This document shows, piece by piece, positions 1-64,000 of a stretch of DNA of 64,000 bases; position 1 is the stretch's first letter, and each line of letters begins with the position of its first letter. The DNA is taken from NCBI RefSeq assembly GCF_001618865.1, contig NZ_CP015136.1, positions 1,833,001 to 1,897,000 of the forward strand. The letters run 5' to 3'. Below the pieces are notes generated by a model. That model was not told the DNA's origin and made no database searches. It saw only the letters and a list, made by a program, of their open reading frames with translations. A program made the translations under genes and the position numbers. The stretch comes from Luteitalea pratensis. Its GTDB lineage: Bacteria; Acidobacteriota; Vicinamibacteria; Vicinamibacterales; Vicinamibacteraceae.

Positions 1-671
1 ACCGTCGTCTCGTCGGCCGTCGTGCCACTGGCGATCGCGGCCGCCGGCGTGTCGGCGGCACGCCCTGACGCGACCAGCGTGCGCACGAGTCCTTCGAGAT
101 TGGCCAGGGCCATGAACGCCACGACCGTGTCGGCCTGTGCTGCGCCGCTCACGGCCTCGGACAGCCGTCCGTCGCCGGCGCAGGCACCCGCGACGACGCC
201 GACCGACGTCGCGATGCCGCGGTGTGTCAACGGAATGCCTGCGCGCGCCGGCACGGCCGACAGCGCGCTCACACCCGGGACGACCTCGTACGGGACGCCG
301 GCCTCGACCAGCGCGAGTGCCTCCTCGGCGCCGCGTCCGAACAGGTACGGGTCGCCACCCTTCAGCCGCACGACGCTCATCCCGGCACGCGCGGCCTGTA
401 CCAGCGACGCGCTGATCGCGATCTGATCGGCGGAGGGACCGTGCCCCACCTTGCCGACGTCCACGCGTACGGCCGTTCGTGACGCGCGGGCAAGCACGCC
501 CTCACTCACGAGGTGATCGTGGAAGACGAGGTCGCAGGAATCGAGCAGCGCGGCGGCACGGATCGTCAGCAGGCCGGGGTCGCCCGGACCGGCGCCGACC
601 AGGTACACCGTGCCTCGCTGGGCACGGTCGCCATGCAGGCGCGGGCTGCCGGGGGCGATGTGGGCTGACAT
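1..671 (-). CDS. cobA: Uroporphyrinogen-III C-methyltransferase, C-terminus cut by window edge
   Basis: Transfers two methyl groups from S-adenosylmethionine to uroporphyrinogen III, giving precorrin-2, the precursor of siroheme and cobalamin. About 223 codons are visible. The tetrapyrrole methylase signatures are present in order: VYLVGAGPGDPGLLT near residue 22, VGKVGHGPSADQI, then RLKGGDPYLFGRGAEE and VVPGVSA. The ATG at 671 gives the usual short lead before the first motif. The gene is transcribed away from the nitrate/nitrite reductase operon. NirB needs siroheme, so this enzyme probably feeds that cofactor. A CysG-like fusion is unlikely because the methylase domain starts almost at the N-terminus. 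The last part of the protein lies outside the window. Confidence 0.93.
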   Translation of the reverse strand, partial: MSAHIAPGSPRLHGDRAQRGTVYLVGAGPGDPGLLTIRAAALLDSCDLVFHDHLVSEGVLARASRTAVRVDVGKVGHGPSADQIAISASLVQAARAGMSVVRLKGGDPYLFGRGAEEALALVEAGVPYEVVPGVSALSAVPARAGIPLTHRGIATSVGVVAGACAGDGRLSEAVSGAAQADTVVAFMALANLEGLVRTLVASGRAADTPAAAIASGTTADETT

Positions 672-949
672 GCCTGGTTCTCAAGCAAGGTCGTGGCCAG
701 CACGTCGGCCATGGGCCGGGTGAGCGCGAACGCCAATGAAACCGGCGAGATCCTGCAGAACGCGCTGCACACGCTTTCGTGGCGATCATACGTAAACGTA
801 GCTTCCAGTGATTGAGGCGACGGGGTTGTAGCTTCGCGGATCGCGGATGGCGGACCGGAATCGGGCGGATTCGGCAAGGCGGCAATCGCCAAAGAGCAGC
901 GTCGGGCTGTCAGAGAGTGTTCTCGGAAGATGGCGACACCGTCTCGTGT

Positions 950-1018
950 CAGCGCCGACCTGAAGGTCGGCGCTGGCACCTGGGAAGTGGACGTAGCCGT
1001 CGATCTTCAGGTCGACGG
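950..1018. repeat. Two adjacent GTCGACC-type hairpins
   Basis: Bases 950-975 form a nearly perfect hairpin with 12-base arms (CAGCGCCGACCT pairing with AGGTCGGCGCTG). Bases 997-1018 form a second one with arms CCGTCGA and TCGACGG. They resemble the GTCGACC hairpins near 19.5 kb and 22.8 kb, so they are probably members of a dispersed intergenic repeat family. A role in the nitrate operon leader is possible but not shown. Confidence 0.6.
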
Positions 1019-1108
1019 AATCGGATCGAAATACGATCGCGGCTCCGCGATCCGCGTCCGTCGTCAGGTCCCGCCTTCCCACGATGTCGTAGCGGTCCGC
1101 GCGGTCGT

Positions 1109-1124
1109 CCTACGAGATCGTAGG
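1109..1124. promoter_or_regulatory. Candidate operator palindrome before the nitrate reductase
   Basis: CCTACGAGATCGTAGG has perfect 7-base arms (CCTACGA and TCGTAGG) around a GA centre and lies 60 bases upstream of the chosen start codon. It could be a dimeric regulator site. No known consensus was recognised and only one copy was found. Confidence 0.3.
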
Positions 1125-1184
1125 CGCCGCTTACCGGACGCGGTTGGTATCAGCGCAGCGCGCTCGTCGCCAGGATCTGCGCGA

Positions 1185-3449
1185 ATGCCCACGATAACAC
1201 CTGATTCGCTGCGGCAGCGCCGGGAAGGCGGAACCCCACCACTGACGGCACGCGTGTTGCTCAGGCGACTGGGCAACGTGCCGACGCCACCGTCCACCCG
1301 CGCCCATTGCCCGTACTGCGCCATGCAGTGCGGCATGCTCATCGGCGGCACACCCGACACGCCGGAGCTTGCAGGCGACGGCGACTTTCCGGTGAACCGT
1401 GGCGCGCTGTGCATCAAGGGCTGGACGTCGGCTGGCGCGCTCGCGCATGCCGACCGGTTGACGTCGCCGCTGGTCCGCAACGCCGAGGGAGCGCTGGCAC
1501 CGGCCACTTGGGACGAGGCCCTCGACCGCATCGCCGATGCCATCCGTGCGCTGCAGGCCAGGTATGGCAAGGACGCGATTGGCGTGTTCGGCAGCGGCGC
1601 GCTCACCAACGAGAAGGCGTACCTGCTCGGGAAGTTCGCACGTGTGGCGCTCGGCACTCGTCACATCGATTACAACGGCCGCTTCTGCATGGCGTCGGCT
1701 GCGGCAGCCGCCAACGCAGCGTTCGGCATCGATCGAGGGTTGCCGTTTCCGCTTGCCGACATCGCCGAGGCTGAAGCCATCCTCCTGGTGGGCAGCAACG
1801 TCGCCGAGACCCTGCCGCCGGCGATGCAGTACTTCGACGCGCAGCGCCGCGCCGGCGGCCACCTGATCGTCGTCGATCCCCGCCGCACACCCACCGCCGC
1901 GGCGGCGACACTTCACCTGCCGCTCGTGCCCGGCACCGACGGCATGCTCGCCAACGGGTTGCTGCACGTCCTCATCCGCGATGGCCTGGTGGACGAGGCG
2001 TACATTGCGCAGCGCACTATTGGCTTTGCGGCGGTACGCGGCGCGGTGGCCGCGTGCTGGCCCGGGCGCGTGGAGCGCATCACCGGCGTGCCCGAGGCCG
2101 ACATCGTCCGCGCGGCGCACCTGCTCGGGCGATCGCGGTCGGCGATAGTGCTCACGGCGCGAGGCGCCGAGCAGCAGGCGCAGGGCGTGGCCAATACGCT
2201 GGCCTTCATCAACATCGCGCTCGCGCTCGGCCAGGTGGGCCGGCGGGGCGGTGGCTTTGGATGCCTCACCGGGCAGGGCAACGGCCAGGGCGGCCGCGAG
2301 CACGGCCAGAAGAGCGATCAGTTGCCCGGCTATCGTTCCTTGCGCGACCCGCAGGCACGGGCACACGTCGCGGCGGTATGGGGCGTCGATCCTGACGCGC
2401 TGCCGCCACCGGGCATCTCTGCCTTCGAACTCCTCGACGCGCTCGGCACCGACAACGGCCCTCGCGGCCTCCTTGTCGTCGGGTCGAACCCGGCAGTCTC
2501 GGCACCGGCTGCCGGCCGCATCAGCAAGCGATTGCGTGCGCTCGACCTCCTCGTGGTGTGCGACTTCTTCGTGTCCGAGACCGCGGCACTGGCCGACGTC
2601 GTGCTGCCAGTCGCGATGTGGGCCGAGGAGGAAGGCACGATCACCAACCTCGAAGGCCGTGTGCTGCGCCGGCGCCGGGTCTTCGCGCCGCCCGCTGGCG
2701 TCCGCACCGACATCGAGGTGCTGCACCTGCTCGCCTCACGCCTGGGACACAGCAAGGGCTTCGCGTTTGACAGTGCCGCGGCGGTGTTCGAGGAGCTCGG
2801 GCGAGCCAGCGCAGGCGGCGCGGCCGACTATCGCGGCATCAGCCATGCGCGCCTCGACGCGGGCGAGGCTCTGTACTGGCCATGTCCCGACGAGGCCCAC
2901 CCTGGGACACCGCGCCTGTTTGCCTCGGACTTCCCGACGCCGGATGGCTGCGCCCGCTTCCACGTCGTGACGCCGACCGATCCGGCCGAGGCGCCCGATC
3001 GCGAGTACCCGCTCTACCTCACGACCGGCCGCGTGCTGGCGCAGTACCAGTCGGGCACGCAGACTCGTCGCCTCCGCGAGCTCGTGGACCGCGCGCCGGT
3101 TCCGCGCGTCGAAGTACACCCGGTGACCGCCACGCAGCACGGCATCAACGCCGGCGACATCGTCACCGTCAGGACTCGACGAGGCGAGGCGACGCTGCAG
3201 GTGCACGTCACCGCGACCGCACGAGTCGACACCATCTTCGTGCCCTTCCACTGGGGCGGCCTCGGGTCGGCAAACCTGCTGACCAACCCTGCACTCGATC
3301 CGACCAGCAAGATGCCGGAATTCAAGGTGTGCGCGGCCCGCCTCGAACTCCGTGTCCCCGATATGCGCGCAGCGCAACTCGTGCGCGCCAACCAGGACGA
3401 TGGCTGCGGTGTCGCCGTAGTCCCCGTGCTTCTCGACACTCGATCATGA
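1185..3449 (+). CDS. nasA: Assimilatory nitrate reductase catalytic subunit
   Basis: Molybdopterin-guanine-dinucleotide enzyme reducing nitrate to nitrite in the cytoplasm; 754 residues. The N-terminal [4Fe-4S] site is complete (HCPYCAMQCG, Cys42/45/49, with Cys76 in GALCIKGW). The probable molybdenum ligand is the Cys in NGRFCMAS near residue 167. The stretch GQGNGQGGREHGQKSDQLPG is typical of Nas/NarB enzymes, and a molydopterin dinucleotide-binding domain closes the protein. It lacks the extra C-terminal [2Fe-2S] domain of Klebsiella NasA, so it resembles NarB/NasC in size. ATG 1185 was chosen over 930 because the upstream codons are repeat DNA. The stop overlaps the nirB start in an ATGA, indicating translational coupling. 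Co-location with nirBD and a nitrate transporter supports an assimilatory role rather than formate dehydrogenase. Confidence 0.9.
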   Translation: MPTITPDSLRQRREGGTPPLTARVLLRRLGNVPTPPSTRAHCPYCAMQCGMLIGGTPDTPELAGDGDFPVNRGALCIKGWTSAGALAHADRLTSPLVRNAEGALAPATWDEALDRIADAIRALQARYGKDAIGVFGSGALTNEKAYLLGKFARVALGTRHIDYNGRFCMASAAAAANAAFGIDRGLPFPLADIAEAEAILLVGSNVAETLPPAMQYFDAQRRAGGHLIVVDPRRTPTAAAATLHLPLVPGTDGMLANGLLHVLIRDGLVDEAYIAQRTIGFAAVRGAVAACWPGRVERITGVPEADIVRAAHLLGRSRSAIVLTARGAEQQAQGVANTLAFINIALALGQVGRRGGGFGCLTGQGNGQGGREHGQKSDQLPGYRSLRDPQARAHVAAVWGVDPDALPPPGISAFELLDALGTDNGPRGLLVVGSNPAVSAPAAGRISKRLRALDLLVVCDFFVSETAALADVVLPVAMWAEEEGTITNLEGRVLRRRRVFAPPAGVRTDIEVLHLLASRLGHSKGFAFDSAAAVFEELGRASAGGAADYRGISHARLDAGEALYWPCPDEAHPGTPRLFASDFPTPDGCARFHVVTPTDPAEAPDREYPLYLTTGRVLAQYQSGTQTRRLRELVDRAPVPRVEVHPVTATQHGINAGDIVTVRTRRGEATLQVHVTATARVDTIFVPFHWGGLGSANLLTNPALDPTSKMPEFKVCAARLELRVPDMRAAQLVRANQDDGCGVAVVPVLLDTRS

Positions 3450-5908
3450 ACACACAGCGACTGGTCATCATCGGCAACGGCATGGCGGGTGCCCGCCTCG
3501 CCGAGGAAGTCGTGCGGCGGGATGTCTCCCGCAGCATCGACATCACCATCCTCGGCGACGAGCCCTACGGCAACTACAACCGGATCCTGCTGTCGGGCGT
3601 ACTGGCCGGCTCGCATCGCGCCCAGGACGTGTTCATCAACCCGCTCGACTGGTATGTCGAGCACAAGGTGACGTTGCACGCAGGCGCGCCGGTGACCCGC
3701 ATCGACCGCGAACGGCAGTGCGTCTACGCGGGTGGCGATCTGGCCCTGCCCTACGACGACCTCGTCATCGCCACAGGCAGCATGCCTTTCATCCCGCCGA
3801 TCGAGGGCCTCCGCGGCAGCGACGGGCGACTCGCGTCCGGCGTGTACGCATTCCGCACGCTCGACGATTGTCACGACATCGTGCGTCACGCGAAGCGATC
3901 GCGCCGCGCCGCCGTGATTGGTGGCGGCCTGCTTGGACTCGAGGCGGCCCGCGGCCTGCTCGAACTCGGGCTCGAGGTGCACGTGGTGCACCTGATGCCG
4001 CACCTGATGGAGGTCCAGCTCGATCGCGCCGCCGGACGCGTCCTCGAGCGCACGCTCCGCGAGATGGGCGTGCACCTGCACCTCGAGACGGCGACCACGG
4101 GTGCCATCGGCGACGGCGCCGTCGAGGGCCTGCGCTTTGCTGACGGCACCAGCCTCGAGTGCGATCTCGTGGTGGTGTCGGCGGGCATCCGGCCCAACAC
4201 GTCGCTGGCGGTGCAGGCTGGCCTCGACGTCCGCCGCGGCATCGTCGTCGGCGACGACCTGGCGACATCCGATCCGCACATCTACGCGATCGGCGAATGC
4301 TCGGAGCATCGCGGCCTGACGTATGGGCTCGTCGCGCCGCTCTGGGACCAGGCCCGCGTGCTCGCCGAGCGGCTCAGCGGCACCAGGCCTGATGCCGTGT
4401 ACGAAGGCTCGCGGGTGTCCACGAAGCTGAAGGTCATGGAGGTCGATCTCGCGGTGATGGGCGAGCGCGATGCCGATCCGGACCTCGACGAAGTGGTGAC
4501 GTACTCCGAGCCGGCCCGCGGCCTCTACAAGAAACTCATCGTCCGCGACGGGCGCCTGGCCGGGGCCATCGTCCTCGGTGATGGCGGCATCGCGCCGGCG
4601 CTGCTCCAGGCCTTCGACCGGGGAACGCTGCTGCCCGCCGACCGATCCGAGTTGCTCTTTCCGCGCGCGGCCGGCGCCTCGGTCGGCCAGGGTGTGCAGG
4701 CGCTTGCCGCCGATGCGCAGATCTGCAACTGCAACGGCGTCTCCAAGCAGCAGATCATCGCGGCCGTGCAGGGCGGTTGCCGCACGATGAAGGCGGTGTG
4801 CAGCGCCACGCGCGCCGGCACGGGCTGCGGATCCTGTTCGACGCTCGTGCAGGCGGTCGTCGAACTGGCAGCGGGAAGCGACCTCGAAGAAGATCCGGCA
4901 GCTCACTACTACGTGCCCGGCGTGCCGCTGCCCAAGCTGGAACTCGCCGAGGCCATCACCGCGCGCGGCCTGCGCAGCGTGTCGGCGGTGTTTGCGTCGC
5001 TGGCCGGCGGCATCGAGGACGCCGGCAGCAAGCCGGGACTCGCGTCACTGCTCAAGTCGATCTGGGGCGCCGAGTACGACGACGAACGGGATGCGCGGTT
5101 CATCAACGATCGCGTCCACGCCAACATCCAGAAGGACCGGACGTTCAGCGTCGTGCCGCGTATCTACGGCGGCGTGACGTCGGCGGCCGAACTGCGGCGG
5201 ATTGCCGATGTCGCCGACAAGTACCAGGTGCCGATGGTGAAGATCACCGGCGGCCAGCGCATCGACCTGCTCGGCATCCGCAAGGAGCAGCTGCCGATGG
5301 TGTGGAAGGACCTCGGCATGCCGTCAGGGCATGCTTACACGAAGGGATTCCGCACCTGCAAGACCTGCGTCGGCACGGAGTTCTGCCGGTTCGGTGTCGG
5401 CGACAGCACCAAGCTCGGCATCGCCATCGAGCGACGCTTCCAGGGCATCGAGTCGCCAGCCAAGCTGAAGCTGGCGACGGCAGGCTGCCCACGCAACTGT
5501 TCCGAGCCGACGACCAAGGACATCGGCGCCGTCGCGATCGAGGGTGGACGCTGGGAGATTTACGTCGGCGGCGCCGCCGGCTCGCGGGTGCGCAAGGGCG
5601 ACCTGCTCGTCACCGTGGACACGCACGAGGAGGTGCTGCAGCATACCGGGCGCTTCATGCAGTACTACCGCGAACGCGGCAAGTACCTCGAGCGCACCTA
5701 TGACTTCGTCGAGCGGATCGGCATCGAGACGATCAGGCGCGTCCTGGTGGACGACGAGGAGGGTATCGCCGAAGCGCTGGACGAACGCATGCAGGCGGCC
5801 GTCGATGCCTACGTCGATCCGTGGCTCGAGGCCGACAAGCCAGTGCATCCGGCCCAGTTCGTCGACGTGGTCGGTGTCGGCGTCCTCGCACGGGACGGGC
5901 GGCGATGA
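3446..5908 (+). CDS. nirB: NAD(P)H-nitrite reductase large subunit
   Basis: Six-electron reduction of nitrite to ammonium with NAD(P)H in the cytosol; 820 residues, the normal length for NirB. An N-terminal FAD site (IIGNGMAGAR, residues 8-17) is followed by an NAD(P) site (AAVIGGGLLGLEAARG, about 153). Next comes a BFD-like [2Fe-2S] domain (CNCNGVSKQQII to GTGCGSC, about 426-460). A ferredoxin-like half domain follows, then the siroheme/[4Fe-4S] cysteines in CKTCVGTEFCRFG (about 637) and ATAGCPRNCSEP (about 680). All cofactor ligands are present. It overlaps both the nitrate reductase stop and the nirD start by ATGA junctions, so the three are one coupled translation unit. Confidence 0.96.
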   Translation: MNTQRLVIIGNGMAGARLAEEVVRRDVSRSIDITILGDEPYGNYNRILLSGVLAGSHRAQDVFINPLDWYVEHKVTLHAGAPVTRIDRERQCVYAGGDLALPYDDLVIATGSMPFIPPIEGLRGSDGRLASGVYAFRTLDDCHDIVRHAKRSRRAAVIGGGLLGLEAARGLLELGLEVHVVHLMPHLMEVQLDRAAGRVLERTLREMGVHLHLETATTGAIGDGAVEGLRFADGTSLECDLVVVSAGIRPNTSLAVQAGLDVRRGIVVGDDLATSDPHIYAIGECSEHRGLTYGLVAPLWDQARVLAERLSGTRPDAVYEGSRVSTKLKVMEVDLAVMGERDADPDLDEVVTYSEPARGLYKKLIVRDGRLAGAIVLGDGGIAPALLQAFDRGTLLPADRSELLFPRAAGASVGQGVQALAADAQICNCNGVSKQQIIAAVQGGCRTMKAVCSATRAGTGCGSCSTLVQAVVELAAGSDLEEDPAAHYYVPGVPLPKLELAEAITARGLRSVSAVFASLAGGIEDAGSKPGLASLLKSIWGAEYDDERDARFINDRVHANIQKDRTFSVVPRIYGGVTSAAELRRIADVADKYQVPMVKITGGQRIDLLGIRKEQLPMVWKDLGMPSGHAYTKGFRTCKTCVGTEFCRFGVGDSTKLGIAIERRFQGIESPAKLKLATAGCPRNCSEPTTKDIGAVAIEGGRWEIYVGGAAGSRVRKGDLLVTVDTHEEVLQHTGRFMQYYRERGKYLERTYDFVERIGIETIRRVLVDDEEGIAEALDERMQAAVDAYVDPWLEADKPVHPAQFVDVVGVGVLARDGRR

Positions 5909-6252
5909 GCGCAACCGTGTCCACGGCCGCACTCGTCAAGACGCGCAGTGTCGCGCTCGGCTCGCTCTGGCAAATCCCGCTCGGTGAAGGGCGCGTCTTC
6001 ACGATCGGTGAGCGCAGTTTCGCGGTGTTCCGGGCGCGCGACGGCGGCGTCCACGCCACCGACCCGTTCTGCCCGCATCGGCAAGGACCGCTCGCCGACG
6101 GTCTGGTCGGCGCGGGCACGGTCACCTGCCCCTTCCACGGCTTCCGCTTCGATCTCCGGACCGGATGCGCGATCGGGCACGACTGTCCGCCGATCGGCAC
6201 CTATCGCGTCAGCGTCGATGCCTACGGCGACATTCACCTGCACCTCGAGTAG
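5905..6252 (+). CDS. nirD: Nitrite reductase small subunit (Rieske type)
   Basis: Small subunit of NADH-nitrite reductase; 115 residues with a Rieske fold. The two cluster-binding motifs are CPHRQGPLADG and CPFHGFRF. Both keep the Cys-x-His and Cys-x2-His ligands of a true Rieske [2Fe-2S] centre, which many NirD proteins have lost. The ATG overlaps the nirB stop (ATGA). It sits directly before the transporter with 3 bases between stop and start. Confidence 0.94.
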   Translation: MSATVSTAALVKTRSVALGSLWQIPLGEGRVFTIGERSFAVFRARDGGVHATDPFCPHRQGPLADGLVGAGTVTCPFHGFRFDLRTGCAIGHDCPPIGTYRVSVDAYGDIHLHLE

Positions 6253-6255
6253 TCC

Positions 6256-7464
6256 ATGACCCAGCCATCCCGTTCGGGCCACACGCCCACGCTCATTGCC
6301 AGCCTGCTGCACTTCGACATGAGCTTCATGCTCTGGGTGTTGCCGGCCTCGCTCTCGGTGTTCATCGCCGAGGATTTGCACCTGTCGGCGTCGCTCAAGG
6401 GGTTGCTCGTGGCGGTGCCGATCCTCACCGGCTCGTTGCTGCGCATCCCGGTGGGGCTGCTGGCCGATCGGCTCGGCGGGCGCCTCGTGGGAGCAGCGCT
6501 GCTCGCCTTCCTGTTCCTGCCGCTGTTTGCCGGCTGGCTGTTGCCGCCGACCGTCGCCACGATGTTCCTGGTCGCCGCGGCGACTGGCGTTGCCGGTGCG
6601 TCGTTCGCCGTGGCATTGCCGTTGGCGAGCCGCTGGTACCCGCCCGAGCGTCAGGGACTGGTCATGGGCGTGGCTGCCGCTGGCAACAGCGGCACTGTCG
6701 TAGTCAACCTGGTGGCGCCGCGACTCGCGGCGGTCATGGGCTGGCCGGCGGTCTTCGGCATCGCGATGCTCCCCCTGGCACTGGTGCTGACGATATTCCT
6801 CCTCGTTGCGCGCGAGGCGCCCGGCGTGGCCCGGCCCTCCGCCGCGGCCCTGGCGCGCGTGTTCACGGCACGTGACGCCTGGTTCTTCTGCCTGTTCTAT
6901 GCCGTCACGTTCGGCGGCTACGCGGGACTCTCGGCCGTCCTGCCGATCCTGTTCCGGGATCAGTACGGCGCCACACCGATCGTGGCCGGACAGGTCACCG
7001 CGATGGCGGCCGTCGTCGGCAGCTTGTCGCGGCCGTTCGGTGGTCTCGTTGCGGATCGCCTGGGCGGCGTCCGCGTCCTCGCCATCACGCTGGCGGGTGT
7101 CGCGCTCGTCTATGCGCTGGCCGCCCGACTTCCGGAGTGGCCAGGCATGCTCGCGCTCATGGTGGTCGGCATGGCGTGCCTCGGGATCGGCAACGGCGCC
7201 GTGTTCCAGTTGGTGCCCTTGCGCTTCGGTCGTGACATCGGCCTGGCGACTGGCCTTGTCGGCGCCGTTGGCGGTGTCGGCGGATTCCTCCTGCCGACGC
7301 TGCTCGGTGCCGCTCGACAGACCACCGGATCGTTTGGCGCGGCCTTCGCGGTGATGGCCGTTGGGGCTGCTGTGGTCGCTGCCCTCCTGCAGGTGCTCGC
7401 GGTCGTCCAGGACGGCTGGCGGGTCGGCTGGCGGGCGCCGGTCAGCAGCGTCGAGGAGGCTTGA
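6256..7464 (+). CDS. narK: NarK-type nitrate/nitrite transporter (MFS)
   Basis: Twelve-helix major facilitator protein of 402 residues, presumably importing nitrate for the reductases encoded just upstream. The MFS A-loop GLLADRLGG is present. GVAAAGNSGTVVVNLVAP matches the glycine/asparagine-rich nitrate signature of the NarK/Nrt family, and RPFGGLVADRLGG repeats the MFS loop in the second half. It starts 3 bases after nirD and is the last gene of the operon. Family assignment is firm; the direction of transport and whether nitrite is also carried are inferred. Confidence 0.88.
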   Translation: MTQPSRSGHTPTLIASLLHFDMSFMLWVLPASLSVFIAEDLHLSASLKGLLVAVPILTGSLLRIPVGLLADRLGGRLVGAALLAFLFLPLFAGWLLPPTVATMFLVAAATGVAGASFAVALPLASRWYPPERQGLVMGVAAAGNSGTVVVNLVAPRLAAVMGWPAVFGIAMLPLALVLTIFLLVAREAPGVARPSAAALARVFTARDAWFFCLFYAVTFGGYAGLSAVLPILFRDQYGATPIVAGQVTAMAAVVGSLSRPFGGLVADRLGGVRVLAITLAGVALVYALAARLPEWPGMLALMVVGMACLGIGNGAVFQLVPLRFGRDIGLATGLVGAVGGVGGFLLPTLLGAARQTTGSFGAAFAVMAVGAAVVAALLQVLAVVQDGWRVGWRAPVSSVEEA

Positions 7465-7502
7465 CGACGACGTCGGCGATCGTTTCGGCAACACGCTTTA
7501 CT

Positions 7503-7530
7503 GAACACAGGAACACAGGAACACAGGAAG
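7503..7530. repeat. Short octamer tandem repeat
   Basis: Three perfect copies of GAACACAG (7503-7526) followed by GAAG, between the transporter stop and the IS element. It is one of the short-period arrays found at many gene borders in this window. Confidence 0.7.
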
Positions 7531-7545
7531 GCAGGGGGCAGGTAG

Positions 7546-9005
7546 CAGCCCGTGGTGAAAGTATCTCCTGAGTCGTTCCGAGGGATCGACACGATCGATC
7601 GCGCTCGATAGACTGGCTGCGCATGGCCATGGGCACCCGCCAGGATGAACAACCGCTGCTGTGGATCGCGACGTCGGACCTGCCAACGGCACCTGGGCAT
7701 CCGTTCTACGCGCGGTTGAATACAGTGCTCGACGCGGCCGGCTTCGACGCGTTCGTCGAGGCGGAATGCCGTCGGTTCTACGCGGCGGTGATGGGACGCC
7801 CTGGGCTGGCGCCGGGTCGGTACTTCCGGCTGCTCCTGCTCGGGTACTTCGAGGGCCTCGGCTCCGAGCGCGGCATTGCCTGGCGTGCCGCCGATTCGCT
7901 GGCCATCCGTCGCTTCCTGCATCTGGGGCTCGAGGACGGCACGCCGGATCATTCGACGATCTCCCGCACGCGGCGGCTGATCGACATCGAGACCCATCGA
8001 GCCGTCTTCACGTGGGTGCAGACGCAGTTGGTGGCGCACGGGCTGCTGCGCGGCCAGACCGTGGCGGTCGATGCGACGACACTCGAGGCCAATGCCGCCA
8101 TGCGCAGCATCGTGCGGCGCGACACGGGCGAGACCTACCAGGCCTACCTGACGCAACTCGCCGAGGCCTCCGGCATCACGACGCCCACGCGGGAGGCCCT
8201 GGCGCGCTTCGACCGGCGTCGCAAGAAGAAGAGCTCCAACCAGGAGTGGACGCACCCGGTCGATCCCGACGCGAAGATCACCAAGATGAAGAACGGGCGG
8301 ACGCACCTCGCGCACAAGGCCGAGCACGCCGTCGATGTCGACAGCGGGGCGGTCGTCTCCGTGCGCGTGGACGGCGCCGACGTCGGCGACACCACCACGG
8401 TGATCGAGACCGTCGTCGACGCGACGGAGCAATTGGAACGGGCCGGCGCGCCGCACCGGCTGGAGGAGCTGATCGCCGACAAGGGCTACCACAGCAATCG
8501 GACCCTCATCGACCTGCACGCGCTCGACGTCCGTCCGTACATCGCCGAACCGGACCGCGGGCGCCGGCAATGGCGGGACCTTCCCGAAGCGAAAGCGCTC
8601 GTCTACGCGAATCGCCGACGCCTGCATGGCGCGCGTGGCGGACGACTCCGCCGGCAGCGCGCCGAGTACGTCGAACGCTCGTTCGCGCACCTCTACGAGA
8701 CCGGCGCGATGCGCCGCACGCATCTGCGCGGGCATCAGAACATCCTCAAGCGGCTCCTGGTGCATGCGGGCGCCTTCAATCTTGGCCTGATCCTGCGACA
8801 ACTGACCGGCTGGGGCACGCCGCGAGGCCTCCGGAGCCGCCTCGGTGCGCTCACGGGCCTCATCACGCGCTATCTCGGCCTGCTCGCCCCGCGCTGGGCC
8901 GACCTGCCGGGCACCACACCCTTGTCGGTGCCCGTGTCGACCTACACCACCGACGACCTCGGCGGTGCGCTACCGGCGTGAGTCAGTGACTTGCGCCACG
9001 GGCTG
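7546..9005 (+). mobile_element. Complete insertion sequence, IS1182-like, with 4-bp target duplication
   Basis: The element is 1460 bp. Its left end begins CAGCCCGTGGTGAAAGT and its right end, read inward, begins CAGCCCGTGGCGCAAGT (15 of 17 identical; similarity continues a few bases further in). It is flanked by GTAG at 7542-7545 and 9006-9009. Joining the flanks restores GGTAGGGCCGG, the start of a hairpin repeat present intact at 17032 and 39846, which independently supports the boundaries and the duplication. It carries one transposase gene, intact, so the copy may be active or recent. Confidence 0.88.
7623..8981 (+). CDS. Transposase (DUF772 / DDE type, IS1182-like)
   Basis: DDE-type transposase of 452 residues filling the IS element. 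The N-terminal DUF772-like domain contains RYFRLLLLGYFEGLGSERG and DHSTISRTRRLID. Candidate catalytic acids are the Asp in QTVAVDATTLEANAA, the Asp in ELIADKGYHSNRTL and a C-terminal Glu in AEYVERSFAHLYETGAMRR. The central basic stretch RRRKKKSSNQEW precedes HPVDPDAKITKMKNGRT, typical of IS1182/IS5-like enzymes. The stop codon lies inside the right terminal inverted repeat region. A long open frame from 7661 on the same strand is only a shadow of this gene. Confidence 0.9.
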   Translation: MAMGTRQDEQPLLWIATSDLPTAPGHPFYARLNTVLDAAGFDAFVEAECRRFYAAVMGRPGLAPGRYFRLLLLGYFEGLGSERGIAWRAADSLAIRRFLHLGLEDGTPDHSTISRTRRLIDIETHRAVFTWVQTQLVAHGLLRGQTVAVDATTLEANAAMRSIVRRDTGETYQAYLTQLAEASGITTPTREALARFDRRRKKKSSNQEWTHPVDPDAKITKMKNGRTHLAHKAEHAVDVDSGAVVSVRVDGADVGDTTTVIETVVDATEQLERAGAPHRLEELIADKGYHSNRTLIDLHALDVRPYIAEPDRGRRQWRDLPEAKALVYANRRRLHGARGGRLRRQRAEYVERSFAHLYETGAMRRTHLRGHQNILKRLLVHAGAFNLGLILRQLTGWGTPRGLRSRLGALTGLITRYLGLLAPRWADLPGTTPLSVPVSTYTTDDLGGALPA

Positions 9006-9060
9006 GTAGGGCCGGCTCTCCGAGCCCGGCCTTCCGCGCAGGGCCGCGTTCGGAGAACCC
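9006..9060. repeat. Dispersed GGTAGGGCCGG hairpin, disrupted by the IS
   Basis: Right flank of the IS. GGCTCTCCGAGCCCGGCC can pair with the following GGGCCGCGTTCGGAGAACC. The distal end lacks the closing CCCTACC found in the copy at 17032-17102. The first G of the element remains on the far side of the IS at 7541. Confidence 0.7.
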
Positions 9061-9114
9061 GCCGCGCGCCGCAGGCGAACATCGGCGGCGTGGCCGGGAC
9101 TCCGACGCGTGTCG

Positions 9115-10338
9115 TCAGAAGATGATGCCGAACAGCCTGCGCAGCAGTTCCTCGAGCGGCATCATCGTCAGCAGCAGCGGCGCCAGTGGCAGGAGCGCGG
9201 CGACACCGACCTGGATGATCGGGTCCCGCGTGATCGGGGCGAGCCGCATGGATCGCACGACCTCGAAGCTGTTGCCGAGGTCGGCGAGTGACTGGATGTC
9301 GCCGCTGCCGAGCAACTCGTCTTCGGTCGTCGCCTTGCCTCGCACCCACTTGTCGTCGAACTCCCGCACGTAACGCGCGGCCAGCGCTCCGTATTCGCGA
9401 AGGCCGGTCCGCTTCGCGCGTGAGAGCTGAACGACGAACACGAGCAGGGGACCGAAGACCAGGCATTCCACGAAGGCGACCACCGCGCCGATTTCCATCT
9501 TGAACTGGGGCAGCGTCGCGCCGAGATGGAAGATGCGGTTGGCAATGAACCCCGCCAGCACGGCGCCATGTGCCAAGGCAAGCGGTACGAAGGCATACGC
9601 CGTTCCTGAAATGAACGCGAGACCACCGACACGGTCCGGGTGTGTCGGCATGAGCTTGAGGTCGATGCGAGAGACTTGCCAGAGCAGCCGCGCCCAGATC
9701 GACACCCGGAAATACCAGCGGAGCAGCAGGAACTGGAAGACGGGCATGCTCACGTAGCCATACCAGAGACCCGCCAGCGAGAGTCGCCCGCCCGGGCCGT
9801 CCGCTGCCGTGAACCACGTGGCCGTGTTCAGGGCCATGTACTGACGCCAGACGATGAGGACACCGACGCCATAGACGAAAGCGATGAGCAGCACTTCGGC
9901 GAGGACCGAATTACGCAGCCGCATGGCAGATGCGACTGCGGCATCGAACCTGGGTCTCGTATCGTCACCGATCAGGTTTCGGGTGAGGAACTGCTGCAGG
10001 ACCATGCGCATGCGCTGGTGCACCAGCAACTCTGCGCCGACCAGCAGCGGCACCGCCACCAGGAAGCGGATGTGCACCTCGACGTCGAGCAGGAACGGGA
10101 CCGAGGACGGGTCGCCCAGCACGCGTCCGCGCAGGGCCGACAGCACGAACAGCGGCAACCAGCACAGGAGCGAAATGAAGAGGATGCGGCGCCAGAGCAG
10201 GTCGAGCGCCTCGCCGCTCAGGCGCGTGGCCTGCAACAACTGATAGAGCGGCCCGCCGAGCACCAGCGAGAAATCGTGCGCGCTGGAAAAACCCGCGTCG
10301 AGCCTTCTCTTGCCGTCAACGGTTGGCGTCGGACACAT
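9115..10338 (-). CDS. Uncharacterised multi-pass membrane protein
   Basis: I do not recognise this 407-residue protein. It has about six to eight hydrophobic segments, for example ILFISLLCWLPLFVLSAL, FLVAVPLLVGAELLV, VLLIAFVYGVGVLIVW, AFVPLALAHGAVLAGFIA and VVAFVECLVFGPLLVFVVQL. A hydrophilic stretch near the C-terminus precedes a last membrane segment (VGVAALLPLAPLLLTMMP). ATG 10338 is preferred over 10377 because GAGGAG lies 6 bases ahead of it. Its start faces the start of the frameshifted membrane protein gene at 10536, with about 200 bases between. No function is proposed. Confidence 0.75.
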   Translation of the reverse strand: MCPTPTVDGKRRLDAGFSSAHDFSLVLGGPLYQLLQATRLSGEALDLLWRRILFISLLCWLPLFVLSALRGRVLGDPSSVPFLLDVEVHIRFLVAVPLLVGAELLVHQRMRMVLQQFLTRNLIGDDTRPRFDAAVASAMRLRNSVLAEVLLIAFVYGVGVLIVWRQYMALNTATWFTAADGPGGRLSLAGLWYGYVSMPVFQFLLLRWYFRVSIWARLLWQVSRIDLKLMPTHPDRVGGLAFISGTAYAFVPLALAHGAVLAGFIANRIFHLGATLPQFKMEIGAVVAFVECLVFGPLLVFVVQLSRAKRTGLREYGALAARYVREFDDKWVRGKATTEDELLGSGDIQSLADLGNSFEVVRSMRLAPITRDPIIQVGVAALLPLAPLLLTMMPLEELLRRLFGIIF

Positions 10339-10535
10339 CGGCTGCTCCTCATCCCCAGGCCGCGTTCGGGCCGTCATTATACGGCTGAGCGCGCTGGGCC
10401 TCCTCCCTGTCCGCCCGGGACGACTGCGGCGTTCTTGTCTTACGACTCCACGTTACGGCGATCGCATGCCTTGCGGTCGGCGAAGCTACCTGGTGGCGCG
10501 GGCGCCTTGCGCACGCACGAAGTCCGGGAGGCAAG

Positions 10536-11037
10536 GTGAAGAGCCTGACGCGTCCGCTCGAGAGTGTTTGGCCGATCGCGGCGCTCGCGACGGTGCTGGC
10601 GTTGTATTCGCCGCAGGCGCCTCCAGAGGCGGTGACCGAGAACAGAGCGGCACTGCCGGCCGCGGTCCGACCGGCGCCCGAGACCCCGGATCAGGACACG
10701 TTGGAAGACGTCCGGCCGGTGCTCCTCAGCATCGCCGAGGCCATGGGTCAGTCGGCGGCTCGATCCAGTGACGCGCGGCTGTCCATCACGTTGCAGGACG
10801 AACTCGCCAGCGACCGGCACGTCCCGATCGCGCAGGCGGCTGCCGATACCGATCGTACCCTTCACCAGACACGCGTCGCTGACGGGGAGTCCCAGCGCCG
10901 CCTCTCGAATGTCGCGCTGATCAGTGCGTTGGCGGCCGCCGAGCCGGTCAAGTTCGCCATTGCGATCGTTCCCGACTACGTGGATTCGCAGAGTGGATGG
11001 CTGGCCGATCACGTCGTGACTGGTCCTGTTCGGCGCC
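10536..11037 (+). pseudogene. 5' part of a frameshifted membrane protein gene
   Basis: Begins with GTG 10536 preceded by GGGAGG at a good distance. It encodes a hydrophobic N-terminus (VWPIAALATVLALYS) and a periplasm-like domain ending in VKFAIAIVPDYVDSQSGWL. Around 11005-11035 the sensible reading moves to another frame (FGAQALYLHPEYAPFMRG), which continues to 13155. The frame itself stays open to 11750, but that later part overlaps the better-supported frame and looks like shadow. Together the two parts would form one protein of about 870 residues. One small indel would explain it; a sequencing error is equally possible. Confidence 0.6.
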
Positions 11038-11073
11038 CAGGCTCTCTACCTGCATCCCGAATACGCGCCGTTC

Positions 11074-13155
11074 ATGCGCGGTGCGCTGGTGGCCTCGACG
11101 TACCCGCTCGCACCGATTCTCGAGCCACCAGTCGGCACGGCTCGCACGACATTCGCCGGGCAGGAAGCGGTCGGGGTGTTCAGGGCGACTCAATACCTGC
11201 TGCGACGCCTCGAGAACGCGTCGGACGGCGTCCAGGGCACCTCGCTCGTCACGGACCCTCGAGATCCGAGGGTGGCCGAATCACACCAGGTGTGGCTCAG
11301 TGTGATCGGCAGCGACGCATTCTGGCCCCTCCGCGTGGCGCCAGCCCCAGGCAACACTGGCCGGCGCCTCCGAGCCACGGCCTCCACCTGGCTGATCCTG
11401 CTCGCATGCCTGCTGTTCGTGGGCGTCTTCATCGTCTCTGCGATACGGGCGCTGCTCGCGCCTCGCCAATCGAGGTCGTCCGGCATCGCGACGGACGCCG
11501 GCCGCCGCGACTATGGCGTCCTCGCTGCGCCTTCGGGAACGAAATGGACAGGCGTGGCCCATGCGTTCGCTGTCGCCCAGGCTGGCGCGGTCGTGTCCGT
11601 GCTCACGTTCGGCGCGGTCTTCATCCTGCTGTCGAGAGTGTACGGAGAAACCTCACTCGCGACCACCGTGATTGCCCTCGTAGCCTGGGGGCTCATGATC
11701 ATCCTTTCACTGGTCGTCGCGTTCGACGCGGTTCACCGGGTTCGCCATGACGCGGTGCCGGCGTTGAAGGAGAGCGCGAAAGGCCTTGTCGGCCGCTGCA
11801 AGGCTGGTGGCGACGCCAACGACCTGCGCAACGTCGCCGCATTGCTACTGTGGGCTCTGCTGTACATCACGACCGTCTGGGCTGCCGTGGCCCTCGGGGC
11901 CTGGATGCTGAACGACGTCACCGCATCGCAGCCGGCACTCCAGACCATCACGTACAAGCGGCTGCTGGCAGGCGGCATTGTCTCTCCGGTGTCTGGTCTC
12001 CTCTGCATCTGCTGCGCGCTGCTGGTGCCAATTCTGTGGGACCGCAATCGCGGCACGCTGCTGGCAGACGGATATCAGCACTACGAACAGACCTCGCCGT
12101 GCTTCCGCTACCTGCTCGGGGCCGCCACTGACGAGGACACCAACCTGCGATCGCTCGCGTTCTCGCTCGATGCGCCGCTCCGCAGCCTGACGCTCCGGCG
12201 CGTGTCGTTCGTCGTCGTCGTCGCCATCGCCCTGTACGTCGCCCTGAGATGGCATGGCTTCAGCCTGGATGGCAAGGCGTTCTCGCAATTCCTGTGGCTT
12301 GCGACGTTCGGGGTTCTCCTGCGAGCGCTCGTCCAACTCATTCAGGCCATCGAGTCCTGGCGCCACCTGAGCGAGGCACTGGGACGAATCAAGCACGAGC
12401 CGTTCATTGCCGCGGCCAAGGCCGTGCACAACAAGCACCTCGCGTGGAATGTCTCGCTCTTCTCGGTGCGCGTCGGCCACATGGTGCCGGTGATTCGATT
12501 GCTGCAGCGTCTCGCCGCGACGGAGTGGGCCGCGCAGATGCCTGACGCCCGCGCGGCCATGCAGATCTTCAGCGACGAAGCCGCGAGGTCGCCGAAGATG
12601 CCCGCTGCCGTCAGCCAGACCTGGTGCGCGTCGTGGAAGGTCGTCGAGTCGGTGTTGCCGAGGGTCAGGGCAACGCTGTGGGTGCCGCACGGCGCGGCGG
12701 CTTCGGCGGCAGTCACCGGCCGCCCGGACGCGCGGTGCCAGGTGACCGATGTCGAACTCTTCATCGCGTTGCACCTCGCATTCATGCTGCGCGACATGGT
12801 GAGCCGAATCGTGTGCACGATGGGGAATGCGCTCACCAGTCTAGGGCTGCTCGTGCTCGGGCACCTGTTGTACACGTTCCAGGGCCGCAGCACGTTCCTC
12901 ATCGTCGACATGCTGTTCCTGATCGCTGCCGCGGCCACCTCGCTCTGGCTCCTCGTATCGGTGGAGCGCGACTTCGTCATCAGCATGCTGCGCGACACTC
13001 GACCCGGCCGCGTGGAGTTCAATGCCACGTTCCTCCGGGGCGTTGCCGTCTATGTCGTGTTACCGGTCGTGGCGGCGCTCGGGGCCGTATTCCCCGAGAT
13101 TGGCATCCATTTCACCAGCGTGCTCGACCCGCTGCGGCAGATTGCCGGCCAGTAG
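11074..13155 (+). CDS. Large membrane protein, 3' part of a frameshifted gene
   Basis: Unrecognised protein of 693 residues if read from ATG 11074; the frame is open from 11020 and its start appears to have been lost by a frameshift. It has several clear membrane segments (LILLACLLFVGVFIVSAI, VVSVLTFGAVFILL, VIALVAWGLMIILSLVVAF, LLLWALLYITTVWAAVALGAW, FVVVVAIALYVAL). Two more (FLIVDMLFLIAAAATSLWLL and VYVVLPVVAALGAVFPEIG) lie near the C-terminus. A soluble loop lies between about 340 and 540. No motif identifies a function. Confidence 0.6.
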   Translation: MRGALVASTYPLAPILEPPVGTARTTFAGQEAVGVFRATQYLLRRLENASDGVQGTSLVTDPRDPRVAESHQVWLSVIGSDAFWPLRVAPAPGNTGRRLRATASTWLILLACLLFVGVFIVSAIRALLAPRQSRSSGIATDAGRRDYGVLAAPSGTKWTGVAHAFAVAQAGAVVSVLTFGAVFILLSRVYGETSLATTVIALVAWGLMIILSLVVAFDAVHRVRHDAVPALKESAKGLVGRCKAGGDANDLRNVAALLLWALLYITTVWAAVALGAWMLNDVTASQPALQTITYKRLLAGGIVSPVSGLLCICCALLVPILWDRNRGTLLADGYQHYEQTSPCFRYLLGAATDEDTNLRSLAFSLDAPLRSLTLRRVSFVVVVAIALYVALRWHGFSLDGKAFSQFLWLATFGVLLRALVQLIQAIESWRHLSEALGRIKHEPFIAAAKAVHNKHLAWNVSLFSVRVGHMVPVIRLLQRLAATEWAAQMPDARAAMQIFSDEAARSPKMPAAVSQTWCASWKVVESVLPRVRATLWVPHGAAASAAVTGRPDARCQVTDVELFIALHLAFMLRDMVSRIVCTMGNALTSLGLLVLGHLLYTFQGRSTFLIVDMLFLIAAAATSLWLLVSVERDFVISMLRDTRPGRVEFNATFLRGVAVYVVLPVVAALGAVFPEIGIHFTSVLDPLRQIAGQ

Positions 13156-13301
13156 TGACGCCATACGGTCGCCACACTGGTGCTGCCTTCGACCCGACGC
13201 CGCGGCGACACATCGGCTTGGCGGCGCCCCACTGGCGATGGTTGTCAACCGTGCTCGTATCCGCGCTGGGATGATCGGTCGTTCATTGGGCAGGAGGGAC
13301 G

Positions 13302-13905
13302 ATGCAGCCAGGAGGAAGGGCGGAAAGCGGCGCACTGCCGGCACGCGACAGCAAGGCACCGCCGGCGACGGACTTCTACAAGCAGGTCCGTGTCGCGGGC
13401 GCGTCCGATTTCGGGCGCGAGTTCGGCGGACTTGCGTGCCCCGACGTCAAGGCGCTCGGCCAGCGTTTCCGCCAGTGCAGCAGGATCCAGTTGCCGAATT
13501 CCTCGACCGTCTCGCGGAGGTGCCCGAGCGGGTCGAGCTCGCCAACGGCTTACGCAATTTCCTGCCTGTCTGCTTTCTCGAACTCGGGCTCGCGAATACG
13601 CGCGCGGTCTGCAAGATTGATTCAAAAGGCACAAACTTCGAAGGGACGCCGGATCAGGAGTGCACCTGGACGGGTTTTCTCGTCGGCCGGAACCTCCTTC
13701 TCACGAACCACCATGTCCTGCCGTCGCTCGACGCGGCGCGCGAGGCGATCTGCCTGTTCAACTTCCAGCTCGGCGTGACGTTCTCGCCGCTGGAGACAAT
13801 CGGCATCCGGCTTCAGCCCGATCGCCTCACCAGCCGGTTGACCTTGACGAGTTCGACGCCGAACCGCGGCTCCTCAAACTGACGAGTTGGGCTCCACCGG
13901 CGTGA
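13302..13905 (+). pseudogene. Relic of a trypsin-like serine protease
   Basis: Fragments of one protein lie in three successive frames. The first, from ATG 13302, reads ATDFYKQVRVAGASDFGREF. The second (about 13490-13830) contains TWTGFLVGRNLLLTNHHVLP, the region around the catalytic His of S1/V8-type proteases. The third ends DLDEFDAEPRLLKLTSW. The regions with the catalytic Asp and Ser are absent. At least two frameshifts plus loss of the C-terminal half make this a pseudogene. Confidence 0.65.
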
Positions 13906-14151
13906 TTGGGCGTGCGTTGATCGTGCGGCCTCCGTTGACCGACGGTCAGCAGCGGTCGCGTCCAATACAAGAACGCTCAGCTGCGCCCCTGCGGACAGCC
14001 GTCGCGAGCCGCCGCGCAGGACACTGCGTCTATGTGCCGAAGGGGCCTCGGACGCGAATCCGAGGTGGCAGCCACATCAGGCTGTGGGGCGCGATGCCGC
14101 GAAGACGGCGGTCGCTTGGACGTCAAACTGATTTGCTGGTAAGGTCCGGTG

Positions 14152-15285
14152 ATGGCGGAGGTGACGCACACCACGACGCCAGTCGCGTCGCTCGCGGGCG
14201 CCTCCCGAGCCCTTCGGCAGTCGGTCACATGGCGATTCGCCACGGTGGCGTTGTTCATCGGCGTCCTCTGGGCGGCCGCCTCGTTTCTCACCCGTACGGC
14301 GCACGACCAGCGAGTCACGCGCGCCGACGCCGCTGCGACGCGTGCGGCCACAGCGGCGGCGGCAGGCCGGCGCGACAATGCGGTGGCGCTGTTGCGCGAA
14401 GCGGTCGGGCTGGAACCTCGCCACCCCGACTACCGCCTCGCCCTCGCGAAGGCCCTGGTCGCCGTCGGGCGGTCGGCCGAAGCCGAACCGTACGTGCAGG
14501 AGGTCTTGCGGCAGCAGCCGGTCAACGGCGAGGCCAACCTCGTGCTCGCACGCATCTTCGAGCAGGCCGGCAGTAACGACGAAGCCGAGCGCACCTACTA
14601 CAGGGCCATCTACGGCCGGTGGCCGCCTGCGGCACAGCCGCTGCGCATGCGCGCACGTGTCGAACTCGTCGACCATTACCGGCGGTTGGGTGAGCGAAGT
14701 CGCTTGCGGGCGGCGCTGCTCGAACTGTCCAACGCGTTTCCCGGCGATCGCGAGTTGCAGCTGCAGGCGGGCCGCGACCTCCTGGCCGAAGGGTTCACTG
14801 ACGACGCGGCGCGACAGCTGCGTGTCGTGACGGAGCGGTTCTCCGACGCCGGAGACGCGCTCGCCCTGCTGGCCAGGGCCGAATTCGCGCGACGCAACTA
14901 CGTCGACGCCTATGCGGCGGCCGGCCGCGTGCTGGCCGATGGCCGGCGCAACGAGGAGATGACCGCGCTGCGGGTGCTGACTGCGCGCATCCTGGCCCTC
15001 GACCCGGATCAGCGACGCCTGTCGTCACGGGAACGGCTCTCGCGGTTGCGCGCGCTGCTCGGTGAGGTACGTGGACACCTCATGAGCTGCGATGCGCGTG
15101 CCGACGTTGCCGCCATGCGTCCCCTGATCGAGCAGTGGCTGACACGGCAGAGTACGGACGCCGAACTCGGGCGCACCCTGCTCGAGGCCGCCGCACGGCG
15201 GATGCCGGCCAGCTGCCTGCCCTCTCCGCAGTCGTCCGCCGTCGGGCGCATCCTGGCCGACCTCGGCGGCGAGTCGCCGCGATGA
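14152..15285 (+). CDS. Membrane-anchored TPR protein
   Basis: Protein of 377 residues with one N-terminal membrane segment (FATVALFIGVLWAAASFL, about 27-44), then helical repeats of TPR type, e.g. AVALLREAVGLEPRHPDYRL, ALAKALVAVGRSAEAEPYV and LARIFEQAGSNDEAERTYY. It probably serves as a scaffold facing the periplasm. ATG 14152 has AAGG 7 bases upstream; an adjoining GTG at 14149 is the alternative. The stop overlaps the start of the ClC channel gene (ATGA), so the two are co-translated and may work together. Confidence 0.8.
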   Translation: MAEVTHTTTPVASLAGASRALRQSVTWRFATVALFIGVLWAAASFLTRTAHDQRVTRADAAATRAATAAAAGRRDNAVALLREAVGLEPRHPDYRLALAKALVAVGRSAEAEPYVQEVLRQQPVNGEANLVLARIFEQAGSNDEAERTYYRAIYGRWPPAAQPLRMRARVELVDHYRRLGERSRLRAALLELSNAFPGDRELQLQAGRDLLAEGFTDDAARQLRVVTERFSDAGDALALLARAEFARRNYVDAYAAAGRVLADGRRNEEMTALRVLTARILALDPDQRRLSSRERLSRLRALLGEVRGHLMSCDARADVAAMRPLIEQWLTRQSTDAELGRTLLEAAARRMPASCLPSPQSSAVGRILADLGGESPR

Positions 15286-17021
15286 ACGAGCGCCGTCCTA
15301 CGCCGTTGCTCCGCGCCTGGGTGCTGACCGACGCCCAGCGCTTCCTTCTGCTGGCCGTGCTGATCGGCGTCAGCACGGGGCTGCTCGTCGTCTGCTTCCA
15401 CACGTCGATCGAACTGATCGACTTCTCGGTCCACGACACCGGCACCGCACCCTTGATGCGCGTGCTCTGGCCCGCGCTCGGGGCCGCGGCGGCGGCGCTG
15501 ATCGTGCGCGTGATCCCCGCCAGCGCCGGCAGCGGCATCGTCCAGACGAAATCCGCGCTGTACGTCTCCAACGGGCACATCTCGTTTGCCGCCGTGCCAG
15601 GCAAGTTCGCCGCGTGCGCGCTGTCGATCGGTACGGGGACGCCGCTCGGTCCCGAAGATCCGGCATTGCTGATGGGGGCGGGGATTGCCTCGCGGCTCGG
15701 CCGCGTGTTCAACCTGTCCCAGCGTTCGATGCGGCTGATTGCGCCGACCGGGGCAGCGGCAGGCATTGCGGCCGCATTCAACACGCCGATCACGGGCGTG
15801 TTGTTCGTGATGGAGGAGGTCGTGGCCGGGTTCGACGCCGCCGTCATGGGGTCGATCGTGCTCGCGGCGGTCTCGTCGGTGGTCACGTCGAGGCTCTTTC
15901 TCGGCGACAGTCCCCTCTTCAGCGCGCCCGAGGTCGTGGCGATCGGGGGCTGGCGTGCGTTGCTCTCGTACGTCGTGCTGGGAGTGACGGCGGGCCTCTT
16001 CGCCACCACGTACGTGCGCGTGATGACCCTGCTGCGGTACCGTCTCGGCGCCATTCACCTCCCGCCATTGGTGGGCCCCCTCTGCGCGGGCCTGATGGTC
16101 GGCGCGGTCGGACTCGTCTGGCCGGACGTATTGGGAACCGGGTATCGCGCCATGGACGCCGCGCTGCACAACCAGTACGCGTGGTCGACGATGGCCATGC
16201 TTGCGGTGGTCAAGATGCTCGTGTCGGGCGTGGCGTTCGGGGCCGGTACGCCCGGCGGGCTGTTTGCGCCGACGCTCTTCCTCGGCGTGATGTTGGGTGG
16301 AGCGTTCGGTGGGCTGGCGCCAGGCTGGCTACCAGTGGCCGCGGGGCCGCAAGGCACGTTGGTCCTGGCAGGCATGGCGGCGATGTTTGCCGGCGTCTTC
16401 CGCGCGCCGATGACTGCCGTGTTCATGGCGTTCGAGTTGAGTGGCACGGCCGAGAGCATCGTGCCGGCGATGATTACCGCGACCCTGGCGTTCCTGGTCG
16501 CGCGGCAACTGCATCGCCAGTCGATCCTCGACGTCGTGGCCGAGCACGAAGGCGCCGTCCTCCCGTCGGCACGTCTGGTCCGGCCGGATGCGCCTCTGCA
16601 CGTCGAGGATGCCGCGACGCCGGTGTCCGATCACGTCCTGGTGGTGAACACGACGTGGTCTGCGCCCGAGGCGTTGGCCCATATCCAGTCGTCATCGGCG
16701 GAAAGCGCACTCGTGTTTGGCGCCAACGGCCGCTGGATGCTCCTTGACGTGGCCGCGTTGCGCAGCGCGATGGCGGATGAGCAGGCCTGGGAGGCGTTCA
16801 AGACGGGAAGCGCGCCCTCGGTCGATGGCCGGCCCCTCGAGTATCGCAACGTGGAGCCGGTCTACCCGGATGAGTGGCTCGACGTCGCCCTGCGACAACT
16901 CGCCAGGGCCCCCGTCGTCCCCGTGATCTCACGGCTCGATCACCGGCACCTGCTTGGCGTGGTCACGGGCGATGACGTCCGTCGCGCGTACGGCTTCGAG
17001 CGTGCCTCGCCGCCGGCGTGA
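15282..17021 (+). CDS. ClC-family chloride channel or antiporter with C-terminal CBS region
   Basis: Moves chloride or a similar anion across the inner membrane; 579 residues. The ClC selectivity motifs are visible: AGSGI near residue 85, the second motif in modified form GTPLGPEDPALLMG (usually GxEGP), and GTPGGLFAPTLFLG. About ten membrane segments are followed by a cytosolic region from about 440 to the end with two CBS-like repeats, the second ending LLGVVTGDDVRRA. The Pro-Glu-Asp in the gating motif departs from GREGP, so antiport versus channel behaviour cannot be judged. Start ATG overlaps the TPR gene's stop. Confidence 0.88.
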   Translation: MNERRPTPLLRAWVLTDAQRFLLLAVLIGVSTGLLVVCFHTSIELIDFSVHDTGTAPLMRVLWPALGAAAAALIVRVIPASAGSGIVQTKSALYVSNGHISFAAVPGKFAACALSIGTGTPLGPEDPALLMGAGIASRLGRVFNLSQRSMRLIAPTGAAAGIAAAFNTPITGVLFVMEEVVAGFDAAVMGSIVLAAVSSVVTSRLFLGDSPLFSAPEVVAIGGWRALLSYVVLGVTAGLFATTYVRVMTLLRYRLGAIHLPPLVGPLCAGLMVGAVGLVWPDVLGTGYRAMDAALHNQYAWSTMAMLAVVKMLVSGVAFGAGTPGGLFAPTLFLGVMLGGAFGGLAPGWLPVAAGPQGTLVLAGMAAMFAGVFRAPMTAVFMAFELSGTAESIVPAMITATLAFLVARQLHRQSILDVVAEHEGAVLPSARLVRPDAPLHVEDAATPVSDHVLVVNTTWSAPEALAHIQSSSAESALVFGANGRWMLLDVAALRSAMADEQAWEAFKTGSAPSVDGRPLEYRNVEPVYPDEWLDVALRQLARAPVVPVISRLDHRHLLGVVTGDDVRRAYGFERASPPA

Positions 17022-17031
17022 TCGTGACAAG

Positions 17032-17102
17032 GATGGTAGGGCTCCGAGCGCGGCCCGTGTTGGGCCGGGTTCGGAGAACCGGCCCTACCATCGTCGCGCG
17101 GC
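17032..17102. repeat. Intact dispersed GGTAGGG hairpin
   Basis: Perfect 10-base outer arms, GATGGTAGGG and CCCTACCATC, enclose inner pairing CTCCGA with TCGGAG and GGCCC with GGGCC. It lies between the ClC gene stop and the MarR gene. It is the full-length form of the repeat seen at 9006 and, as a half element, at 39846. Confidence 0.8.
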
Positions 17103-17174
17103 CAAGGCCTCGGCCGTCCAGGTCTACCAATCGATACGCTTCGCGCGTGGACGCCGCGCTCGCTATGATGCCGG

Positions 17175-17642
17175 ATGCGCACATTGCCGAATTCGGCCGA
17201 CCTGCCGGATGTGCTCGCGTTCATGCAGGGCCTGTGGGCGGTCGTCCATCGCATGGAACGCCTCTCCAAGCAGATGGGCGCGAGTGTCGGCGTCACCGGT
17301 CCGCAGCGCCTGGTCCTGCGGATGATCGCGCTGTTCCCCGGACTTTCCGCAGGTGACCTCGCGGCGGTGCTGCATTTGCACCCGAGCACGCTGACCGGTG
17401 TCCTGCGACGGCTGGAAGCGCAAGCGCTCGTGGCGCGCACATCGGACCCCGAGGATCGACGGCGCACCGTCCTGCGGCTGACGCGGCGTGGAGCACGCGC
17501 CAGCGCCAGCACGAAGGGCACCGTCGAAGGGGCCGTGGCCGTCGCCTTCGCCAGGACCGGACAGAACCACCGCGCCGCGACGCGCCGCTTCCTGGACCAG
17601 TTGGCGACCTGCCTCGACCGCGAGATCGCGCGCACGCGGTAG
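17175..17642 (+). CDS. MarR-family transcriptional regulator
   Basis: DNA-binding winged-helix protein of 155 residues. The helix-turn-helix is LSAGDLAAVLHLHPSTLTGV and the wing is in DPEDRRRTVLRLTRRG, both classic MarR features. The dimerisation helices are at the ends. It stands alone on the plus strand, convergent with the BON lipoprotein gene. Its target is unknown; no palindromic operator was recognised upstream. Confidence 0.88.
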   Translation: MRTLPNSADLPDVLAFMQGLWAVVHRMERLSKQMGASVGVTGPQRLVLRMIALFPGLSAGDLAAVLHLHPSTLTGVLRRLEAQALVARTSDPEDRRRTVLRLTRRGARASASTKGTVEGAVAVAFARTGQNHRAATRRFLDQLATCLDREIARTR

Positions 17643-17725
17643 GTGCGCGGCCACGCGTTCCCCGACGCAGGCGTGGCGCCAGCGCACGGGGACGCGCGTA
17701 GACCTTCGCTCCACTGCGACTACGA

Positions 17726-18064
17726 CTAGGGCGCAACCGTGAGCGTGTTGTTGATCGTGTAGCCCTTGGCGTGCTGCTGGGCAATCTTCTCTGCTATCGC
17801 CTTCTGCTCGGCCGTCTTCACGGTGCCCTTGAGCACGACTGTCTTGGTGCTCGCGCTCGTGTCGACGTTGATGTTGCTCGCATCGACGCGGCCGTCCGCG
17901 ATCAACGCCGACTTGACGTCGACCGTTTCCGCGCCAGCGACCACCTTCTCGGTATTCTTCTCCGCGTCGGTCTTCACACCTTTCGCGGTGTTGGCGCACC
18001 CGCCGGCGAGCAACGTGACCATCACGACGGCAGTGGGTAGCAGAGCGATACGTAAGTCGCGCAT
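17726..18064 (-). CDS. Small BON-domain lipoprotein
   Basis: Protein of 112 residues with a lipoprotein signal (lipobox LLAGGC) and one BON domain (DVKSALIADGRVDASNINVD through TVVLKGTVKTAEQKAIAEKI), a fold thought to bind membranes or polymers in the periplasm. ATG 18064 is preceded by GGAGG at 6 bases. Related to the osmotically induced OsmY group but with a single domain. Its role is likely envelope maintenance. Confidence 0.85.
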   Translation of the reverse strand: MRDLRIALLPTAVVMVTLLAGGCANTAKGVKTDAEKNTEKVVAGAETVDVKSALIADGRVDASNINVDTSASTKTVVLKGTVKTAEQKAIAEKIAQQHAKGYTINNTLTVAP

Positions 18065-18373
18065 GAGTTCCTCCGTGCCTGCTGCAACATGCAGCGGCTG
18101 ATGCAGGACCTTGCAGGATGTGCGCCAGTTCGTGAGGCGCTGCCTGCTGTCGAGCGTGACAATGCCGGAATACCGGAATACGGGAATACGGGAATACGGA
18201 ATGCTGGAATGCTGGATTGTCGAGATCGCTGGAATGTCGAGATCAGCCCCAACGTCGGCTGCAGTTACGGCGGAGGCAGGACCGTGGCTGTTGCGCCCTC
18301 GGGCCAGACGCGTTAGCGTGCGAAGCGAACCGCCTGCCTCCATCGTTGGGACGCCGCGGAACGGGACACAGTC
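18065..18373. other. Divergent intergenic region with a short-period array
   Basis: Separates the BON lipoprotein from the DUF1259 gene, which point away from each other, so two promoters are expected. The visible structure is the 7-8 base array at 18165-18240. No gene is seen. Confidence 0.5.
18165..18240. repeat. Degenerate 8/7-base tandem array
   Basis: Units run CCGGAATA twice, CGGGAATA twice, CGGAATG, CTGGAATG and CTGGATTG, then decay. The period slips between 8 and 7. It is more AT-rich than its surroundings. Confidence 0.75.
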
Positions 18374-19285
18374 ATGCGCAAGACGGGATGGACGTGCGGA
18401 GCAGTGCTTCTCACATTGGCGTTGGTGTCAGCGGCCGAGGGACAGGATATGCCCGCTGACTACAAGGCGGCGATGACGACGCTGGGGCGCAGCGGCGACT
18501 TCAAGGACGGCGTGCTGAAGGTGAACATCCCGCGCACCGACCTGAAGGTCACCATTCACGAACGGCCGGTTCCGACGCCGCTCGGGTTCGGTGGGTGGGT
18601 GGCGATGACCAGGGGTGACGGCGGCCATGAGGTCCTGATGGGCGACCTCGTCCTCACCGAGGACGAAGTGAATCCGGTGATGTCGGCCTTGCTCGACAAC
18701 GGGATTGACGTCACCGCACTGCACAACCACTTCTTCTGGGAACAACCGCGGATCTTCTACATGCACCTGCACGGCATGGGTACCGCGGCTGAGCTGGCGA
18801 CGCGTTTGAAGCCGGCGATGGCCTTGATCGACAAGGCGATGCGCGCTGCGCCCCAGGGGCCGGCAGCTGCGGCTCCGGCGCCGACGGGCGTGACCGCCGC
18901 CACTGTTGCCGGCATCATCGGTCATCAGGGCGAGCAGAGCGGGCCGGTCTACAAGATCACGATCGGGCGACCGGACATCACGGTCCGGGAGCACGGCGCG
19001 CTGATCAATGCGCGCATGGGCTTGAACACATGGGCGGCATTCGCCGGTTCCGACAGTGAAGCGCTGGTCGCGGGCGACGTGGCGATGCTGGCCCAGGAGG
19101 TCACGCCGGTGCTGAAGGCCCTGCGTGCCAGTGGCATCGACGTCGTGTCCATCCACCATCACATGACCGCGACCCAACCGGATGTGTACTTCCTGCACTA
19201 CCTGGGGTCCGGGCCGGCTGACAAGCTGGCGCGCGGCGTGCGTGCGGCACTCGACCTGCTCGGAAAACCGGCGCCGAAGTCGTAG
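18374..19285 (+). CDS. Secreted protein with two DUF1259 domains
   Basis: Protein of 303 residues with a signal peptide (TCGAVLLTLALVSAAEG). Two similar halves follow. The first contains FGGWVAMTRGDGGHEVLMGD and DVTALHNHFFWEQPRIFYMH; the second has LNTWAAFAGSDSEALVAGD and DVVSIHHHMTATQPDVYFLH. This is the LppY/LpqO-like DUF1259 family, of unknown function. The His-rich HNHFF and HHHMT at equivalent places suggest a metal or ligand site, as an inference. Confidence 0.85.
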   Translation: MRKTGWTCGAVLLTLALVSAAEGQDMPADYKAAMTTLGRSGDFKDGVLKVNIPRTDLKVTIHERPVPTPLGFGGWVAMTRGDGGHEVLMGDLVLTEDEVNPVMSALLDNGIDVTALHNHFFWEQPRIFYMHLHGMGTAAELATRLKPAMALIDKAMRAAPQGPAAAAPAPTGVTAATVAGIIGHQGEQSGPVYKITIGRPDITVREHGALINARMGLNTWAAFAGSDSEALVAGDVAMLAQEVTPVLKALRASGIDVVSIHHHMTATQPDVYFLHYLGSGPADKLARGVRAALDLLGKPAPKS

Positions 19286-19298
19286 GCGCGCGATTCAC

Positions 19299-19388
19299 GG
19301 CTCAGGGCTCAAGGCCCAAGTCTCAAGTCTCAAGTCTCAGGGCTCAGGGGCAAGTCTCAGGGCTCAGGGCTCAGGTCTCAAGCCTGAC
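19299..19388. repeat. Degenerate heptamer array
   Basis: About 13 units of the type GGCTCAG, GGCTCAA, GGCCCAA, GTCTCAA and GTCTCAG in tandem, with one 6-base unit, ending GCCTGAC. Confidence 0.9.
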
Positions 19389-19452
19389 GGCCATCTCTTG
19401 AGCCGTCCAAGCCCGCTACGTCTGAGGCTCGAGACTGATCACGCTGCCGTCG

Positions 19453-19590
19453 GTCGACCTGACTTGTCCACCGTAGCCGTGGCGAAAGTGGAAGGTCGAC
19501 GGCTACGTGCAAAGTGTGTCGTAGCGGTCGACCTTAGTCGACCGTCGTCGCTCGGTTGGCGGCGCGTCGAGCAAGCTCGACGCCTACGTC
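19453..19590. repeat. Composite hairpin repeat, left copy
   Basis: The first 55 bases (19453-19507) differ at only 3 positions from 22787-22841, in the same orientation. Three hairpins follow each other: CCACC...GTGG, GGTCGACC-type and GCGTCGAGC/GCTCGACGC. The pair brackets the PadR/ADOP operon. Confidence 0.85.
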
Positions 19591-19615
19591 CAGGGAGCGT
19601 TGACGCGTGGAATGC

Positions 19616-19722
19616 GGCGTTCGGCGTTCGGCGTTCGACGTTCAGCGTTCGTCCCGGTGCCCGGTACCCGGTGCCCGGTACCCGGTGCCCGGTACCCGGT
19701 GCCCGGTACCCGGTACCCGTCC
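19616..19722. repeat. Two adjoining heptamer arrays (GGCGTTC and CCCGGTR)
   Basis: GGCGTTC three times, then GACGTTC and AGCGTTC (19616-19650). It is followed by CCCGGTG and CCCGGTA alternating for nine units (19653-19715) and CCCGTCC. The array ends at the stop codon of the permease gene. Confidence 0.9.
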
Positions 19723-22394
19723 TACTCCCGTATCGCCTCGGCGGGTGCAATCCGCAGCGCCCGCCGCGTCGGCACGGCCGCGGCCAGGAGCGCGACGGCC
19801 GCGAGCACGACCATCCCGAGGACGTACGTCCACGGTTCGTGAGGTGTCACGCCGAACATCAGGCTTGCCCCGTACGGTGTGAGTGCGAGCGCTGCCGGCA
19901 GTCCCAGCGCCACTCCCGCAGCCACCTGCCACAACACCTCGCGGTAGGTCATCCACGCGACGTGTGATCGCGGTGCGCCGAGCGCCATCCGGACCGCGAA
20001 CTCGGTCCGGCGTCGCGCGACCGCATCAGTGAGGACGCCGTACAGTCCGACCATGGCCAGCCCGATTGCCAGGATCGCCAACGTCGTCGCCAGCATGGAG
20101 AGCAACCGCTCGCCAACCAGCGTCACGTCGATCTGCTCGTCGATCGCGAGCACGTCGGAGACGAGCGTGCGCGAGTGGACGGCGCGCACCTGGTCCGCGA
20201 GGATGCGGGCGAGCAGGGCAGGGGGACGACTCGAGGCGACGGATAGTGTGACGCGTTCGGGGCTGTCGGCCTGGTGCCAGAGCGACAGGTAGGTCATCGG
20301 CGGCGCCACGTCGCGGATGGCGCGGTGTTTGTGGTCGTTCACGATCCCGACGATCTGGAAGCGGCCGTACTCGCCGAAGTCGAGTGTCTCGCCGAGCGGG
20401 TTGCGCCCGCCGAAGAACTTCGTCACCGCCGCCTGGTTGACGACGGCGACCGGCGTACCGGTGCCATCACTCGCGGTCAGGGTGCGGCCGGCACGGATGT
20501 CGATACCGAAGGTCTGGAAGTAGTCGTCGGCGACGAGGTTCACCTTGATGGTGCGATCGCGATCGCTCTGGGGCTCGTAGCCCGCGATGGAGACGAACCG
20601 CCCCCGATCCCTGCCCGACAGCGGCGTCAGCACCGACAGCGATGCGGACTGGACTCCTGGCACCGCGCGTACGCGACGCAGGGTGTCGCGCCAGAAGGCC
20701 GCGCGCGCCTCGCGATCCTGTGGCGGCGTGCCGAGGTGCAGCGGCGTGATGGACATGGTCAGCACCTGCGTCGGACGGAAGCCGAGGTCGACGGCGCGCA
20801 GGTTCGCCATCGTCCGCATCGCCATGATCGCGGCGACGAGCAGCACCAGCGAGAGCGCGAACTGGCCGGCCACGGCGAACCGCGCCACCCGGGACAGGTG
20901 CGCCGAGCCGGCGAGCCGCGTGCCGTGCCCATGCGAGGACGAGGAGGCATGACCTCGGCGGAGGAGGCGGATCGCGGGCCAGAGGCCGGTGATCAGGCCT
21001 GAAGCAAGCGTGACGCTGGCGGCAAACACGCCCACGCGCCAATCCCACCGCGCGTCGACGAGAATCGGACTGCGTCCTCCGGCAAACAGTCCGGTCAGGA
21101 ACGTGACGGCCACGTGCGCAACGCCCACCGCGAGCAGCGCACCCGTCGCAAACAGCAGCAACGCCTCGGTCAGCAGCTGGCGGCACAGCCGGCCGGTGCC
21201 CGCCCCGGAGGCAATTCGTACGGCGAGTTCTCGCTCGCGCGTCGCGCCGCGTACCAGCAGCAAAGTGCCCAGATTGAGGCACGTAATCAGGAGGACGGCG
21301 CCCGAGACGAGGACGAGGGCGTGCAGAGGCGTCTGGAACCGCCGGCGCAACTGGTCGAGGCCTTGTCCGGCCGGCACGAGGATCAGTCGATTGAAATGGG
21401 TGCGCCTCAGGCTCGCGGTCGGCGAGCCTGGCGCCATGCCGCCCATGAACGTCTGGAAGATGGCGTCCACCTGCGCGGTCGCGGCCTCGAGCGACGTGCC
21501 CGGTGCCACGCGTGCCACGGCCTCGAACCACCAGGTGTCGGCGTTTGCCAGCAAGTTGTTTTCGAAGGTGATCGGCAGGGTCACGTCGATGTGTCGGCCT
21601 GGCACCAGGCCCGTGAACGCGGCCGGCGTGACCCCAACGATGGTGAAAGGCCGGTCGCGAAAGCCGATGCTGCGCCCGAGCGCTTGTGCCGCGCCGCCGA
21701 ACCGCCGCTGCGCGTACGCGTGTGACACGACCGCGACGGGCCGCCTCGCCTGCTCGTCGGCCATCGTGGTCAGGCGTCCGGCCGCCGGGGAGAGGCCGAG
21801 TACGTCGAAATAGGTGCCGGAGGCGACCTGGCCGCTGACCTGCTCGGTCTCCCCGTCCACCTCGAGGTAGAGGTCGTCGCTGGCAAACGCCGCCATGCCC
21901 GTGAACGCTGACGTCTCCTCGCGCAGGCGCGCGAAAACCGGATAGGGCGGCGCGCCGCCGACGCTCTCCGTGCCCGCCGCCTTGATGAAGACGAGGTCCT
22001 GCGGACTCGCGACAGGCAGCATTCGCCACAGCACCGCGTCCGCGATGCTGTAGACCCCCGTCGTGGCCCCGAGCCCCAGGGCCAGCGAGAGCAGCGCCGT
22101 TGCCGTGAAGACGGGAGATCGCGCAAGCCATCGGGTTGCGTACCGCAGATCGCGCATCAGGTCGTCGATCAGTCCGACCCGGCGCGTGTCGCGACAGCGC
22201 TCGCGCGCGAGATCCATCGAGCCGAATGCCCTGCGGGCCGCTTGCTGCGCCTCGGACGCGTCCACGCCGGCCTCGAGCGCTTCGCGGGTCAACGCATCGA
22301 GGTGCAGGCGGAGCTCGCGGTCGAGCTCATCCTCGACGCGGGACGACAGGAACACGGAACGCAGGCGATGCCGCAACAGCCGGAGGCGTCGCAT
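19722..22394 (-). CDS. ADOP-type ABC permease (MacB/FtsX-like, duplicated)
   Basis: Large membrane protein of 890 residues. A short N-terminal prefix (RLRSVFLSSRVEDELDRELR) precedes the first membrane helix (VFTATALLSLALGLGATTGV). A MacB-like periplasmic domain and FtsX-like helices follow. The same unit is then repeated, with the last FtsX block containing LAMVGLYGVLTDAVARRRTE and RMALGAPRSHV near the end. Such orphan permeases lack their own ATPase, and their substrate is unknown. ATG 22394 starts 5 bases after the PadR stop, so the two form an operon. The reading frame is intact, unlike the third ADOP gene of this window. Confidence 0.9.
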   Translation of the reverse strand: MRRLRLLRHRLRSVFLSSRVEDELDRELRLHLDALTREALEAGVDASEAQQAARRAFGSMDLARERCRDTRRVGLIDDLMRDLRYATRWLARSPVFTATALLSLALGLGATTGVYSIADAVLWRMLPVASPQDLVFIKAAGTESVGGAPPYPVFARLREETSAFTGMAAFASDDLYLEVDGETEQVSGQVASGTYFDVLGLSPAAGRLTTMADEQARRPVAVVSHAYAQRRFGGAAQALGRSIGFRDRPFTIVGVTPAAFTGLVPGRHIDVTLPITFENNLLANADTWWFEAVARVAPGTSLEAATAQVDAIFQTFMGGMAPGSPTASLRRTHFNRLILVPAGQGLDQLRRRFQTPLHALVLVSGAVLLITCLNLGTLLLVRGATRERELAVRIASGAGTGRLCRQLLTEALLLFATGALLAVGVAHVAVTFLTGLFAGGRSPILVDARWDWRVGVFAASVTLASGLITGLWPAIRLLRRGHASSSSHGHGTRLAGSAHLSRVARFAVAGQFALSLVLLVAAIMAMRTMANLRAVDLGFRPTQVLTMSITPLHLGTPPQDREARAAFWRDTLRRVRAVPGVQSASLSVLTPLSGRDRGRFVSIAGYEPQSDRDRTIKVNLVADDYFQTFGIDIRAGRTLTASDGTGTPVAVVNQAAVTKFFGGRNPLGETLDFGEYGRFQIVGIVNDHKHRAIRDVAPPMTYLSLWHQADSPERVTLSVASSRPPALLARILADQVRAVHSRTLVSDVLAIDEQIDVTLVGERLLSMLATTLAILAIGLAMVGLYGVLTDAVARRRTEFAVRMALGAPRSHVAWMTYREVLWQVAAGVALGLPAALALTPYGASLMFGVTPHEPWTYVLGMVVLAAVALLAAAVPTRRALRIAPAEAIRE

Positions 22395-22399
22395 GATAC

Positions 22400-22729
22400 T
22401 TACGCGTCCTGGATGACGAGGCCAACGGCGGTGGACAGCCGGTGCCAGCTCTCGAGCTCGCGGGCCAGTTGCTTGCGGCCTTCGCGTGTCAGGCCGTAGA
22501 ACTTCGCGGTGCGCCCCAGCTCGGACGCCTTCCACTCGGCGTCGATCCAGCCTTGCTGCTCGAGCCGGTGCAGGGCTGGATAGAGAGAGCCCTGGCCCAC
22601 GGCGAGCACTTCGCCAGAGACCAGTTGGATGCGCTTGGCGATGCCCCAGCCGTGCAGCGGGTCGCGGGCGATGGTCCTGAGGATCAGCAGATCGAGCGTG
22701 CCCTGCAGGAGGTCAGACGGCTTCGGCAT
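22400..22729 (-). CDS. PadR-family transcriptional regulator
   Basis: Winged-helix regulator of 109 residues: SDLLQGTLDLLILRTIA, then HGWGIAKRIQLVSGEVLAVG, QGSLYPALHRLEQQGWI and a basic wing GRTAKFYGLTREGRKQL. ATG 22729 has GAGG 5 bases upstream. It precedes the ADOP permease by 5 bases and presumably represses this operon; the inducer is unknown. Confidence 0.92.
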   Translation of the reverse strand: MPKPSDLLQGTLDLLILRTIARDPLHGWGIAKRIQLVSGEVLAVGQGSLYPALHRLEQQGWIDAEWKASELGRTAKFYGLTREGRKQLARELESWHRLSTAVGLVIQDA

Positions 22730-22786
22730 CGATACCTCGACTATCGACAACTATGCCTCGAACGTCGACAACACGCAACCCAACCC

Positions 22787-22918
22787 GTCGACCTGGCTTG
22801 TCCACCGTAGCCTTGGCGAAGGTGGAAGGTCGACGGCTACGCAAGCCACGCGTTCGACTGTCGACCAAGGTCGACAGCTACACCACGGTTGGACGTAGGC
22901 GTCGAGCTTGCTCGACGC
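22787..22918. repeat. Composite hairpin repeat, right copy
   Basis: Direct repeat partner of 19453-19590, 52 of the first 55 bases identical. It contains the same three hairpin types: CACC...GGTG (22803-22824), GTCGACC/GGTCGAC and GCGTCGAGC/GCTCGACGC (22899-22918). Confidence 0.85.
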
Positions 22919-22954
22919 GCGGATGCCCGTCGGTGGGAAGCTCGCCTTACGGGT

Positions 22955-23968
22955 TCAGCGTGCCTTGCTGGTCGCCAGGACGCGCCCGATGGCGTCGACG
23001 ACGAGCGACGGCTCTTCGTGTTGGATGTCGTGGCCGGCTTCGGTGAGCGTTACGGACGTCTGCGCCCCGGCCGGCGCAAGCCGCGTCAGCGCGGCGAGTC
23101 GTTGACGCAACCAGTGCGCATGGCAGGCGGGTGGCTCGCACGGCCGGCCGGCCCAGACCTGCGGAGAGAAGCGGTTCGACACGAGCAATGCCACCGGCAC
23201 GTCAGGCAGTGGCGGCAGCTGAAGGAATTCGGCGGAGTGGTTCAGCTCGTTGGCCCGTATGACGTCCATCTCGGCCCGGTACTGGCCCGTCTGCCGGCCC
23301 ACGAATTCGGCCATCTCCTGGGCGCGCTTGTCGATGCACTGTCGCGCGCCGTCGGCGGTGTAGCCGCTGGCGCGCAGGTACGCGAGGTCCTCCGCCTCGG
23401 AACGCGGATCGGTCGGATCCACGTACACCAGTCCACCCACGTCGGCCGGGTAGATCGCCGTATACATCCGGATCAGCAGGCCGCCCCAGGAATGGCCGAC
23501 GAGCACGTAGGGTGGCTTCAGGCCGAGCTCGTCGAGCAGGGCGTGGAGCCGTTCGGCGATGTGCCGCGGTGTAGGCGCCGGTCCGTCTGCCTCCGACCCA
23601 CCGATGCCGGCCCGATCGTAGGCGACGACTGTCGCGAACCGGGCGACGTCGGGCAGGACGGGTGACCAGGCGATCAACCCGGTCCCGACGCCACTCTCGA
23701 ACACGACGACGGGGTGGCCTGGCCTGCCATCGGGCGGTCCGAGGATGCGGACCTGCACGAGATTGCCGTTCACCCGGACCGTACGCCCTTCCTGGGCGTT
23801 CGAGAAAGAGTGAGAAGAGAGAACAAAAAAGAGACAGGGAATTGCAACAGCGACAAGACGGAAGGATGAAAGGGAGAAGGCGGTGTGCTGCCCTCTTCGC
23901 CTTGCCCTTTTGTCTTGTTCGTTATGATTTCCTGTTCTCTTCTGCGTTATCCCCTGTCCCTTGTTCAC
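22955..23968 (-). CDS. Secreted alpha/beta hydrolase
   Basis: Predicted serine hydrolase of 337 residues: oxyanion region VVFESGVGTGL, nucleophile elbow GHSWGG, and the catalytic His in TEAGHDIQHEEP; an Asp candidate is in YVDPTDPRS. A signal peptide LVAVAIPCLFFVLSSHSFSNA is predicted, but it and the preceding residues are encoded inside a low-GC inverted repeat (23821-23966). The start at 23968 is therefore uncertain; no other ATG is available before the catalytic domain. The substrate is unknown. Confidence 0.75.
   Translation of the reverse strand: MNKGQGITQKRTGNHNEQDKRARRRGQHTAFSLSSFRLVAVAIPCLFFVLSSHSFSNAQEGRTVRVNGNLVQVRILGPPDGRPGHPVVVFESGVGTGLIAWSPVLPDVARFATVVAYDRAGIGGSEADGPAPTPRHIAERLHALLDELGLKPPYVLVGHSWGGLLIRMYTAIYPADVGGLVYVDPTDPRSEAEDLAYLRASGYTADGARQCIDKRAQEMAEFVGRQTGQYRAEMDVIRANELNHSAEFLQLPPLPDVPVALLVSNRFSPQVWAGRPCEPPACHAHWLRQRLAALTRLAPAGAQTSVTLTEAGHDIQHEEPSLVVDAIGRVLATSKAR
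23821..23966. repeat. Nested low-GC inverted repeat
   Basis: Outer arms are 23821-23839 and 23952-23966; inner arms are 23853-23882 and 23898-23918 (ACAAGAC...AAGGCG against CGCCTT...GTCTTGT). It is purine-rich on one side and pyrimidine-rich on the other, and resembles 36993-37105. It overlaps the 5' end of the hydrolase reading frame. Confidence 0.7.
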
Positions 23969-23998
23969 ACGACGTCACCGATCGGCCGTGCCGATCGC

Positions 23999-24373
23999 TC
24001 AGCTTGCGCGGGCTTTCACCAGCCTGGGCATAGGCGGCAGTGCCGGGGCCGGCGGATCGGCGGGCGGCCGTACCTGGGCGCGATTCCGGCGGGGGAGCAC
24101 GCGGGCCAGCTCGGGTTCGGCGTCCTCGGCCAGCGAACCGGCATCGGGGCGAACCACCGCGAGCGTCTGTGTCGCATCGACGGTCGCACCATGGCGCGCG
24201 ATGGTTGCGCCGAGATCGCTGCGTGGGGTTCGGACCTTTCGGCGGGCGGCCGGCTTTTCGGCCGTATCCCATTCGCCCAGCAACACGAGAATTCGTGCCC
24301 GCTCATCGTCCAACTCGGTCAAGCGGGCCGTCAGCCCGCGCAGTGCATAGGCACGCAACTCTTGTTCGTTCAT
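23999..24373 (-). CDS. Small hypothetical protein
   Basis: Unrecognised protein of 124 residues. The N-terminal third (NEQELRAYALRGLTARLTEL, then DDERARILVLLGEW) looks like two amphipathic helices, possibly a coiled coil. The rest is rich in Ala, Arg and Pro, including RPPADPPAPALPPMP, and appears disordered. ATG 24373 has GGAG directly adjacent; TTG 24379 is the alternative. It is divergent from the efflux operon. That it is a gene is supported mainly by the sensible N-terminal part. Confidence 0.55.
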   Translation of the reverse strand: MNEQELRAYALRGLTARLTELDDERARILVLLGEWDTAEKPAARRKVRTPRSDLGATIARHGATVDATQTLAVVRPDAGSLAEDAEPELARVLPRRNRAQVRPPADPPAPALPPMPRLVKARAS

Positions 24374-24448
24374 CTCCAACAGTGTAGCTGCGTCGGCTCG
24401 CAGGCGCGTCGTCGCGTGGGGGCGGGTGCCGCCAGCGGGCCGGCCCTG

Positions 24449-25747
24449 ATGTCATCGTGTGGTCATGTTGACTCCCACATCGTGTCGAGTGTGACGGGCT
24501 CACTGCCTTCGCTGCGTACCGCAGTCGCACGGGTCGTGCTCGCAGGGCTGTCTTCCGTGCTCGCTCCCGCGGCAGGAGCGCAAGAGGGCCAACCGGCACC
24601 GCCAGAGCCGTTGACCCTGCCAGGCGCCGTCGACCGTGCGCTCACCGCCAATCCGACCATCGGTGCCGAACGGCTCGGCCGGGCCATTCGACTCGCTGGC
24701 GTCAGCGTCGCCGGCGAGCGGCTGAACCCCGAAGTGACCATCGAGGTCGAGAAGGAGGCGCCCAAGCAGGCCTACGCCATCGCCGTGCCACTCGAACTCG
24801 GTGGCAAACGCGGAAAGCGTGTCGCGGTGAGCGAAGCGACCCTGGCCGTGGGCGACGCGGAACTGGCGGCCATTGTCTGGCAGGTGCGCAACGACGTCCG
24901 GCGGAGCTACTTCGAGACGCTCGTGGCCGAGGCCCGGCTCGAGGTGTTGCGCGATCAACGCGATCTCGCGAGGCGTGCCCTTGGCGCGGCACAGGCCCGC
25001 TACGAGCAGGGTGACGCGCCACGCCTCGATGTCCTGCAGGTCGATCTCGCGCTCAACGCCGCGGAGTCCGAGGTGACCGCTGCAGCCGGCATCGTCTCGG
25101 CCGAGCGCGCCCGGCTCGACGCGCTTCTCGGCCTCCCGCTCGACGCCGCGCCGCCGCTGACGACGGGACTCGATCCCGGGGGGGCCCTCGTCAGCGCCGC
25201 GACCCTGGAGCAGGCCCTCACGCGCAGCACCGAACTGGCAGTGCTCGATCGACGGATCGAGGAACAGCGCGCCAGACTCGTCCTCGCGCGCGCCGCCCGT
25301 GTGCCCGACGTCGTCCCGGCCGCGACGTTGACGCACGACGCGCAGCCTGAATTCACGTACGGCTGGCGTGCGAGCCTGACGATGACCGTGCCGCTGTTTG
25401 CCACGCATGCCGCCGGGGTGACGCTCGAGGACGCGACGCTGCAGCAGCTCGCCGCGCAGCGGCAGGCCGCGCTCGCGCGGATCGCCGGCGAGGTCACCGC
25501 GGCGACGGTCTCCGCCGAATCGCGTCGACAGGCGTATCTCCAGTACCGCGACGTCATCCTGCCGCAGGCGCGGCAGGTCGAGGAGATGGCGCAGGATGCC
25601 TACCGCCTCGGCCAGTCGGAACTCGCCGCGCTCCTGCAAACGTTGCGCGGTACGCGGGACGTCCGGCTCCGGTCGCTCGACATCCTCGCTCAGTTCCAGC
25701 TCGGTGTCGCTGACCTGGAGAAGGCCATCGGAGCGCCGCTCCCATGA
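24449..25747 (+). CDS. TolC-family outer-membrane efflux protein
   Basis: Outer-membrane channel component of 432 residues. A signal peptide (VARVVLAGLSSVLAPAAGA) is followed by two outer membrane efflux repeats rich in coiled coil (SYFETLVAEARLEVLRDQRD, ARYEQGDAPRLDVLQVDLAL, and in the second half YRDVILPQARQVEEMAQDAY with YRLGQSELAALLQTLRGTRD). The conserved Gly/Asp turn patterns of TolC proteins are present. The start may be ATG 24449 or GTG 24482. The stop overlaps the start of the membrane fusion protein (ATGA). CzcC-like by length and context. Confidence 0.87.
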   Translation: MSSCGHVDSHIVSSVTGSLPSLRTAVARVVLAGLSSVLAPAAGAQEGQPAPPEPLTLPGAVDRALTANPTIGAERLGRAIRLAGVSVAGERLNPEVTIEVEKEAPKQAYAIAVPLELGGKRGKRVAVSEATLAVGDAELAAIVWQVRNDVRRSYFETLVAEARLEVLRDQRDLARRALGAAQARYEQGDAPRLDVLQVDLALNAAESEVTAAAGIVSAERARLDALLGLPLDAAPPLTTGLDPGGALVSAATLEQALTRSTELAVLDRRIEEQRARLVLARAARVPDVVPAATLTHDAQPEFTYGWRASLTMTVPLFATHAAGVTLEDATLQQLAAQRQAALARIAGEVTAATVSAESRRQAYLQYRDVILPQARQVEEMAQDAYRLGQSELAALLQTLRGTRDVRLRSLDILAQFQLGVADLEKAIGAPLP

Positions 25748-26898
25748 CGTCCGCGACATGCCACTCCCTCACTGCCCTGGTACTCGCCGTTGTCGGCCTG
25801 GCCGGATGCCGCGCGCCATCGAACGAGGAAGTGACGAGTGACGCCACGGTGTCGGTCAGCGTCGATCGCGCACGCCTCGGCGACATTCGTGCCGTGGTCC
25901 ATGCCAGCGGCGTCGTCTCTCCGTCGCCCGGCGCGGAGTTGATCGTCGTCGCTCCGGAGGTGGCACGGATCGCGGAGATTGCGCGCGGCAACGGCGATCA
26001 TGTCCGGCGAGGAGACGTCCTGGTGCGGTTCGAACTGCCCGGCGCGATCGCCGACGTCCAACGGCAGGAGGCCGAAGTCGCGCGTGCCCACGCCGCGCTG
26101 GACGCGGCTGCGGCGGCAGAAACCCGCGCCGCCGAGCTCTTCGATCGAGGCATCGCCGCACGCCGGGAGGTGGAGGAGAGCCATCGCGCCAGTGCCGATG
26201 CCCGGGCGGCGATTGCGCAGGCGACGGCCGCCCTGGGTGCGGCCCAGGCGGTGGCGGCGCGGGCGACGGTTCGCGCCACCTTCGATGGGATTGTCGTGCG
26301 CCGCCTGCACAATCCGGGCGACCTCGTTGAAGCGACGGCCACCGACCCCATTCTCCATGTCATCGACCCGCACCGCCTCGAAATCGTGGCCGCCATTCCG
26401 ATCGCCGATGCGTCCCGCATCCGGGTAGGCGCGGCGGCGCGCGCGTCTGGTGGGGTGCTCGATGCCGAGCCCGTGACGTTGAAGGTCGTGGCCGGTCCAG
26501 GTACGGTCGACGCCGGTACGGCAACGGTCCCGATACGCGTCGCCCTCACCGGAGCGACAACCGCTCCTGCGGGCGCGGCGGTGGAGATCGACATCGATGC
26601 CGAGCAGCATGCCCACGCCGTCCTGGTCGCCGCGGCGGCCATCGTCCGGGAAGGCGAGGAGACCGCGGTCTTCATCGCGACCGGGAACAAGGCCGTGCGC
26701 CGTGCCGTGCGCCTCGGACTGACCGATGGCACGAACGCCGAGATTCTCTCTGGAGTGAAGGCCGGCGAGCTCGTCGTCGTGGACGGGCAGGCCGGCCTGC
26801 CCGACGGCGCCGCGATCGCCGTCGCCACTGCCGCCGACGCGTCGGCGACGTCGAAGTCGAAGTCACGTCCGGCCGGCGCCCGGAACGAGGCGCAGTGA
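25744..26898 (+). CDS. RND efflux membrane fusion protein (lipoprotein)
   Basis: Periplasmic adaptor of 384 residues. Lipoprotein signal VVGLAGC is followed by a split lipoyl domain (ARGNGDHVRRGDVLVRFELP and, after the helical hairpin, VRATFDGIVVRRLHNPGDLV). Beta-barrel and membrane-proximal domains follow (AIVREGEETAVFIATGNKAV). It links the TolC-like channel to the pump. It is coupled by overlap to both neighbours. Confidence 0.9.
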   Translation: MTSATCHSLTALVLAVVGLAGCRAPSNEEVTSDATVSVSVDRARLGDIRAVVHASGVVSPSPGAELIVVAPEVARIAEIARGNGDHVRRGDVLVRFELPGAIADVQRQEAEVARAHAALDAAAAAETRAAELFDRGIAARREVEESHRASADARAAIAQATAALGAAQAVAARATVRATFDGIVVRRLHNPGDLVEATATDPILHVIDPHRLEIVAAIPIADASRIRVGAAARASGGVLDAEPVTLKVVAGPGTVDAGTATVPIRVALTGATTAPAGAAVEIDIDAEQHAHAVLVAAAAIVREGEETAVFIATGNKAVRRAVRLGLTDGTNAEILSGVKAGELVVVDGQAGLPDGAAIAVATAADASATSKSKSRPAGARNEAQ

Positions 26899-29800
26899 CC
26901 CTTGGAGCGCTGGCGCTGAGGCATGCCCGGGCTATCGCCCTCGTGGCCGTCGCGCTTGTCGTCGCAGGCATCCTCGCGGCGTTCGCGCTGCCCAGCGGCG
27001 TCTATCCGCCGCTGCAGTTTCCGCGCATCGTCATCGTGGCGAAATCGGGAACCCTGCCGCCGCAGTCGATGTCGCTGATCGTCACCAGGCCCCTCGAGCA
27101 GGTCGTCATGTCGGTGCCGGGCATTCGCCGTGTCCGCTCGAAGAGCATTCGCGGCGCGTCCGAGATCTCGGCCCAGTTCGCGGCCGCCACGGACATGGTC
27201 GTGGCACTGCAGATGTTGCAGAACCGCGTCGCCGAGATCACCTCGATCCTCCCCGCCGGGACCGAGCTTCAGATCGAACGCATGACCCCGGAGGTCTTTC
27301 CGGTGTTCGTGCTCAGCCTCACGAGCGACATGCCGACCGCCGATCTCTACGACTATGCCGCGGTGGTCGTGAAGCCGGAAGTGGCGCGCGTGCCGGGCGT
27401 CGGGATCATCGAGGTGCAGGCCAGCGACACGCGCGAGATCGAGGTGGTGCTCGATCCGGCGAAGCTGGCCGCGTCAAGGCTGACCGTGCTGGACGTGGCC
27501 GACGCGCTCAAGGCGCAGAACACGTTGATGCCGATCGGCCGGTTCCAGGAATCAGGCCTGCAGCACCTGACTCTGGCATCGGCCAGCTGGGCGAGCGTCG
27601 ACGCGATCGCGGCGGCACCGATCAGGACACGGAGCGGGGAGACCATGCGCCTGGCGGACCTCGGCACGGTCACGCGTGGCACGCCCGATCGCACGTTGCT
27701 GGTCACGGGAAATGGCCGCGACGCCGTCGTCATGACCATCGCGCAGCAGATCGGCGCCAACATCCTTGGCGTCAAGACAGGGCTGGACGGTGTCCTCACT
27801 GGCATGTCGAAGGTGCTGCCGGCGGGTATCCGGATCAATCGCGTCTACGACCTGGCCGAGTTCGTCGAGGAATCGATCGCTGGTGTGCGCGACGCCATCC
27901 TCGTGGGCAGCGTGCTGGCGATCATCGTCCTGCTGTTCGCGCTGCGCGACTGGCGGCTGACGACCATCGCGGCCGTCACGCTGCCGCTCGCCGTGATCCC
28001 GACATTCGCGTTCATGTGGCTGTTCGGCGGCACCATCAACCTCATGTCGATGGGCGGCCTCGCTGTCGCGATCGGGCTGGTCATCGACGACGCGGTGGTC
28101 GTCGTCGAGAACATGCACCGGCGAGCTGGCGAGGGAGGCACGAGCGTCGCCGAGGCCGTGCAGCAGATCCTGGCGCCCCTCGTGAGTTCCACGCTCACCA
28201 CCGTGGTCGTGTTCGCCCCGCTCGGCCTGTTGTCGGGTGTGCAGGGACAGTTCTTTCGCGCGCTGTCGCTGAGCCTGTCAATCGCGGTGCTGATCTCGCT
28301 GGCGCTCTCGATCAGCCTGATCCCGTTGATGGGCCAATGGGCCGCGAGGCACCATCGTCCCAGCGGTGAGTCCCACGGCGTCTTCGCCCGCACCTACGGG
28401 CGCATGCTCGGCGTGGCGGTGCAGCGGCCGTGGATCGCGGTCGTCGCGGTCGTCGTGCTTGGCGTCCTCGCCGTGGGGCTGTTCATGCGCATCGGGACGG
28501 GTTTCTTTCCTGCCGCGGACGAGGGCGGGTTCGTCGTCGACTACGTGACCCCTGCAGGCAGCGCCCTGGCCGAGACCGACCGCCAGGTTCGCGCCATCGA
28601 GAAGGTCGTCGCACAGACGCCGGAGGTCGCAACCTATTCCCGCCGTACGGGGTCGGAGCTCGGGCTGTTCGCCACGGCGCAGAACACGGGGGACATCCTC
28701 GTTCGCCTGAAACCCCGGGGGCAGCGGCAGCGATCCGCCGACAGGATCATCAGCGACCTGCGCGAGCGGGTGCACCACGTGGCGCCGCTCGTCGACGTTG
28801 AGTTCGTCCAGCTGCTGCAGGACATGCTCGGTGACCTCGAAGGAACCGCCGAGCCGATCGAGGTCAAGATCTTTGGCGACGATCCCGAACGGCTGGCCGA
28901 ACTCGCGGAGCCGGTCGAGGAATTGCTGGGCAAGATCGACGGCGTCGTCGACGTGGTCGGCGTGCAGCGCGGCAACCCCCAGGTGACATGGAGGATCGAC
29001 CCGATGGCGGCCGCCCGCTATGGCCTGGCCGTCGAGCAGGTCGCCAACCAGCTGGCCGCCAACGGGCTCGGCACGATCGCCACCGAGTTGCGCCTGCCCG
29101 ATCGCACGATCCCGGTCCGCGTCCGCCTGCCGGACGCCGTGCGGTTCGATCCGTCGCGGCTGTCTGCGACGGTCATTCGCACGGCCGAAGGCAACGCCAT
29201 TCCCCTCACCGAGCTCGCCACGATGGAGCGCGAGAACGGGCAGGCCGAACTGCACCGCGAGAACCTTCGGCCCGTGGCCCTCGTCAGCGGGCGCCTCGAG
29301 CATCGCGATCTCGGCGGCGCCGTCGCCGACATCCGCGCAAAGCTCGACACGCTCCGGCTGCCGACCGGGTACACCTACGAAATCGGCGGTCAGTACGAGT
29401 CGCAGCGCGTGGCGTTCCGGGAACTGCTCCTCGTGTTCGCGCTCACGGTGTTCCTCGTGTTCCTGATCCTCGTCAGCCAGTTCCGCGCCTGGGTGCCGGC
29501 GATCCTGATCATGCTTGCGGCGCCGTTCTCGCTCGGCGGCGCATTGCTGCTGCTCTGGCTCACGGGCACGGACCTCAACCTGTCGTCGGCGATGGGCCTC
29601 ATCCTGCTCGTCGGGTTGATCGTCAAGAACGGCATCATGCTGCTCGACCTGTCAGAACGGTTGTACGAGGCGGGAGAGCCGTTCGACGCCGCGATCGCGC
29701 ACGCCGGGCGCGTCCGCTTCCGACCGATCCTGATGACGACGTTCTGCACGCTGTTCGCGCTGCTGCCGCTTGCCCTGGGCCTCGGCGCGGGCTCCGAGCT

Positions 29801-29939
29801 GCAGCGGCCACTCGCGCTCGCTGTCATCGGCGGCCTGGTCCTCTCGACGCTCGTGACGCTGCTGGCTGTACCTGGCCTGTACGCCGCGACCCGGCGCCTG
29901 CGTCGTTCCGACAGTGTCACGCGTGAGATGAAAGGATGA
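26895..29939 (+). CDS. RND-family efflux pump
   Basis: Proton-driven inner-membrane pump of 1014 residues, full length for AcrB/CzcA-like proteins. It shows the duplicated RND plan: first membrane segment (IALVAVALVVAGILAAFALP), a large periplasmic loop, six helices with the proton-relay Asp pair in AIGLVIDDAVVVVENMHR, then the second half with its own loop and helices (GLILLVGLIVKNGIMLLD). A hydrophobic rather than metal-site pattern in this helix favours the HAE group over heavy-metal pumps, tentatively. Start is GTG 26895, overlapping the previous stop (GTGA) with GAGG upstream. Confidence 0.92.
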   Translation: MTLGALALRHARAIALVAVALVVAGILAAFALPSGVYPPLQFPRIVIVAKSGTLPPQSMSLIVTRPLEQVVMSVPGIRRVRSKSIRGASEISAQFAAATDMVVALQMLQNRVAEITSILPAGTELQIERMTPEVFPVFVLSLTSDMPTADLYDYAAVVVKPEVARVPGVGIIEVQASDTREIEVVLDPAKLAASRLTVLDVADALKAQNTLMPIGRFQESGLQHLTLASASWASVDAIAAAPIRTRSGETMRLADLGTVTRGTPDRTLLVTGNGRDAVVMTIAQQIGANILGVKTGLDGVLTGMSKVLPAGIRINRVYDLAEFVEESIAGVRDAILVGSVLAIIVLLFALRDWRLTTIAAVTLPLAVIPTFAFMWLFGGTINLMSMGGLAVAIGLVIDDAVVVVENMHRRAGEGGTSVAEAVQQILAPLVSSTLTTVVVFAPLGLLSGVQGQFFRALSLSLSIAVLISLALSISLIPLMGQWAARHHRPSGESHGVFARTYGRMLGVAVQRPWIAVVAVVVLGVLAVGLFMRIGTGFFPAADEGGFVVDYVTPAGSALAETDRQVRAIEKVVAQTPEVATYSRRTGSELGLFATAQNTGDILVRLKPRGQRQRSADRIISDLRERVHHVAPLVDVEFVQLLQDMLGDLEGTAEPIEVKIFGDDPERLAELAEPVEELLGKIDGVVDVVGVQRGNPQVTWRIDPMAAARYGLAVEQVANQLAANGLGTIATELRLPDRTIPVRVRLPDAVRFDPSRLSATVIRTAEGNAIPLTELATMERENGQAELHRENLRPVALVSGRLEHRDLGGAVADIRAKLDTLRLPTGYTYEIGGQYESQRVAFRELLLVFALTVFLVFLILVSQFRAWVPAILIMLAAPFSLGGALLLLWLTGTDLNLSSAMGLILLVGLIVKNGIMLLDLSERLYEAGEPFDAAIAHAGRVRFRPILMTTFCTLFALLPLALGLGAGSELQRPLALAVIGGLVLSTLVTLLAVPGLYAATRRLRRSDSVTREMKG

Positions 29940-29943
29940 CTCG

Positions 29944-30945
29944 ATGCACATTCGAACCGGGTTGTTGATGTGCCTGGCTGCCGGCGTCACCGTGTACGGT
30001 GCCGCTGCCGGCTACCAGGTCGTCCGGGAGATCCAGATTGGCGGTGAAGGCGGGTGGGACTACGTGCTCGCCGACGCCGCGACCCACAGGCTGTACGTCT
30101 CCCACGCGACGAAGATCGTCGTCGCCGAAACCGAGACCGGCGCGATCGTCGGCGAGATCCCCGATACCCCTGGCGTCCACGGCTTCGCCATCGCACCGGA
30201 ACTCGGTCGCGGGTTCACCAGCAACGGGCGGGCGAATTCGTCCACCATCGTCGACCTGAAGACGTTGTCCGTGCTCGGGACCGTGCCCACCGGCGCCAAT
30301 CCCGACAGCATTCGCTACCTGCCCGATCGCAAGGAGGTCTGGACGTTCAATCACACCGGCGGTTCGGTGACGGTGTTCGACGCGATGAGCGGCAAGGTGA
30401 TCACGACCATCGAGGTCGGCGGCACGCTGGAGGAAGCCGTTGAGGACGCCACGGCGAGCCGGGTCTACGTCAACGTCGAGGACAAGGGCGCGATTGCAGT
30501 GATCGACACCAAGACGCATGGTGTCGTCGCGAACTGGCCAGTCGCCGGATGCGAGGGCCCCACTGCACTCGCATTCGACGCGGCGCATCACCTGCTCCTG
30601 ACGGCGTGCGACGGCCGGATGGTCGCCGTGGACAGCAAGTCGGGCAGCGTGGTCACGAGTTTCCCGATCGCCGGCGGCGTCGACGGCAACGGGTTCGATC
30701 CCGCCACGGGACTCGCGTTCGCCTCGAGCGGCACCGGCGTCCTGACGATTGCTCACGAGGACGCGCCGGATCGCTTCACCGTCGTCGAGACGGTGAAGAC
30801 GCAGCCGTCAGGTCGCACCATGTACCTCGACCCGGTGACGCACCGTGTGTACGTACCGGTGGCGACCACCACGCGTCCGCCCAACGGCGGGCGGGCGCAG
30901 GTCACGCCGGGCACGATGAAGGTGCTCGTAGTCGCGCCGGGGTAG
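29944..30945 (+). CDS. Secreted YVTN-type beta-propeller protein
   Basis: Protein of 333 residues with a signal peptide and repeated blades (RLYVSHATKIVVAETETGAI, TIVDLKTLSVLGTVPTGANP, GSVTVFDAMSGKVITTIEVG, AVIDTKTHGVVANWPVAGCE). Such propellers usually bind proteins or ligands outside the cytoplasm. It begins 4 bases after the pump gene with a good AAAGGA site, so it belongs to the efflux operon. Its role there is not known. Confidence 0.82.
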   Translation: MHIRTGLLMCLAAGVTVYGAAAGYQVVREIQIGGEGGWDYVLADAATHRLYVSHATKIVVAETETGAIVGEIPDTPGVHGFAIAPELGRGFTSNGRANSSTIVDLKTLSVLGTVPTGANPDSIRYLPDRKEVWTFNHTGGSVTVFDAMSGKVITTIEVGGTLEEAVEDATASRVYVNVEDKGAIAVIDTKTHGVVANWPVAGCEGPTALAFDAAHHLLLTACDGRMVAVDSKSGSVVTSFPIAGGVDGNGFDPATGLAFASSGTGVLTIAHEDAPDRFTVVETVKTQPSGRTMYLDPVTHRVYVPVATTTRPPNGGRAQVTPGTMKVLVVAPG

Positions 30946-30954
30946 GATTGCCGC

Positions 30955-32115
30955 ATGCTGGCGCGGGGCGCGTGGATCCTGTCGGTGATGGCACTGGTCT
31001 GGGCTGGGACGGCCTCCGCCCAGACCCTGCCGCGCGGCCAGGTCATCGAGGCCGTGACGCCGCTCGGTGATGCGACGCAGACCTACGCGCTCTACCTCCC
31101 TTCCACGTACAGCACCGATCGTGCGTGGCCGATTCTCATCGGCTTCCATCCCGGCGCGCGAGGGCGCGCCATCGTCGACACCTATCGTGACGCGGCCGAG
31201 GGCTACGGCTTCATCGTCGCGGGATCGAACACGTCGCGAAACGGGTCGTGGGACGTGTCGCTGCGCGCGGCCAACGCGATGCTCCAGGACATCGGTCAGC
31301 GTTTCGCTGTCGACGGCAAGCGCATCTACCTGACCGGTCACTCCGGAGGATCGCGGGTGGCGCTGCAGATCGCGCTGGCGAACAAGACGATTGCCGGCGT
31401 CATCGCGTCGAGTGCGGGTTATCCCGATGGCCGCCCGCGATCCTCGGTGCGCTTCCCGATTTTCGCCACCGCCGGCGTGGCTGACTTCAACTACATCGAG
31501 ATGCGGACGCTCGGGCGCGCGTTGAAGACCCCTCATCGCGTCGTGATCTTCAAGGGTGGGCACACGCTCCCGCCACCGGATGTGGCGATGCAGGCGATCG
31601 AATGGCTCGAGCTCCAGGCGATGGCATCGGGCGCGCGCACGAAGGACGGGTCACTGGTCGATCAGTTCTGGGCGACGCAGGAGCGCGCCGTCGCCGACGC
31701 AGGCGAGACCGCCGCCACCGTGCACCTGCTGCGCGCGATGGTGGACGACTTCCGCGCCTTGCGCGACGTGAAGGCCATCGAGACACGCGCGGCCGAACTC
31801 GCCAGGCGCAACGACATCAAGCGCGCGCTCGATCGCGAGCGAGCCGAGGACGACAAGGAGACGCAGGCGCTTGACGAGTTCGCGCGATACCAGGCGGGAC
31901 TCACCGACGATACGCTGCGGGTGCAGAGCCTGCACAGCCTGAAGCGATTCCTCGCTGAACTCCATGCGCAGGCAACGGCCGCGGAGGAGTCGCCCGAGCG
32001 TGCCCGCGCGCGACGCGTGCTCCGCGTCGTCACGATGGGGGCGGCGGAGTACACGCAGGATGCGGAGTATTCCCGGCTGCTGCAGCAGTACCGCCTGCCG
32101 GGCACGTCTCGCTGA
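30955..32115 (+). CDS. Secreted poly(3-hydroxybutyrate)-depolymerase-like hydrolase
   Basis: Alpha/beta hydrolase of 386 residues with signal peptide (SVMALVWAGTASA). Catalytic features: oxyanion region IGFHPGARG, nucleophile GHSGGSR, Asp in AGVADFNY and His in FKGGHTLPPP. This resembles the LpqC/esterase PHB-depolymerase group. The C-terminal 150 residues are helical and charged (AELARRNDIKRALDRERAED) and not part of that fold. It follows the propeller gene by 9 bases and ends the operon. Confidence 0.8.
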   Translation: MLARGAWILSVMALVWAGTASAQTLPRGQVIEAVTPLGDATQTYALYLPSTYSTDRAWPILIGFHPGARGRAIVDTYRDAAEGYGFIVAGSNTSRNGSWDVSLRAANAMLQDIGQRFAVDGKRIYLTGHSGGSRVALQIALANKTIAGVIASSAGYPDGRPRSSVRFPIFATAGVADFNYIEMRTLGRALKTPHRVVIFKGGHTLPPPDVAMQAIEWLELQAMASGARTKDGSLVDQFWATQERAVADAGETAATVHLLRAMVDDFRALRDVKAIETRAAELARRNDIKRALDRERAEDDKETQALDEFARYQAGLTDDTLRVQSLHSLKRFLAELHAQATAAEESPERARARRVLRVVTMGAAEYTQDAEYSRLLQQYRLPGTSR

Positions 32116-32145
32116 GTGCGTGGATTTTCCGCTTGACACGGTGCG

Positions 32146-32174
32146 TTGACTTCCAGTTGCCACGGGCGTATGTT
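32146..32174 (+). promoter_or_regulatory. Sigma70-like promoter of the riboswitch transcript
   Basis: TTGACT (32146-32151), a 17-base spacer and TATGTT (32169-32174). The expected start of transcription, about 7 bases on, falls on the first base of the riboswitch, which supports both calls. Confidence 0.7.
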
Positions 32175-32180
32175 GAAATC

Positions 32181-32322
32181 ACGCCAAAGACGCCCAACCA
32201 GCGTCACGGGGGACCCAAGGCGCGAATGACCGCGCACCGGGGCGAATTCCGCTGAACTCCTACACGGACCACGCGGATAGAGCAACTCCAGGCTCGAGCC
32301 CGTCAGCTAACCTCGTCGGCGC
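32181..32322 (+). ncRNA. Cyclic-di-AMP riboswitch (ydaO/yuaA leader)
   Basis: The leader carries the conserved blocks of the ydaO/yuaA class in order. CGCCAAA lies at the 5' end, then GGGGGACCCAAGG (about 32209-32221), GGGGCGAAT and CGAGCCCGTCAGCTAACCTCG. The final CGGCG can pair with the opening CGCC to close P1. These match the well-known B. subtilis ydaO leader blocks GGGGGACCCA, GGGGUGAAU and CCGUCAGCUAACCUCG. Known members bind c-di-AMP and usually switch genes off. Here the 3' strand of P1 ends just before the GGAG ribosome site of the SPFH gene, so control of translation is possible. Confidence 0.92.
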
Positions 32323-32334
32323 GTGGAGTCTGTC

Positions 32335-33291
32335 GTGTTGCACCGCCTGCACGGGGAGAGCGCGTACGCCGCTCTTCGTATCCTCGCATTCCGAACCCTT
32401 CCGATCCTTGCCTTCGCCTTCGTTGCGTTCGCGGCCGGCGTCTGGCTGGTCGGTTCGCACAACCCCTACACGCCGGCCGGATACGTTGGCTACCTGACCA
32501 AGGGCGCCGTCTTCGGGCAGAGCCGCTTCTATGGCGTACAGCGCGGGCCGACGTCGCCCGGACGCGGCTGGCTGCTCGACGTCGCCAACGTGAGCGTCAC
32601 GCCTTACACGTACACAGAGGAGTTCGCCGGCGAGAACTCGGTGCTGAGCCGGGACAATCTCAAGATCTCCTTCGCCGTCCACACCGTGTGGCGAGTCGAC
32701 GAGGCTCGCGTGCCGCTGTTCATGGAGCGGTTCAGCACCACCGTCAGCAACGGCGACACCGAGAAGGCCCCGGACGCGATCGTGAAGGTGGCTTATGGGC
32801 ACTTCGTGCGTGAGCCGCTGCGCACGTTTGCCCGGGACGAAGTGCAGCGCCGCAACGGGTTGAAGGTCAAGGACGACCTCATCACCATCGGCGATGCGGT
32901 GTTGCGTCGCATCCAGCAGTACGCCCAGGCCAGTCCTTTCGTCATCAGCAGCGTCGTGGTCGGCAATGTCCAGTACCCGTCCGAGGTGGCCGATGCGGTG
33001 GCGCGCAAGTTGGCGGCGACCCAGGAACTCGAGCGCAAGGACACCGAGATCGAAATCGAACGGAAGGACCGGACCAAGCGCGAGGTGCAGGCCGCGGGCA
33101 TCGCCAGTGCGATGCAGATCATTCGCGGACAGCTCAGCGCGATGTACATCCAGCACGAGGCCATCGAGGCGCAGAAGCTGATGGTCAACTCGCCGAATCA
33201 CACGACCGTGTACATCCCGGTCGGGCCGATGGGTGTGCCGCTCACGGGAACGTTCCCCGCGCCGGCGTCACCGGCGCCGAAGAGCCAGTAG
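32335..33291 (+). CDS. Band-7/SPFH-domain membrane protein under riboswitch control
   Basis: Prohibitin/HflK-like protein of 318 residues. One N-terminal membrane helix (LRILAFRTLPILAFAFVAFA) leads into an SPFH domain (VLSRDNLKISFAVHTVWRVD through FVISSVVVGNVQYPSEVADA) and a coiled-coil stretch (ATQELERKDTEIEIERKDRT). Such proteins form ring-like oligomers and organise membranes or regulate proteases. GTG 32335 is preferred over GTG 32323: it has GGAG (32325-32328) 6 bases ahead, and 32323 would sit against the riboswitch stem without a ribosome site. Control by c-di-AMP suggests a role in osmotic or envelope stress, as an inference. Confidence 0.85.
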   Translation: MLHRLHGESAYAALRILAFRTLPILAFAFVAFAAGVWLVGSHNPYTPAGYVGYLTKGAVFGQSRFYGVQRGPTSPGRGWLLDVANVSVTPYTYTEEFAGENSVLSRDNLKISFAVHTVWRVDEARVPLFMERFSTTVSNGDTEKAPDAIVKVAYGHFVREPLRTFARDEVQRRNGLKVKDDLITIGDAVLRRIQQYAQASPFVISSVVVGNVQYPSEVADAVARKLAATQELERKDTEIEIERKDRTKREVQAAGIASAMQIIRGQLSAMYIQHEAIEAQKLMVNSPNHTTVYIPVGPMGVPLTGTFPAPASPAPKSQ

Positions 33292-33304
33292 CCCTGCAGC
33301 GATT

Positions 33305-33374
33305 GCCTGCAGCCTGCAGCCTGCAGCCTGCCGCTGGTTGGCCGTAGGCCGCAGGCCGTAGGCTGTAGGCCGTT
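33305..33374. repeat. Two heptamer arrays between convergent genes
   Basis: GCCTGCA three times and GCCTGCC (33305-33332), then GGCCGTA, GGCCGCA, GGCCGTA, GGCTGTA and GGCCGTT (33340-33374). It fills the gap between the SPFH and permease stops. Confidence 0.9.
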
Positions 33375-33376
33375 TT

Positions 33377-36079
33377 CTATTCGCTCCTGAGCGCGATCGC
33401 CGGCTCGATGCGGGCGGCGCGCCAGGCCGGAGCGATGGCCGATACCAGCGCGCCGATGGCCAGCACGACCGCGACAGCTAAGAACGTGACTGGGTCGGAC
33501 GGCTTCACGTCGAACAGCATGGCCACCATCAGGCGGCCCAGGATGTTCGCAATGACGAGGCCGGCCACGATACCTCCGGCGAACACCCAGGCGGCGTTGC
33601 TGGCCACCAGCGCCAGGACGTGACGCGTCGAGGCCCCGAGTGCGCGGCGGACGCCGAAGTCGCGGATGCGTTGCTGCACGGCATAGGCGAGGATGCCGAA
33701 CAGGCCGACCATCGCCAGCAGCAACGCGAGGGCCGCAAACGCCATGACCAGGATGGCGCGGAACCGGTGCCGCGCGTTGGCCACGGCGGCGACCTCGTCG
33801 AGCGTCATGAAATGGCGCACGCTCACGAGCTGCGCCTTGTCCACGCGTCCGATCGCCTGGCGCACGGGCATCGTCAGCGCGGCTGCCGGCCCGCTGCGCG
33901 GGGTCACGAGCAGGAAGATGTCGCCTGGCGTGTCCTGCGCCATCGGCACGTAGATCTGCAGCAGGTCCTCGGTCTCGGTGGGTGACGCCTTGACCTGTCG
34001 CGCCACGCCCACAATCTCGCGCACCACGGCGACGGCCTGCGGCGAATCGGATTCGCGGATGACGAGCCGCCGGCCGATCGGGGAGCCGCCCGGCAGGTGC
34101 CGGCGCACGAACGCCTCGTTGACGATGCAGACGTGCACGCCACCGGCGATATCGCGCCCGTCGAAGGGACGTCCCTGGAGCACGGGCACACCCAGCGTCT
34201 CGAAGTAGCTTGGACTGACGATCTGCATGTCGGCCGCGGGGCGTTGACTCGTGGCCGGCGCCGGCTGCCCTTCGATCTCGAAGAACGCCGTGCCCTCGTA
34301 CGACTCGCCCAGCGGCAGCGTCGTTGCCCACGCGACACCCTGCACGCCCGGCAACGCGCGGATCTCCTGCTCCACGGCTCCGTAGAACTGCATCTCGGCT
34401 TCGTCAGTGGGATAGGTGTCCGACATCGGGTCCACGACCATGCTGAGCACCTGGTCGGCGGCGTAGCCGCGGTCGACACCCTCGACGGCCATCAACGTGC
34501 GCAGGAGCAGGCCGGCGCCGACGAGCAACACGGTGACCACCGCCACCTGCCCGGCCACCAGCAGTTCGCGGACTCGCCCGCCCCGACCCGTTGCGCTGCG
34601 CGTTCCCGACATCGTCTGCGCCGCCGACAGCGAGCTGGCATGCCACGCAGGGGCGATGCCGAACAGCACGCCGACCAACAACACCATGACGGCACAGAAG
34701 GCCGCGATGCGGGCATCGATGATGAGGGTCAGCACCGTGGGGAGGAGCGCCTCGGGCATCAGCGACGGCGCGACACGCAGGATCGCGGCGCCTATTGCCA
34801 GGCCGAGGAGCCCGCCGATGACCGCCAGCGCCAGGCTTTCGGCCATCAGCTGCCGGATGATGCGACGACGGTCGGCGCCCAGCGCCGCGCGGACCGCGAA
34901 TTCGCGTTGGCGCACCGTGGCGCGGGTCATCAGGAGGTTGGCCACGTTGGCGCAGCACATCAGCAGCACCAGGCCGACCACGCCGATGAACAGGACGGAT
35001 GTCTGCCGCAGTTCCGTGCCGAAGACCGCCTCGTGCAGCGCCTCGAGTCGCACGGACCGCTGCGCGTTGGTGTCGGGGAACTCGCGGGCGAGGGCGGCGG
35101 CGACCGCGTCGATCTCGCTCTGGCCAGCCTCGCGGGTCACGCCCGGTCGGAGTCGGCCGACGGCGACAAACACATGGCTACCACGGGCCCGGGCAGGAGC
35201 GCCCTGGATCGAGAGGAGCGCCCAGAGATCCGTGCGTCCGATGACCTGCGCGGCCCGTGGCACCACCCCCACGATCGTGTACAGCTCGCCATCGAGCCGA
35301 ACTTCGCGGCCGACCACCTGCCGATCGCCGTGGAAGCGCTCACGCCAGAAGTCCTCGCCGAGTACGACCACGTTGCGGCGCTGCAAATCGTCGGACGGCT
35401 GGAACGCGCGCCCGGCCAGCGGCTGCACGCCGAGTACGGTGAAGATGTCGGCGGTCACCCACTGCCGCGACACGGTGTCGGCCAGGCCGTCGGCGTTGCC
35501 CATCACCATGCCGCCCACATTGGCCGTGAAGCCGCCGATGGCGGCGAAGCTGCGGCTCCGGCCGGCCCAATCGACCATGTTCAGCGGCGACACCAGTCCA
35601 CGCGACGTCGTCGGGGTGCGCTCCCAGGCAAGCACGATCTGCGCGGGATCCGGGAACGGCAGCGGCCGGAGCAGCGTCGCGTCGACCAACGCGAAGATGG
35701 CGCTGTTGGCACCGATGCCGAGGGCGATCGTCAGGATGGCCGTGGCCGCGATGAGCGGGTTCTTGCCGAGCATGCGTCCGCCATAGCGGAGGTCCTGCCA
35801 CAGGTCACCGAGTCGGGATGTCTTCGGCGCGCCCAGGACCGGTGCCGGCGCGTGCGCCGCCTGGCGCAGCGGAGACATCTGCGCGGCGAGCGTCGTCGGC
35901 TCCACGAGTTCTTCCACGGCCAGCTGGCGCGCTCTCGCCTCGTCGTGACCCTCGCGGCGCAACTCCTCGAAGCGCTCGTCGAGATGCTGCGACAGCTCCT
36001 CGACGATCTCGAGCTCGCGCGAACCATCGAGCTGCAGGCGCGCGAGTTGCGCGCGAACATGGGGTGCCCACTCAGACAT
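33377..36079 (-). CDS. ADOP-type ABC permease (second copy)
   Basis: Intact 900-residue duplicated permease. The N-terminal prefix ([20 protein letters not shown]) is followed by a first helix [21 protein letters not shown] MacB periplasmic domain and FtsX helices follow ([20 protein letters not shown], then [20 protein letters not shown]). A second MacB/FtsX unit ends in [20 protein letters not shown] and [10 protein letters not shown]. No ATPase lies nearby. The start overlaps the end of the PadR gene by 8 bases, so translation is coupled. It is divergent in sequence from the 19.7-kb copy, so this is not a recent duplication. Confidence 0.92.
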
Positions 36080-36425
36080 GGTCCACTCCGGTGATGAGGC
36101 CGACGGCGTCGACGAAGGACTTCCACGTCTCGCGCTGCTGCAACAGCACCCGCCGGCCCTCGGCGGTGAGGCCGTAGTACCGGCGCCGGCGCTCGCCCGC
36201 CCGCTCGACCCACTTGCCCTGCAGCCAGCCGCGTTCCTCGAGGCGGTAGAGCAGGGGATAGAGCGAGGCCACGTGAAAGGTCACCTGCCCGTTGGACCGT
36301 TCCGCGATCAACTTGCTGATCTCGTAGCCGTGCCGTGGTCGCGGCTCGACGATCGACAGGATGATCAGCTCGGCCGAACCCTTCTTGAGCTCGCGCGCGA
36401 GCATCCGCGGGTCGATAGAAGTCAT
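36072..36425 (-). CDS. PadR-family transcriptional regulator
   Basis: Winged-helix regulator of 117 residues: [20 protein letters not shown], then [20 protein letters not shown] and a basic wing [23 protein letters not shown] 36425 was chosen because upstream codons consist of repeat DNA. It overlaps the ADOP gene, which it presumably controls. Confidence 0.92.
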
Positions 36426-36468
36426 AGCCACATATGCTAATGGCTGTGCTGCGGCGAATGCAAGGCAA

Positions 36469-36511
36469 CCTGATGCCTGATGCCTGATGCCTGATGCCCG
36501 GTTGCCCGGTT
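36469..36511. repeat. Heptamer array upstream of the PadR gene
   Basis: CCTGATG four times (36469-36496), then CCCGGTT, G, CCCGGTT, CCC. It lies between the divergent PadR gene and the small membrane protein gene. Confidence 0.9.
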
Positions 36512-36546
36512 CCCAATTCGCGATCCGCTGGTGCACACTGACGCCC

Positions 36547-36984
36547 ATGCGTCCAGCCCGCGTCGTTCTTCTCGGCGGCACGCTCGCGGGGGTGCTCGAC
36601 ATCCTTGCGGCGTTTGCCATCTCCTGGCCCCGCGTGTCGCCGGTGCGCGTGCTGCAGTACATCGCCAGCGGCGCACTCGGGCCGGCAGCCTTCCGCGGCG
36701 GCGCCGCGACGGCGGCAGCCGGGCTCGCCTTCCACTTCGCGATTGCCTTCGGTGCGGCGTCGGTATACGTCGCGGCGAGCCGCCGCTGGCCGGTGCTGCG
36801 GTTGCGACCGGTCGCCTGCGGCATCGTCTATGGCGTGGCGGTGTACGCGGTGATGCAACTGGCGGTGTTACCGCTGTCGCGAGTCACCAGGGGAGCGCCG
36901 ACGTGGTCGTCGATCGTCACCATGGTCGTGATCCACATCGTGTGCGTCGGCCTGCCGATCGCGCTCAGCGCCAGGGAAAGGTAA
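36547..36984 (+). CDS. Small four-helix membrane protein
   Basis: Protein of 145 residues with four hydrophobic segments (VVLLGGTLAGVLDILAAFAI, LQYIASGALGPAAF, LAFHFAIAFGAASVYVAA and SIVTMVVIHIVCVGLPIAL). The motif RVLQYIASGALGPAAFRGG is characteristic of a widespread, uncharacterised membrane family (DUF1440/YagU-like, tentatively). ATG 36547 was chosen because the earlier codons lie in the heptamer repeat. Confidence 0.72.
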   Translation: MRPARVVLLGGTLAGVLDILAAFAISWPRVSPVRVLQYIASGALGPAAFRGGAATAAAGLAFHFAIAFGAASVYVAASRRWPVLRLRPVACGIVYGVAVYAVMQLAVLPLSRVTRGAPTWSSIVTMVVIHIVCVGLPIALSARER

Positions 36985-36992
36985 AAAGGCGA

Positions 36993-37105
36993 AAGGGCGA
37001 AAAGAGTAAAAGGCAGAATCGAAGGGGAAAGGGCAAAGGCTTCAGGACTTGAGGCCTTGAAGGTCTTTCCGCCTTCGATTCTGTCTTTTCGCCCTTTTCG
37101 CCCTT
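36993..37105. terminator. Large inverted repeat, possible bidirectional terminator
   Basis: Arms 36993-37025 and 37072-37105 are complementary over their first 12 and last 12 bases, with mismatches between. The arms are built of 7-8 base units such as AAAAGGC and GGGCGAA. It sits at the end of the small membrane protein gene and of the minus-strand pseudogene, with A- and T-rich runs on both sides. Confidence 0.6.
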
Positions 37106-37113
37106 CATCGTTT

Positions 37114-39345
37114 CTACTTTGCCTCTGATCGGTGGTTGTGGCCCGGATGCAGGCGGGCCAGTTCCACGCGCGCGTCGCCCAGTAACGGGACGTCCTGATC
37201 TGCGTGATTGAACAGGTCGAGGAACTCGCGGTACATGACGGCCGCCTGCGAATGATCTCCGGACCGTGCGAGGGCACGCGCCAGCTGCACCCGGGCCGCG
37301 ATGCCCACCGGGTCTTGCAGCACGAGTCCGGGATGGGCCAGCACAGTCCGGAACTCCCCGGCCGCCTCGGGCGCCTTGTCCGCGGCCATCCAGGCCAGGC
37401 CACGGACGTATGCGGTGTACAGGCTGCCGAACGACCCGAACGAGCCGCCCTGGAACGCCAGGTCGCGCGGCACCGCGAGTTGCAATCGATCGACGGCCAA
37501 GACCGCACCGCCGGCCTGAAGATCGACCAACGCCCGCAGCGTCGGCAAGTCGATGAACCGGACCAGCGTGTCGTCGGGGAACCGCGCCTCGAGATCGTCG
37601 GCCGGTGTGCGGGCACGTGGCGCCTCCCCCGCCAGCGCAAGGGCGAGGGCGGCGCCGTACTCGACGTCGCGAGCCGTCGAGAGCGCCAGCGCGTCAGTTG
37701 CTGCCTGCCGAGCGGCCCCTCGGAGGGACTCGCGGACGGCGCTGCCGGCTTCATACAAGGCCGCCCGTTCTCGCCCGCCTGACTGCAGGGCGAGAGCCAC
37801 GGCCTGTCGCGTCATCGTTCGCGCCTCGCGCAACCGTCCGGCGTGCGCGAGGACGGCGGCCTGCTGGTGCGCCATCCAGTCTTCAACTCCGGAACTGGCG
37901 GTCCCCATGGCGGCCGCGCGCGCCATGGCAGCGTCATCGCGATCGAGGAACGCGAAGCAGCATCGCAGCACGATGAAATCGGGGAACTCGAGGTGGCGGG
38001 CGACTGCGCGTTGCAGCGTGGCCGCGGCCTCGCTCCTGCGCTCGAGCAGCACCTCGGCCCAGGCGAGATTGGCATAGGCGGGCACGAATCCGGGTCGATC
38101 GACAGCGCTTGCCTGGCATGGTCCCGTGACTGCTCATGTCGCCCCAGTTGCTGGGTGATCAGCGACAGGAACGTGTGTGGCGCGCGATCGCGAGGATAGG
38201 TGCGCGACCACAGCTCACCGGTGCGCAGCGCCTGTTCCAGGTTGCCCGTCACCTGCAACTCGTACGAGAGCGTGATGAAGAATCGTTCGCGGTCGCTCGT
38301 GCGCTCACGCAGTGCGTATGCCCTCCGACGCGCTCTCGGCCGCCAGTCGCGATTCGGCGATGTCGCCGTACACGCGTCCGAGGAAGGCATGGGCCATTGC
38401 GAACTCGGGGTCGATGGCGAGGGCACGTTGCAGGAGAACCACTGCGGCCGCCGGATCGTGGCCGAGTTCGACGTTCCACGCCTCGCTGTACGCTTTCAGC
38501 GCCTCGAGCGAGGAGGTCGTGGCCTCGGCGAGCGGCGTTCCGTGACGCTGCACGGTACTGAGCGACTCACCGACCTGCGCCCTGAAGTCGGCCGAGAGGC
38601 GGCTGAGGGCCGCCAGGACATCGTCCTTGCTGGCCGCTTCGGCCTGCTGCTCGAAGAGTACGGTGCCGGTCTGGCACTGCCTCGCACGCAGGCCCAGGAC
38701 GTAACGGCTGCCGAGACCGGCGATCGAGGGTTCCACCACCGCCGTGCTCGCCGTTCGCTGACAGATCTCGATCGCCACGTCGGGTGTGAGTGGCCCCGCG
38801 TCACGGCGATCCATGAGGCGGAGCGTCCCTCGCACGCGCTCCTCCGAGACGAGCGCGAGAAACGGCGACTGCTGCAACTGGATAGTCAGCCCCTGTCGCA
38901 AGGTGCCGTCGAAGACGGGGTCGCCGGTTCGATTGGCAAAATCGGCGAGGACGATCGTGTCCTGCGACGTCAACGGCCGCGGCCGATGCGAGTACGCATA
39001 GCCGCCTGCCGCCAGGGCCAGCATCAGCACTGCCATTGCCGTGCCGGCCTGCCGCCGGGTGAGCGCAGGACGATGTCGATTCGGCGAGGAGAGCGCGGCC
39101 TGCGTGCCGGAGGGCTCGCGGAGCCATTCCAATTCGCGACGCACGTCGCTCACGCTCGCGTAGCGCCGGCCGGGATCGTGCTCGAGGCACGTGGCGACCA
39201 CTCGCGCGAGCGCTTCCCGCACCGTGTCCGTACCTGCCCCGTGTGACTGGGTGGCGGCTCCCATCATGTCCTGGAGGACGCGACCGAACGAGAAGATATC
39301 GACGCGCGCGTCGGCGGGAAGGCCGCTGGCTTGCTCGGGCGCCAT
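37114..39345 (-). pseudogene. Truncated Ser/Thr kinase-TPR gene with two frameshifts
   Basis: What remains starts inside the kinase C-lobe (MAPEQASGLPADARVDIFSF, then ATCLEHDPGRRYASVSDVRR). It continues with a membrane helix (AGTAMAVLMLALAAGGYAYS), a TolB-like domain (DTIVLADFANRTGDPVFDGT) and TPR repeats to the stop at 37114. The N-lobe, ATP-binding lysine and catalytic loop are missing. Frameshifts lie at the CCC run at 38321-38323 and near 38086; each is repaired by one base (restoring SASEAYALRERTS and DPDFVPAYANLAW). The loss of the 5' half is certain; the single-base changes might be sequencing errors. Confidence 0.8.
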
Positions 39346-39666
39346 AGCGGCACCGGCAACGGCACGCATCTCGGGCTCCTCAGCTACTCGGCCGAGATCA
39401 TCGTCGACGAGACGACTGGCGACGGCGCCGGCACGGCGACCTGGACGGCTGCCAACGGCGACCGGATTACGGCGAACACCTCCGGTGGGATCCTCGAGGC
39501 TGACCTCGAGCATGGCCGAATCGTGATCGGCGAGTCGCAGACCATCACGGGTGGAACCGGCCGCTTTTCCGGGGCCAGCGGCACCATCCGCGTCGAACGC
39601 ACGCTGGACTTCATCAGCGGTGTGACTTCGGGCCACTTCGACGGGACGCTCAGCATCGCCCACTGA
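39346..39666 (+). pseudogene. 3' fragment of a secreted beta-barrel-like protein gene
   Basis: About 107 codons beginning abruptly at GTGNGTHLGLLSYSAEI, with ITGGTGRFSGASGTIRVERT and ending GHFDGTLSIAH. The pattern of alternating Gly/Thr-rich strands is that of small secreted proteins whose N-terminus and signal peptide should lie upstream; instead the sequence turns directly into the kinase fragment on the opposite strand. No ribosome site precedes it. Confidence 0.65.
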
Positions 39667-39815
39667 GGCGCGAGCCAGGCGGCCCGGCGGTCAGGGTTCG
39701 CCGAGGCTCGGCCTCAGTCGACCGCGACCCGGAGCACGTGTTAACCGAACGGCCTGCGCCTCGTTGTGCGTGAAGAGCCGCACATGCAGGAGCGATGACG
39801 CCTGCGTAACGGGCA

Positions 39816-39843
39816 GATCGCGGATCGTGGATCGCGGACGGGG
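39816..39843. repeat. Short heptamer array
   Basis: GATCGCG, GATCGTG, GATCGCG, GACGGGG in tandem, 50 bases ahead of the esterase start. Confidence 0.65.
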
Positions 39844-39845
39844 AA

Positions 39846-39873
39846 GGTAGGGCCGGCTCTCCGAGCCCGGCCC
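39846..39873. repeat. Half copy of the GGTAGGGCCGG hairpin repeat
   Basis: Identical over its length to the first arm of the element at 9006 plus the G at 7541, and placed 20 bases before the esterase start codon; the second arm is missing. Confidence 0.75.
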
Positions 39874-39892
39874 AGGAGTCGAAAGGGCAGAT

Positions 39893-40831
39893 ATGGTGTC
39901 GACGTGGTTGCGCCTGGCCGTGGCCGCTTTCGTTCTTCTTGTGTCGCAGCCTGCCCGTGCCGGCGGGCAGGACACGTGCGTGCCGTCGGTCTCGGGTGAC
40001 CTGAGGATCGAGACACTGACCAGTGCGGTGTATCAGCGCGACATCACCATGCGCGTCTGGTTGCCGCCAGGCTACGCCGATGGACCAGCGGATCGGACGT
40101 ATCCGACGCTATACATGCTCGACGGCCAGGGAGCCTTCGACAATTGCACCGCCTTCAAGGGCGAGCAGGAGTTGCGGCTCGACGAGACGGTCCTCGCCCT
40201 GATCGCCGCCGGCACCATCCCGGCCGTCGTCATTGTCGGCATCGACAGCGGGACATCGAGGAACCAGGAGTATGCGGCCTACAACAACCCCGTGACGGAC
40301 GCGTCAGCCCCGGAGCCCAGAGGCAAGTTGCTGCCTCGCTTCTTTGCCGACGAGGTGGTCCCGTTCGTGAGAAGCCGGTACCGCGTGACGAAGGATCCCG
40401 GTCAGACGGGAATCGGTGGTTGTTCGCTCGGGGCGGCGGGGGCGCTCTGGGTCTCGCTGCACAGGCCCGACCTGTTTGGCCTGGCACTGCTGCAGAGCCC
40501 GAGTCTCCTGCTCGGAAATGGGCAATTGCTGCGGGACACCGCCATGCTGGCACGCGCACCGGATCGGATCGCGATAGGCGTTGGCACGAGCGAGCTGGAC
40601 TTCCCGGACATCGACGCGTATCTCAGGCCTTTCCGCCTGGAGCGCAGCGAAGCGGAGAAAGGAGGGCTCGAGATGACCGAGCGGCTCGCGAACAACCTGC
40701 GGTCCGCCTACATCAAGCGCTCCGAGGTGATGTTCGTCGTCGAGCCGAGCGCGAATCACAGTTCGCGCTTCTGGGCGGGTCGGATGGCTGCCGCGCTGAC
40801 GTTCCTGTACGGCGCCCACCCCAAGCGGTGA
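39893..40831 (+). CDS. Secreted esterase (esterase D / enterochelin esterase-like fold)
   Basis: Serine hydrolase of 312 residues of the putative-esterase family. Signal peptide LAVAAFVLLVSQPARAGG is followed by RDITMRVWLPPGYADG and YPTLYMLDGQGAF. The nucleophile elbow is GGCSLGAAGAL. The catalytic His is probably in EPSANHSSRFW, a typical position near the C-terminus. ATG 39893 follows GAAAGGG. It stands alone; its stop faces the prepilin-like gene's stop. The substrate is unknown. Confidence 0.82.
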   Translation: MVSTWLRLAVAAFVLLVSQPARAGGQDTCVPSVSGDLRIETLTSAVYQRDITMRVWLPPGYADGPADRTYPTLYMLDGQGAFDNCTAFKGEQELRLDETVLALIAAGTIPAVVIVGIDSGTSRNQEYAAYNNPVTDASAPEPRGKLLPRFFADEVVPFVRSRYRVTKDPGQTGIGGCSLGAAGALWVSLHRPDLFGLALLQSPSLLLGNGQLLRDTAMLARAPDRIAIGVGTSELDFPDIDAYLRPFRLERSEAEKGGLEMTERLANNLRSAYIKRSEVMFVVEPSANHSSRFWAGRMAAALTFLYGAHPKR

Positions 40832-40907
40832 GTTCGGACATCAGTCGGTCAGCTGGCCGGCTGCCGACGCTCGGTCAGCTGTTCCTCGGGACAGGCCCTG
40901 CGCAGCA

Positions 40908-42383
40908 CTACGGCTGGCGGCTTGCCGATACGAGGTCGGCGCGCCCGAGCGCGCCGAGTGCCTGCGCCGTCGCTCGCTCGATCGCCACCGCGGCATCGCC
41001 GCCGACCCATGCCCGCTCCTGGTCGCTGCTGACGACATCCCGCACCTTCACCAGCGTCTGGACGAGTTCCTCGATGCGGCCAAACCGAAGGAGCGGCGGG
41101 AGGCCGTCCACGATCCCGATCAGCGTCGAGAGCCGCCGCTGATTCGTCTGCTCGTCGGCCGTCATGTCACCGGCAGGCAACGGCCTCGCGTCGAGCAGCG
41201 CCACCTCGTTGCGCAGCAGGTCCAGCGACGCATAGCGCGAATCGGGCGGGACCAACGCCAGCAGCGGAGCCAGCGGGCCGGCGATGGGCCGCTGTACTGC
41301 CGGCAACGCCGTTTCACCGCTCAGGGGCGGCAGCAACTGCTCGGCGAGCTGCGCGATGACGCGGCGCACAACGGCCTCCAGTCCGGAATCGAGTTCCCGG
41401 ACACCCGCGAGCTGGCCGATGATGGCCAGTGTCGCGTCGGGGTCGATCAGCTCGCGAAGGCCGAGCATGCCGTCCCTGTTCTGATCGAACAGCTCCTGCA
41501 GCGCACTGATGAAGGCGGGATCCTGCGCACGTGATCGGGCCAGTGCCAGGGTCTCCGGACTCAACAGGTGCAGGGTCTCGAGTGCGCTCACCCCGATGAG
41601 GCTCATGTTGCCGGGAGAGTCGCTCAGCGGCCGGCCCTGCAGGAGTGGCGTGTTCGCATCACCCGGGACGTCGTTGCCCCACCGTGCCGGTGCGTCAGGC
41701 AACGACCAGATGCCGGCCGACCAGTCGTCCGCCTTCCAGACAAAGCTTCGAGTGCTCCATATCAGTCCCGCAACCGCGGGGGCGCTCTTCCATGTGTATG
41801 CGCCGGCCCGATAGGACCCCAGCGAGGTCAACAGCCCCGCGTAGGCGTCTGCCGGGCACCTCCACGTCTCACCATCCAGCACCAGGCCAGTGCCGGAACT
41901 GCAGACGGACGCCAGTCGTCGGATCGTCTGCGTCTCGTCGATGGTCAAGGCTTCACCAGAAGCCGCCCCACGAATTGGCGCCGCCAGCGCCATCCAGTGG
42001 AACGAGGTGTGCGCCTCGCCGGTCTGGATGGTGAACACGTATCCATGGCTGACCAGTGTCTGCGACGGTCCGGGCACGACCTGGAAGCGGCGGGCATCGA
42101 GCGCCGGCAGCATCTGCTCGAGATCGGGGTAGTTGGCCCGCCCGTCGCCGTCGACGTCCTTGGCCGCGAGCGCCCGTGCCAACGTCGCGAGGTGCTCGAG
42201 CGACTCGGCCGCCGCGACACGGTTGGCCGCCTCGCGCACCTTCTGGACGGCCGGCAGCATCAGCCCGAACAGCACGCCAAGGATGGCAATGACGACCAGG
42301 AGTTCGATGAGCGTGAAACCCCTGCGGCCTGCGAGGCGAGGCCGACCTGGTGTGAGCGACGAGTAGCTACGCCGTACGTTCAT
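40908..42383 (-). CDS. Type IV prepilin/pseudopilin-like protein
   Basis: Protein of 491 residues with a class III signal: a basic leader, then [20 protein letters not shown], where cleavage by prepilin peptidase leaves an N-terminal Phe with Glu at +5. The large C-terminal body has two calcium-loop-like stretches ([17 protein letters not shown] and [17 protein letters not shown]). It is far larger than a normal pilin and resembles the DUF1559-like pseudopilin group only in its N-terminus. ATG 42383 has GGGGAGG 6 bases before it. It is last of a run of five minus-strand genes. Confidence 0.82.
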
Positions 42384-42447
42384 GGCGCCTCCCCTGTGCA
42401 ATGGTCGATGGGCGATGTCGTCGTCAACGGTCACGCCGCGCGTCACC

Positions 42448-43047
42448 TCATTGGTCGATCAGATACCCGTGGAGCCTCGCCTCCTGAAGTTCCGCTGCGT
42501 GGCCGCCATTCGAGATCAGGACGTATTCCTCCAGGCACACGGGGAGATCAGAACCGATGACGCCGCCCGTCTGAAGATGCTCGCTCACCGGGATGACGCC
42601 GGCGAATACCGCGTCGGCATTCACTTGTCCCTGCGCACTGATGACACGCGAAAGGGTGGTAGGGCCGGTGAATGCATCGATCCTGGCCACCCCCCCAAGC
42701 GGGAATGCCAGAGCGGGTTGCGCCCGGATGATTGCCTCGAGATCGGTGAGCACCAACTTCTTGCCCGGCGGGACGATGAACGAGCCGCCGAATGTGCCAT
42801 CCGGGAGGACCCGTTGTACCTCATGAGTGGCAGTGGGACAGATGCCGGTCGGCGCCAACTGCTCGCGCAGCAGGACGCGATCGACCGACGACACCACTGG
42901 GACCGGCTCCGCTGCCGTGTTCATGATCTGGACCAGAAGCGGTTTCATCCCCTGAGCGGCCACCCGCGCGCCGTCAGTGGTGAGCGCCAGCGTCAGGACC
43001 AACAATCCGGCCGCTGCAACGGCTGCAGTTCTTAGCATGTTTTTCAT
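42448..43047 (-). CDS. Secreted protein of unknown function
   Basis: Protein of 199 residues with a clear signal peptide ([20 protein letters not shown]...VAAQG). No domain was recognised. The mature part looks beta-rich ([20 protein letters not shown]). ATG 43047 has GAGGAG 7 bases upstream. It lies 47 bases after the metalloprotease stop and 64 bases before the prepilin-like start, consistent with one operon. Confidence 0.72.
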
Positions 43048-43094
43048 CGGTCGACTCCTCGAGTCTTGGCTCGATGTTCTGCGGTACGCCCTGG

Positions 43095-46000
43095 TCACCG
43101 TGCGCGATCGCGAAGCACGCACGATCGTTCGATGAGGGTGAATGCCGTCTCTCCGGAGAACTCCGGCGAGAAGCTGAAGGTCAGCGAGTAGAATCGGCCC
43201 CCACGCGGCTGGGCGCGAAGGATGCGTGGCAAGCCGAACGTGCTGGCCGGGATGCGTTGGCTCAGTGCCCCCACCCCTTCCGCCCGCTCGTCGGTGATCG
43301 CCGCGATCACATGGGGTTCGAGGCCGTTGAACTCGAACGAGACACACGCCTCCGGTGGCGGCGCGGCCGGACACTCCCCCAGGCAGAGTGGGATCGGGAT
43401 CGACACGGTGGTGCCGGGGTCGGCCGTGACGTGCACCGAGCGCGGCTGCCCGTCCGGCTGCAGTCCCCTCGACGGCGTGTACGGCGCGCCATCGAGATGG
43501 ATCACGGTCCGGCCGTAGCCGTCAACGTCACAGGCGTCCGGTGTGCCGTCCCCATCCGTATCCGACACGACCTGGTGGAGGTGCACCTCGCCCGTGACCG
43601 GATCCTTGAAGTAGCCCCATGCGACGTTGAGATCGCGATCCTGCGCACACCTGTCGCACGCGTCGCCGAGCAGGTCGCCATCCGTGTCGGCCTGGTCAGT
43701 GTTCGCGACGTTGATGCAGTTGTCGCTGTCGTTCGGTACCGTGTCGCCATCCCCGTCCGGATCGCACGCATCACCCTCGCCGTCGCCGTCGACGTCGGGC
43801 TGGAAGGCACGCCCGTCCTGGAAGACCTTCGGGTTGTAGTCACCCGGGCAGTTATCTTCCTTGTCGGGCACGTGGTCGTCGTCGAGATCCCCGTCCTCGA
43901 GTGGGTCGCACGCCGTGCCGATGCTGTTGAAGTTGGCGTCGGCCTGATCCGGGTTGTAGATGCCGGGACAGTTGTCCTTGTTGAGCAGGCACTGTGGCGT
44001 GGAACAAATCTCCGGTGCGCCGTCGCCGTCGGCATCGTTGTCGCAGGCATCGCCAATCCCATCGCCGTCGGCATCCTCCTGCCCGGTGTTGAACTTGAAC
44101 GGGCACACGTCGACGCCGTCCGCGAAGGAGTCACCATCGACGTCGTTCTTGAGGATGCCGACCTCCACCGCCAGGAAAGCCGTCCTGGCCGCGGTGACGA
44201 CCGACGCGGGGTGACCGAGCGCCGACGCGAAGGCCACGACGACGTCGCGTTCGATGAACGGATCGGCATTGGCCGGCATGAACTGCATCGCCCGGTAGAA
44301 GAGGTCCCGTGTGATCGCGTCGCCGACGCCGTTGACGATGATGCCCGTGTCGGGATGCGTACCGCCGCGGGCGAGCAGGAACGCGGCCTTGTTGGTGATA
44401 CCGGCATTGGTATGCACGCCGCCGTTGTCGGACGAGCCGGTGAATCGCTCGCCCCAGCGATCGGGGTCGCCGCAATTCTGCGGGTTGCTGAGGTCACGCA
44501 GGCCTCGCCCACCCGGTAGTCCCGCGCAGCCTGTCGCCCCCGGCACGTTCTCGCCCTGGACGGGGTCGTTGGTGTGGAAGAACGCGAAGATGTCTGCCAG
44601 GCTTTCGTTGAGCGCCCCGGGCAGGTTTCCCTGGTTGAGATTCGAGCCGTAATGGACGACGCCGTGCGTGAACTCGTGCGTCATGACATCGTCCTGGACG
44701 AAGCCGTCCGAGAACTCGAAGCCCTCCTCGCCGATGCTGCACATGCGGCCGAAGTAGTTGGCGTTCTGCACGACGTTGCCAGAGCTGTCGACGATTCGGG
44801 CGTGGATGAACACCTCGATCTCGTTGCCGTCGTTGTCGTAGGAATCGCGGCCGAACGTGCCGTTGTAGAAGTCGTAGGTCGACTTCGAGAAGTCGAGCGC
44901 GTTGATGGCGTCCGGATCCGAATCGAACTCATCGTCGATTCCATCCTCGTCGCCGATGTTGTCGTCGTCGGTCGTGTTCCAGTAACAGAATGACGTGCTC
45001 GCGCCCACGAGATTGTTCGCCGTCTCCAGGTCGAGTTCGTAGTCCTGTTCGCCCAGGAACACGCGCAGCAGCACCTCGCCGGTGTGCGCGTCCACGAACA
45101 GCCGTTGAGGGTTCGGATTGCCGAGCGTGACCTGCCAGGCAAGCGCGGGATGTGGCGGTGGTCGGCTCGCCAGCCCCGCGAGGCTCGGGTCGAACACCGT
45201 CAGCCCGGTCCTGCCGGTAATCGCGGCACCGCGGAATCCCGCATACAACCGCGCGCGGTTCTCCGCGTCTTCCGCCGTGATGTCGGCAATCGGATTCAGG
45301 CGTACACCGCTCGGGATCAACGATCCCGACGTGCCGTACAGGATGTCGCCCTTCAACACGACGACGATCTCGGCGCCGTGAACCGGTAGCCCCTGGACGG
45401 TCTGGAAGAACGTGACGACCTGGACAGGCGCGGCCGGGGACGTGGCCACGCGGCGCACTCCCAGGCGGAAGTCTGGGCTGTTCAGGCGATACAGATCCTT
45501 GTAGTCATCGAGGAAGAGGCGCGCGCGCTCGACGGGGTCGGCGCCGCGGACCGGAATCTGGCCGATGACACCCTGGGGGAAGCCATGTTCGAAGCGCACC
45601 TCGGCGGTGTTGCGCGAGGCGGCCTGCAGCTGTCGCAGCGCCGTGAGTTGCAGTTCGTCGAGTGACGGTTGTGGCGCCGCGGCCACGTCGAAGTTGCCGC
45701 GATCGATCGCGCCACCAGGGATGGCGATACCGGAGGTGCCGAGGAAGTTGACGTCCAGCGCGTCACGGCCCGCGCCCGGTTCGCCGTTGTCGACGATGAC
45801 GATCCGGTTCTCGGCGGCGAACTCGACACCGCGCCCGTCGGCCCGGTATCCGCACGTGCCAGACGCGTCGAACCTGGCCTGGTTGACGAGGATCACCATG
45901 CGCCGGAACGTGTCGTACCGGCAGGCCAGCGGTGTTCCGTCCTGGAGGCGGCCGAGCACCTGGAACTGGCCACTGACGGTGCCATCGGGGCCGAGGTGGA

Positions 46001-46145
46001 CGTTGGCGGTCACCAGCCATTCGCCCCGTGCGCCCTGTCCCGTGACGGCACCGGCGGGCGCGGCATCGGATGGCCGGCCAAGGATCAGGAGTGCCCAGGT
46101 GATGCCCGTGATCAGCCGACCCCGGGCCAGCGCGATCGAGTCCAC
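43095..46145 (-). CDS. Secreted M4 (thermolysin-like) metalloprotease with thrombospondin type-3 repeats
   Basis: Protein of 1016 residues. A signal-like N-terminus is followed by an FTP propeptide region (QTVQGLPVHGAEIVVVLKGD) and PepSY-like part. The M4 catalytic domain has zinc motif HEFTH near residue 490, the third ligand Glu in GALNESLADIF, and the later His in NGGVHTNAGITNKAAFLLA. From about 660 to 860, calcium-binding thrombospondin type-3 repeats follow (DADGDGIGDACDNDADGDGA, DVDGDGEGDACDPDGDGD). The last 130 residues form an unassigned domain with Cys pairs. GTG 46145 is chosen over TTG 46151 because GGAGG lies 7 bases before it. The gene follows a two-component regulator pair, which may control it. 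Confidence 0.9.
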   Translation of the reverse strand: MDSIALARGRLITGITWALLILGRPSDAAPAGAVTGQGARGEWLVTANVHLGPDGTVSGQFQVLGRLQDGTPLACRYDTFRRMVILVNQARFDASGTCGYRADGRGVEFAAENRIVIVDNGEPGAGRDALDVNFLGTSGIAIPGGAIDRGNFDVAAAPQPSLDELQLTALRQLQAASRNTAEVRFEHGFPQGVIGQIPVRGADPVERARLFLDDYKDLYRLNSPDFRLGVRRVATSPAAPVQVVTFFQTVQGLPVHGAEIVVVLKGDILYGTSGSLIPSGVRLNPIADITAEDAENRARLYAGFRGAAITGRTGLTVFDPSLAGLASRPPPHPALAWQVTLGNPNPQRLFVDAHTGEVLLRVFLGEQDYELDLETANNLVGASTSFCYWNTTDDDNIGDEDGIDDEFDSDPDAINALDFSKSTYDFYNGTFGRDSYDNDGNEIEVFIHARIVDSSGNVVQNANYFGRMCSIGEEGFEFSDGFVQDDVMTHEFTHGVVHYGSNLNQGNLPGALNESLADIFAFFHTNDPVQGENVPGATGCAGLPGGRGLRDLSNPQNCGDPDRWGERFTGSSDNGGVHTNAGITNKAAFLLARGGTHPDTGIIVNGVGDAITRDLFYRAMQFMPANADPFIERDVVVAFASALGHPASVVTAARTAFLAVEVGILKNDVDGDSFADGVDVCPFKFNTGQEDADGDGIGDACDNDADGDGAPEICSTPQCLLNKDNCPGIYNPDQADANFNSIGTACDPLEDGDLDDDHVPDKEDNCPGDYNPKVFQDGRAFQPDVDGDGEGDACDPDGDGDTVPNDSDNCINVANTDQADTDGDLLGDACDRCAQDRDLNVAWGYFKDPVTGEVHLHQVVSDTDGDGTPDACDVDGYGRTVIHLDGAPYTPSRGLQPDGQPRSVHVTADPGTTVSIPIPLCLGECPAAPPPEACVSFEFNGLEPHVIAAITDERAEGVGALSQRIPASTFGLPRILRAQPRGGRFYSLTFSFSPEFSGETAFTLIERSCVLRDRAR

Positions 46146-46359
46146 GTCCAATCCTCCATACGGAAGGCAGCCAGGATCACGACGTGGCGAGGCACGCGGC
46201 GTGCGGCCGCCCGCTCACGATGGCGCGTCTGCGTTCCAGGCCCGTGACGGAAGGTGGGCAACGGTAGATCGTCGGCTGGTCCCTGCACAGAGCATGACCA
46301 TGCTGTTTTCATCAGCGGTGGCATGCGCGGCACATCGCCGTTGCGCGACGACAACGGTG

Positions 46360-47013
46360 TCAGGGGATGAGGCGGCCGCGGAGGGCCTTGCTGACGGCTT
46401 GCGATTTCGTGTGGACGTGCAGCTTCTCGTAGATGCGCCGGATGTAATTGCGAACCGTGTTGACGGTGATGCCGAGACGATCGCCAACGTCCTGGTAGCT
46501 GTCGCCATTGGCAAGCAGGCCGATGATCCGCAGTTCATGCGGCGTGAGCGCCTGTTCCGGCTTGTCGATCGGAGCGGGCCGCTGCAGGGCCACGACGACC
46601 TTCCGCGCGATGTCGGGCGACATCGGGGAACCGCCGGCGTGCGCTTCGGCGATGGCGTCGAGCAGGCGCGCCGGCGGCGTCTTCTTCAGGAGATACCCGC
46701 ACGCGCCATTGCAGAGAGATTCGAAGATCCGCTCCTCCTCGGCAAAGACGGTCAGCATCACGATCTGCGCGCGCGGGCACCGATCGCGGAGCAGGCCGAC
46801 ACCCTCCGATCCGCTCAGTCCAGGCAGGTTGATGTCGAGCAGCACGACGTCCGGCGTCACGTCGGGGAGTCGTTTCAGCGCGTCCTCGACAGAACCGTAA
46901 GTACCAACGCACCGGAATCCTGGCGTACCGCCAATCAGCGCCGCGAGACCTTCGCGGGTGCCGCGGTCATCGTCGATGACCGCAACGGCGAGTGGGGAAG
47001 TGTCACCGGCCAC
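46360..47013 (-). CDS. NarL/LuxR-type response regulator
   Basis: Regulator of 217 residues. The receiver domain has acidic pocket IDDD (13-16), phosphoacceptor Asp60 in VVLLDINLPG, Thr in IVMLTVF and Lys in YLLKKT. The LuxR-type helix-turn-helix is LTPHELRIIGLLANGDSYQD and GITVNTVRNYIRRIYEKLHV. GTG 47013 has GAGG upstream. It starts 31 bases after the histidine kinase, its likely partner, and 214 bases ahead of the protease gene, its likely target. Confidence 0.93.
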   Translation of the reverse strand: MAGDTSPLAVAVIDDDRGTREGLAALIGGTPGFRCVGTYGSVEDALKRLPDVTPDVVLLDINLPGLSGSEGVGLLRDRCPRAQIVMLTVFAEEERIFESLCNGACGYLLKKTPPARLLDAIAEAHAGGSPMSPDIARKVVVALQRPAPIDKPEQALTPHELRIIGLLANGDSYQDVGDRLGITVNTVRNYIRRIYEKLHVHTKSQAVSKALRGRLIP

Positions 47014-47044
47014 ACGAGCCTCGAGGTGTGCCGGTCATCCTGAT

Positions 47045-50000
47045 TTACCTCAGCCGTTTGAACAAGAGCATGAACATGCGCTGACGGAGGCCGGGCATCG
47101 GCAAGCCCAGCCTGATCGTGGTGCCGGTCCCCGGCGACGAATCGATGGCGAGGCGCGCGCCGAGCTGCTCGGCCCGGGCCCGCATGCTGAGAATGCCATG
47201 CCGGTCCGATGCGGCGTCGACGGCGCTCGTATCGAAGCCCCGTCCGTCGTCGCGCAACTCCGCCCGAAGCTCACGTCCCTCCAGCCGGATTTCGAACGAC
47301 ACGTTGCGAGCCGATGCGTGTCGCGCGATGTTGGTGACACCCTCCTTGAGCAGCAGGAACAGCTGCCGCCGCGCCTGGGGATCCAGCCGGACCAGGACCA
47401 GATTGGCTGGCGCGGCGTACGCCCATCGCACGCCAGTGCCAGTGAAGACATCGTCGGCGTACTCGCGGAGGCGCCGGCAGACGCTCGCCAGATCGTCGCG
47501 CCGCGGGTCGACGGACCAGACGACGTCACCGAGGGCATCGAGGAGGGCGCGCGCACTCTCGGCGATTTCACTGAGGCGCCGTGCCGGCTGCTGGCCCAGC
47601 GCGGCCGCCTCGCGACACGCCACTTCGCTCTGGATGGAGATGCGCGCCAGGCTGCCGCCGATGTCGTCATGCAGATCGGCGGCTATCCGCATGCGCACGC
47701 GTTCGAGGGCGAGCAGCCGCGCGACACGGTACTTGTGCGCCGCGCCAGCGACCAGCAGGGCGGCGACGAGGAAAGCCGATCTGAACCACCATTGCTGCGA
47801 GACGGGCGGCAGGATGACGAACTCCACGGCCGCAGCCGACGCGCCCACCACCTCGGAACTGGTGACTGCTCGCACCAGCAACCGATAGTGGCCCGGGGAA
47901 AGCCGAGTGAACCGCACCACGCGCTCGCCGTTCGGGCGGCTCCAGTCGTTGTCCGTACCGTCGAGCCGGTGCTGGTACCGCAGGTGCTCGCCGGGCGCCA
48001 ACGAGATGGCCGAAAACGTGATGGCGACGTCTCGCTCGCGCGGCGCCAACGTCAGCCCCGACAGCTCACGCTCGCCGAACTCAGACACGATGCGGGCGTC
48101 ACCATTCACGTGGATGGCCGTGATCAACGTCGGCGGGGCGGGCGGCCGAGGACGCAGACGGGCCGGATCGAGGCGCGAGACGCCGGAGATGGTGCCGAAC
48201 CAGATGTCGCCGCGCCGTGAGGCGAGGGCACTCCAGACCTCGTTCTGCGCCAGCCCTTCAGCCCTCGTGAGCCGCCACGAGCTGCCGGTGCCCGGATCGA
48301 CCCGGATGATGCCGCTCGTCGTGCCGAAGTAGAACCGGCCCTGCGCGTCTTCGAGCATGCACTGGACGTTGGCACCTCGCAGGCTGCGTGAGATGCTCGC
48401 GTCGCTGACCAGGTGGCGCGTCTGCGGGTCGTCGATGCGCCTCGCGGCGCCATCGACCCCGATGATCCAGACGCGCTTGCGTCCATCGACGTGAAGCGTG
48501 CTGACCGCGATCGGCGTGCCACGTTCGAGGACTGGCTCGAAGCGCCCTTCGCGATAGGCAAACAGGCCTGCCTCCCGAAAGCCGACCAACAGCTGACCAG
48601 GCGAGAGGTCGACAATCGACGGCCGCGACACGGCCGGACGCGTAGTGAGATGCGGCAACCCGTCGGCCGGGCCGTAGCTGCGGAAGTCGTTCGTCGTGCG
48701 ATTCCATCGGACGAGCCGGACGTGGTCGGGCAACTGGGCGATCAGCCACACGTCGCCGCGCTGGTCCTCGAATACGGGAAACAGGTCGTCGCTGGGCAGG
48801 TCCGGACGTGCTGCATAGAGCACGTCGTGGCGAACGCGAGCCACCATGGCGACCTGTCGAATCGGGGGGAACCGATACAAGCCCGCTGCCGTTCCTACCC
48901 ACCAGGCGCCGAGGTGGTCGCGAAGCGCACTGAAGTAGCGATCGGGCGGAAGGTCCCGCGGCACGTTGAACCTGGCGGGCACGAAGCGGCGTCCATCGAA
49001 CTCGCTGATCGTGTAATGAGCACTCGATATGGCAGCCACGCGTCCTGCGTCGGTCTCGATGAGCGCCGGGATGGAATCGTGCTCCAGCCCGTCAGCCTCG
49101 AAGTAGCTCACCAGGCCGGACGCAGCGATCCGCACCGCGCCACTGGCGTCGGTCCCGATCCAGAGGTTGCCATCCCGATCCTCGACCATCGCGTTGATCG
49201 CATCGTCTGCAAGTCCCTGCATCGGGCCGATGTTGGCGATGTGCGCACCATCGACATCGCTGAAACCGTGTACCGTGCCGATGCGGACGTGCCCGTCCGA
49301 CCCGATCGCCAGCGCACGCACGCGCCGATCGATCAGCCCGTCGGACATCGTGAAGTCACACGCGTCGTCGCCTCGGGTGGGAAGCCGAAGCCCGCGATCC
49401 GGGCGGCCGCGACACTCACGCACGTGTGAACGGCTCGACGCCCCCAGCCGCTGCGCGCCGGCGCCGGGCCCGAGTACGAGCAATCCCTCGTCATGGCCTA
49501 TCCAGAGACGGCCCGTGCCGTCTCTCGCCAGCACTCGCACGTGATGCACCCTGGCTTGCGCCGCGATGGGCTCCTGCGAGAGGCTCCCGGACGAGCGTCG
49601 CAGGAACAAGCCGTCCAGGGTTCCAATCCACAGGCTGCCAGCGTCATCCTCCAGCAGCGATGTGACCATCGCCGGAGGGCTCGGGACAACGGGACGGAAG
49701 CGCGGAGACGCGCCGCGTTCGTCCAGCAGGGACAGCCCGCCTCGGCCCCCCGCCCAGATGCGACCGGCCCGGTCCTCGAGCAGGACGCGAACGTGACGTT
49801 GTGTCGGTGACCCTTCGAACGGGACGGGCGCGAAAAGCTTCGGCGACCGAACACCAGCCGCGTGCGGGCCATCGCCCGCCACGCGGCGAGCGAGGATTTC
49901 GACCTTCACCACGCCGTCATTGGTGGCGACCAAATACGCACCGTGTCGAGTCGGGAGCAGGTCGGTGACCCACGGATCCGGCAGGCCATCGACATTCCGG

Positions 50001-50272
50001 TAGGTGACGAACTCGGTACCGTCGAACCGACTCAGGCCATCGATCGTGCAGAACCACAGGAACCCGCGCGGATCGGGCACGATGCGCCTGACCCGCGAGT
50101 GCGCGAGGCCATCGTCGGTGGTGTAGGTACGGAGCGGAAGCCGCTCTGCCGTGGCGGTCGAGACCACGCCTGACAGGAGCAGCGAGGCGAGAAGCGCGCG
50201 CACGCCGAAGAGCGCGCGATTGAAGCCCTGGCTGGTACGCGCAGCGAGTCGAACCGCCGAGAGCGCGAACAT
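47045..50272 (-). CDS. Hybrid-sensor histidine kinase with two-component propeller (Reg_prop) and Y_Y_Y domain
   Basis: Membrane sensor of 1075 residues. A signal/anchor segment is followed by a periplasmic double propeller from about 45 to 700 with repeats such as DPRGFLWFCTIDGLSRFDG, EDRAGRIWAGGRGGLSLLDE and EDRDGNLWIGTDASGAVRIA. Then come a Y_Y_Y domain (RYQHRLDGTDNDW), a membrane helix (SAFLVAALLVAGAA), a HisKA_3 dimerisation domain (RIAADLHDDIGGSLARIS, phosphoacceptor His) and an ATPase (EGVTNIARHA, DDGRGF, GILSMRARAEQLGA). No receiver domain is attached. This plan is common for polymer- or sugar-sensing systems. Its partner is the regulator 31 bases downstream. Confidence 0.93.
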   Translation of the reverse strand: MFALSAVRLAARTSQGFNRALFGVRALLASLLLSGVVSTATAERLPLRTYTTDDGLAHSRVRRIVPDPRGFLWFCTIDGLSRFDGTEFVTYRNVDGLPDPWVTDLLPTRHGAYLVATNDGVVKVEILARRVAGDGPHAAGVRSPKLFAPVPFEGSPTQRHVRVLLEDRAGRIWAGGRGGLSLLDERGASPRFRPVVPSPPAMVTSLLEDDAGSLWIGTLDGLFLRRSSGSLSQEPIAAQARVHHVRVLARDGTGRLWIGHDEGLLVLGPGAGAQRLGASSRSHVRECRGRPDRGLRLPTRGDDACDFTMSDGLIDRRVRALAIGSDGHVRIGTVHGFSDVDGAHIANIGPMQGLADDAINAMVEDRDGNLWIGTDASGAVRIAASGLVSYFEADGLEHDSIPALIETDAGRVAAISSAHYTISEFDGRRFVPARFNVPRDLPPDRYFSALRDHLGAWWVGTAAGLYRFPPIRQVAMVARVRHDVLYAARPDLPSDDLFPVFEDQRGDVWLIAQLPDHVRLVRWNRTTNDFRSYGPADGLPHLTTRPAVSRPSIVDLSPGQLLVGFREAGLFAYREGRFEPVLERGTPIAVSTLHVDGRKRVWIIGVDGAARRIDDPQTRHLVSDASISRSLRGANVQCMLEDAQGRFYFGTTSGIIRVDPGTGSSWRLTRAEGLAQNEVWSALASRRGDIWFGTISGVSRLDPARLRPRPPAPPTLITAIHVNGDARIVSEFGERELSGLTLAPRERDVAITFSAISLAPGEHLRYQHRLDGTDNDWSRPNGERVVRFTRLSPGHYRLLVRAVTSSEVVGASAAAVEFVILPPVSQQWWFRSAFLVAALLVAGAAHKYRVARLLALERVRMRIAADLHDDIGGSLARISIQSEVACREAAALGQQPARRLSEIAESARALLDALGDVVWSVDPRRDDLASVCRRLREYADDVFTGTGVRWAYAAPANLVLVRLDPQARRQLFLLLKEGVTNIARHASARNVSFEIRLEGRELRAELRDDGRGFDTSAVDAASDRHGILSMRARAEQLGARLAIDSSPGTGTTIRLGLPMPGLRQRMFMLLFKRLR

Positions 50273-50322
50273 GAAATGCGTCCCCAGGTGCGCTCGGTCA
50301 TCGTAGCGCCGTTCGACCGGCC

Positions 50323-50375
50323 CGCCGGAGCCTTGGCAAAGGCGGCCGCGGCGCGCCGGAGCCTTGGCAAAGGCG
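50323..50375. repeat. Tandem pair of CGCC...GGCG hairpins
   Basis: Two copies, 50323-50344 and 50354-50375, of CGCC-GGAGCCTTGGCAAA-GGCG. They match the CACC...GGTG hairpin at 22803-22824 with a paired change in the stem. They lie between the kinase stop and the histidine kinase start. Confidence 0.75.
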
Positions 50376-50377
50376 GC

Positions 50378-52114
50378 TCAGGATGCAGCCCTGCACGCCC
50401 TCGCGAGCCCAGCCGCACAGGCCTGCCGCAGCAGCTCGCGTCCGCGCGTTCGCTGCTGCACGCTCGAGTCGGGCTCGTTGAGATAAAGCAGGCCGAGATT
50501 GGCGCACCCGTCGAGATGCCCGCCGTTGCACGCACGTTCGTAAAGGCTTGCCGCCTTCGACCGGTCGCCCTGAAGACCGGAAGCGCCGTGCTGATAGATC
50601 GTCCCGAGGTTGTTGCACCCCGCGAGATCACCGCCGGAGCATCCGCGGTCGTAGTACAACGCCGCGGCCGTGAGATCGCGCGCGACACCGGCGCCGCGGT
50701 TGTAGAGCACGCCGAGTTGCGTGCACGCGGCGGAATTGCCGGCCTCACAGGCATCACCACAGCCCCGCGGCTCACCACGCCCGCACGCAGTGAGGGCCGG
50801 ACTCTCAGCGGCGGGTGTGGCTCTTGCGACTCCTGGCGAAGCCGAAGAGTCGTTCGTGTCCGGCGCGGCGATTGCAGCCGGCTGCCGTGCCTCGCGATTC
50901 GCGGTCGGCGGAGGCGCTTCGGAACTGGTCGCTACTGTCGTGGTCGGCTGCTGCGGAGCCCTCACGGGTGCCGGAGCTGGAAGCGATCCGGTGCGTTCGC
51001 CTTCGGGCGCACGCCACATCAGCAGGATCGTCGCGCTGAAAGCGCCAGTGACGAGGCCGGCTGCCGTGAGCAACTGCCAGAGACCGCGCCGGTTGATCCC
51101 GGACCGCCGATGCGTCACTGCCTGCGCTGGTCCAACTGGCGAAGGCGGCGTCGGTGCGCCCACCGTCTCGTCCAGCGCACCACGCAACTGCTGGACCTTC
51201 AGCACGATCCTCTCCGTCGTATCCGGGCCGAAGGCCGGCAGCGCCGCGCGCACGTCGAGCAGTGCCTGTTTCAATTCCTGGGAGGACGAAAAGCGATCGC
51301 TGCGCTGCTTGGCCAGCAACTTGCGGATGATGGGCTTGACCCGGGCTGGAATGGCCACCGCGATCGGCCCATCGAGCGGAGGCTCCTCGTGCGCGTGTTT
51401 GTACATCACCGCGACGGCATTCTCGGCCGTGAACGGCCGCGACCCGGTGAACAGCTCGAAGAGCACAATCCCCATCGAGTACAGGTCCGTGCGGGGATCG
51501 ATCGGCTCTCCGGCCGCCTGTTCAGGGCTCATGTAGGCGGGCGTCCCGGCGATCTGGCCTTCTGTCGTCAGTCCGCGCTCCGCGTTCCACAGCTTCGCGA
51601 TCCCGAAGTCCATCAGCCGCGCGTTGCCGCGGCGATCGATCATCACGTTCGCGGCCTTGAAATCGCGATGGACGATGCCCTCGTCGTGGATGGCCTGCAG
51701 GCCATCGGCGAGCTGAATGGCGATCGCGTACGCCTCGTCGACCGCGAGGCCGCCCGACTGCGCGATGAGCGCGGTGAGCTCGATGCCTTCGACAAACTGC
51801 ATCGAGATGTAGCCGAGCGTGCCGTCCTCGCCGTAATCGTGGATGCGGCAGACGTTGCGGTGGGTCACCTTGCGCGCCAGCTTGATCTCACTCAGGAAGC
51901 GCTGACTCATCAGCGGACTGCCGAGGAGGTGCGGCAGCAGCACCTTGATCGCCACGACCTCATCGAGCGCCCGATCGTGGGCCCTGTACACCTGGCCCAT
52001 GCCACCTTCGCCGATGTAGTCGAGGATGTGGTAGCGACCGCTCAGGACCGCGCCCTGTGCGAGCACCGACCCCGTCGGGGTGCGCCGCCTCAACGGCAGC
52101 TCGTGGTGGCTCAT
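50378..52114 (-). CDS. Membrane Ser/Thr protein kinase with Sel1 repeats
   Basis: Protein of 578 residues. The kinase domain has glycine loop IGEGGMGQVY, Lys in VVAIKVLLPH, catalytic loop HRDFKAANV (HRD intact), DFG in LMDFGIAK and APE-like AYMSPEQAAG. After a Pro/Ala linker there is one membrane helix (LLTAAGLVTGAFSATILLMW), a Thr/Ala/Pro-rich spacer and Cys-containing Sel1 repeats (NSAACTQLGVLYNRGAG, GDLAGCNNLGTIYQHGAS, GHLDGCANLGLLYLNEPD). ATG 52114 is preferred over TTG 52171. It is divergent from the VWA protein gene, with a shared 173-base promoter region. Confidence 0.92.
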   Translation of the reverse strand: MSHHELPLRRRTPTGSVLAQGAVLSGRYHILDYIGEGGMGQVYRAHDRALDEVVAIKVLLPHLLGSPLMSQRFLSEIKLARKVTHRNVCRIHDYGEDGTLGYISMQFVEGIELTALIAQSGGLAVDEAYAIAIQLADGLQAIHDEGIVHRDFKAANVMIDRRGNARLMDFGIAKLWNAERGLTTEGQIAGTPAYMSPEQAAGEPIDPRTDLYSMGIVLFELFTGSRPFTAENAVAVMYKHAHEEPPLDGPIAVAIPARVKPIIRKLLAKQRSDRFSSSQELKQALLDVRAALPAFGPDTTERIVLKVQQLRGALDETVGAPTPPSPVGPAQAVTHRRSGINRRGLWQLLTAAGLVTGAFSATILLMWRAPEGERTGSLPAPAPVRAPQQPTTTVATSSEAPPPTANREARQPAAIAAPDTNDSSASPGVARATPAAESPALTACGRGEPRGCGDACEAGNSAACTQLGVLYNRGAGVARDLTAAALYYDRGCSGGDLAGCNNLGTIYQHGASGLQGDRSKAASLYERACNGGHLDGCANLGLLYLNEPDSSVQQRTRGRELLRQACAAGLARACRAAS

Positions 52115-52287
52115 CGTCCGTGTCGCGCGTACCTGGACTGCCGCGCCTCCGGCCTCCAGCTCACCTGTCAAAGGCGCTGGATCGTCTGCCTGGCCGCGAG
52201 TATAGTCAATCCACCCAATTCAACGCGCTGTTGACCCGCTCCCGGCCCCTGAGGGCCGCGGAGCCCTTGGCAATTCCGGAGAAGGTC

Positions 52288-53919
52288 ATGCGCACACACC
52301 TGCGGCTGGCATGCGGCCTGCTGCTTGCTTCTGTCGTCTCCGCGAACGCGCAGTCGGCCCGCGTCGAGATCGTCCTGGATGTCAGCGGGTCCATGAAGGC
52401 GACGATGGGCTCGCAGCCGAAGATCGACGCTGCAAAGAGCGCCATCCGCGAGACGATCTCGGGGATCCAGGAAGGCAGCGTCGTCGCCATGCGGTACTAC
52501 GGCCATCGAGTGCCGCCGGAGCCGAAGGCCGAGAGCTGCAAGGACACGGAGCTGGTCATTCCGTTCCAGCCCCTCGACCGCGCGCGAATGCTCGCCGCCC
52601 TTGGCAAGGCCGTGCCGAGAGGGCAGACGCCGATCTCGTACAGCCTCGAGCAGGCGGCCGGGGACTTCGGCGGCGCGAGCGACGAAGAGCGGGCGATCAT
52701 CCTCGTCAGCGACGGTATAGAGACGTGCGGTGCCGATCCGCTCGCGACGGTGCGCGATCTCATGGCGCGAGGGATCAAGGTCAAGATCCACACGATCGGG
52801 TTCGACGTCGACGCAGCCGCACGGGCGCAGCTGGAGGGAATCTCGCAGGCGACCGGAGGCGAGTATCACGATGCCCGCAACGCGGCAGCCCTTGCCGACT
52901 CCTTGCGGCAGCTGACGCAGCGGGCGCTGCTCATCGCGCGCGATTCGGCGTACGGACAGGAGATTCGCGGCGGCAACACGTACGAGGATGCGGTCACGAT
53001 TCAGGCAGGCACGACGTACCACCTCGATCACCATCAGCGCAAGGACGACTACGACTACTTCGCCATCGATGCGCGCGACGGTCAGAAAATCGTCGCCACC
53101 ATCCAGGCGTACGACGTCGGCGTCAAGATTCGCGGCGAGAAGTTCGAGGAAGGCAAGGGGGAGTTTCCCTATTCGGGCATTGCCCTGCACGCGTCCGATA
53201 AGCAAAGGGTCGCCCAGGTGTGGATCGCAGAGCCCGGACAGAAGAAAGGCATCGAGCTGCCGATCGCCGCCGGGCGTGGCGGCCGATTCTATGTGCTGAT
53301 CGGCAACGAGCACTACGACCAGCACCGGAATGCCCGCTTCGAGGTGCAGCTGGTCGACATCTCCGACGCCAAGAGCGGTCGTGACGCCGGAGCGGACGAT
53401 GCCGGCGCGATCGACATCGAGCCCGGGGAAACCAGCGGCTACCTCAACGCAAACGACCGGATCGACTACTACGCGTTCAAGGTCGTGCCCAAGGCCACCT
53501 ACTCGTTGCGCGCCAAGCCGAACGCACCGGAGAAGGAACTCGTGCTCGCCGTCGTCGATCGGGACGGTGTCGAGAAGAAGCAAGTCAAGGCCCCGAACGG
53601 TGGAGCCGCCGTTCGCATCGAAGCACTCGAGTTTCCCTACGAGGGCAAGGCCTTCGTCAGGGTCGCGACCCACGAATTCGTGCAAGAAAAACTCGAGTCT
53701 CGGTACACGTTGGAACTCACGAGTACCGGAGGCCCTGCACCGGCGCCTTCAGCCGCCGCAGCGTCGACGCCCGCAGCAGCAGGCAAAGAAGACGAGACGA
53801 CGCCGGCCGGCGTCGTCTCCCGCCGAACTGTCGTCTGGATCGGCCTGGCCGTCGTGGCTGTCGCGCTCCTGATCGGCGTCGCGTTTGTCCTCGGCAGGAA
53901 GGCCGCGTCAACGCGATGA
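52288..53919 (+). CDS. Membrane-anchored VWA-domain protein
   Basis: Protein of 543 residues: signal peptide (LACGLLLASVVSANA), then a von Willebrand A domain with a complete MIDAS start (VLDVSGSMKA) and later acidic/Thr positions (VPRGQTPIS, ILVSDGIETCG). A long beta-rich region follows with HHQRKDDYDYFAIDARDGQK and a second similar unit at NANDRIDYYAFKVVPKATYS, resembling pre-peptidase C-terminal type domains. A C-terminal membrane helix (VVWIGLAVVAVALLIGVAFV) anchors it. ATG 52288 has GGAGAAGG upstream. Together with the divergent kinase it may form a cell-surface sensing pair. Confidence 0.85.
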   Translation: MRTHLRLACGLLLASVVSANAQSARVEIVLDVSGSMKATMGSQPKIDAAKSAIRETISGIQEGSVVAMRYYGHRVPPEPKAESCKDTELVIPFQPLDRARMLAALGKAVPRGQTPISYSLEQAAGDFGGASDEERAIILVSDGIETCGADPLATVRDLMARGIKVKIHTIGFDVDAAARAQLEGISQATGGEYHDARNAAALADSLRQLTQRALLIARDSAYGQEIRGGNTYEDAVTIQAGTTYHLDHHQRKDDYDYFAIDARDGQKIVATIQAYDVGVKIRGEKFEEGKGEFPYSGIALHASDKQRVAQVWIAEPGQKKGIELPIAAGRGGRFYVLIGNEHYDQHRNARFEVQLVDISDAKSGRDAGADDAGAIDIEPGETSGYLNANDRIDYYAFKVVPKATYSLRAKPNAPEKELVLAVVDRDGVEKKQVKAPNGGAAVRIEALEFPYEGKAFVRVATHEFVQEKLESRYTLELTSTGGPAPAPSAAAASTPAAAGKEDETTPAGVVSRRTVVWIGLAVVAVALLIGVAFVLGRKAASTR

Positions 53920-53944
53920 GTGCGGCGACGGCTAGAATCGCTCC

Positions 53945-54496
53945 ATGCTTCGTCACGCCCTCGATGCGATCACTGTCACTGCCACCGTCGCCGTCGCTGC
54001 GACCGTGGGCCAGGCGCCTGCCCCCGGCACGGAAGACTTCAATCGGCTGACACCGGATCAGCTGAAGGCGAGCATCGAGAAACAGCATCCGGCCGCCTAC
54101 TACGTTCTCGCGGGGAAGCTGTTCGCGTCAGGTGAGAAGGACGAGGCCGTGTTCTGGTTCTACGCCGGCCAGCTGCGCTACCGCTTCCATCTCGCGGCCA
54201 ACCCGGACTTGCCACCCAGCGGCGACGCGGCCCTGTTCGCGTCGCTGTCGGAGGTCCTGGGCAGACCGATCAATAAATACGCGTTCGGTGACGTCGTGCA
54301 GGTCACTGCCACCATCGACAAGGTCCTCGCCTGGGACGGGCGCACGGCCAACGGGTACACGTCGAAGACGACACACGCCGCCGCATGGAAGGGGATTCGC
54401 GACGGCCTGGGTCAGCTACGCTCGCACCTCGTGCAGAGCGGCGACCAGATCCGCGCCCAGCACAAGCAGAACGGTCTCGAGAACCGCCAGCCGTAG
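53945..54496 (+). CDS. Secreted hypothetical protein
   Basis: Protein of 183 residues with an N-terminal signal-like segment (ITVTATVAVAATVGQA). The mature part reads KQHPAAYYVLAGKLFASGEK, DEAVFWFYAGQLRYRFHLAA and GRPINKYAFGDVVQVTATID. It resembles helical repeat proteins of the TPR/Sel1 type but no family was firmly recognised. It starts 25 bases after the VWA gene and is probably co-transcribed with it; its stop is 3 bases from the convergent regulator's stop. Confidence 0.7.
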   Translation: MLRHALDAITVTATVAVAATVGQAPAPGTEDFNRLTPDQLKASIEKQHPAAYYVLAGKLFASGEKDEAVFWFYAGQLRYRFHLAANPDLPPSGDAALFASLSEVLGRPINKYAFGDVVQVTATIDKVLAWDGRTANGYTSKTTHAAAWKGIRDGLGQLRSHLVQSGDQIRAQHKQNGLENRQP

Positions 54497-54498
54497 CT

Positions 54499-56364
54499 TC
54501 AGGCCGACTGCACCCCGTGGTCTGTCGGCGGCTCGAGTTTGAGCAGCGCCGCCAACCGGCTCCAGTGCGGACTCGATCGCAATGCCAGTCCCGCGCACGT
54601 CGACAGGAGCACGAGCAGGTAGCCGTCGCGCTGTTCGATCGCCTTTTCGGCCCAGGCCGCGGCCTCGTCGAGTCTCGACTGCAGCAGCATGAAGAACATG
54701 AACTCGACAGGAGCACCGTAGCCGTCGCCGTTGCCGAGCGTCGCTATCAGGCGGTTGGCGCCGTCCGTGTCGCCGGTGCGCTGCAGGATGCCCGCGAGCA
54801 AGCCCGCGAACCGCGTCTGCTGTCCGGCCAACGTGAACGCGCGTTGGGCATGGCCTGCCGCATACTGCCAACGGCCCCTGAACGCGCCGTGCACGGCAAG
54901 CCACTCGGCAGCGGGACCGCACTGCTCGTTCAACTCGACCACCTGACGCAGTTCCGCATCCGCCGCGTCGATCTCGCCCGCGGCGTCGAGGCAGATGGCG
55001 CGCTGGACGCGGAACACCAGGTTGAGCGGGTCGCGCTCGAGTGCCCGGGTCAGTGCCCTGACGCCGGCGGCGGCGCGGTTGGTCAGGAGCAGGCAATGGA
55101 CGCCATGATGCGCGTCGACGTCCGACGAGACCGGGTCACGCGCCAGCGCCAACTGGAACTGCCGATCCTGTTCGAGCCAGTCGTAGTCGTACATCCCGGC
55201 GATCACACCCAGAATGGCGTGCGCTTGGGACAGCGACGGGTCGCACGCCAGGGCCTCGAGGGCCCAACGGCGTGCCAGGGGCATCGACTCATGCGCCGAC
55301 GTGCCGCCCCAGAGCGCCTGCAGCAGGAAGTGGTGACTGAGGTGCTGCCGTGCCAACGCGAAGTCGGGGTCGCTCGCAATCGCTCGTTCGAGCAGGACAC
55401 GCGAGCGCGACAAGGCTTCGGGAGTGAGCTGGGCGAGGTAGTAGCGCGCTTTCAGGAAGTCCTCATAGGCCGACGGCGTCGGCTGATAGCGGCGAGGCGG
55501 GGCTTGTGGTGTCAGCTTGTCGTGCAGGCTCTGCGCGATGGCCTGGGCGATCTCGTCCTGGAGTTCGAAGACCTCGGTCATCTCGCGGTCGTAGCGATCC
55601 GACCAGAGATGGCAGCCGTCGGCCGCGTTGATGAGCTGAGCGGTGACGCGGATCCGGTTGCCTGATCGGCGGACGCTGCCTTCGAGCACTGTCCCCACCC
55701 GCAGCGCCTCGGCAATCGCCGTGATGTCGTGTTCCTTGCCGCGGAACGCGAACGCGGAAGTGCGGGCCGTGACCTTCAGGCCCGGCACCTGGGCCAGCGC
55801 GTTGATGATCTCCTCGGCCAGGCCATCGCCGAAGTACGCGCTGTCCTTGTCCGGGTTCATGTTGGCAAACGGGAGGACGGCAATCGACGCCTGTTGCGCG
55901 GGCCGGTCCGCCGCGAGTTGCGCGCGGGTGTCCTCCAGCGCGGCCCGGAGTTCGCTCACCGACTGGAACCGCTGCGCCGGGGACTTCTCGAGACAGCGAC
56001 GGACGATCCGATCGAGGGCCGGTGCAGCCCCCAGTGGCCGCACCTCGGTTACCGGGGCGACGAAGCGGTACCCGCGCTTCGGAACGGTCTCGATGAACCG
56101 CTCGTCGGAGGTTCCCTCCCCGAGCGCCCGCCGCAGAGCGGCGATGTTTTGTGCGAGGTTGTTCTCCTCGACGAAGGTATCCGGCCACACGAGCGCCACC
56201 AGTTCGTCCTTGGGTACCAGCCGTCCGTGGCGGGCCACCAGGACGACCAGCGTGTCGAACGCCTTCGGCGTCAGGGGCACTGGTTGACCCTGGCGCAGGA
56301 GTACGTTGTCTGCGGCGTCGAGCTGAAATGCTCCGAAGACGTAACGGAAGCTCGATGGATCCAT
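54499..56364 (-). CDS. Winged-helix (CadC/OmpR-type) / TolB-like / TPR protein with a kinase fossil
   Basis: Protein of 621 residues. Residues 5-105 form an OmpR-type winged helix (QPVPLTPKAFDTLVVLV, ENNLAQNIAALRRALG, VPKRGYRFVAPV). Residues 115-150 (ALDRIVRRCLEKSPAQRFQS...) match the last helices of a Ser/Thr kinase domain rather than any regulator part. A TolB-like domain follows (SIAVLPFANMNPDKDSAYFG to GTVLEGSVRRSGNRIRVTAQ), then TPR repeats to the end. It probably binds DNA and senses through the TPR region; there is no obvious membrane helix. ATG 56364. Confidence 0.85.
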   Translation of the reverse strand: MDPSSFRYVFGAFQLDAADNVLLRQGQPVPLTPKAFDTLVVLVARHGRLVPKDELVALVWPDTFVEENNLAQNIAALRRALGEGTSDERFIETVPKRGYRFVAPVTEVRPLGAAPALDRIVRRCLEKSPAQRFQSVSELRAALEDTRAQLAADRPAQQASIAVLPFANMNPDKDSAYFGDGLAEEIINALAQVPGLKVTARTSAFAFRGKEHDITAIAEALRVGTVLEGSVRRSGNRIRVTAQLINAADGCHLWSDRYDREMTEVFELQDEIAQAIAQSLHDKLTPQAPPRRYQPTPSAYEDFLKARYYLAQLTPEALSRSRVLLERAIASDPDFALARQHLSHHFLLQALWGGTSAHESMPLARRWALEALACDPSLSQAHAILGVIAGMYDYDWLEQDRQFQLALARDPVSSDVDAHHGVHCLLLTNRAAAGVRALTRALERDPLNLVFRVQRAICLDAAGEIDAADAELRQVVELNEQCGPAAEWLAVHGAFRGRWQYAAGHAQRAFTLAGQQTRFAGLLAGILQRTGDTDGANRLIATLGNGDGYGAPVEFMFFMLLQSRLDEAAAWAEKAIEQRDGYLLVLLSTCAGLALRSSPHWSRLAALLKLEPPTDHGVQSA

Positions 56365-56427
56365 GTCGCTGACGGTCTTCCGAAGGAATGCAGATTCTCT
56401 CAGAAGCGTCTGACGACGCGCTAGCCC

Positions 56428-56478
56428 GCTGCATGCTCGAGCCGGATTCGTTGAGATAGAGCAGGCTGAGGTTGGCGC
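56428..56478 (-). pseudogene. 51-bp relic of a Sel1-repeat gene end
   Basis: On the minus strand it reads ANLSLLYLNESGSSMQ, close to ANLGLLYLNEPDSSVQ at the end of the kinase gene. At the DNA level, 44 of 51 bases equal 50455-50505, all differences being transitions. It looks like the remains of a lost duplicate. Confidence 0.6.
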
Positions 56479-56530
56479 TTCTCCGAGAGACTCGCCTTGG
56501 CACGCTCGTGCGTAGAGGAAGAACGAGGGC

Positions 56531-56559
56531 TTGACCGCGCGTTGATAATTAGATAATGT
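56531..56559 (+). promoter_or_regulatory. Promoter of the ArsR/SdpI operon
   Basis: TTGACC (56531-56536), 17-base spacer, TAATGT (56554-56559), in an AT-rich island directly before the regulator gene. Confidence 0.7.
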
Positions 56560-56572
56560 GCTAAGTATCTAA
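56549..56572. promoter_or_regulatory. Inverted-repeat operator overlapping the -10 box
   Basis: TTAGATA (56549-56555) and TATCTAA (56566-56572) are perfect 7-base inverted arms separated by 10 bases. The left arm covers the -10 box, an ideal site for repression by the ArsR-type protein encoded next. Confidence 0.7.
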
Positions 56573-56586
56573 GCGAGGCCATTTCT

Positions 56587-56913
56587 GTGAAAGCCCCCGA
56601 TCAGGCATTCCGTGCACTGGCCGACGACACTCGACGCTCCATCCTCCGGTTGCTGAGGGATGGACCCTTGACGTCGGGGGAAATCGCCGATCGCTTCGAC
56701 TCGACCTGGCCGACGATCTCGCGGCACCTCGCGGTGCTCCGGGAGGCTGGCTTCGTGGTCACGGAGCGTCACGGCCAGGAGATCCGCTACGAGTTGAACT
56801 CGTCGGTGTTCGAAGACCTCGTCCAGCACCTGATCGAGTGGACCCGCCCCAGTTCGCGCGGTGGCGCTCGTCGCGTTCCCAGGCCCGCGCGGCCTCGTCA
56901 GCAGGAGGGGTGA
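56587..56913 (+). CDS. ArsR-family repressor (SdpR-like)
   Basis: Winged-helix regulator of 108 residues: FRALADDTRRSILRLLRDGP, recognition region TSGEIADRFDSTWPTISRHL and wing ERHGQEIRYELNSSVFEDLV. Cys metal-site motifs of ArsR/SmtB are absent, as in SdpR. GTG 56587 has GAGG 8 bases upstream. The palindrome at 56549-56572 suggests it represses itself. The following gene encodes an SdpI-like membrane protein, the same pairing as in Bacillus sdpRI. Confidence 0.88.
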   Translation: MKAPDQAFRALADDTRRSILRLLRDGPLTSGEIADRFDSTWPTISRHLAVLREAGFVVTERHGQEIRYELNSSVFEDLVQHLIEWTRPSSRGGARRVPRPARPRQQEG

Positions 56914-56914
56914 G

Positions 56915-57565
56915 ATGCGCGCACTAGGCTCGTCACTGGATCGCGTGGTCCTCGCCGGGCACGCCTTCGGCCTCGTCGCCCTGTATCGGGGCCTGCCCTT
57001 GCAGGTACCGCCGTCACTGCACGTGGCCAACGGCACCGTCTGGCTGGGCGCACCCATGGTGGCGTTCCTGCTCCCGGCCGCCGTGACGCTGACCGACCGA
57101 CTGCTCCGGGGGTTGTACTTGGCCCCGGAGGGCGGCGAGCCAGGCGCCCACGCGGACGCCATCTACGACGCCATCATGCTCCGCGTGAGTCTCCTGGTCA
57201 TCGCCACTCACGGCGTCATCCTCCTTGGCCTGCTCGGCGTCCTGTCCGGTCGATCGTGGGCGGCCGTGCTCGTGCCAGCGATGCTGGGAGCGACGATGAT
57301 CAGCGTCGGGAACATTCTTCCGAGGACTCGTCCGAATCTCGCGATCGGCCTGAGAACCGGGCGGACACTCGCGGACCGTGCAGTGTGGATGAGGGCACAT
57401 CGGTCGCTGGGATACGTGATGGTGGGATGTGGCGCCGCCATCATCGCCTCGGCCATTGCGATACCGCGTCCAGTGGGTCCTGCCATGATCCTGCTCGCGG
57501 GTCCTGGCGCATTCGCCGCGAGCTGGCTGCTGCTCCGCAGGCGCGAACGCCATGCGCGTATCTGA
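56915..57565 (+). CDS. SdpI-like membrane protein
   Basis: Protein of 216 residues with six hydrophobic segments (VVLAGHAFGLVALY, GAPMVAFLLPAAVTL, VSLLVIATHGVILLGLLGVL, AAVLVPAMLGATMISVGNIL, YVMVGCGAAIIASAIAI and AMILLAGPGAFAASWLLL). GNILPRTRPNLAIGLRTGRT followed by WMRAHRSLGYVMVG is the hallmark of the SdpI family. In Bacillus SdpI gives immunity to a killing peptide and titrates SdpR at the membrane. No toxin gene is seen here. ATG 56915 has AGGAGGGG upstream and follows the ArsR stop by one base. Confidence 0.88.
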   Translation: MRALGSSLDRVVLAGHAFGLVALYRGLPLQVPPSLHVANGTVWLGAPMVAFLLPAAVTLTDRLLRGLYLAPEGGEPGAHADAIYDAIMLRVSLLVIATHGVILLGLLGVLSGRSWAAVLVPAMLGATMISVGNILPRTRPNLAIGLRTGRTLADRAVWMRAHRSLGYVMVGCGAAIIASAIAIPRPVGPAMILLAGPGAFAASWLLLRRRERHARI

Positions 57566-58577
57566 CGCGCGCAGGCCCGGGACGGTGTCGCGGCTGTTTC
57601 GCGCTGTCGTCAGGTCTTTCCTCGTGGTCGTCGCCCTTGCTGCCTTCAGTGCCGCGACGTACGAGCATGTCGGTGCATGGCGCGACGGCCGGATCCTGAA
57701 ACAGGTCGGACGCTCGGTCGATATCGGTGGACGCACCCTGAACATCCATTGTGCAGGGGATGGCAGGCCCACCGTGGTCCTCGTCAGCGGTGGCACTGCG
57801 CCCGGTTACGTCTGGACACCCAGTCAGCGGGGCATCACCGCATTCACGCGGGCGTGCTGGTACGACCGCGCCGACATCGGCTGGAGTGACTCAGGGCCCG
57901 ATCCGGCATGGGGGAGGCAGGCAGCGCAGGATCTCCATCGGCTGGTCGAGGCCGCAGGGCTGCCGCGGCCGTTCGTCCTGGTCGGCGCCTCCTTTGGCGG
58001 CTACGTCATTCGCCTCTATCACGACGCACATCCGGGCGAGGTATCCGGGATGGTGTTTGTCGATGCGGCGCTCGAGGATGCCGGGACGATCAGGGGCATG
58101 CCCCATCGCGACAGGCCGCCGCTTCCGCGGTCGGTGATCCGCGGCCTCTCGATGGTCCTGGGACGACTCGGCATGATTCGGTTCATGGCCGCCGACTCGG
58201 GGCCAGCCCCGCACCCGTGGAGCGCGGCGGAGTGGGACGTGCTGGCGCGGCTCAGGCGACAGCGCAAGGTCCTGCTCGCCGACGCGCAAATGGGACCGGG
58301 AAGAGCCACGGCCGATCAGGTTCGATCGGCGGGAGGCCTCGAAGACATGCCGCTCATCGTGTTGACCCAGGGCAAGCCGATCCCCGATGCCCGGTCCGTC
58401 GAGGCTGGCGTCCGGCGTGGATGGGTCGATCTGCAACGGCAGTTCGCCGAGCGGTCGAGGAGAGGCCGCCAGATGCTCGTGCCCAACGCCGGACACGGCA
58501 TCCCTGTCGAAGCGCCGGAAGCGGTGATCGCTGCGGTGCGCGAGATTGTGACGACGGTACGGCAAGGGGTCGACTGA
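57552..58577 (+). CDS. Membrane-anchored alpha/beta hydrolase
   Basis: Protein of 341 residues. N-terminal membrane segment (FLVVVALAAFSAATYEHV) is followed by VVLVSGGTAPGYVW (oxyanion region), nucleophile GASFGG, acid candidate FVDAALED or QGKPIPDA and catalytic His in VPNAGHGIPVEAPE. It overlaps the SdpI-like gene by 14 bases, so it belongs to that operon; its link with the regulator pair is unexplained. Confidence 0.83.
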   Translation: MRVSDARRPGTVSRLFRAVVRSFLVVVALAAFSAATYEHVGAWRDGRILKQVGRSVDIGGRTLNIHCAGDGRPTVVLVSGGTAPGYVWTPSQRGITAFTRACWYDRADIGWSDSGPDPAWGRQAAQDLHRLVEAAGLPRPFVLVGASFGGYVIRLYHDAHPGEVSGMVFVDAALEDAGTIRGMPHRDRPPLPRSVIRGLSMVLGRLGMIRFMAADSGPAPHPWSAAEWDVLARLRRQRKVLLADAQMGPGRATADQVRSAGGLEDMPLIVLTQGKPIPDARSVEAGVRRGWVDLQRQFAERSRRGRQMLVPNAGHGIPVEAPEAVIAAVREIVTTVRQGVD

Positions 58578-58586
58578 CGATCCCCG

Positions 58587-58635
58587 AGGCTGGAGGCTGG
58601 AGGCTTGAGACCTGAGACCTGAGACCTGAGACGTC
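58587..58635. repeat. Heptamer array between convergent hydrolase genes
   Basis: AGGCTGG twice, AGGCTTG, AGACCTG three times, AGACGTC. It occupies the gap between the stops at 58577 and 58645. Confidence 0.9.
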
Positions 58636-58644
58636 ACGCGCCGC

Positions 58645-59829
58645 TCACGGCAACATCCGCAGGAACGCGCCGATCTCGCGAACCACGTCTTCCGCGTGCG
58701 ACAGGAACGCGTAGTGACTCGCTTTCGGAATGCGAACGACGCGCGCCGACGGCACACGCCGTTCGAACCAGCGGGCTTGCCGCTCGGTCATGCGCGTGTC
58801 GAAGCGCAGGAAGTCGTCGACGCGGGTGCGGTCGACGCCTGGCTGTTCGGCCCACGGCCCAAGGCCATGCGGACTCGCGAAGATCGCCAGGGCCGGCACG
58901 TCGATGCTCGTGAAGCGTTGAGCGCCTGCCGACCCCATGGCACGAGCGGCGGCGGACGGGGCCCGTTGGGCGCCGACGCCGCCGTCGTCGCGCACGTCGC
59001 GCTGCCACCGTAACTCCGCTTCGGGTATCGCAAACCCCATCGTCTTGCGCGTCCACGCCTGGTACGCCTGGACCGACCGCAGGTCGGCAGCCGCCGGCGC
59101 GGGTGGCGCGCCGGGGAAGGGCGGCGTTGTCCGCAAATCCTCGAGGTCGCGCTGCACTTCCTCGAGTGCATCTCCCATCACGGCCTGAATCGCCGCGGAC
59201 AGTTCGGCGGGTGGGCGAGGCGGCTTTGCAATCTCCGCCTCCAGCGCCTCCAGCCGAGTCCGCAGATCCTGCACGTTCTCGAGGATGCCAGGGCGATACA
59301 GTGCGTACCGGTACCCGGCATCGATGTACACCAACCCGCCAACGCGATCCGCGTGACGAACTGCGAGCCAGCTCAGCTCCTGTCCGGCGATCGAGTGGCC
59401 GATCAGCACGGCGCGCGGCAGGTCGAGCGAGACGAGGACCTGGTACACGTCCTCGCCGAGGCGCTCGACATCGTAGCCAGCCGCCGGAGTACTCGACGCG
59501 CCAAAGCCACGGCGTGTCACGGCCAGGACACGGCCAAGGCCGGTCAGGCGGGGCGCGAAGTCGTCGAACACGTGCGCGGTGTTACCCGATCCCGCGAGCA
59601 GAAGCACCGGCCGCCCACGGCCACCCCAGTCGAGCACTTCCAGTTGGACTCCGGTGTCCACGGTGACCATCTGTGTGCGATGCGGCGACTGATCGCGCCA
59701 CTCCCCGGCCTGGGCCCGCGCGTGGGCTGTCGCGCAAACCATTGATGCCATGTTGATGAGCGCTGCTGCGCACGATTGCCGCACTCTCCGCTGAAAGATT
59801 GCCGGCCCGGTCGATCCTGGTCGTCGCAT
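58645..59829 (-). CDS. Secreted alpha/beta hydrolase
   Basis: Protein of 394 residues. A signal peptide with an N-terminal Arg cluster ends near TAHARAQA. The hydrolase fold shows VLLLAGSGNTAHVF (oxyanion region), nucleophile elbow IGHSIAGQEL, acid candidate VYIDAGYRY or DVPALAIFASP and His in IPKASHYAFLSHAED. A helical insertion of about 100 residues (RTRLEALEAEIAKPPRPPAE) lies between core and C-terminus. ATG 59829 was chosen because it gives a proper signal peptide; the longer frame upstream overlaps the divergent PadR gene. Confidence 0.82.
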   Translation of the reverse strand: MRRPGSTGPAIFQRRVRQSCAAALINMASMVCATAHARAQAGEWRDQSPHRTQMVTVDTGVQLEVLDWGGRGRPVLLLAGSGNTAHVFDDFAPRLTGLGRVLAVTRRGFGASSTPAAGYDVERLGEDVYQVLVSLDLPRAVLIGHSIAGQELSWLAVRHADRVGGLVYIDAGYRYALYRPGILENVQDLRTRLEALEAEIAKPPRPPAELSAAIQAVMGDALEEVQRDLEDLRTTPPFPGAPPAPAAADLRSVQAYQAWTRKTMGFAIPEAELRWQRDVRDDGGVGAQRAPSAAARAMGSAGAQRFTSIDVPALAIFASPHGLGPWAEQPGVDRTRVDDFLRFDTRMTERQARWFERRVPSARVVRIPKASHYAFLSHAEDVVREIGAFLRMLP

Positions 59830-59864
59830 TTCACCCACGGTTTCTCCTACGCTTTGGACACTGG

Positions 59865-59887
59865 CCAACTCCGAAAGTTGGTTTTTT
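59865..59887 (+). terminator. Intrinsic-terminator-like hairpin in the PadR leader
   Basis: Arms CCAACT and AGTTGG around CCGAA, followed by six T. The orientation is that of a terminator for plus-strand transcription, yet no plus-strand gene ends here; it lies 17 bases before the PadR start codon. It may be an attenuator, a PadR site or chance. Confidence 0.5.
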
Positions 59888-59904
59888 GTCGCCAGGCCTG
59901 CCAC

Positions 59905-60237
59905 ATGGCGCACGCGGAACTTCTGCCGGGCACGCTCGATCTGCTGATTCTCAAGTCGGTGTCCCTCGGCGCACAGCACGGCTACGGTGTGCTGTTGCGG
60001 ATCCAGCAGATCACCGGCGGCGCCCTCTCGGTCGAACAGGGCGCGCTCTATCCGGCGCTGTACCGACTCGAGCACCAGGGACTGCTCGACACCGAGTGGG
60101 GGACCTCCGGCAACAACCGGCGCGCGAAGCTCTACCGCCTCACCGCCGGCGGCCGGAAGCGTCTCAAGACCGAAACCGAACGGTGGACCCGCTCCATGGA
60201 CGCGATGAACACGGCCCTGCGAGCAGGAGAGGCGTGA
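59905..60237 (+). CDS. PadR-family transcriptional regulator
   Basis: Winged-helix regulator of 110 residues: LLPGTLDLLILKSVSLGAQH, GYGVLLRIQQITGGALSVEQ, ALYPALYRLEHQGLLDTEWG and wing NNRRAKLYRLTAGGRKRLKT. Its TGA shares bases with the ATG of the permease relic (TGATG). It is still intact although its partner gene is broken. Confidence 0.92.
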   Translation: MAHAELLPGTLDLLILKSVSLGAQHGYGVLLRIQQITGGALSVEQGALYPALYRLEHQGLLDTEWGTSGNNRRAKLYRLTAGGRKRLKTETERWTRSMDAMNTALRAGEA

Positions 60238-62937
60238 TGCGCATGTTGTTTGCTCGTCTCCGTTCCTTCTGGCAGCACGGGCTGCATCGATCGGCGCTGG
60301 AGCGTGAGATAGCCGAGGAACTGCAGTTCCACATCGAGCGGCGCGCCGATAATCTGGCCATCAGTCACGGCCTGCCGGCCGAGGAGGCATTGCGACTCGC
60401 GCGGCTCGAGTTCGGCGCCATCGAGAAGTACAAGGGGGAGCGCGGCGGAGCCTCGGTCTCCGCCTCGTCGACGAAGTGCGCGGCGACCTGCGCTACGCCT
60501 GGCGTACGCTGCGGCGCAGCAAGGGCTTTGCCGCGGCAGCCATCGCGACGCTGGCGGTCGGCATCGGCGCCAATACCGCGATCTTCAGCGTGATCAACGC
60601 CGTGATCCTGCGGCCCCTGCCCGTGGACCGGCCGGAGCAACTGGTCGAGGTCCTGTATCAGCAGCCAGGCCGCACGCCCGAGAGTGGCTTCTCGTACGCA
60701 TTGTGGGGGCCGTGCGAAATCAGCAGGACGTCCTTGCCGGCGCGTTTGCGTGGCACGCGCCACTCCCGCTCCAATTCACGCGTGGCGCCGGCACGGAGCG
60801 CATCCAGGTCCTGATGGTCAGCGCGAGTTTTTCGGCACGCTCGGGATCGTGCCGGCCGCGGGACGCCTGATCGCGCGCGGCGACGATCAGCGGGGCTGTC
60901 CGCCGGTCGCCGTGCTGAGCGATGGCTTCTGGGGGCGCCAGTTCGCGCGGTCGCCCGCCGCGGTGGGCGACAGACTCCTCATCGGCCAGGATGTCTTCGC
61001 GGTGATCGGCGTCGGCCCGCGGACGTTCACGGGCGTCAACGTCGGCACACGCTTCGATGTCGCGATCCCGCTTTGCGCGAGCGCGCGGCTCGACAGGCGC
61101 AACGTCGAGAGCGCCGGCCGGCAGTGGCTGGATCTCGCGGGGCGCCTCGCCAGGGACGACCGTGGAGCAGGCCAACGCACGCCTGGCCGTGTTGTCGCCC
61201 GCGATCATGCTCGCTTCCACGGGCGGTGACACGGCTGCGCAGCGCCCCGCGTACCTGCAGCAGCGGATCGTCGCCACGCCGGGGCCGATTGGCGCCCGGG
61301 ATTTCCGGCGCGTCTTCCTCACGCCCCTGCAGGTCCTGATGGCCATTGTCGTCCTCGTCCTCGTGATCGCATCGGCGAACATCGCCGGCCTGATGGCGGC
61401 GCGAGCGGCGACACGCGACAAGGAGATCGCGGTTCGTGCGGCGCTGGGCGCCTCGCGGAGCCGGATCGTCCGGCAGATGCTCACCGAGCCCGTCGTGCTC
61501 TGTGTGCTGGGGCACTGGTGGGCGTGGCGCTGGCGCGGTGGGGAGGTGCCCTGCTGGTGCGGGGACTCTCCGCCGCTGGCAGTCCTGTTTACCTCGATCA
61601 TTCACTCGACGTGCGCGTCCTGACTGTCACGGCGATCGTGACGATGGCGACCACGCTGGTGATCGGGCTCGTGCCGGCGATCAGGTCGACGCGAGCGGCG
61701 TTGATGGATGCCATGAAAGCGCGCGTCGGCACGGGCGAACGGCGAAGCGGCTTCCGTGCAGGCAAGTGGATTGTCGCGGGGCAGATCGCCTTGTCGCTGT
61801 TGCTGCTCGTGGCAGGTGGGCTGCTCCTGCGCACCTTCGTGAACCTGGCCAGGCTCGACCTCGGCTTCGACCGCAGCCACCTGTTGGTACTCAGCGCGCG
61901 GCAACCGTGGTACGCGAACGACCTCTCGAAACTCTCGGCGGCGGAGAAGCCCGTGGTCTACGACGAGATCGCGCGTCGTCTCGCCACGGTGCCAGGGGTC
62001 ACGTCCGTCGCCCGCGCCTACACGACGCCGACCGGCGACACCAACTGGGCCACAAACCTGCGCAACCGATCGCCGCGGCGCGCCCACGGGAGACGACGCG
62101 TCCGCCCACCTGAACTTCATGTCGAGCGGGTACTTCGCCACGCTGCGGATGCCGCTTGTGGCCGGTCGCGATTTCAACCGCCTGGACACCGCGTCGTCGC
62201 CACGGGTCGCGATCGTCAACGAGACGCTCGCGCGCCGGTTCTTCCCCGGCGGCCACGCGCTCGGCGAGCGCTTCCGCCTCGGCAGGGACACCGAGTCAAC
62301 GGAGGTCGTCGGCATCGTTCGCGACGCGAAGTACGAGTCCGTGCGACAGCCGATCCCGGCGACGGCGTTCATCCCCGAGCCGCAGTTGCCGGCAGACGAG
62401 GCGGCCGAGGAGTTCGTGCTGCGCACCGCGTTGCCGCCGGCGAGCATCATCCAGGCCGCACGGCGTCTCGCGACCGACGTCAGCCGCGACACGACGGTGA
62501 CGGCGTCCACGCTCGAGGACCGGATCGCCGACGATCTCGCGCAGGAGCGACTGATCGCCACGCTGGCGGGTTTCTTCGCACTGACAGGGCTGGCGCTCGC
62601 GATGGTCGGGCTCTACGGGGCCCTGAGCTATCTGGTCACCGAGCGCCAGGCGGAGTTCGGCATCCGCATGGCCATTGGCGCGCCACCGCGATCGGTGCTG
62701 CGGCTCGTGATGAAAGACGTCGCGATGGTGCTGGCCGTCGGACTGCTGGGGGGCGTGGCGGCCGTGTTGCCGGGCACGCGACTGCTCGAGCAGCTGCTGT
62801 ACGGGCTGGCCCCGGGCGATGCGGTGACGATCGTGCTGGCTGCCGCTCTGCTCGCAGCGGTGGTGCTGCTTGCTGGATACCTGCCGGCGCGTCGCGCGAC
62901 GCGTATCGACCCGGTCGTCGCGCTGCGATCCGAATGA
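60237..62937 (+). pseudogene. Shattered ADOP-type ABC permease
   Basis: The complete permease plan can be followed but only by changing frame about six times (near 60450, 60710, 60820, 61140, 61510 and 62080). Successive pieces are [120 protein letters not shown], and finally LALAMVGLYGALSYLVTERQ to VVALRSE. Most shifts are single-base losses. Ends and order are preserved, so decay is recent or the region is poorly sequenced. Confidence 0.85.
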
Positions 62938-62983
62938 TCCCGCCGGGGCACCTGGCGCAAGCTGTCGCTTCGGCTACGCCTGG

Positions 62984-64000
62984 TCACGGCGCGGCGGATT
63001 CGACGGGACGCGCACCTTCCGGGCGCATCCCGTCGAGCAGGACGTTCCCGCGCTGTCGTGACCATCGCGCGAGCGCCGCCGGGAATTCCGGTCGGCGGCG
63101 GAGCGAGGCAAAGCTGGGATCGTGAAGGACCCACTGGTCACTGTAGAAGCCGGCGACGCTGAACAGCTGCTCGAGCGTGGCGAAGGCGGTGGCGTAATCG
63201 CCGACCCGCGCGTGCACTTGTGCCGCCAGGAAGAGATGTAGCGGCGCCTCGGTGGCGTCTGTCGTCACTGGCAGCAACTCGACGGCACGACGAGCGTGCG
63301 CGACGGCCTCATCGTTGCGGCCAAGTCCCGCTGCGGCCAGGGCCCGGACGATGGCGCGCCTGTGCTCCGGGATTTGCCTGCCCTGGTCTCCCTCCCACGC
63401 GACGTACGCCGCGAAGTAGTCGCGCGTCGCGTCCTGGCGCCGGCCCAGGCTCTCGTAGATCTGCGCGGCGGCCAGCGCGGCGGGGAAACGGAAGTTCGGG
63501 GGAAGCCAGGCGCCGGCCGCGTCCATCTCCCGAATCAGCTCGAGCGCGCGCTGCGGCTTGCCGTCGTACCACTCGAATCGGGCGAGCAGGCCGATGACAC
63601 GGCCGTCGGCCGGCGAGCGCATGGCACGAGCGGTCTCGAGGACACGCCGCGCTGCGGCGATGTCACCCCGCTCGCTGAAGTGCGTCCAGGCCTCGGGCAC
63701 GGTCACCCCCGTCTGGTTGGCCGCGCGCGCGACGCTGATGAAGCGCCTCGCCTCGTCGTACTGCCGCAGGTGGAGGTGGTGGACGGCGAGCGGTTCCGCG
63801 ATCAGGGCCGGATCGAGTTCAAAACCGCGCAGGAAGTCGGCCTGAGCCTCGCGCCAGCGGCCGCGGACCTGCGCGAGCCACGACGACCTCAACAGGATGT
63901 ACGCGGAGTTGGGCAGGCTGGCCCTCGCGCTCTCGAGTTCACGCAGGCCCGCCATGTGGTCACCGGCGGCCGACAGCATTTCGATGCGTCCGAACCGCAG
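62984..64000 (-). CDS. TPR-repeat protein, N-terminus cut by window edge
   Basis: At least 338 residues, continuing past the window end (the frame is open to base 64000). Helical repeats are visible throughout: WREAQADFLRGFELDPALIA, GDIAAARRVLETARAMRSPA, ALAAAQIYESLGRRQDATRD and GRNDEAVAHARRAVELLPV. The arrangement is like the TPR ends of the TolB-like/TPR proteins elsewhere in this window, so the missing part may be a winged helix or a kinase. Convergent with the permease relic. Confidence 0.75.
   Translation of the reverse strand: MRFGRIEMLSAAGDHMAGLRELESARASLPNSAYILLRSSWLAQVRGRWREAQADFLRGFELDPALIAEPLAVHHLHLRQYDEARRFISVARAANQTGVTVPEAWTHFSERGDIAAARRVLETARAMRSPADGRVIGLLARFEWYDGKPQRALELIREMDAAGAWLPPNFRFPAALAAAQIYESLGRRQDATRDYFAAYVAWEGDQGRQIPEHRRAIVRALAAAGLGRNDEAVAHARRAVELLPVTTDATEAPLHLFLAAQVHARVGDYATAFATLEQLFSVAGFYSDQWVLHDPSFASLRRRPEFPAALARWSRQRGNVLLDGMRPEGARPVESAAP

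Follow-up and report, generated by a model that had tools for sequence, protein, structure and literature searches.

A c-di-AMP riboswitch precedes a prohibitin-like SPFH gene in Luteitalea pratensis and appears to hide its ribosome-binding site in the aptamer pseudoknot

Introduction

The c-di-AMP riboswitches are known to control potassium transport, which is their usual target, but also osmolytes and cell-wall hydrolases. The function of bacterial SPFH proteins is poorly understood.

In the crystallised ydaO RNA the two strands of the pseudoknot are the loop ACUCCUUCG and the 3' tail CGAAGGAG, and this pseudoknot was described as stable, with many base pairs (PMC5393176). A review counts ydaO among the riboswitches whose docked form hides the ribosome-binding site (PMC10907184). 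For the c-di-AMP riboswitch of nlpC in Corynebacterium glutamicum, which is without a terminator, regulation is most likely translational, and it was suggested that a CTCC in the aptamer pairs with GGAG at the ribosome-binding site (PMC9960051).

We report here on a leader found in a 64,000-nucleotide stretch of the Luteitalea pratensis genome, called below the window. Its aptamer, its promoter, the covariation of its pseudoknot, the location of the Shine-Dalgarno (SD), the absence of a terminator and the conserved pairing with the gene were all established by computation.

Results

The leader is a complete c-di-AMP riboswitch

The window carries a full-length c-di-AMP riboswitch on an SPFH gene, which confirms the original observation. 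Its features are, by position in the window:

32146..32174, + strand: promoter, with -35 TTGACT (32146-32151), a 17-nt spacer and -10 TATGTT (32169-32174)
32172..32335, + strand: c-di-AMP riboswitch aptamer, RF00379, ydaO/yuaA class, full model, single copy in the genome
32182..32185, + strand: P1 closing stem, 5' strand CGCC, from the Rfam alignment
32208-32217, + strand: aptamer block GGGGGACCCA
32239-32247, + strand: aptamer block GGGGCGAAT
32285..32290, + strand: pseudoknot 5' strand ACUCCA, anti-Shine-Dalgarno, covarying with the 3' tail in 64 riboswitches of the taxonomic class
32293-32315, + strand: aptamer block CTCGAGCCCGTCAGCTAACCTCG
32318..32321, + strand: P1 closing stem, 3' strand GGCG, from the Rfam alignment
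32324..32329, + strand: pseudoknot 3' strand UGGAGU, holding the Shine-Dalgarno GGAG (32325-32328), from pairing and covariation
32335..33291, + strand: SPFH/Band-7 gene (PF01145), GTG start, protein start conserved in a relative of the same genus, 318 aa, prohibitin-like

The preliminary description had assigned the leader to the ydaO/yuaA class and proposed a covariance-model search as a check. Run with cmscan on the whole window, this search returned RF00379 at 32172-32335 on the + strand with 67.9 bits (E 1.4e-13) over model positions 1-134 of 134, far above the gathering score of 38 bits, and no other Rfam match in the window. The blocks quoted in that description and the closing stem are present, the core comprising GGGGGACCCA, GGGGCGAAU, CCCGUCAGCUAACCUCG and CGCC/GGCG. 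With this model, no further copy turned up in the 7,480,314-base single-contig genome, so that the SPFH gene is, as had been claimed, the sole target of this riboswitch type here. The genome also encodes a diadenylate cyclase domain (PF02457, 142.1 bits), from which synthesis of c-di-AMP is predicted. The free-energy fold of the leader does not exceed shuffled sequence in stability (z -0.06) and lacks the aptamer fold, the method being blind to the pseudoknot and to the ligand.

Promoter, transcription unit and start codon

A promoter had been proposed at the first base of the leader, and this holds: TTGACT-17-TATGTT is the sole sigma-70-like site in 32000-33500 (1.5 kb; 0.1 expected), and the start point that it predicts, ~32180-32182, coincides with the 5'-most base of P1. 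The spacing TTGAC-17-TA...T recurs before many riboswitches of the class—by class we mean the taxonomic class of this genome, Vicinamibacteria, of which 193 genomes were examined—and ends ~8-10 nt 5' of P1; the best promoter score averages 3.9 over 64 class riboswitches, against 0.7 for shuffled sequence. As the gene is flanked on its 5' side by an alpha/beta-hydrolase-like gene that runs in the same direction and ends at 32115, and on its 3' side by a convergent permease gene, it seems to be transcribed by itself. Between these convergent SPFH and permease genes, at 33297-33372 of the window, lie short tandem units, CCTGCAG followed by GTAGGC/CGCAGGC, perhaps a terminator or a repeat element.

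The most likely start codon is the GTG at 32335, since it stands 6 nt past GGAG and since the first residues of the protein, MLHRLHGE, are common to a relative of the same genus; the alternative GTG at 32323 overlaps the ribosome site.

The Shine-Dalgarno lies in the pseudoknot

On one point the preliminary description has to be corrected: the leader does not end just before the ribosome site, as GGAG (32325-32328) sits inside the aptamer itself. It belongs to the 3' strand of the pseudoknot, in which ACUCCA (32285-32290) pairs with UGGAGU (32324-32329). Over the 64 class riboswitches one position of this pairing is A-U in 35, G-C in 17, C-G in 4 and U-A in 1, and the native pairing of loop and tail (mean 16.3) beats all of 300 swaps between relatives, the best of which reaches 15.4. 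The pseudoknot 3' strand is an SD followed, 3-14 nt on, by the start codon of a long frame in 54 of the 64 class riboswitches, against 2 of 70 in the other acidobacterial classes; a translational OFF switch is thus most likely. No terminator-like site was found at the leader, which makes the occlusion of the ribosome site, stabilised by the ligand, the simplest reading. Judged from these sequences, the riboswitch appears to hide the ribosome-binding site of the SPFH gene inside its own fold.

In one genome outside the class, another arrangement was observed (L122:2970-3060, G501:C78): here CGGAAGGCA, a strand of the pseudoknot, could also pair with TGCCTTTCCG further downstream, behind which the sequence is rich in T. 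This might be a terminator or an antiterminator competing with the pseudoknot.

The SPFH protein

The protein matches Band_7 (PF01145) with 48.9 bits, the gathering cut-off being 23.6. It consists of one N-terminal transmembrane helix at about residues 16-42 (by hydropathy), the SPFH domain and a C-terminal tail. Among solved chains, the profile of the family is closest to prohibitins (PDB 9urz, 8rrh), while phmmer with the single sequence gave no match in PDB and NCBIfam. An AlphaFold2 model, built from a 7-sequence alignment, was too poor for use (mean pLDDT 49.9). The protein family suggests that the product may be a membrane scaffold tuned by c-di-AMP.

Conservation of the riboswitch-SPFH pairing

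RF00379 is present in 57 of the 193 class genomes and a relative of this SPFH gene in 6, the unit of gene and riboswitch being patchy. Four of these relatives, this genome included, have an intact 5' end (G000, G189, G111 and G037). They span three families, their SPFH proteins are 73-81% identical to that of the window, and in each of the four the riboswitch lies immediately before the gene; the conservation of the leader before orthologous SPFH genes, which had been named as a check, is therefore borne out. A fifth gene (G033) is cut by a contig end and does not enter this count, and the sixth (G101) is a 5'-truncated remnant. In this remnant (L152:2617-3788, G101:C29) the SPFH gene, without its first ~80 codons and without riboswitch, abuts a fragment of a permease gene; by their sequence, leader and N-terminus look as if they had been lost together.

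Within the genus, three sister genomes contain neither an SPFH relative nor the riboswitch. For distant SPFH homologues with 53-60% identity, one from a MAG of the Akkermansiaceae (Verrucomicrobia) and two from Parcubacteria, a search with RF00379 returned nothing, even with the threshold relaxed to E 1. The four paired loci have no neighbour genes in common beyond a generic permease, so that the neighbourhood gives no functional clue; it indicates on the other hand that leader and SPFH gene were kept together amid changing surroundings. We observed besides that L073 (JAIEMQ010000074.1), a record titled 'Cyanobacteria bacterium', matches G111, an acidobacterium of the order of the window, and is probably a misnamed metagenome bin.

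Targets elsewhere in Acidobacteriota

The first gene behind the class riboswitches (63 scanned) is AA_permease_2 (KimA-like) in 37 cases, KUP in at least 14 and Band_7 in 5; the frames with absent or odd Pfam matches are mostly KimA-like or KUP in the right frame and strand. As these other targets are potassium transporters, the SPFH gene can be placed in a potassium/osmotic regulon. The fifth Band_7 target of the class (G040) is a distinct, 648-aa flotillin-like protein; the second riboswitch of that genome controls KUP. Two more cases come from outside the class: in G363 a flotillin-like gene, 60% identical to that of G040, begins 167 nt after a riboswitch, and in G501 the distance from the riboswitch to a stomatin-like SPFH gene (276 aa) is 270 nt.

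In total SPFH genes stand behind 7 of 134 riboswitch loci, three of them belonging to two other SPFH subfamilies. From 56 Band_7 matches in ten genomes (~62.6 Mb), i.e. about 1 in 1000 genes if a gene is ~1 kb, ~0.13 would be expected by chance among the 134; the occurrence of three subfamilies exceeds this by itself. For the flotillin-like genes the pairing varies, as the orthologues in G071, G075 and G090 are without riboswitch. A tree of the aptamers, weakly resolved, did not separate one origin of the SPFH pairing from several; those before SPFH genes fall into more than one clade in it.

Relatives of KUP and KimA are missing from G000 and G189, which have one TrkH each. G111 has both KUP and KimA, neither of them with RF00379 nearby, and its sole riboswitch is on the SPFH gene. 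In other acidobacterial classes, three riboswitches (L111, L138 and L145, in G201, G396 and G425) precede genes of extracellular solute-binding proteins; further ones outside the class precede genes of a D-ala-D-ala ligase, an M23 peptidase or an FAD/NAD-binding protein, often more than 80 nt away.

Discussion

Altogether, we hold it to be likely that a genuine c-di-AMP riboswitch acts here on the translation of one membrane protein, of the SPFH type and prohibitin-like, and that it is OFF at high c-di-AMP. Transcription would start where P1 begins. At ample levels of c-di-AMP, the ligand would close P1 and stabilise the conserved pseudoknot, which would bury the SD; the ribosome could then not load and the SPFH protein would be off. 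On a drop of c-di-AMP—under low potassium or hyperosmotic stress, by analogy with known species—the pseudoknot would open and the protein be made. In this scheme we infer that the ligand binds, that it turns the gene off, which physiological signal is at work, and that the protein has a part in how the membrane responds to stress from ions or osmolarity. Because potassium importers share the same type of switch, an SPFH protein made at low c-di-AMP might, by analogy, take part in the membrane response to low potassium or osmotic stress.

The regulation could also proceed as in Bacillus subtilis ydaO, by attenuation of transcription through a terminator or Rho; that the SD falls in the pseudoknot would then be incidental. 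The prototype acts by termination (PMC9960051), and in the other acidobacterial classes the more distant gene start leaves room for a terminator. Here however the start codon is only 5 nt past the last paired base of the aptamer and no terminator-like site follows; moreover the layout is near-universal in the class and rare outside, and we regard attenuation as unlikely. That c-di-AMP would switch the SPFH gene on rather than off appears quite improbable: certainly the leader could take alternative folds, but P1 and the pseudoknot, once stabilised by the ligand, would directly bury the SD, and those relatives that have been characterised switch their genes off.

The explanation that we find hardest to credit is that the leader is a vestige left by a lost potassium transporter, the SPFH gene standing behind it by chance. 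The missing KUP and KimA relatives of G000 and G189 would fit such a loss, as would the scattering of the SPFH aptamers in the weakly resolved tree. Against it, four genomes from three families retain the pair amid unrelated surroundings, with every core block and the pseudoknot intact, and the same pairing occurs in two further SPFH subfamilies; in G111, besides, it is the SPFH gene that has a riboswitch although KUP and KimA are retained without any. 

Returning to the translational switch, the wider distribution of its targets leads us to propose, more tentatively, that in Acidobacteriota the c-di-AMP regulon may have a recurrent SPFH branch that had gone unrecognised. Three subfamilies or more would have been captured separately, which might suggest that SPFH assemblies join the adaptation of the membrane to changes of ions and turgor alongside the potassium importers.

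In open papers other than those with the first lists of targets (Nelson 2013, Block 2010), no link of a c-di-AMP riboswitch to an SPFH or band 7 gene was found, and those on c-di-AMP with flotillin or stomatin appear to concern other matters; this supports the view that the SPFH protein is an unusual target. As a riboswitch the leader is an ordinary representative of its known class; what appears new, by the open papers, is that it stands on an SPFH gene, together with the expression platform seen throughout the taxonomic class. If SPFH is a conserved target, the second-messenger circuit of turgor and potassium would be linked directly to SPFH proteins, and the pairing predicts, in a form open to test, under which conditions the protein is needed.

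Comparison with known systems

The likeness to prohibitins (PDB 9urz, 8rrh) is that of an SPFH-type protein; the similarity is weak (E 2.5e-6 at best, over ~110 residues). With the RF00379 ydaO/yuaA class, represented by B. subtilis ydaO/kimA, the leader shares the whole aptamer model, all the conserved blocks and the arrangement of the pseudoknot strands. It differs from B. subtilis ydaO/kimA in that the target is SPFH and not a potassium importer, that there is no terminator, and that the ribosome-binding site lies in the pseudoknot. The KimA-like and KUP leaders of the class have the same aptamer, the same promoter spacing and the same SD-in-pseudoknot layout, whereas their targets are potassium transporters. 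The riboswitch of C. glutamicum nlpC resembles ours in the lack of a terminator, in the proposed CTCC:GGAG pairing at the ribosome-binding site and in a probable translational control (PMC9960051); there, however, the target is a cell-wall peptidase and the pairing was drawn from one sequence, whereas 64 riboswitches are compared here. The SD-in-pseudoknot layout over 64 natural sequences thus brings comparative support to a translational mode previously proposed from one Corynebacterium leader.
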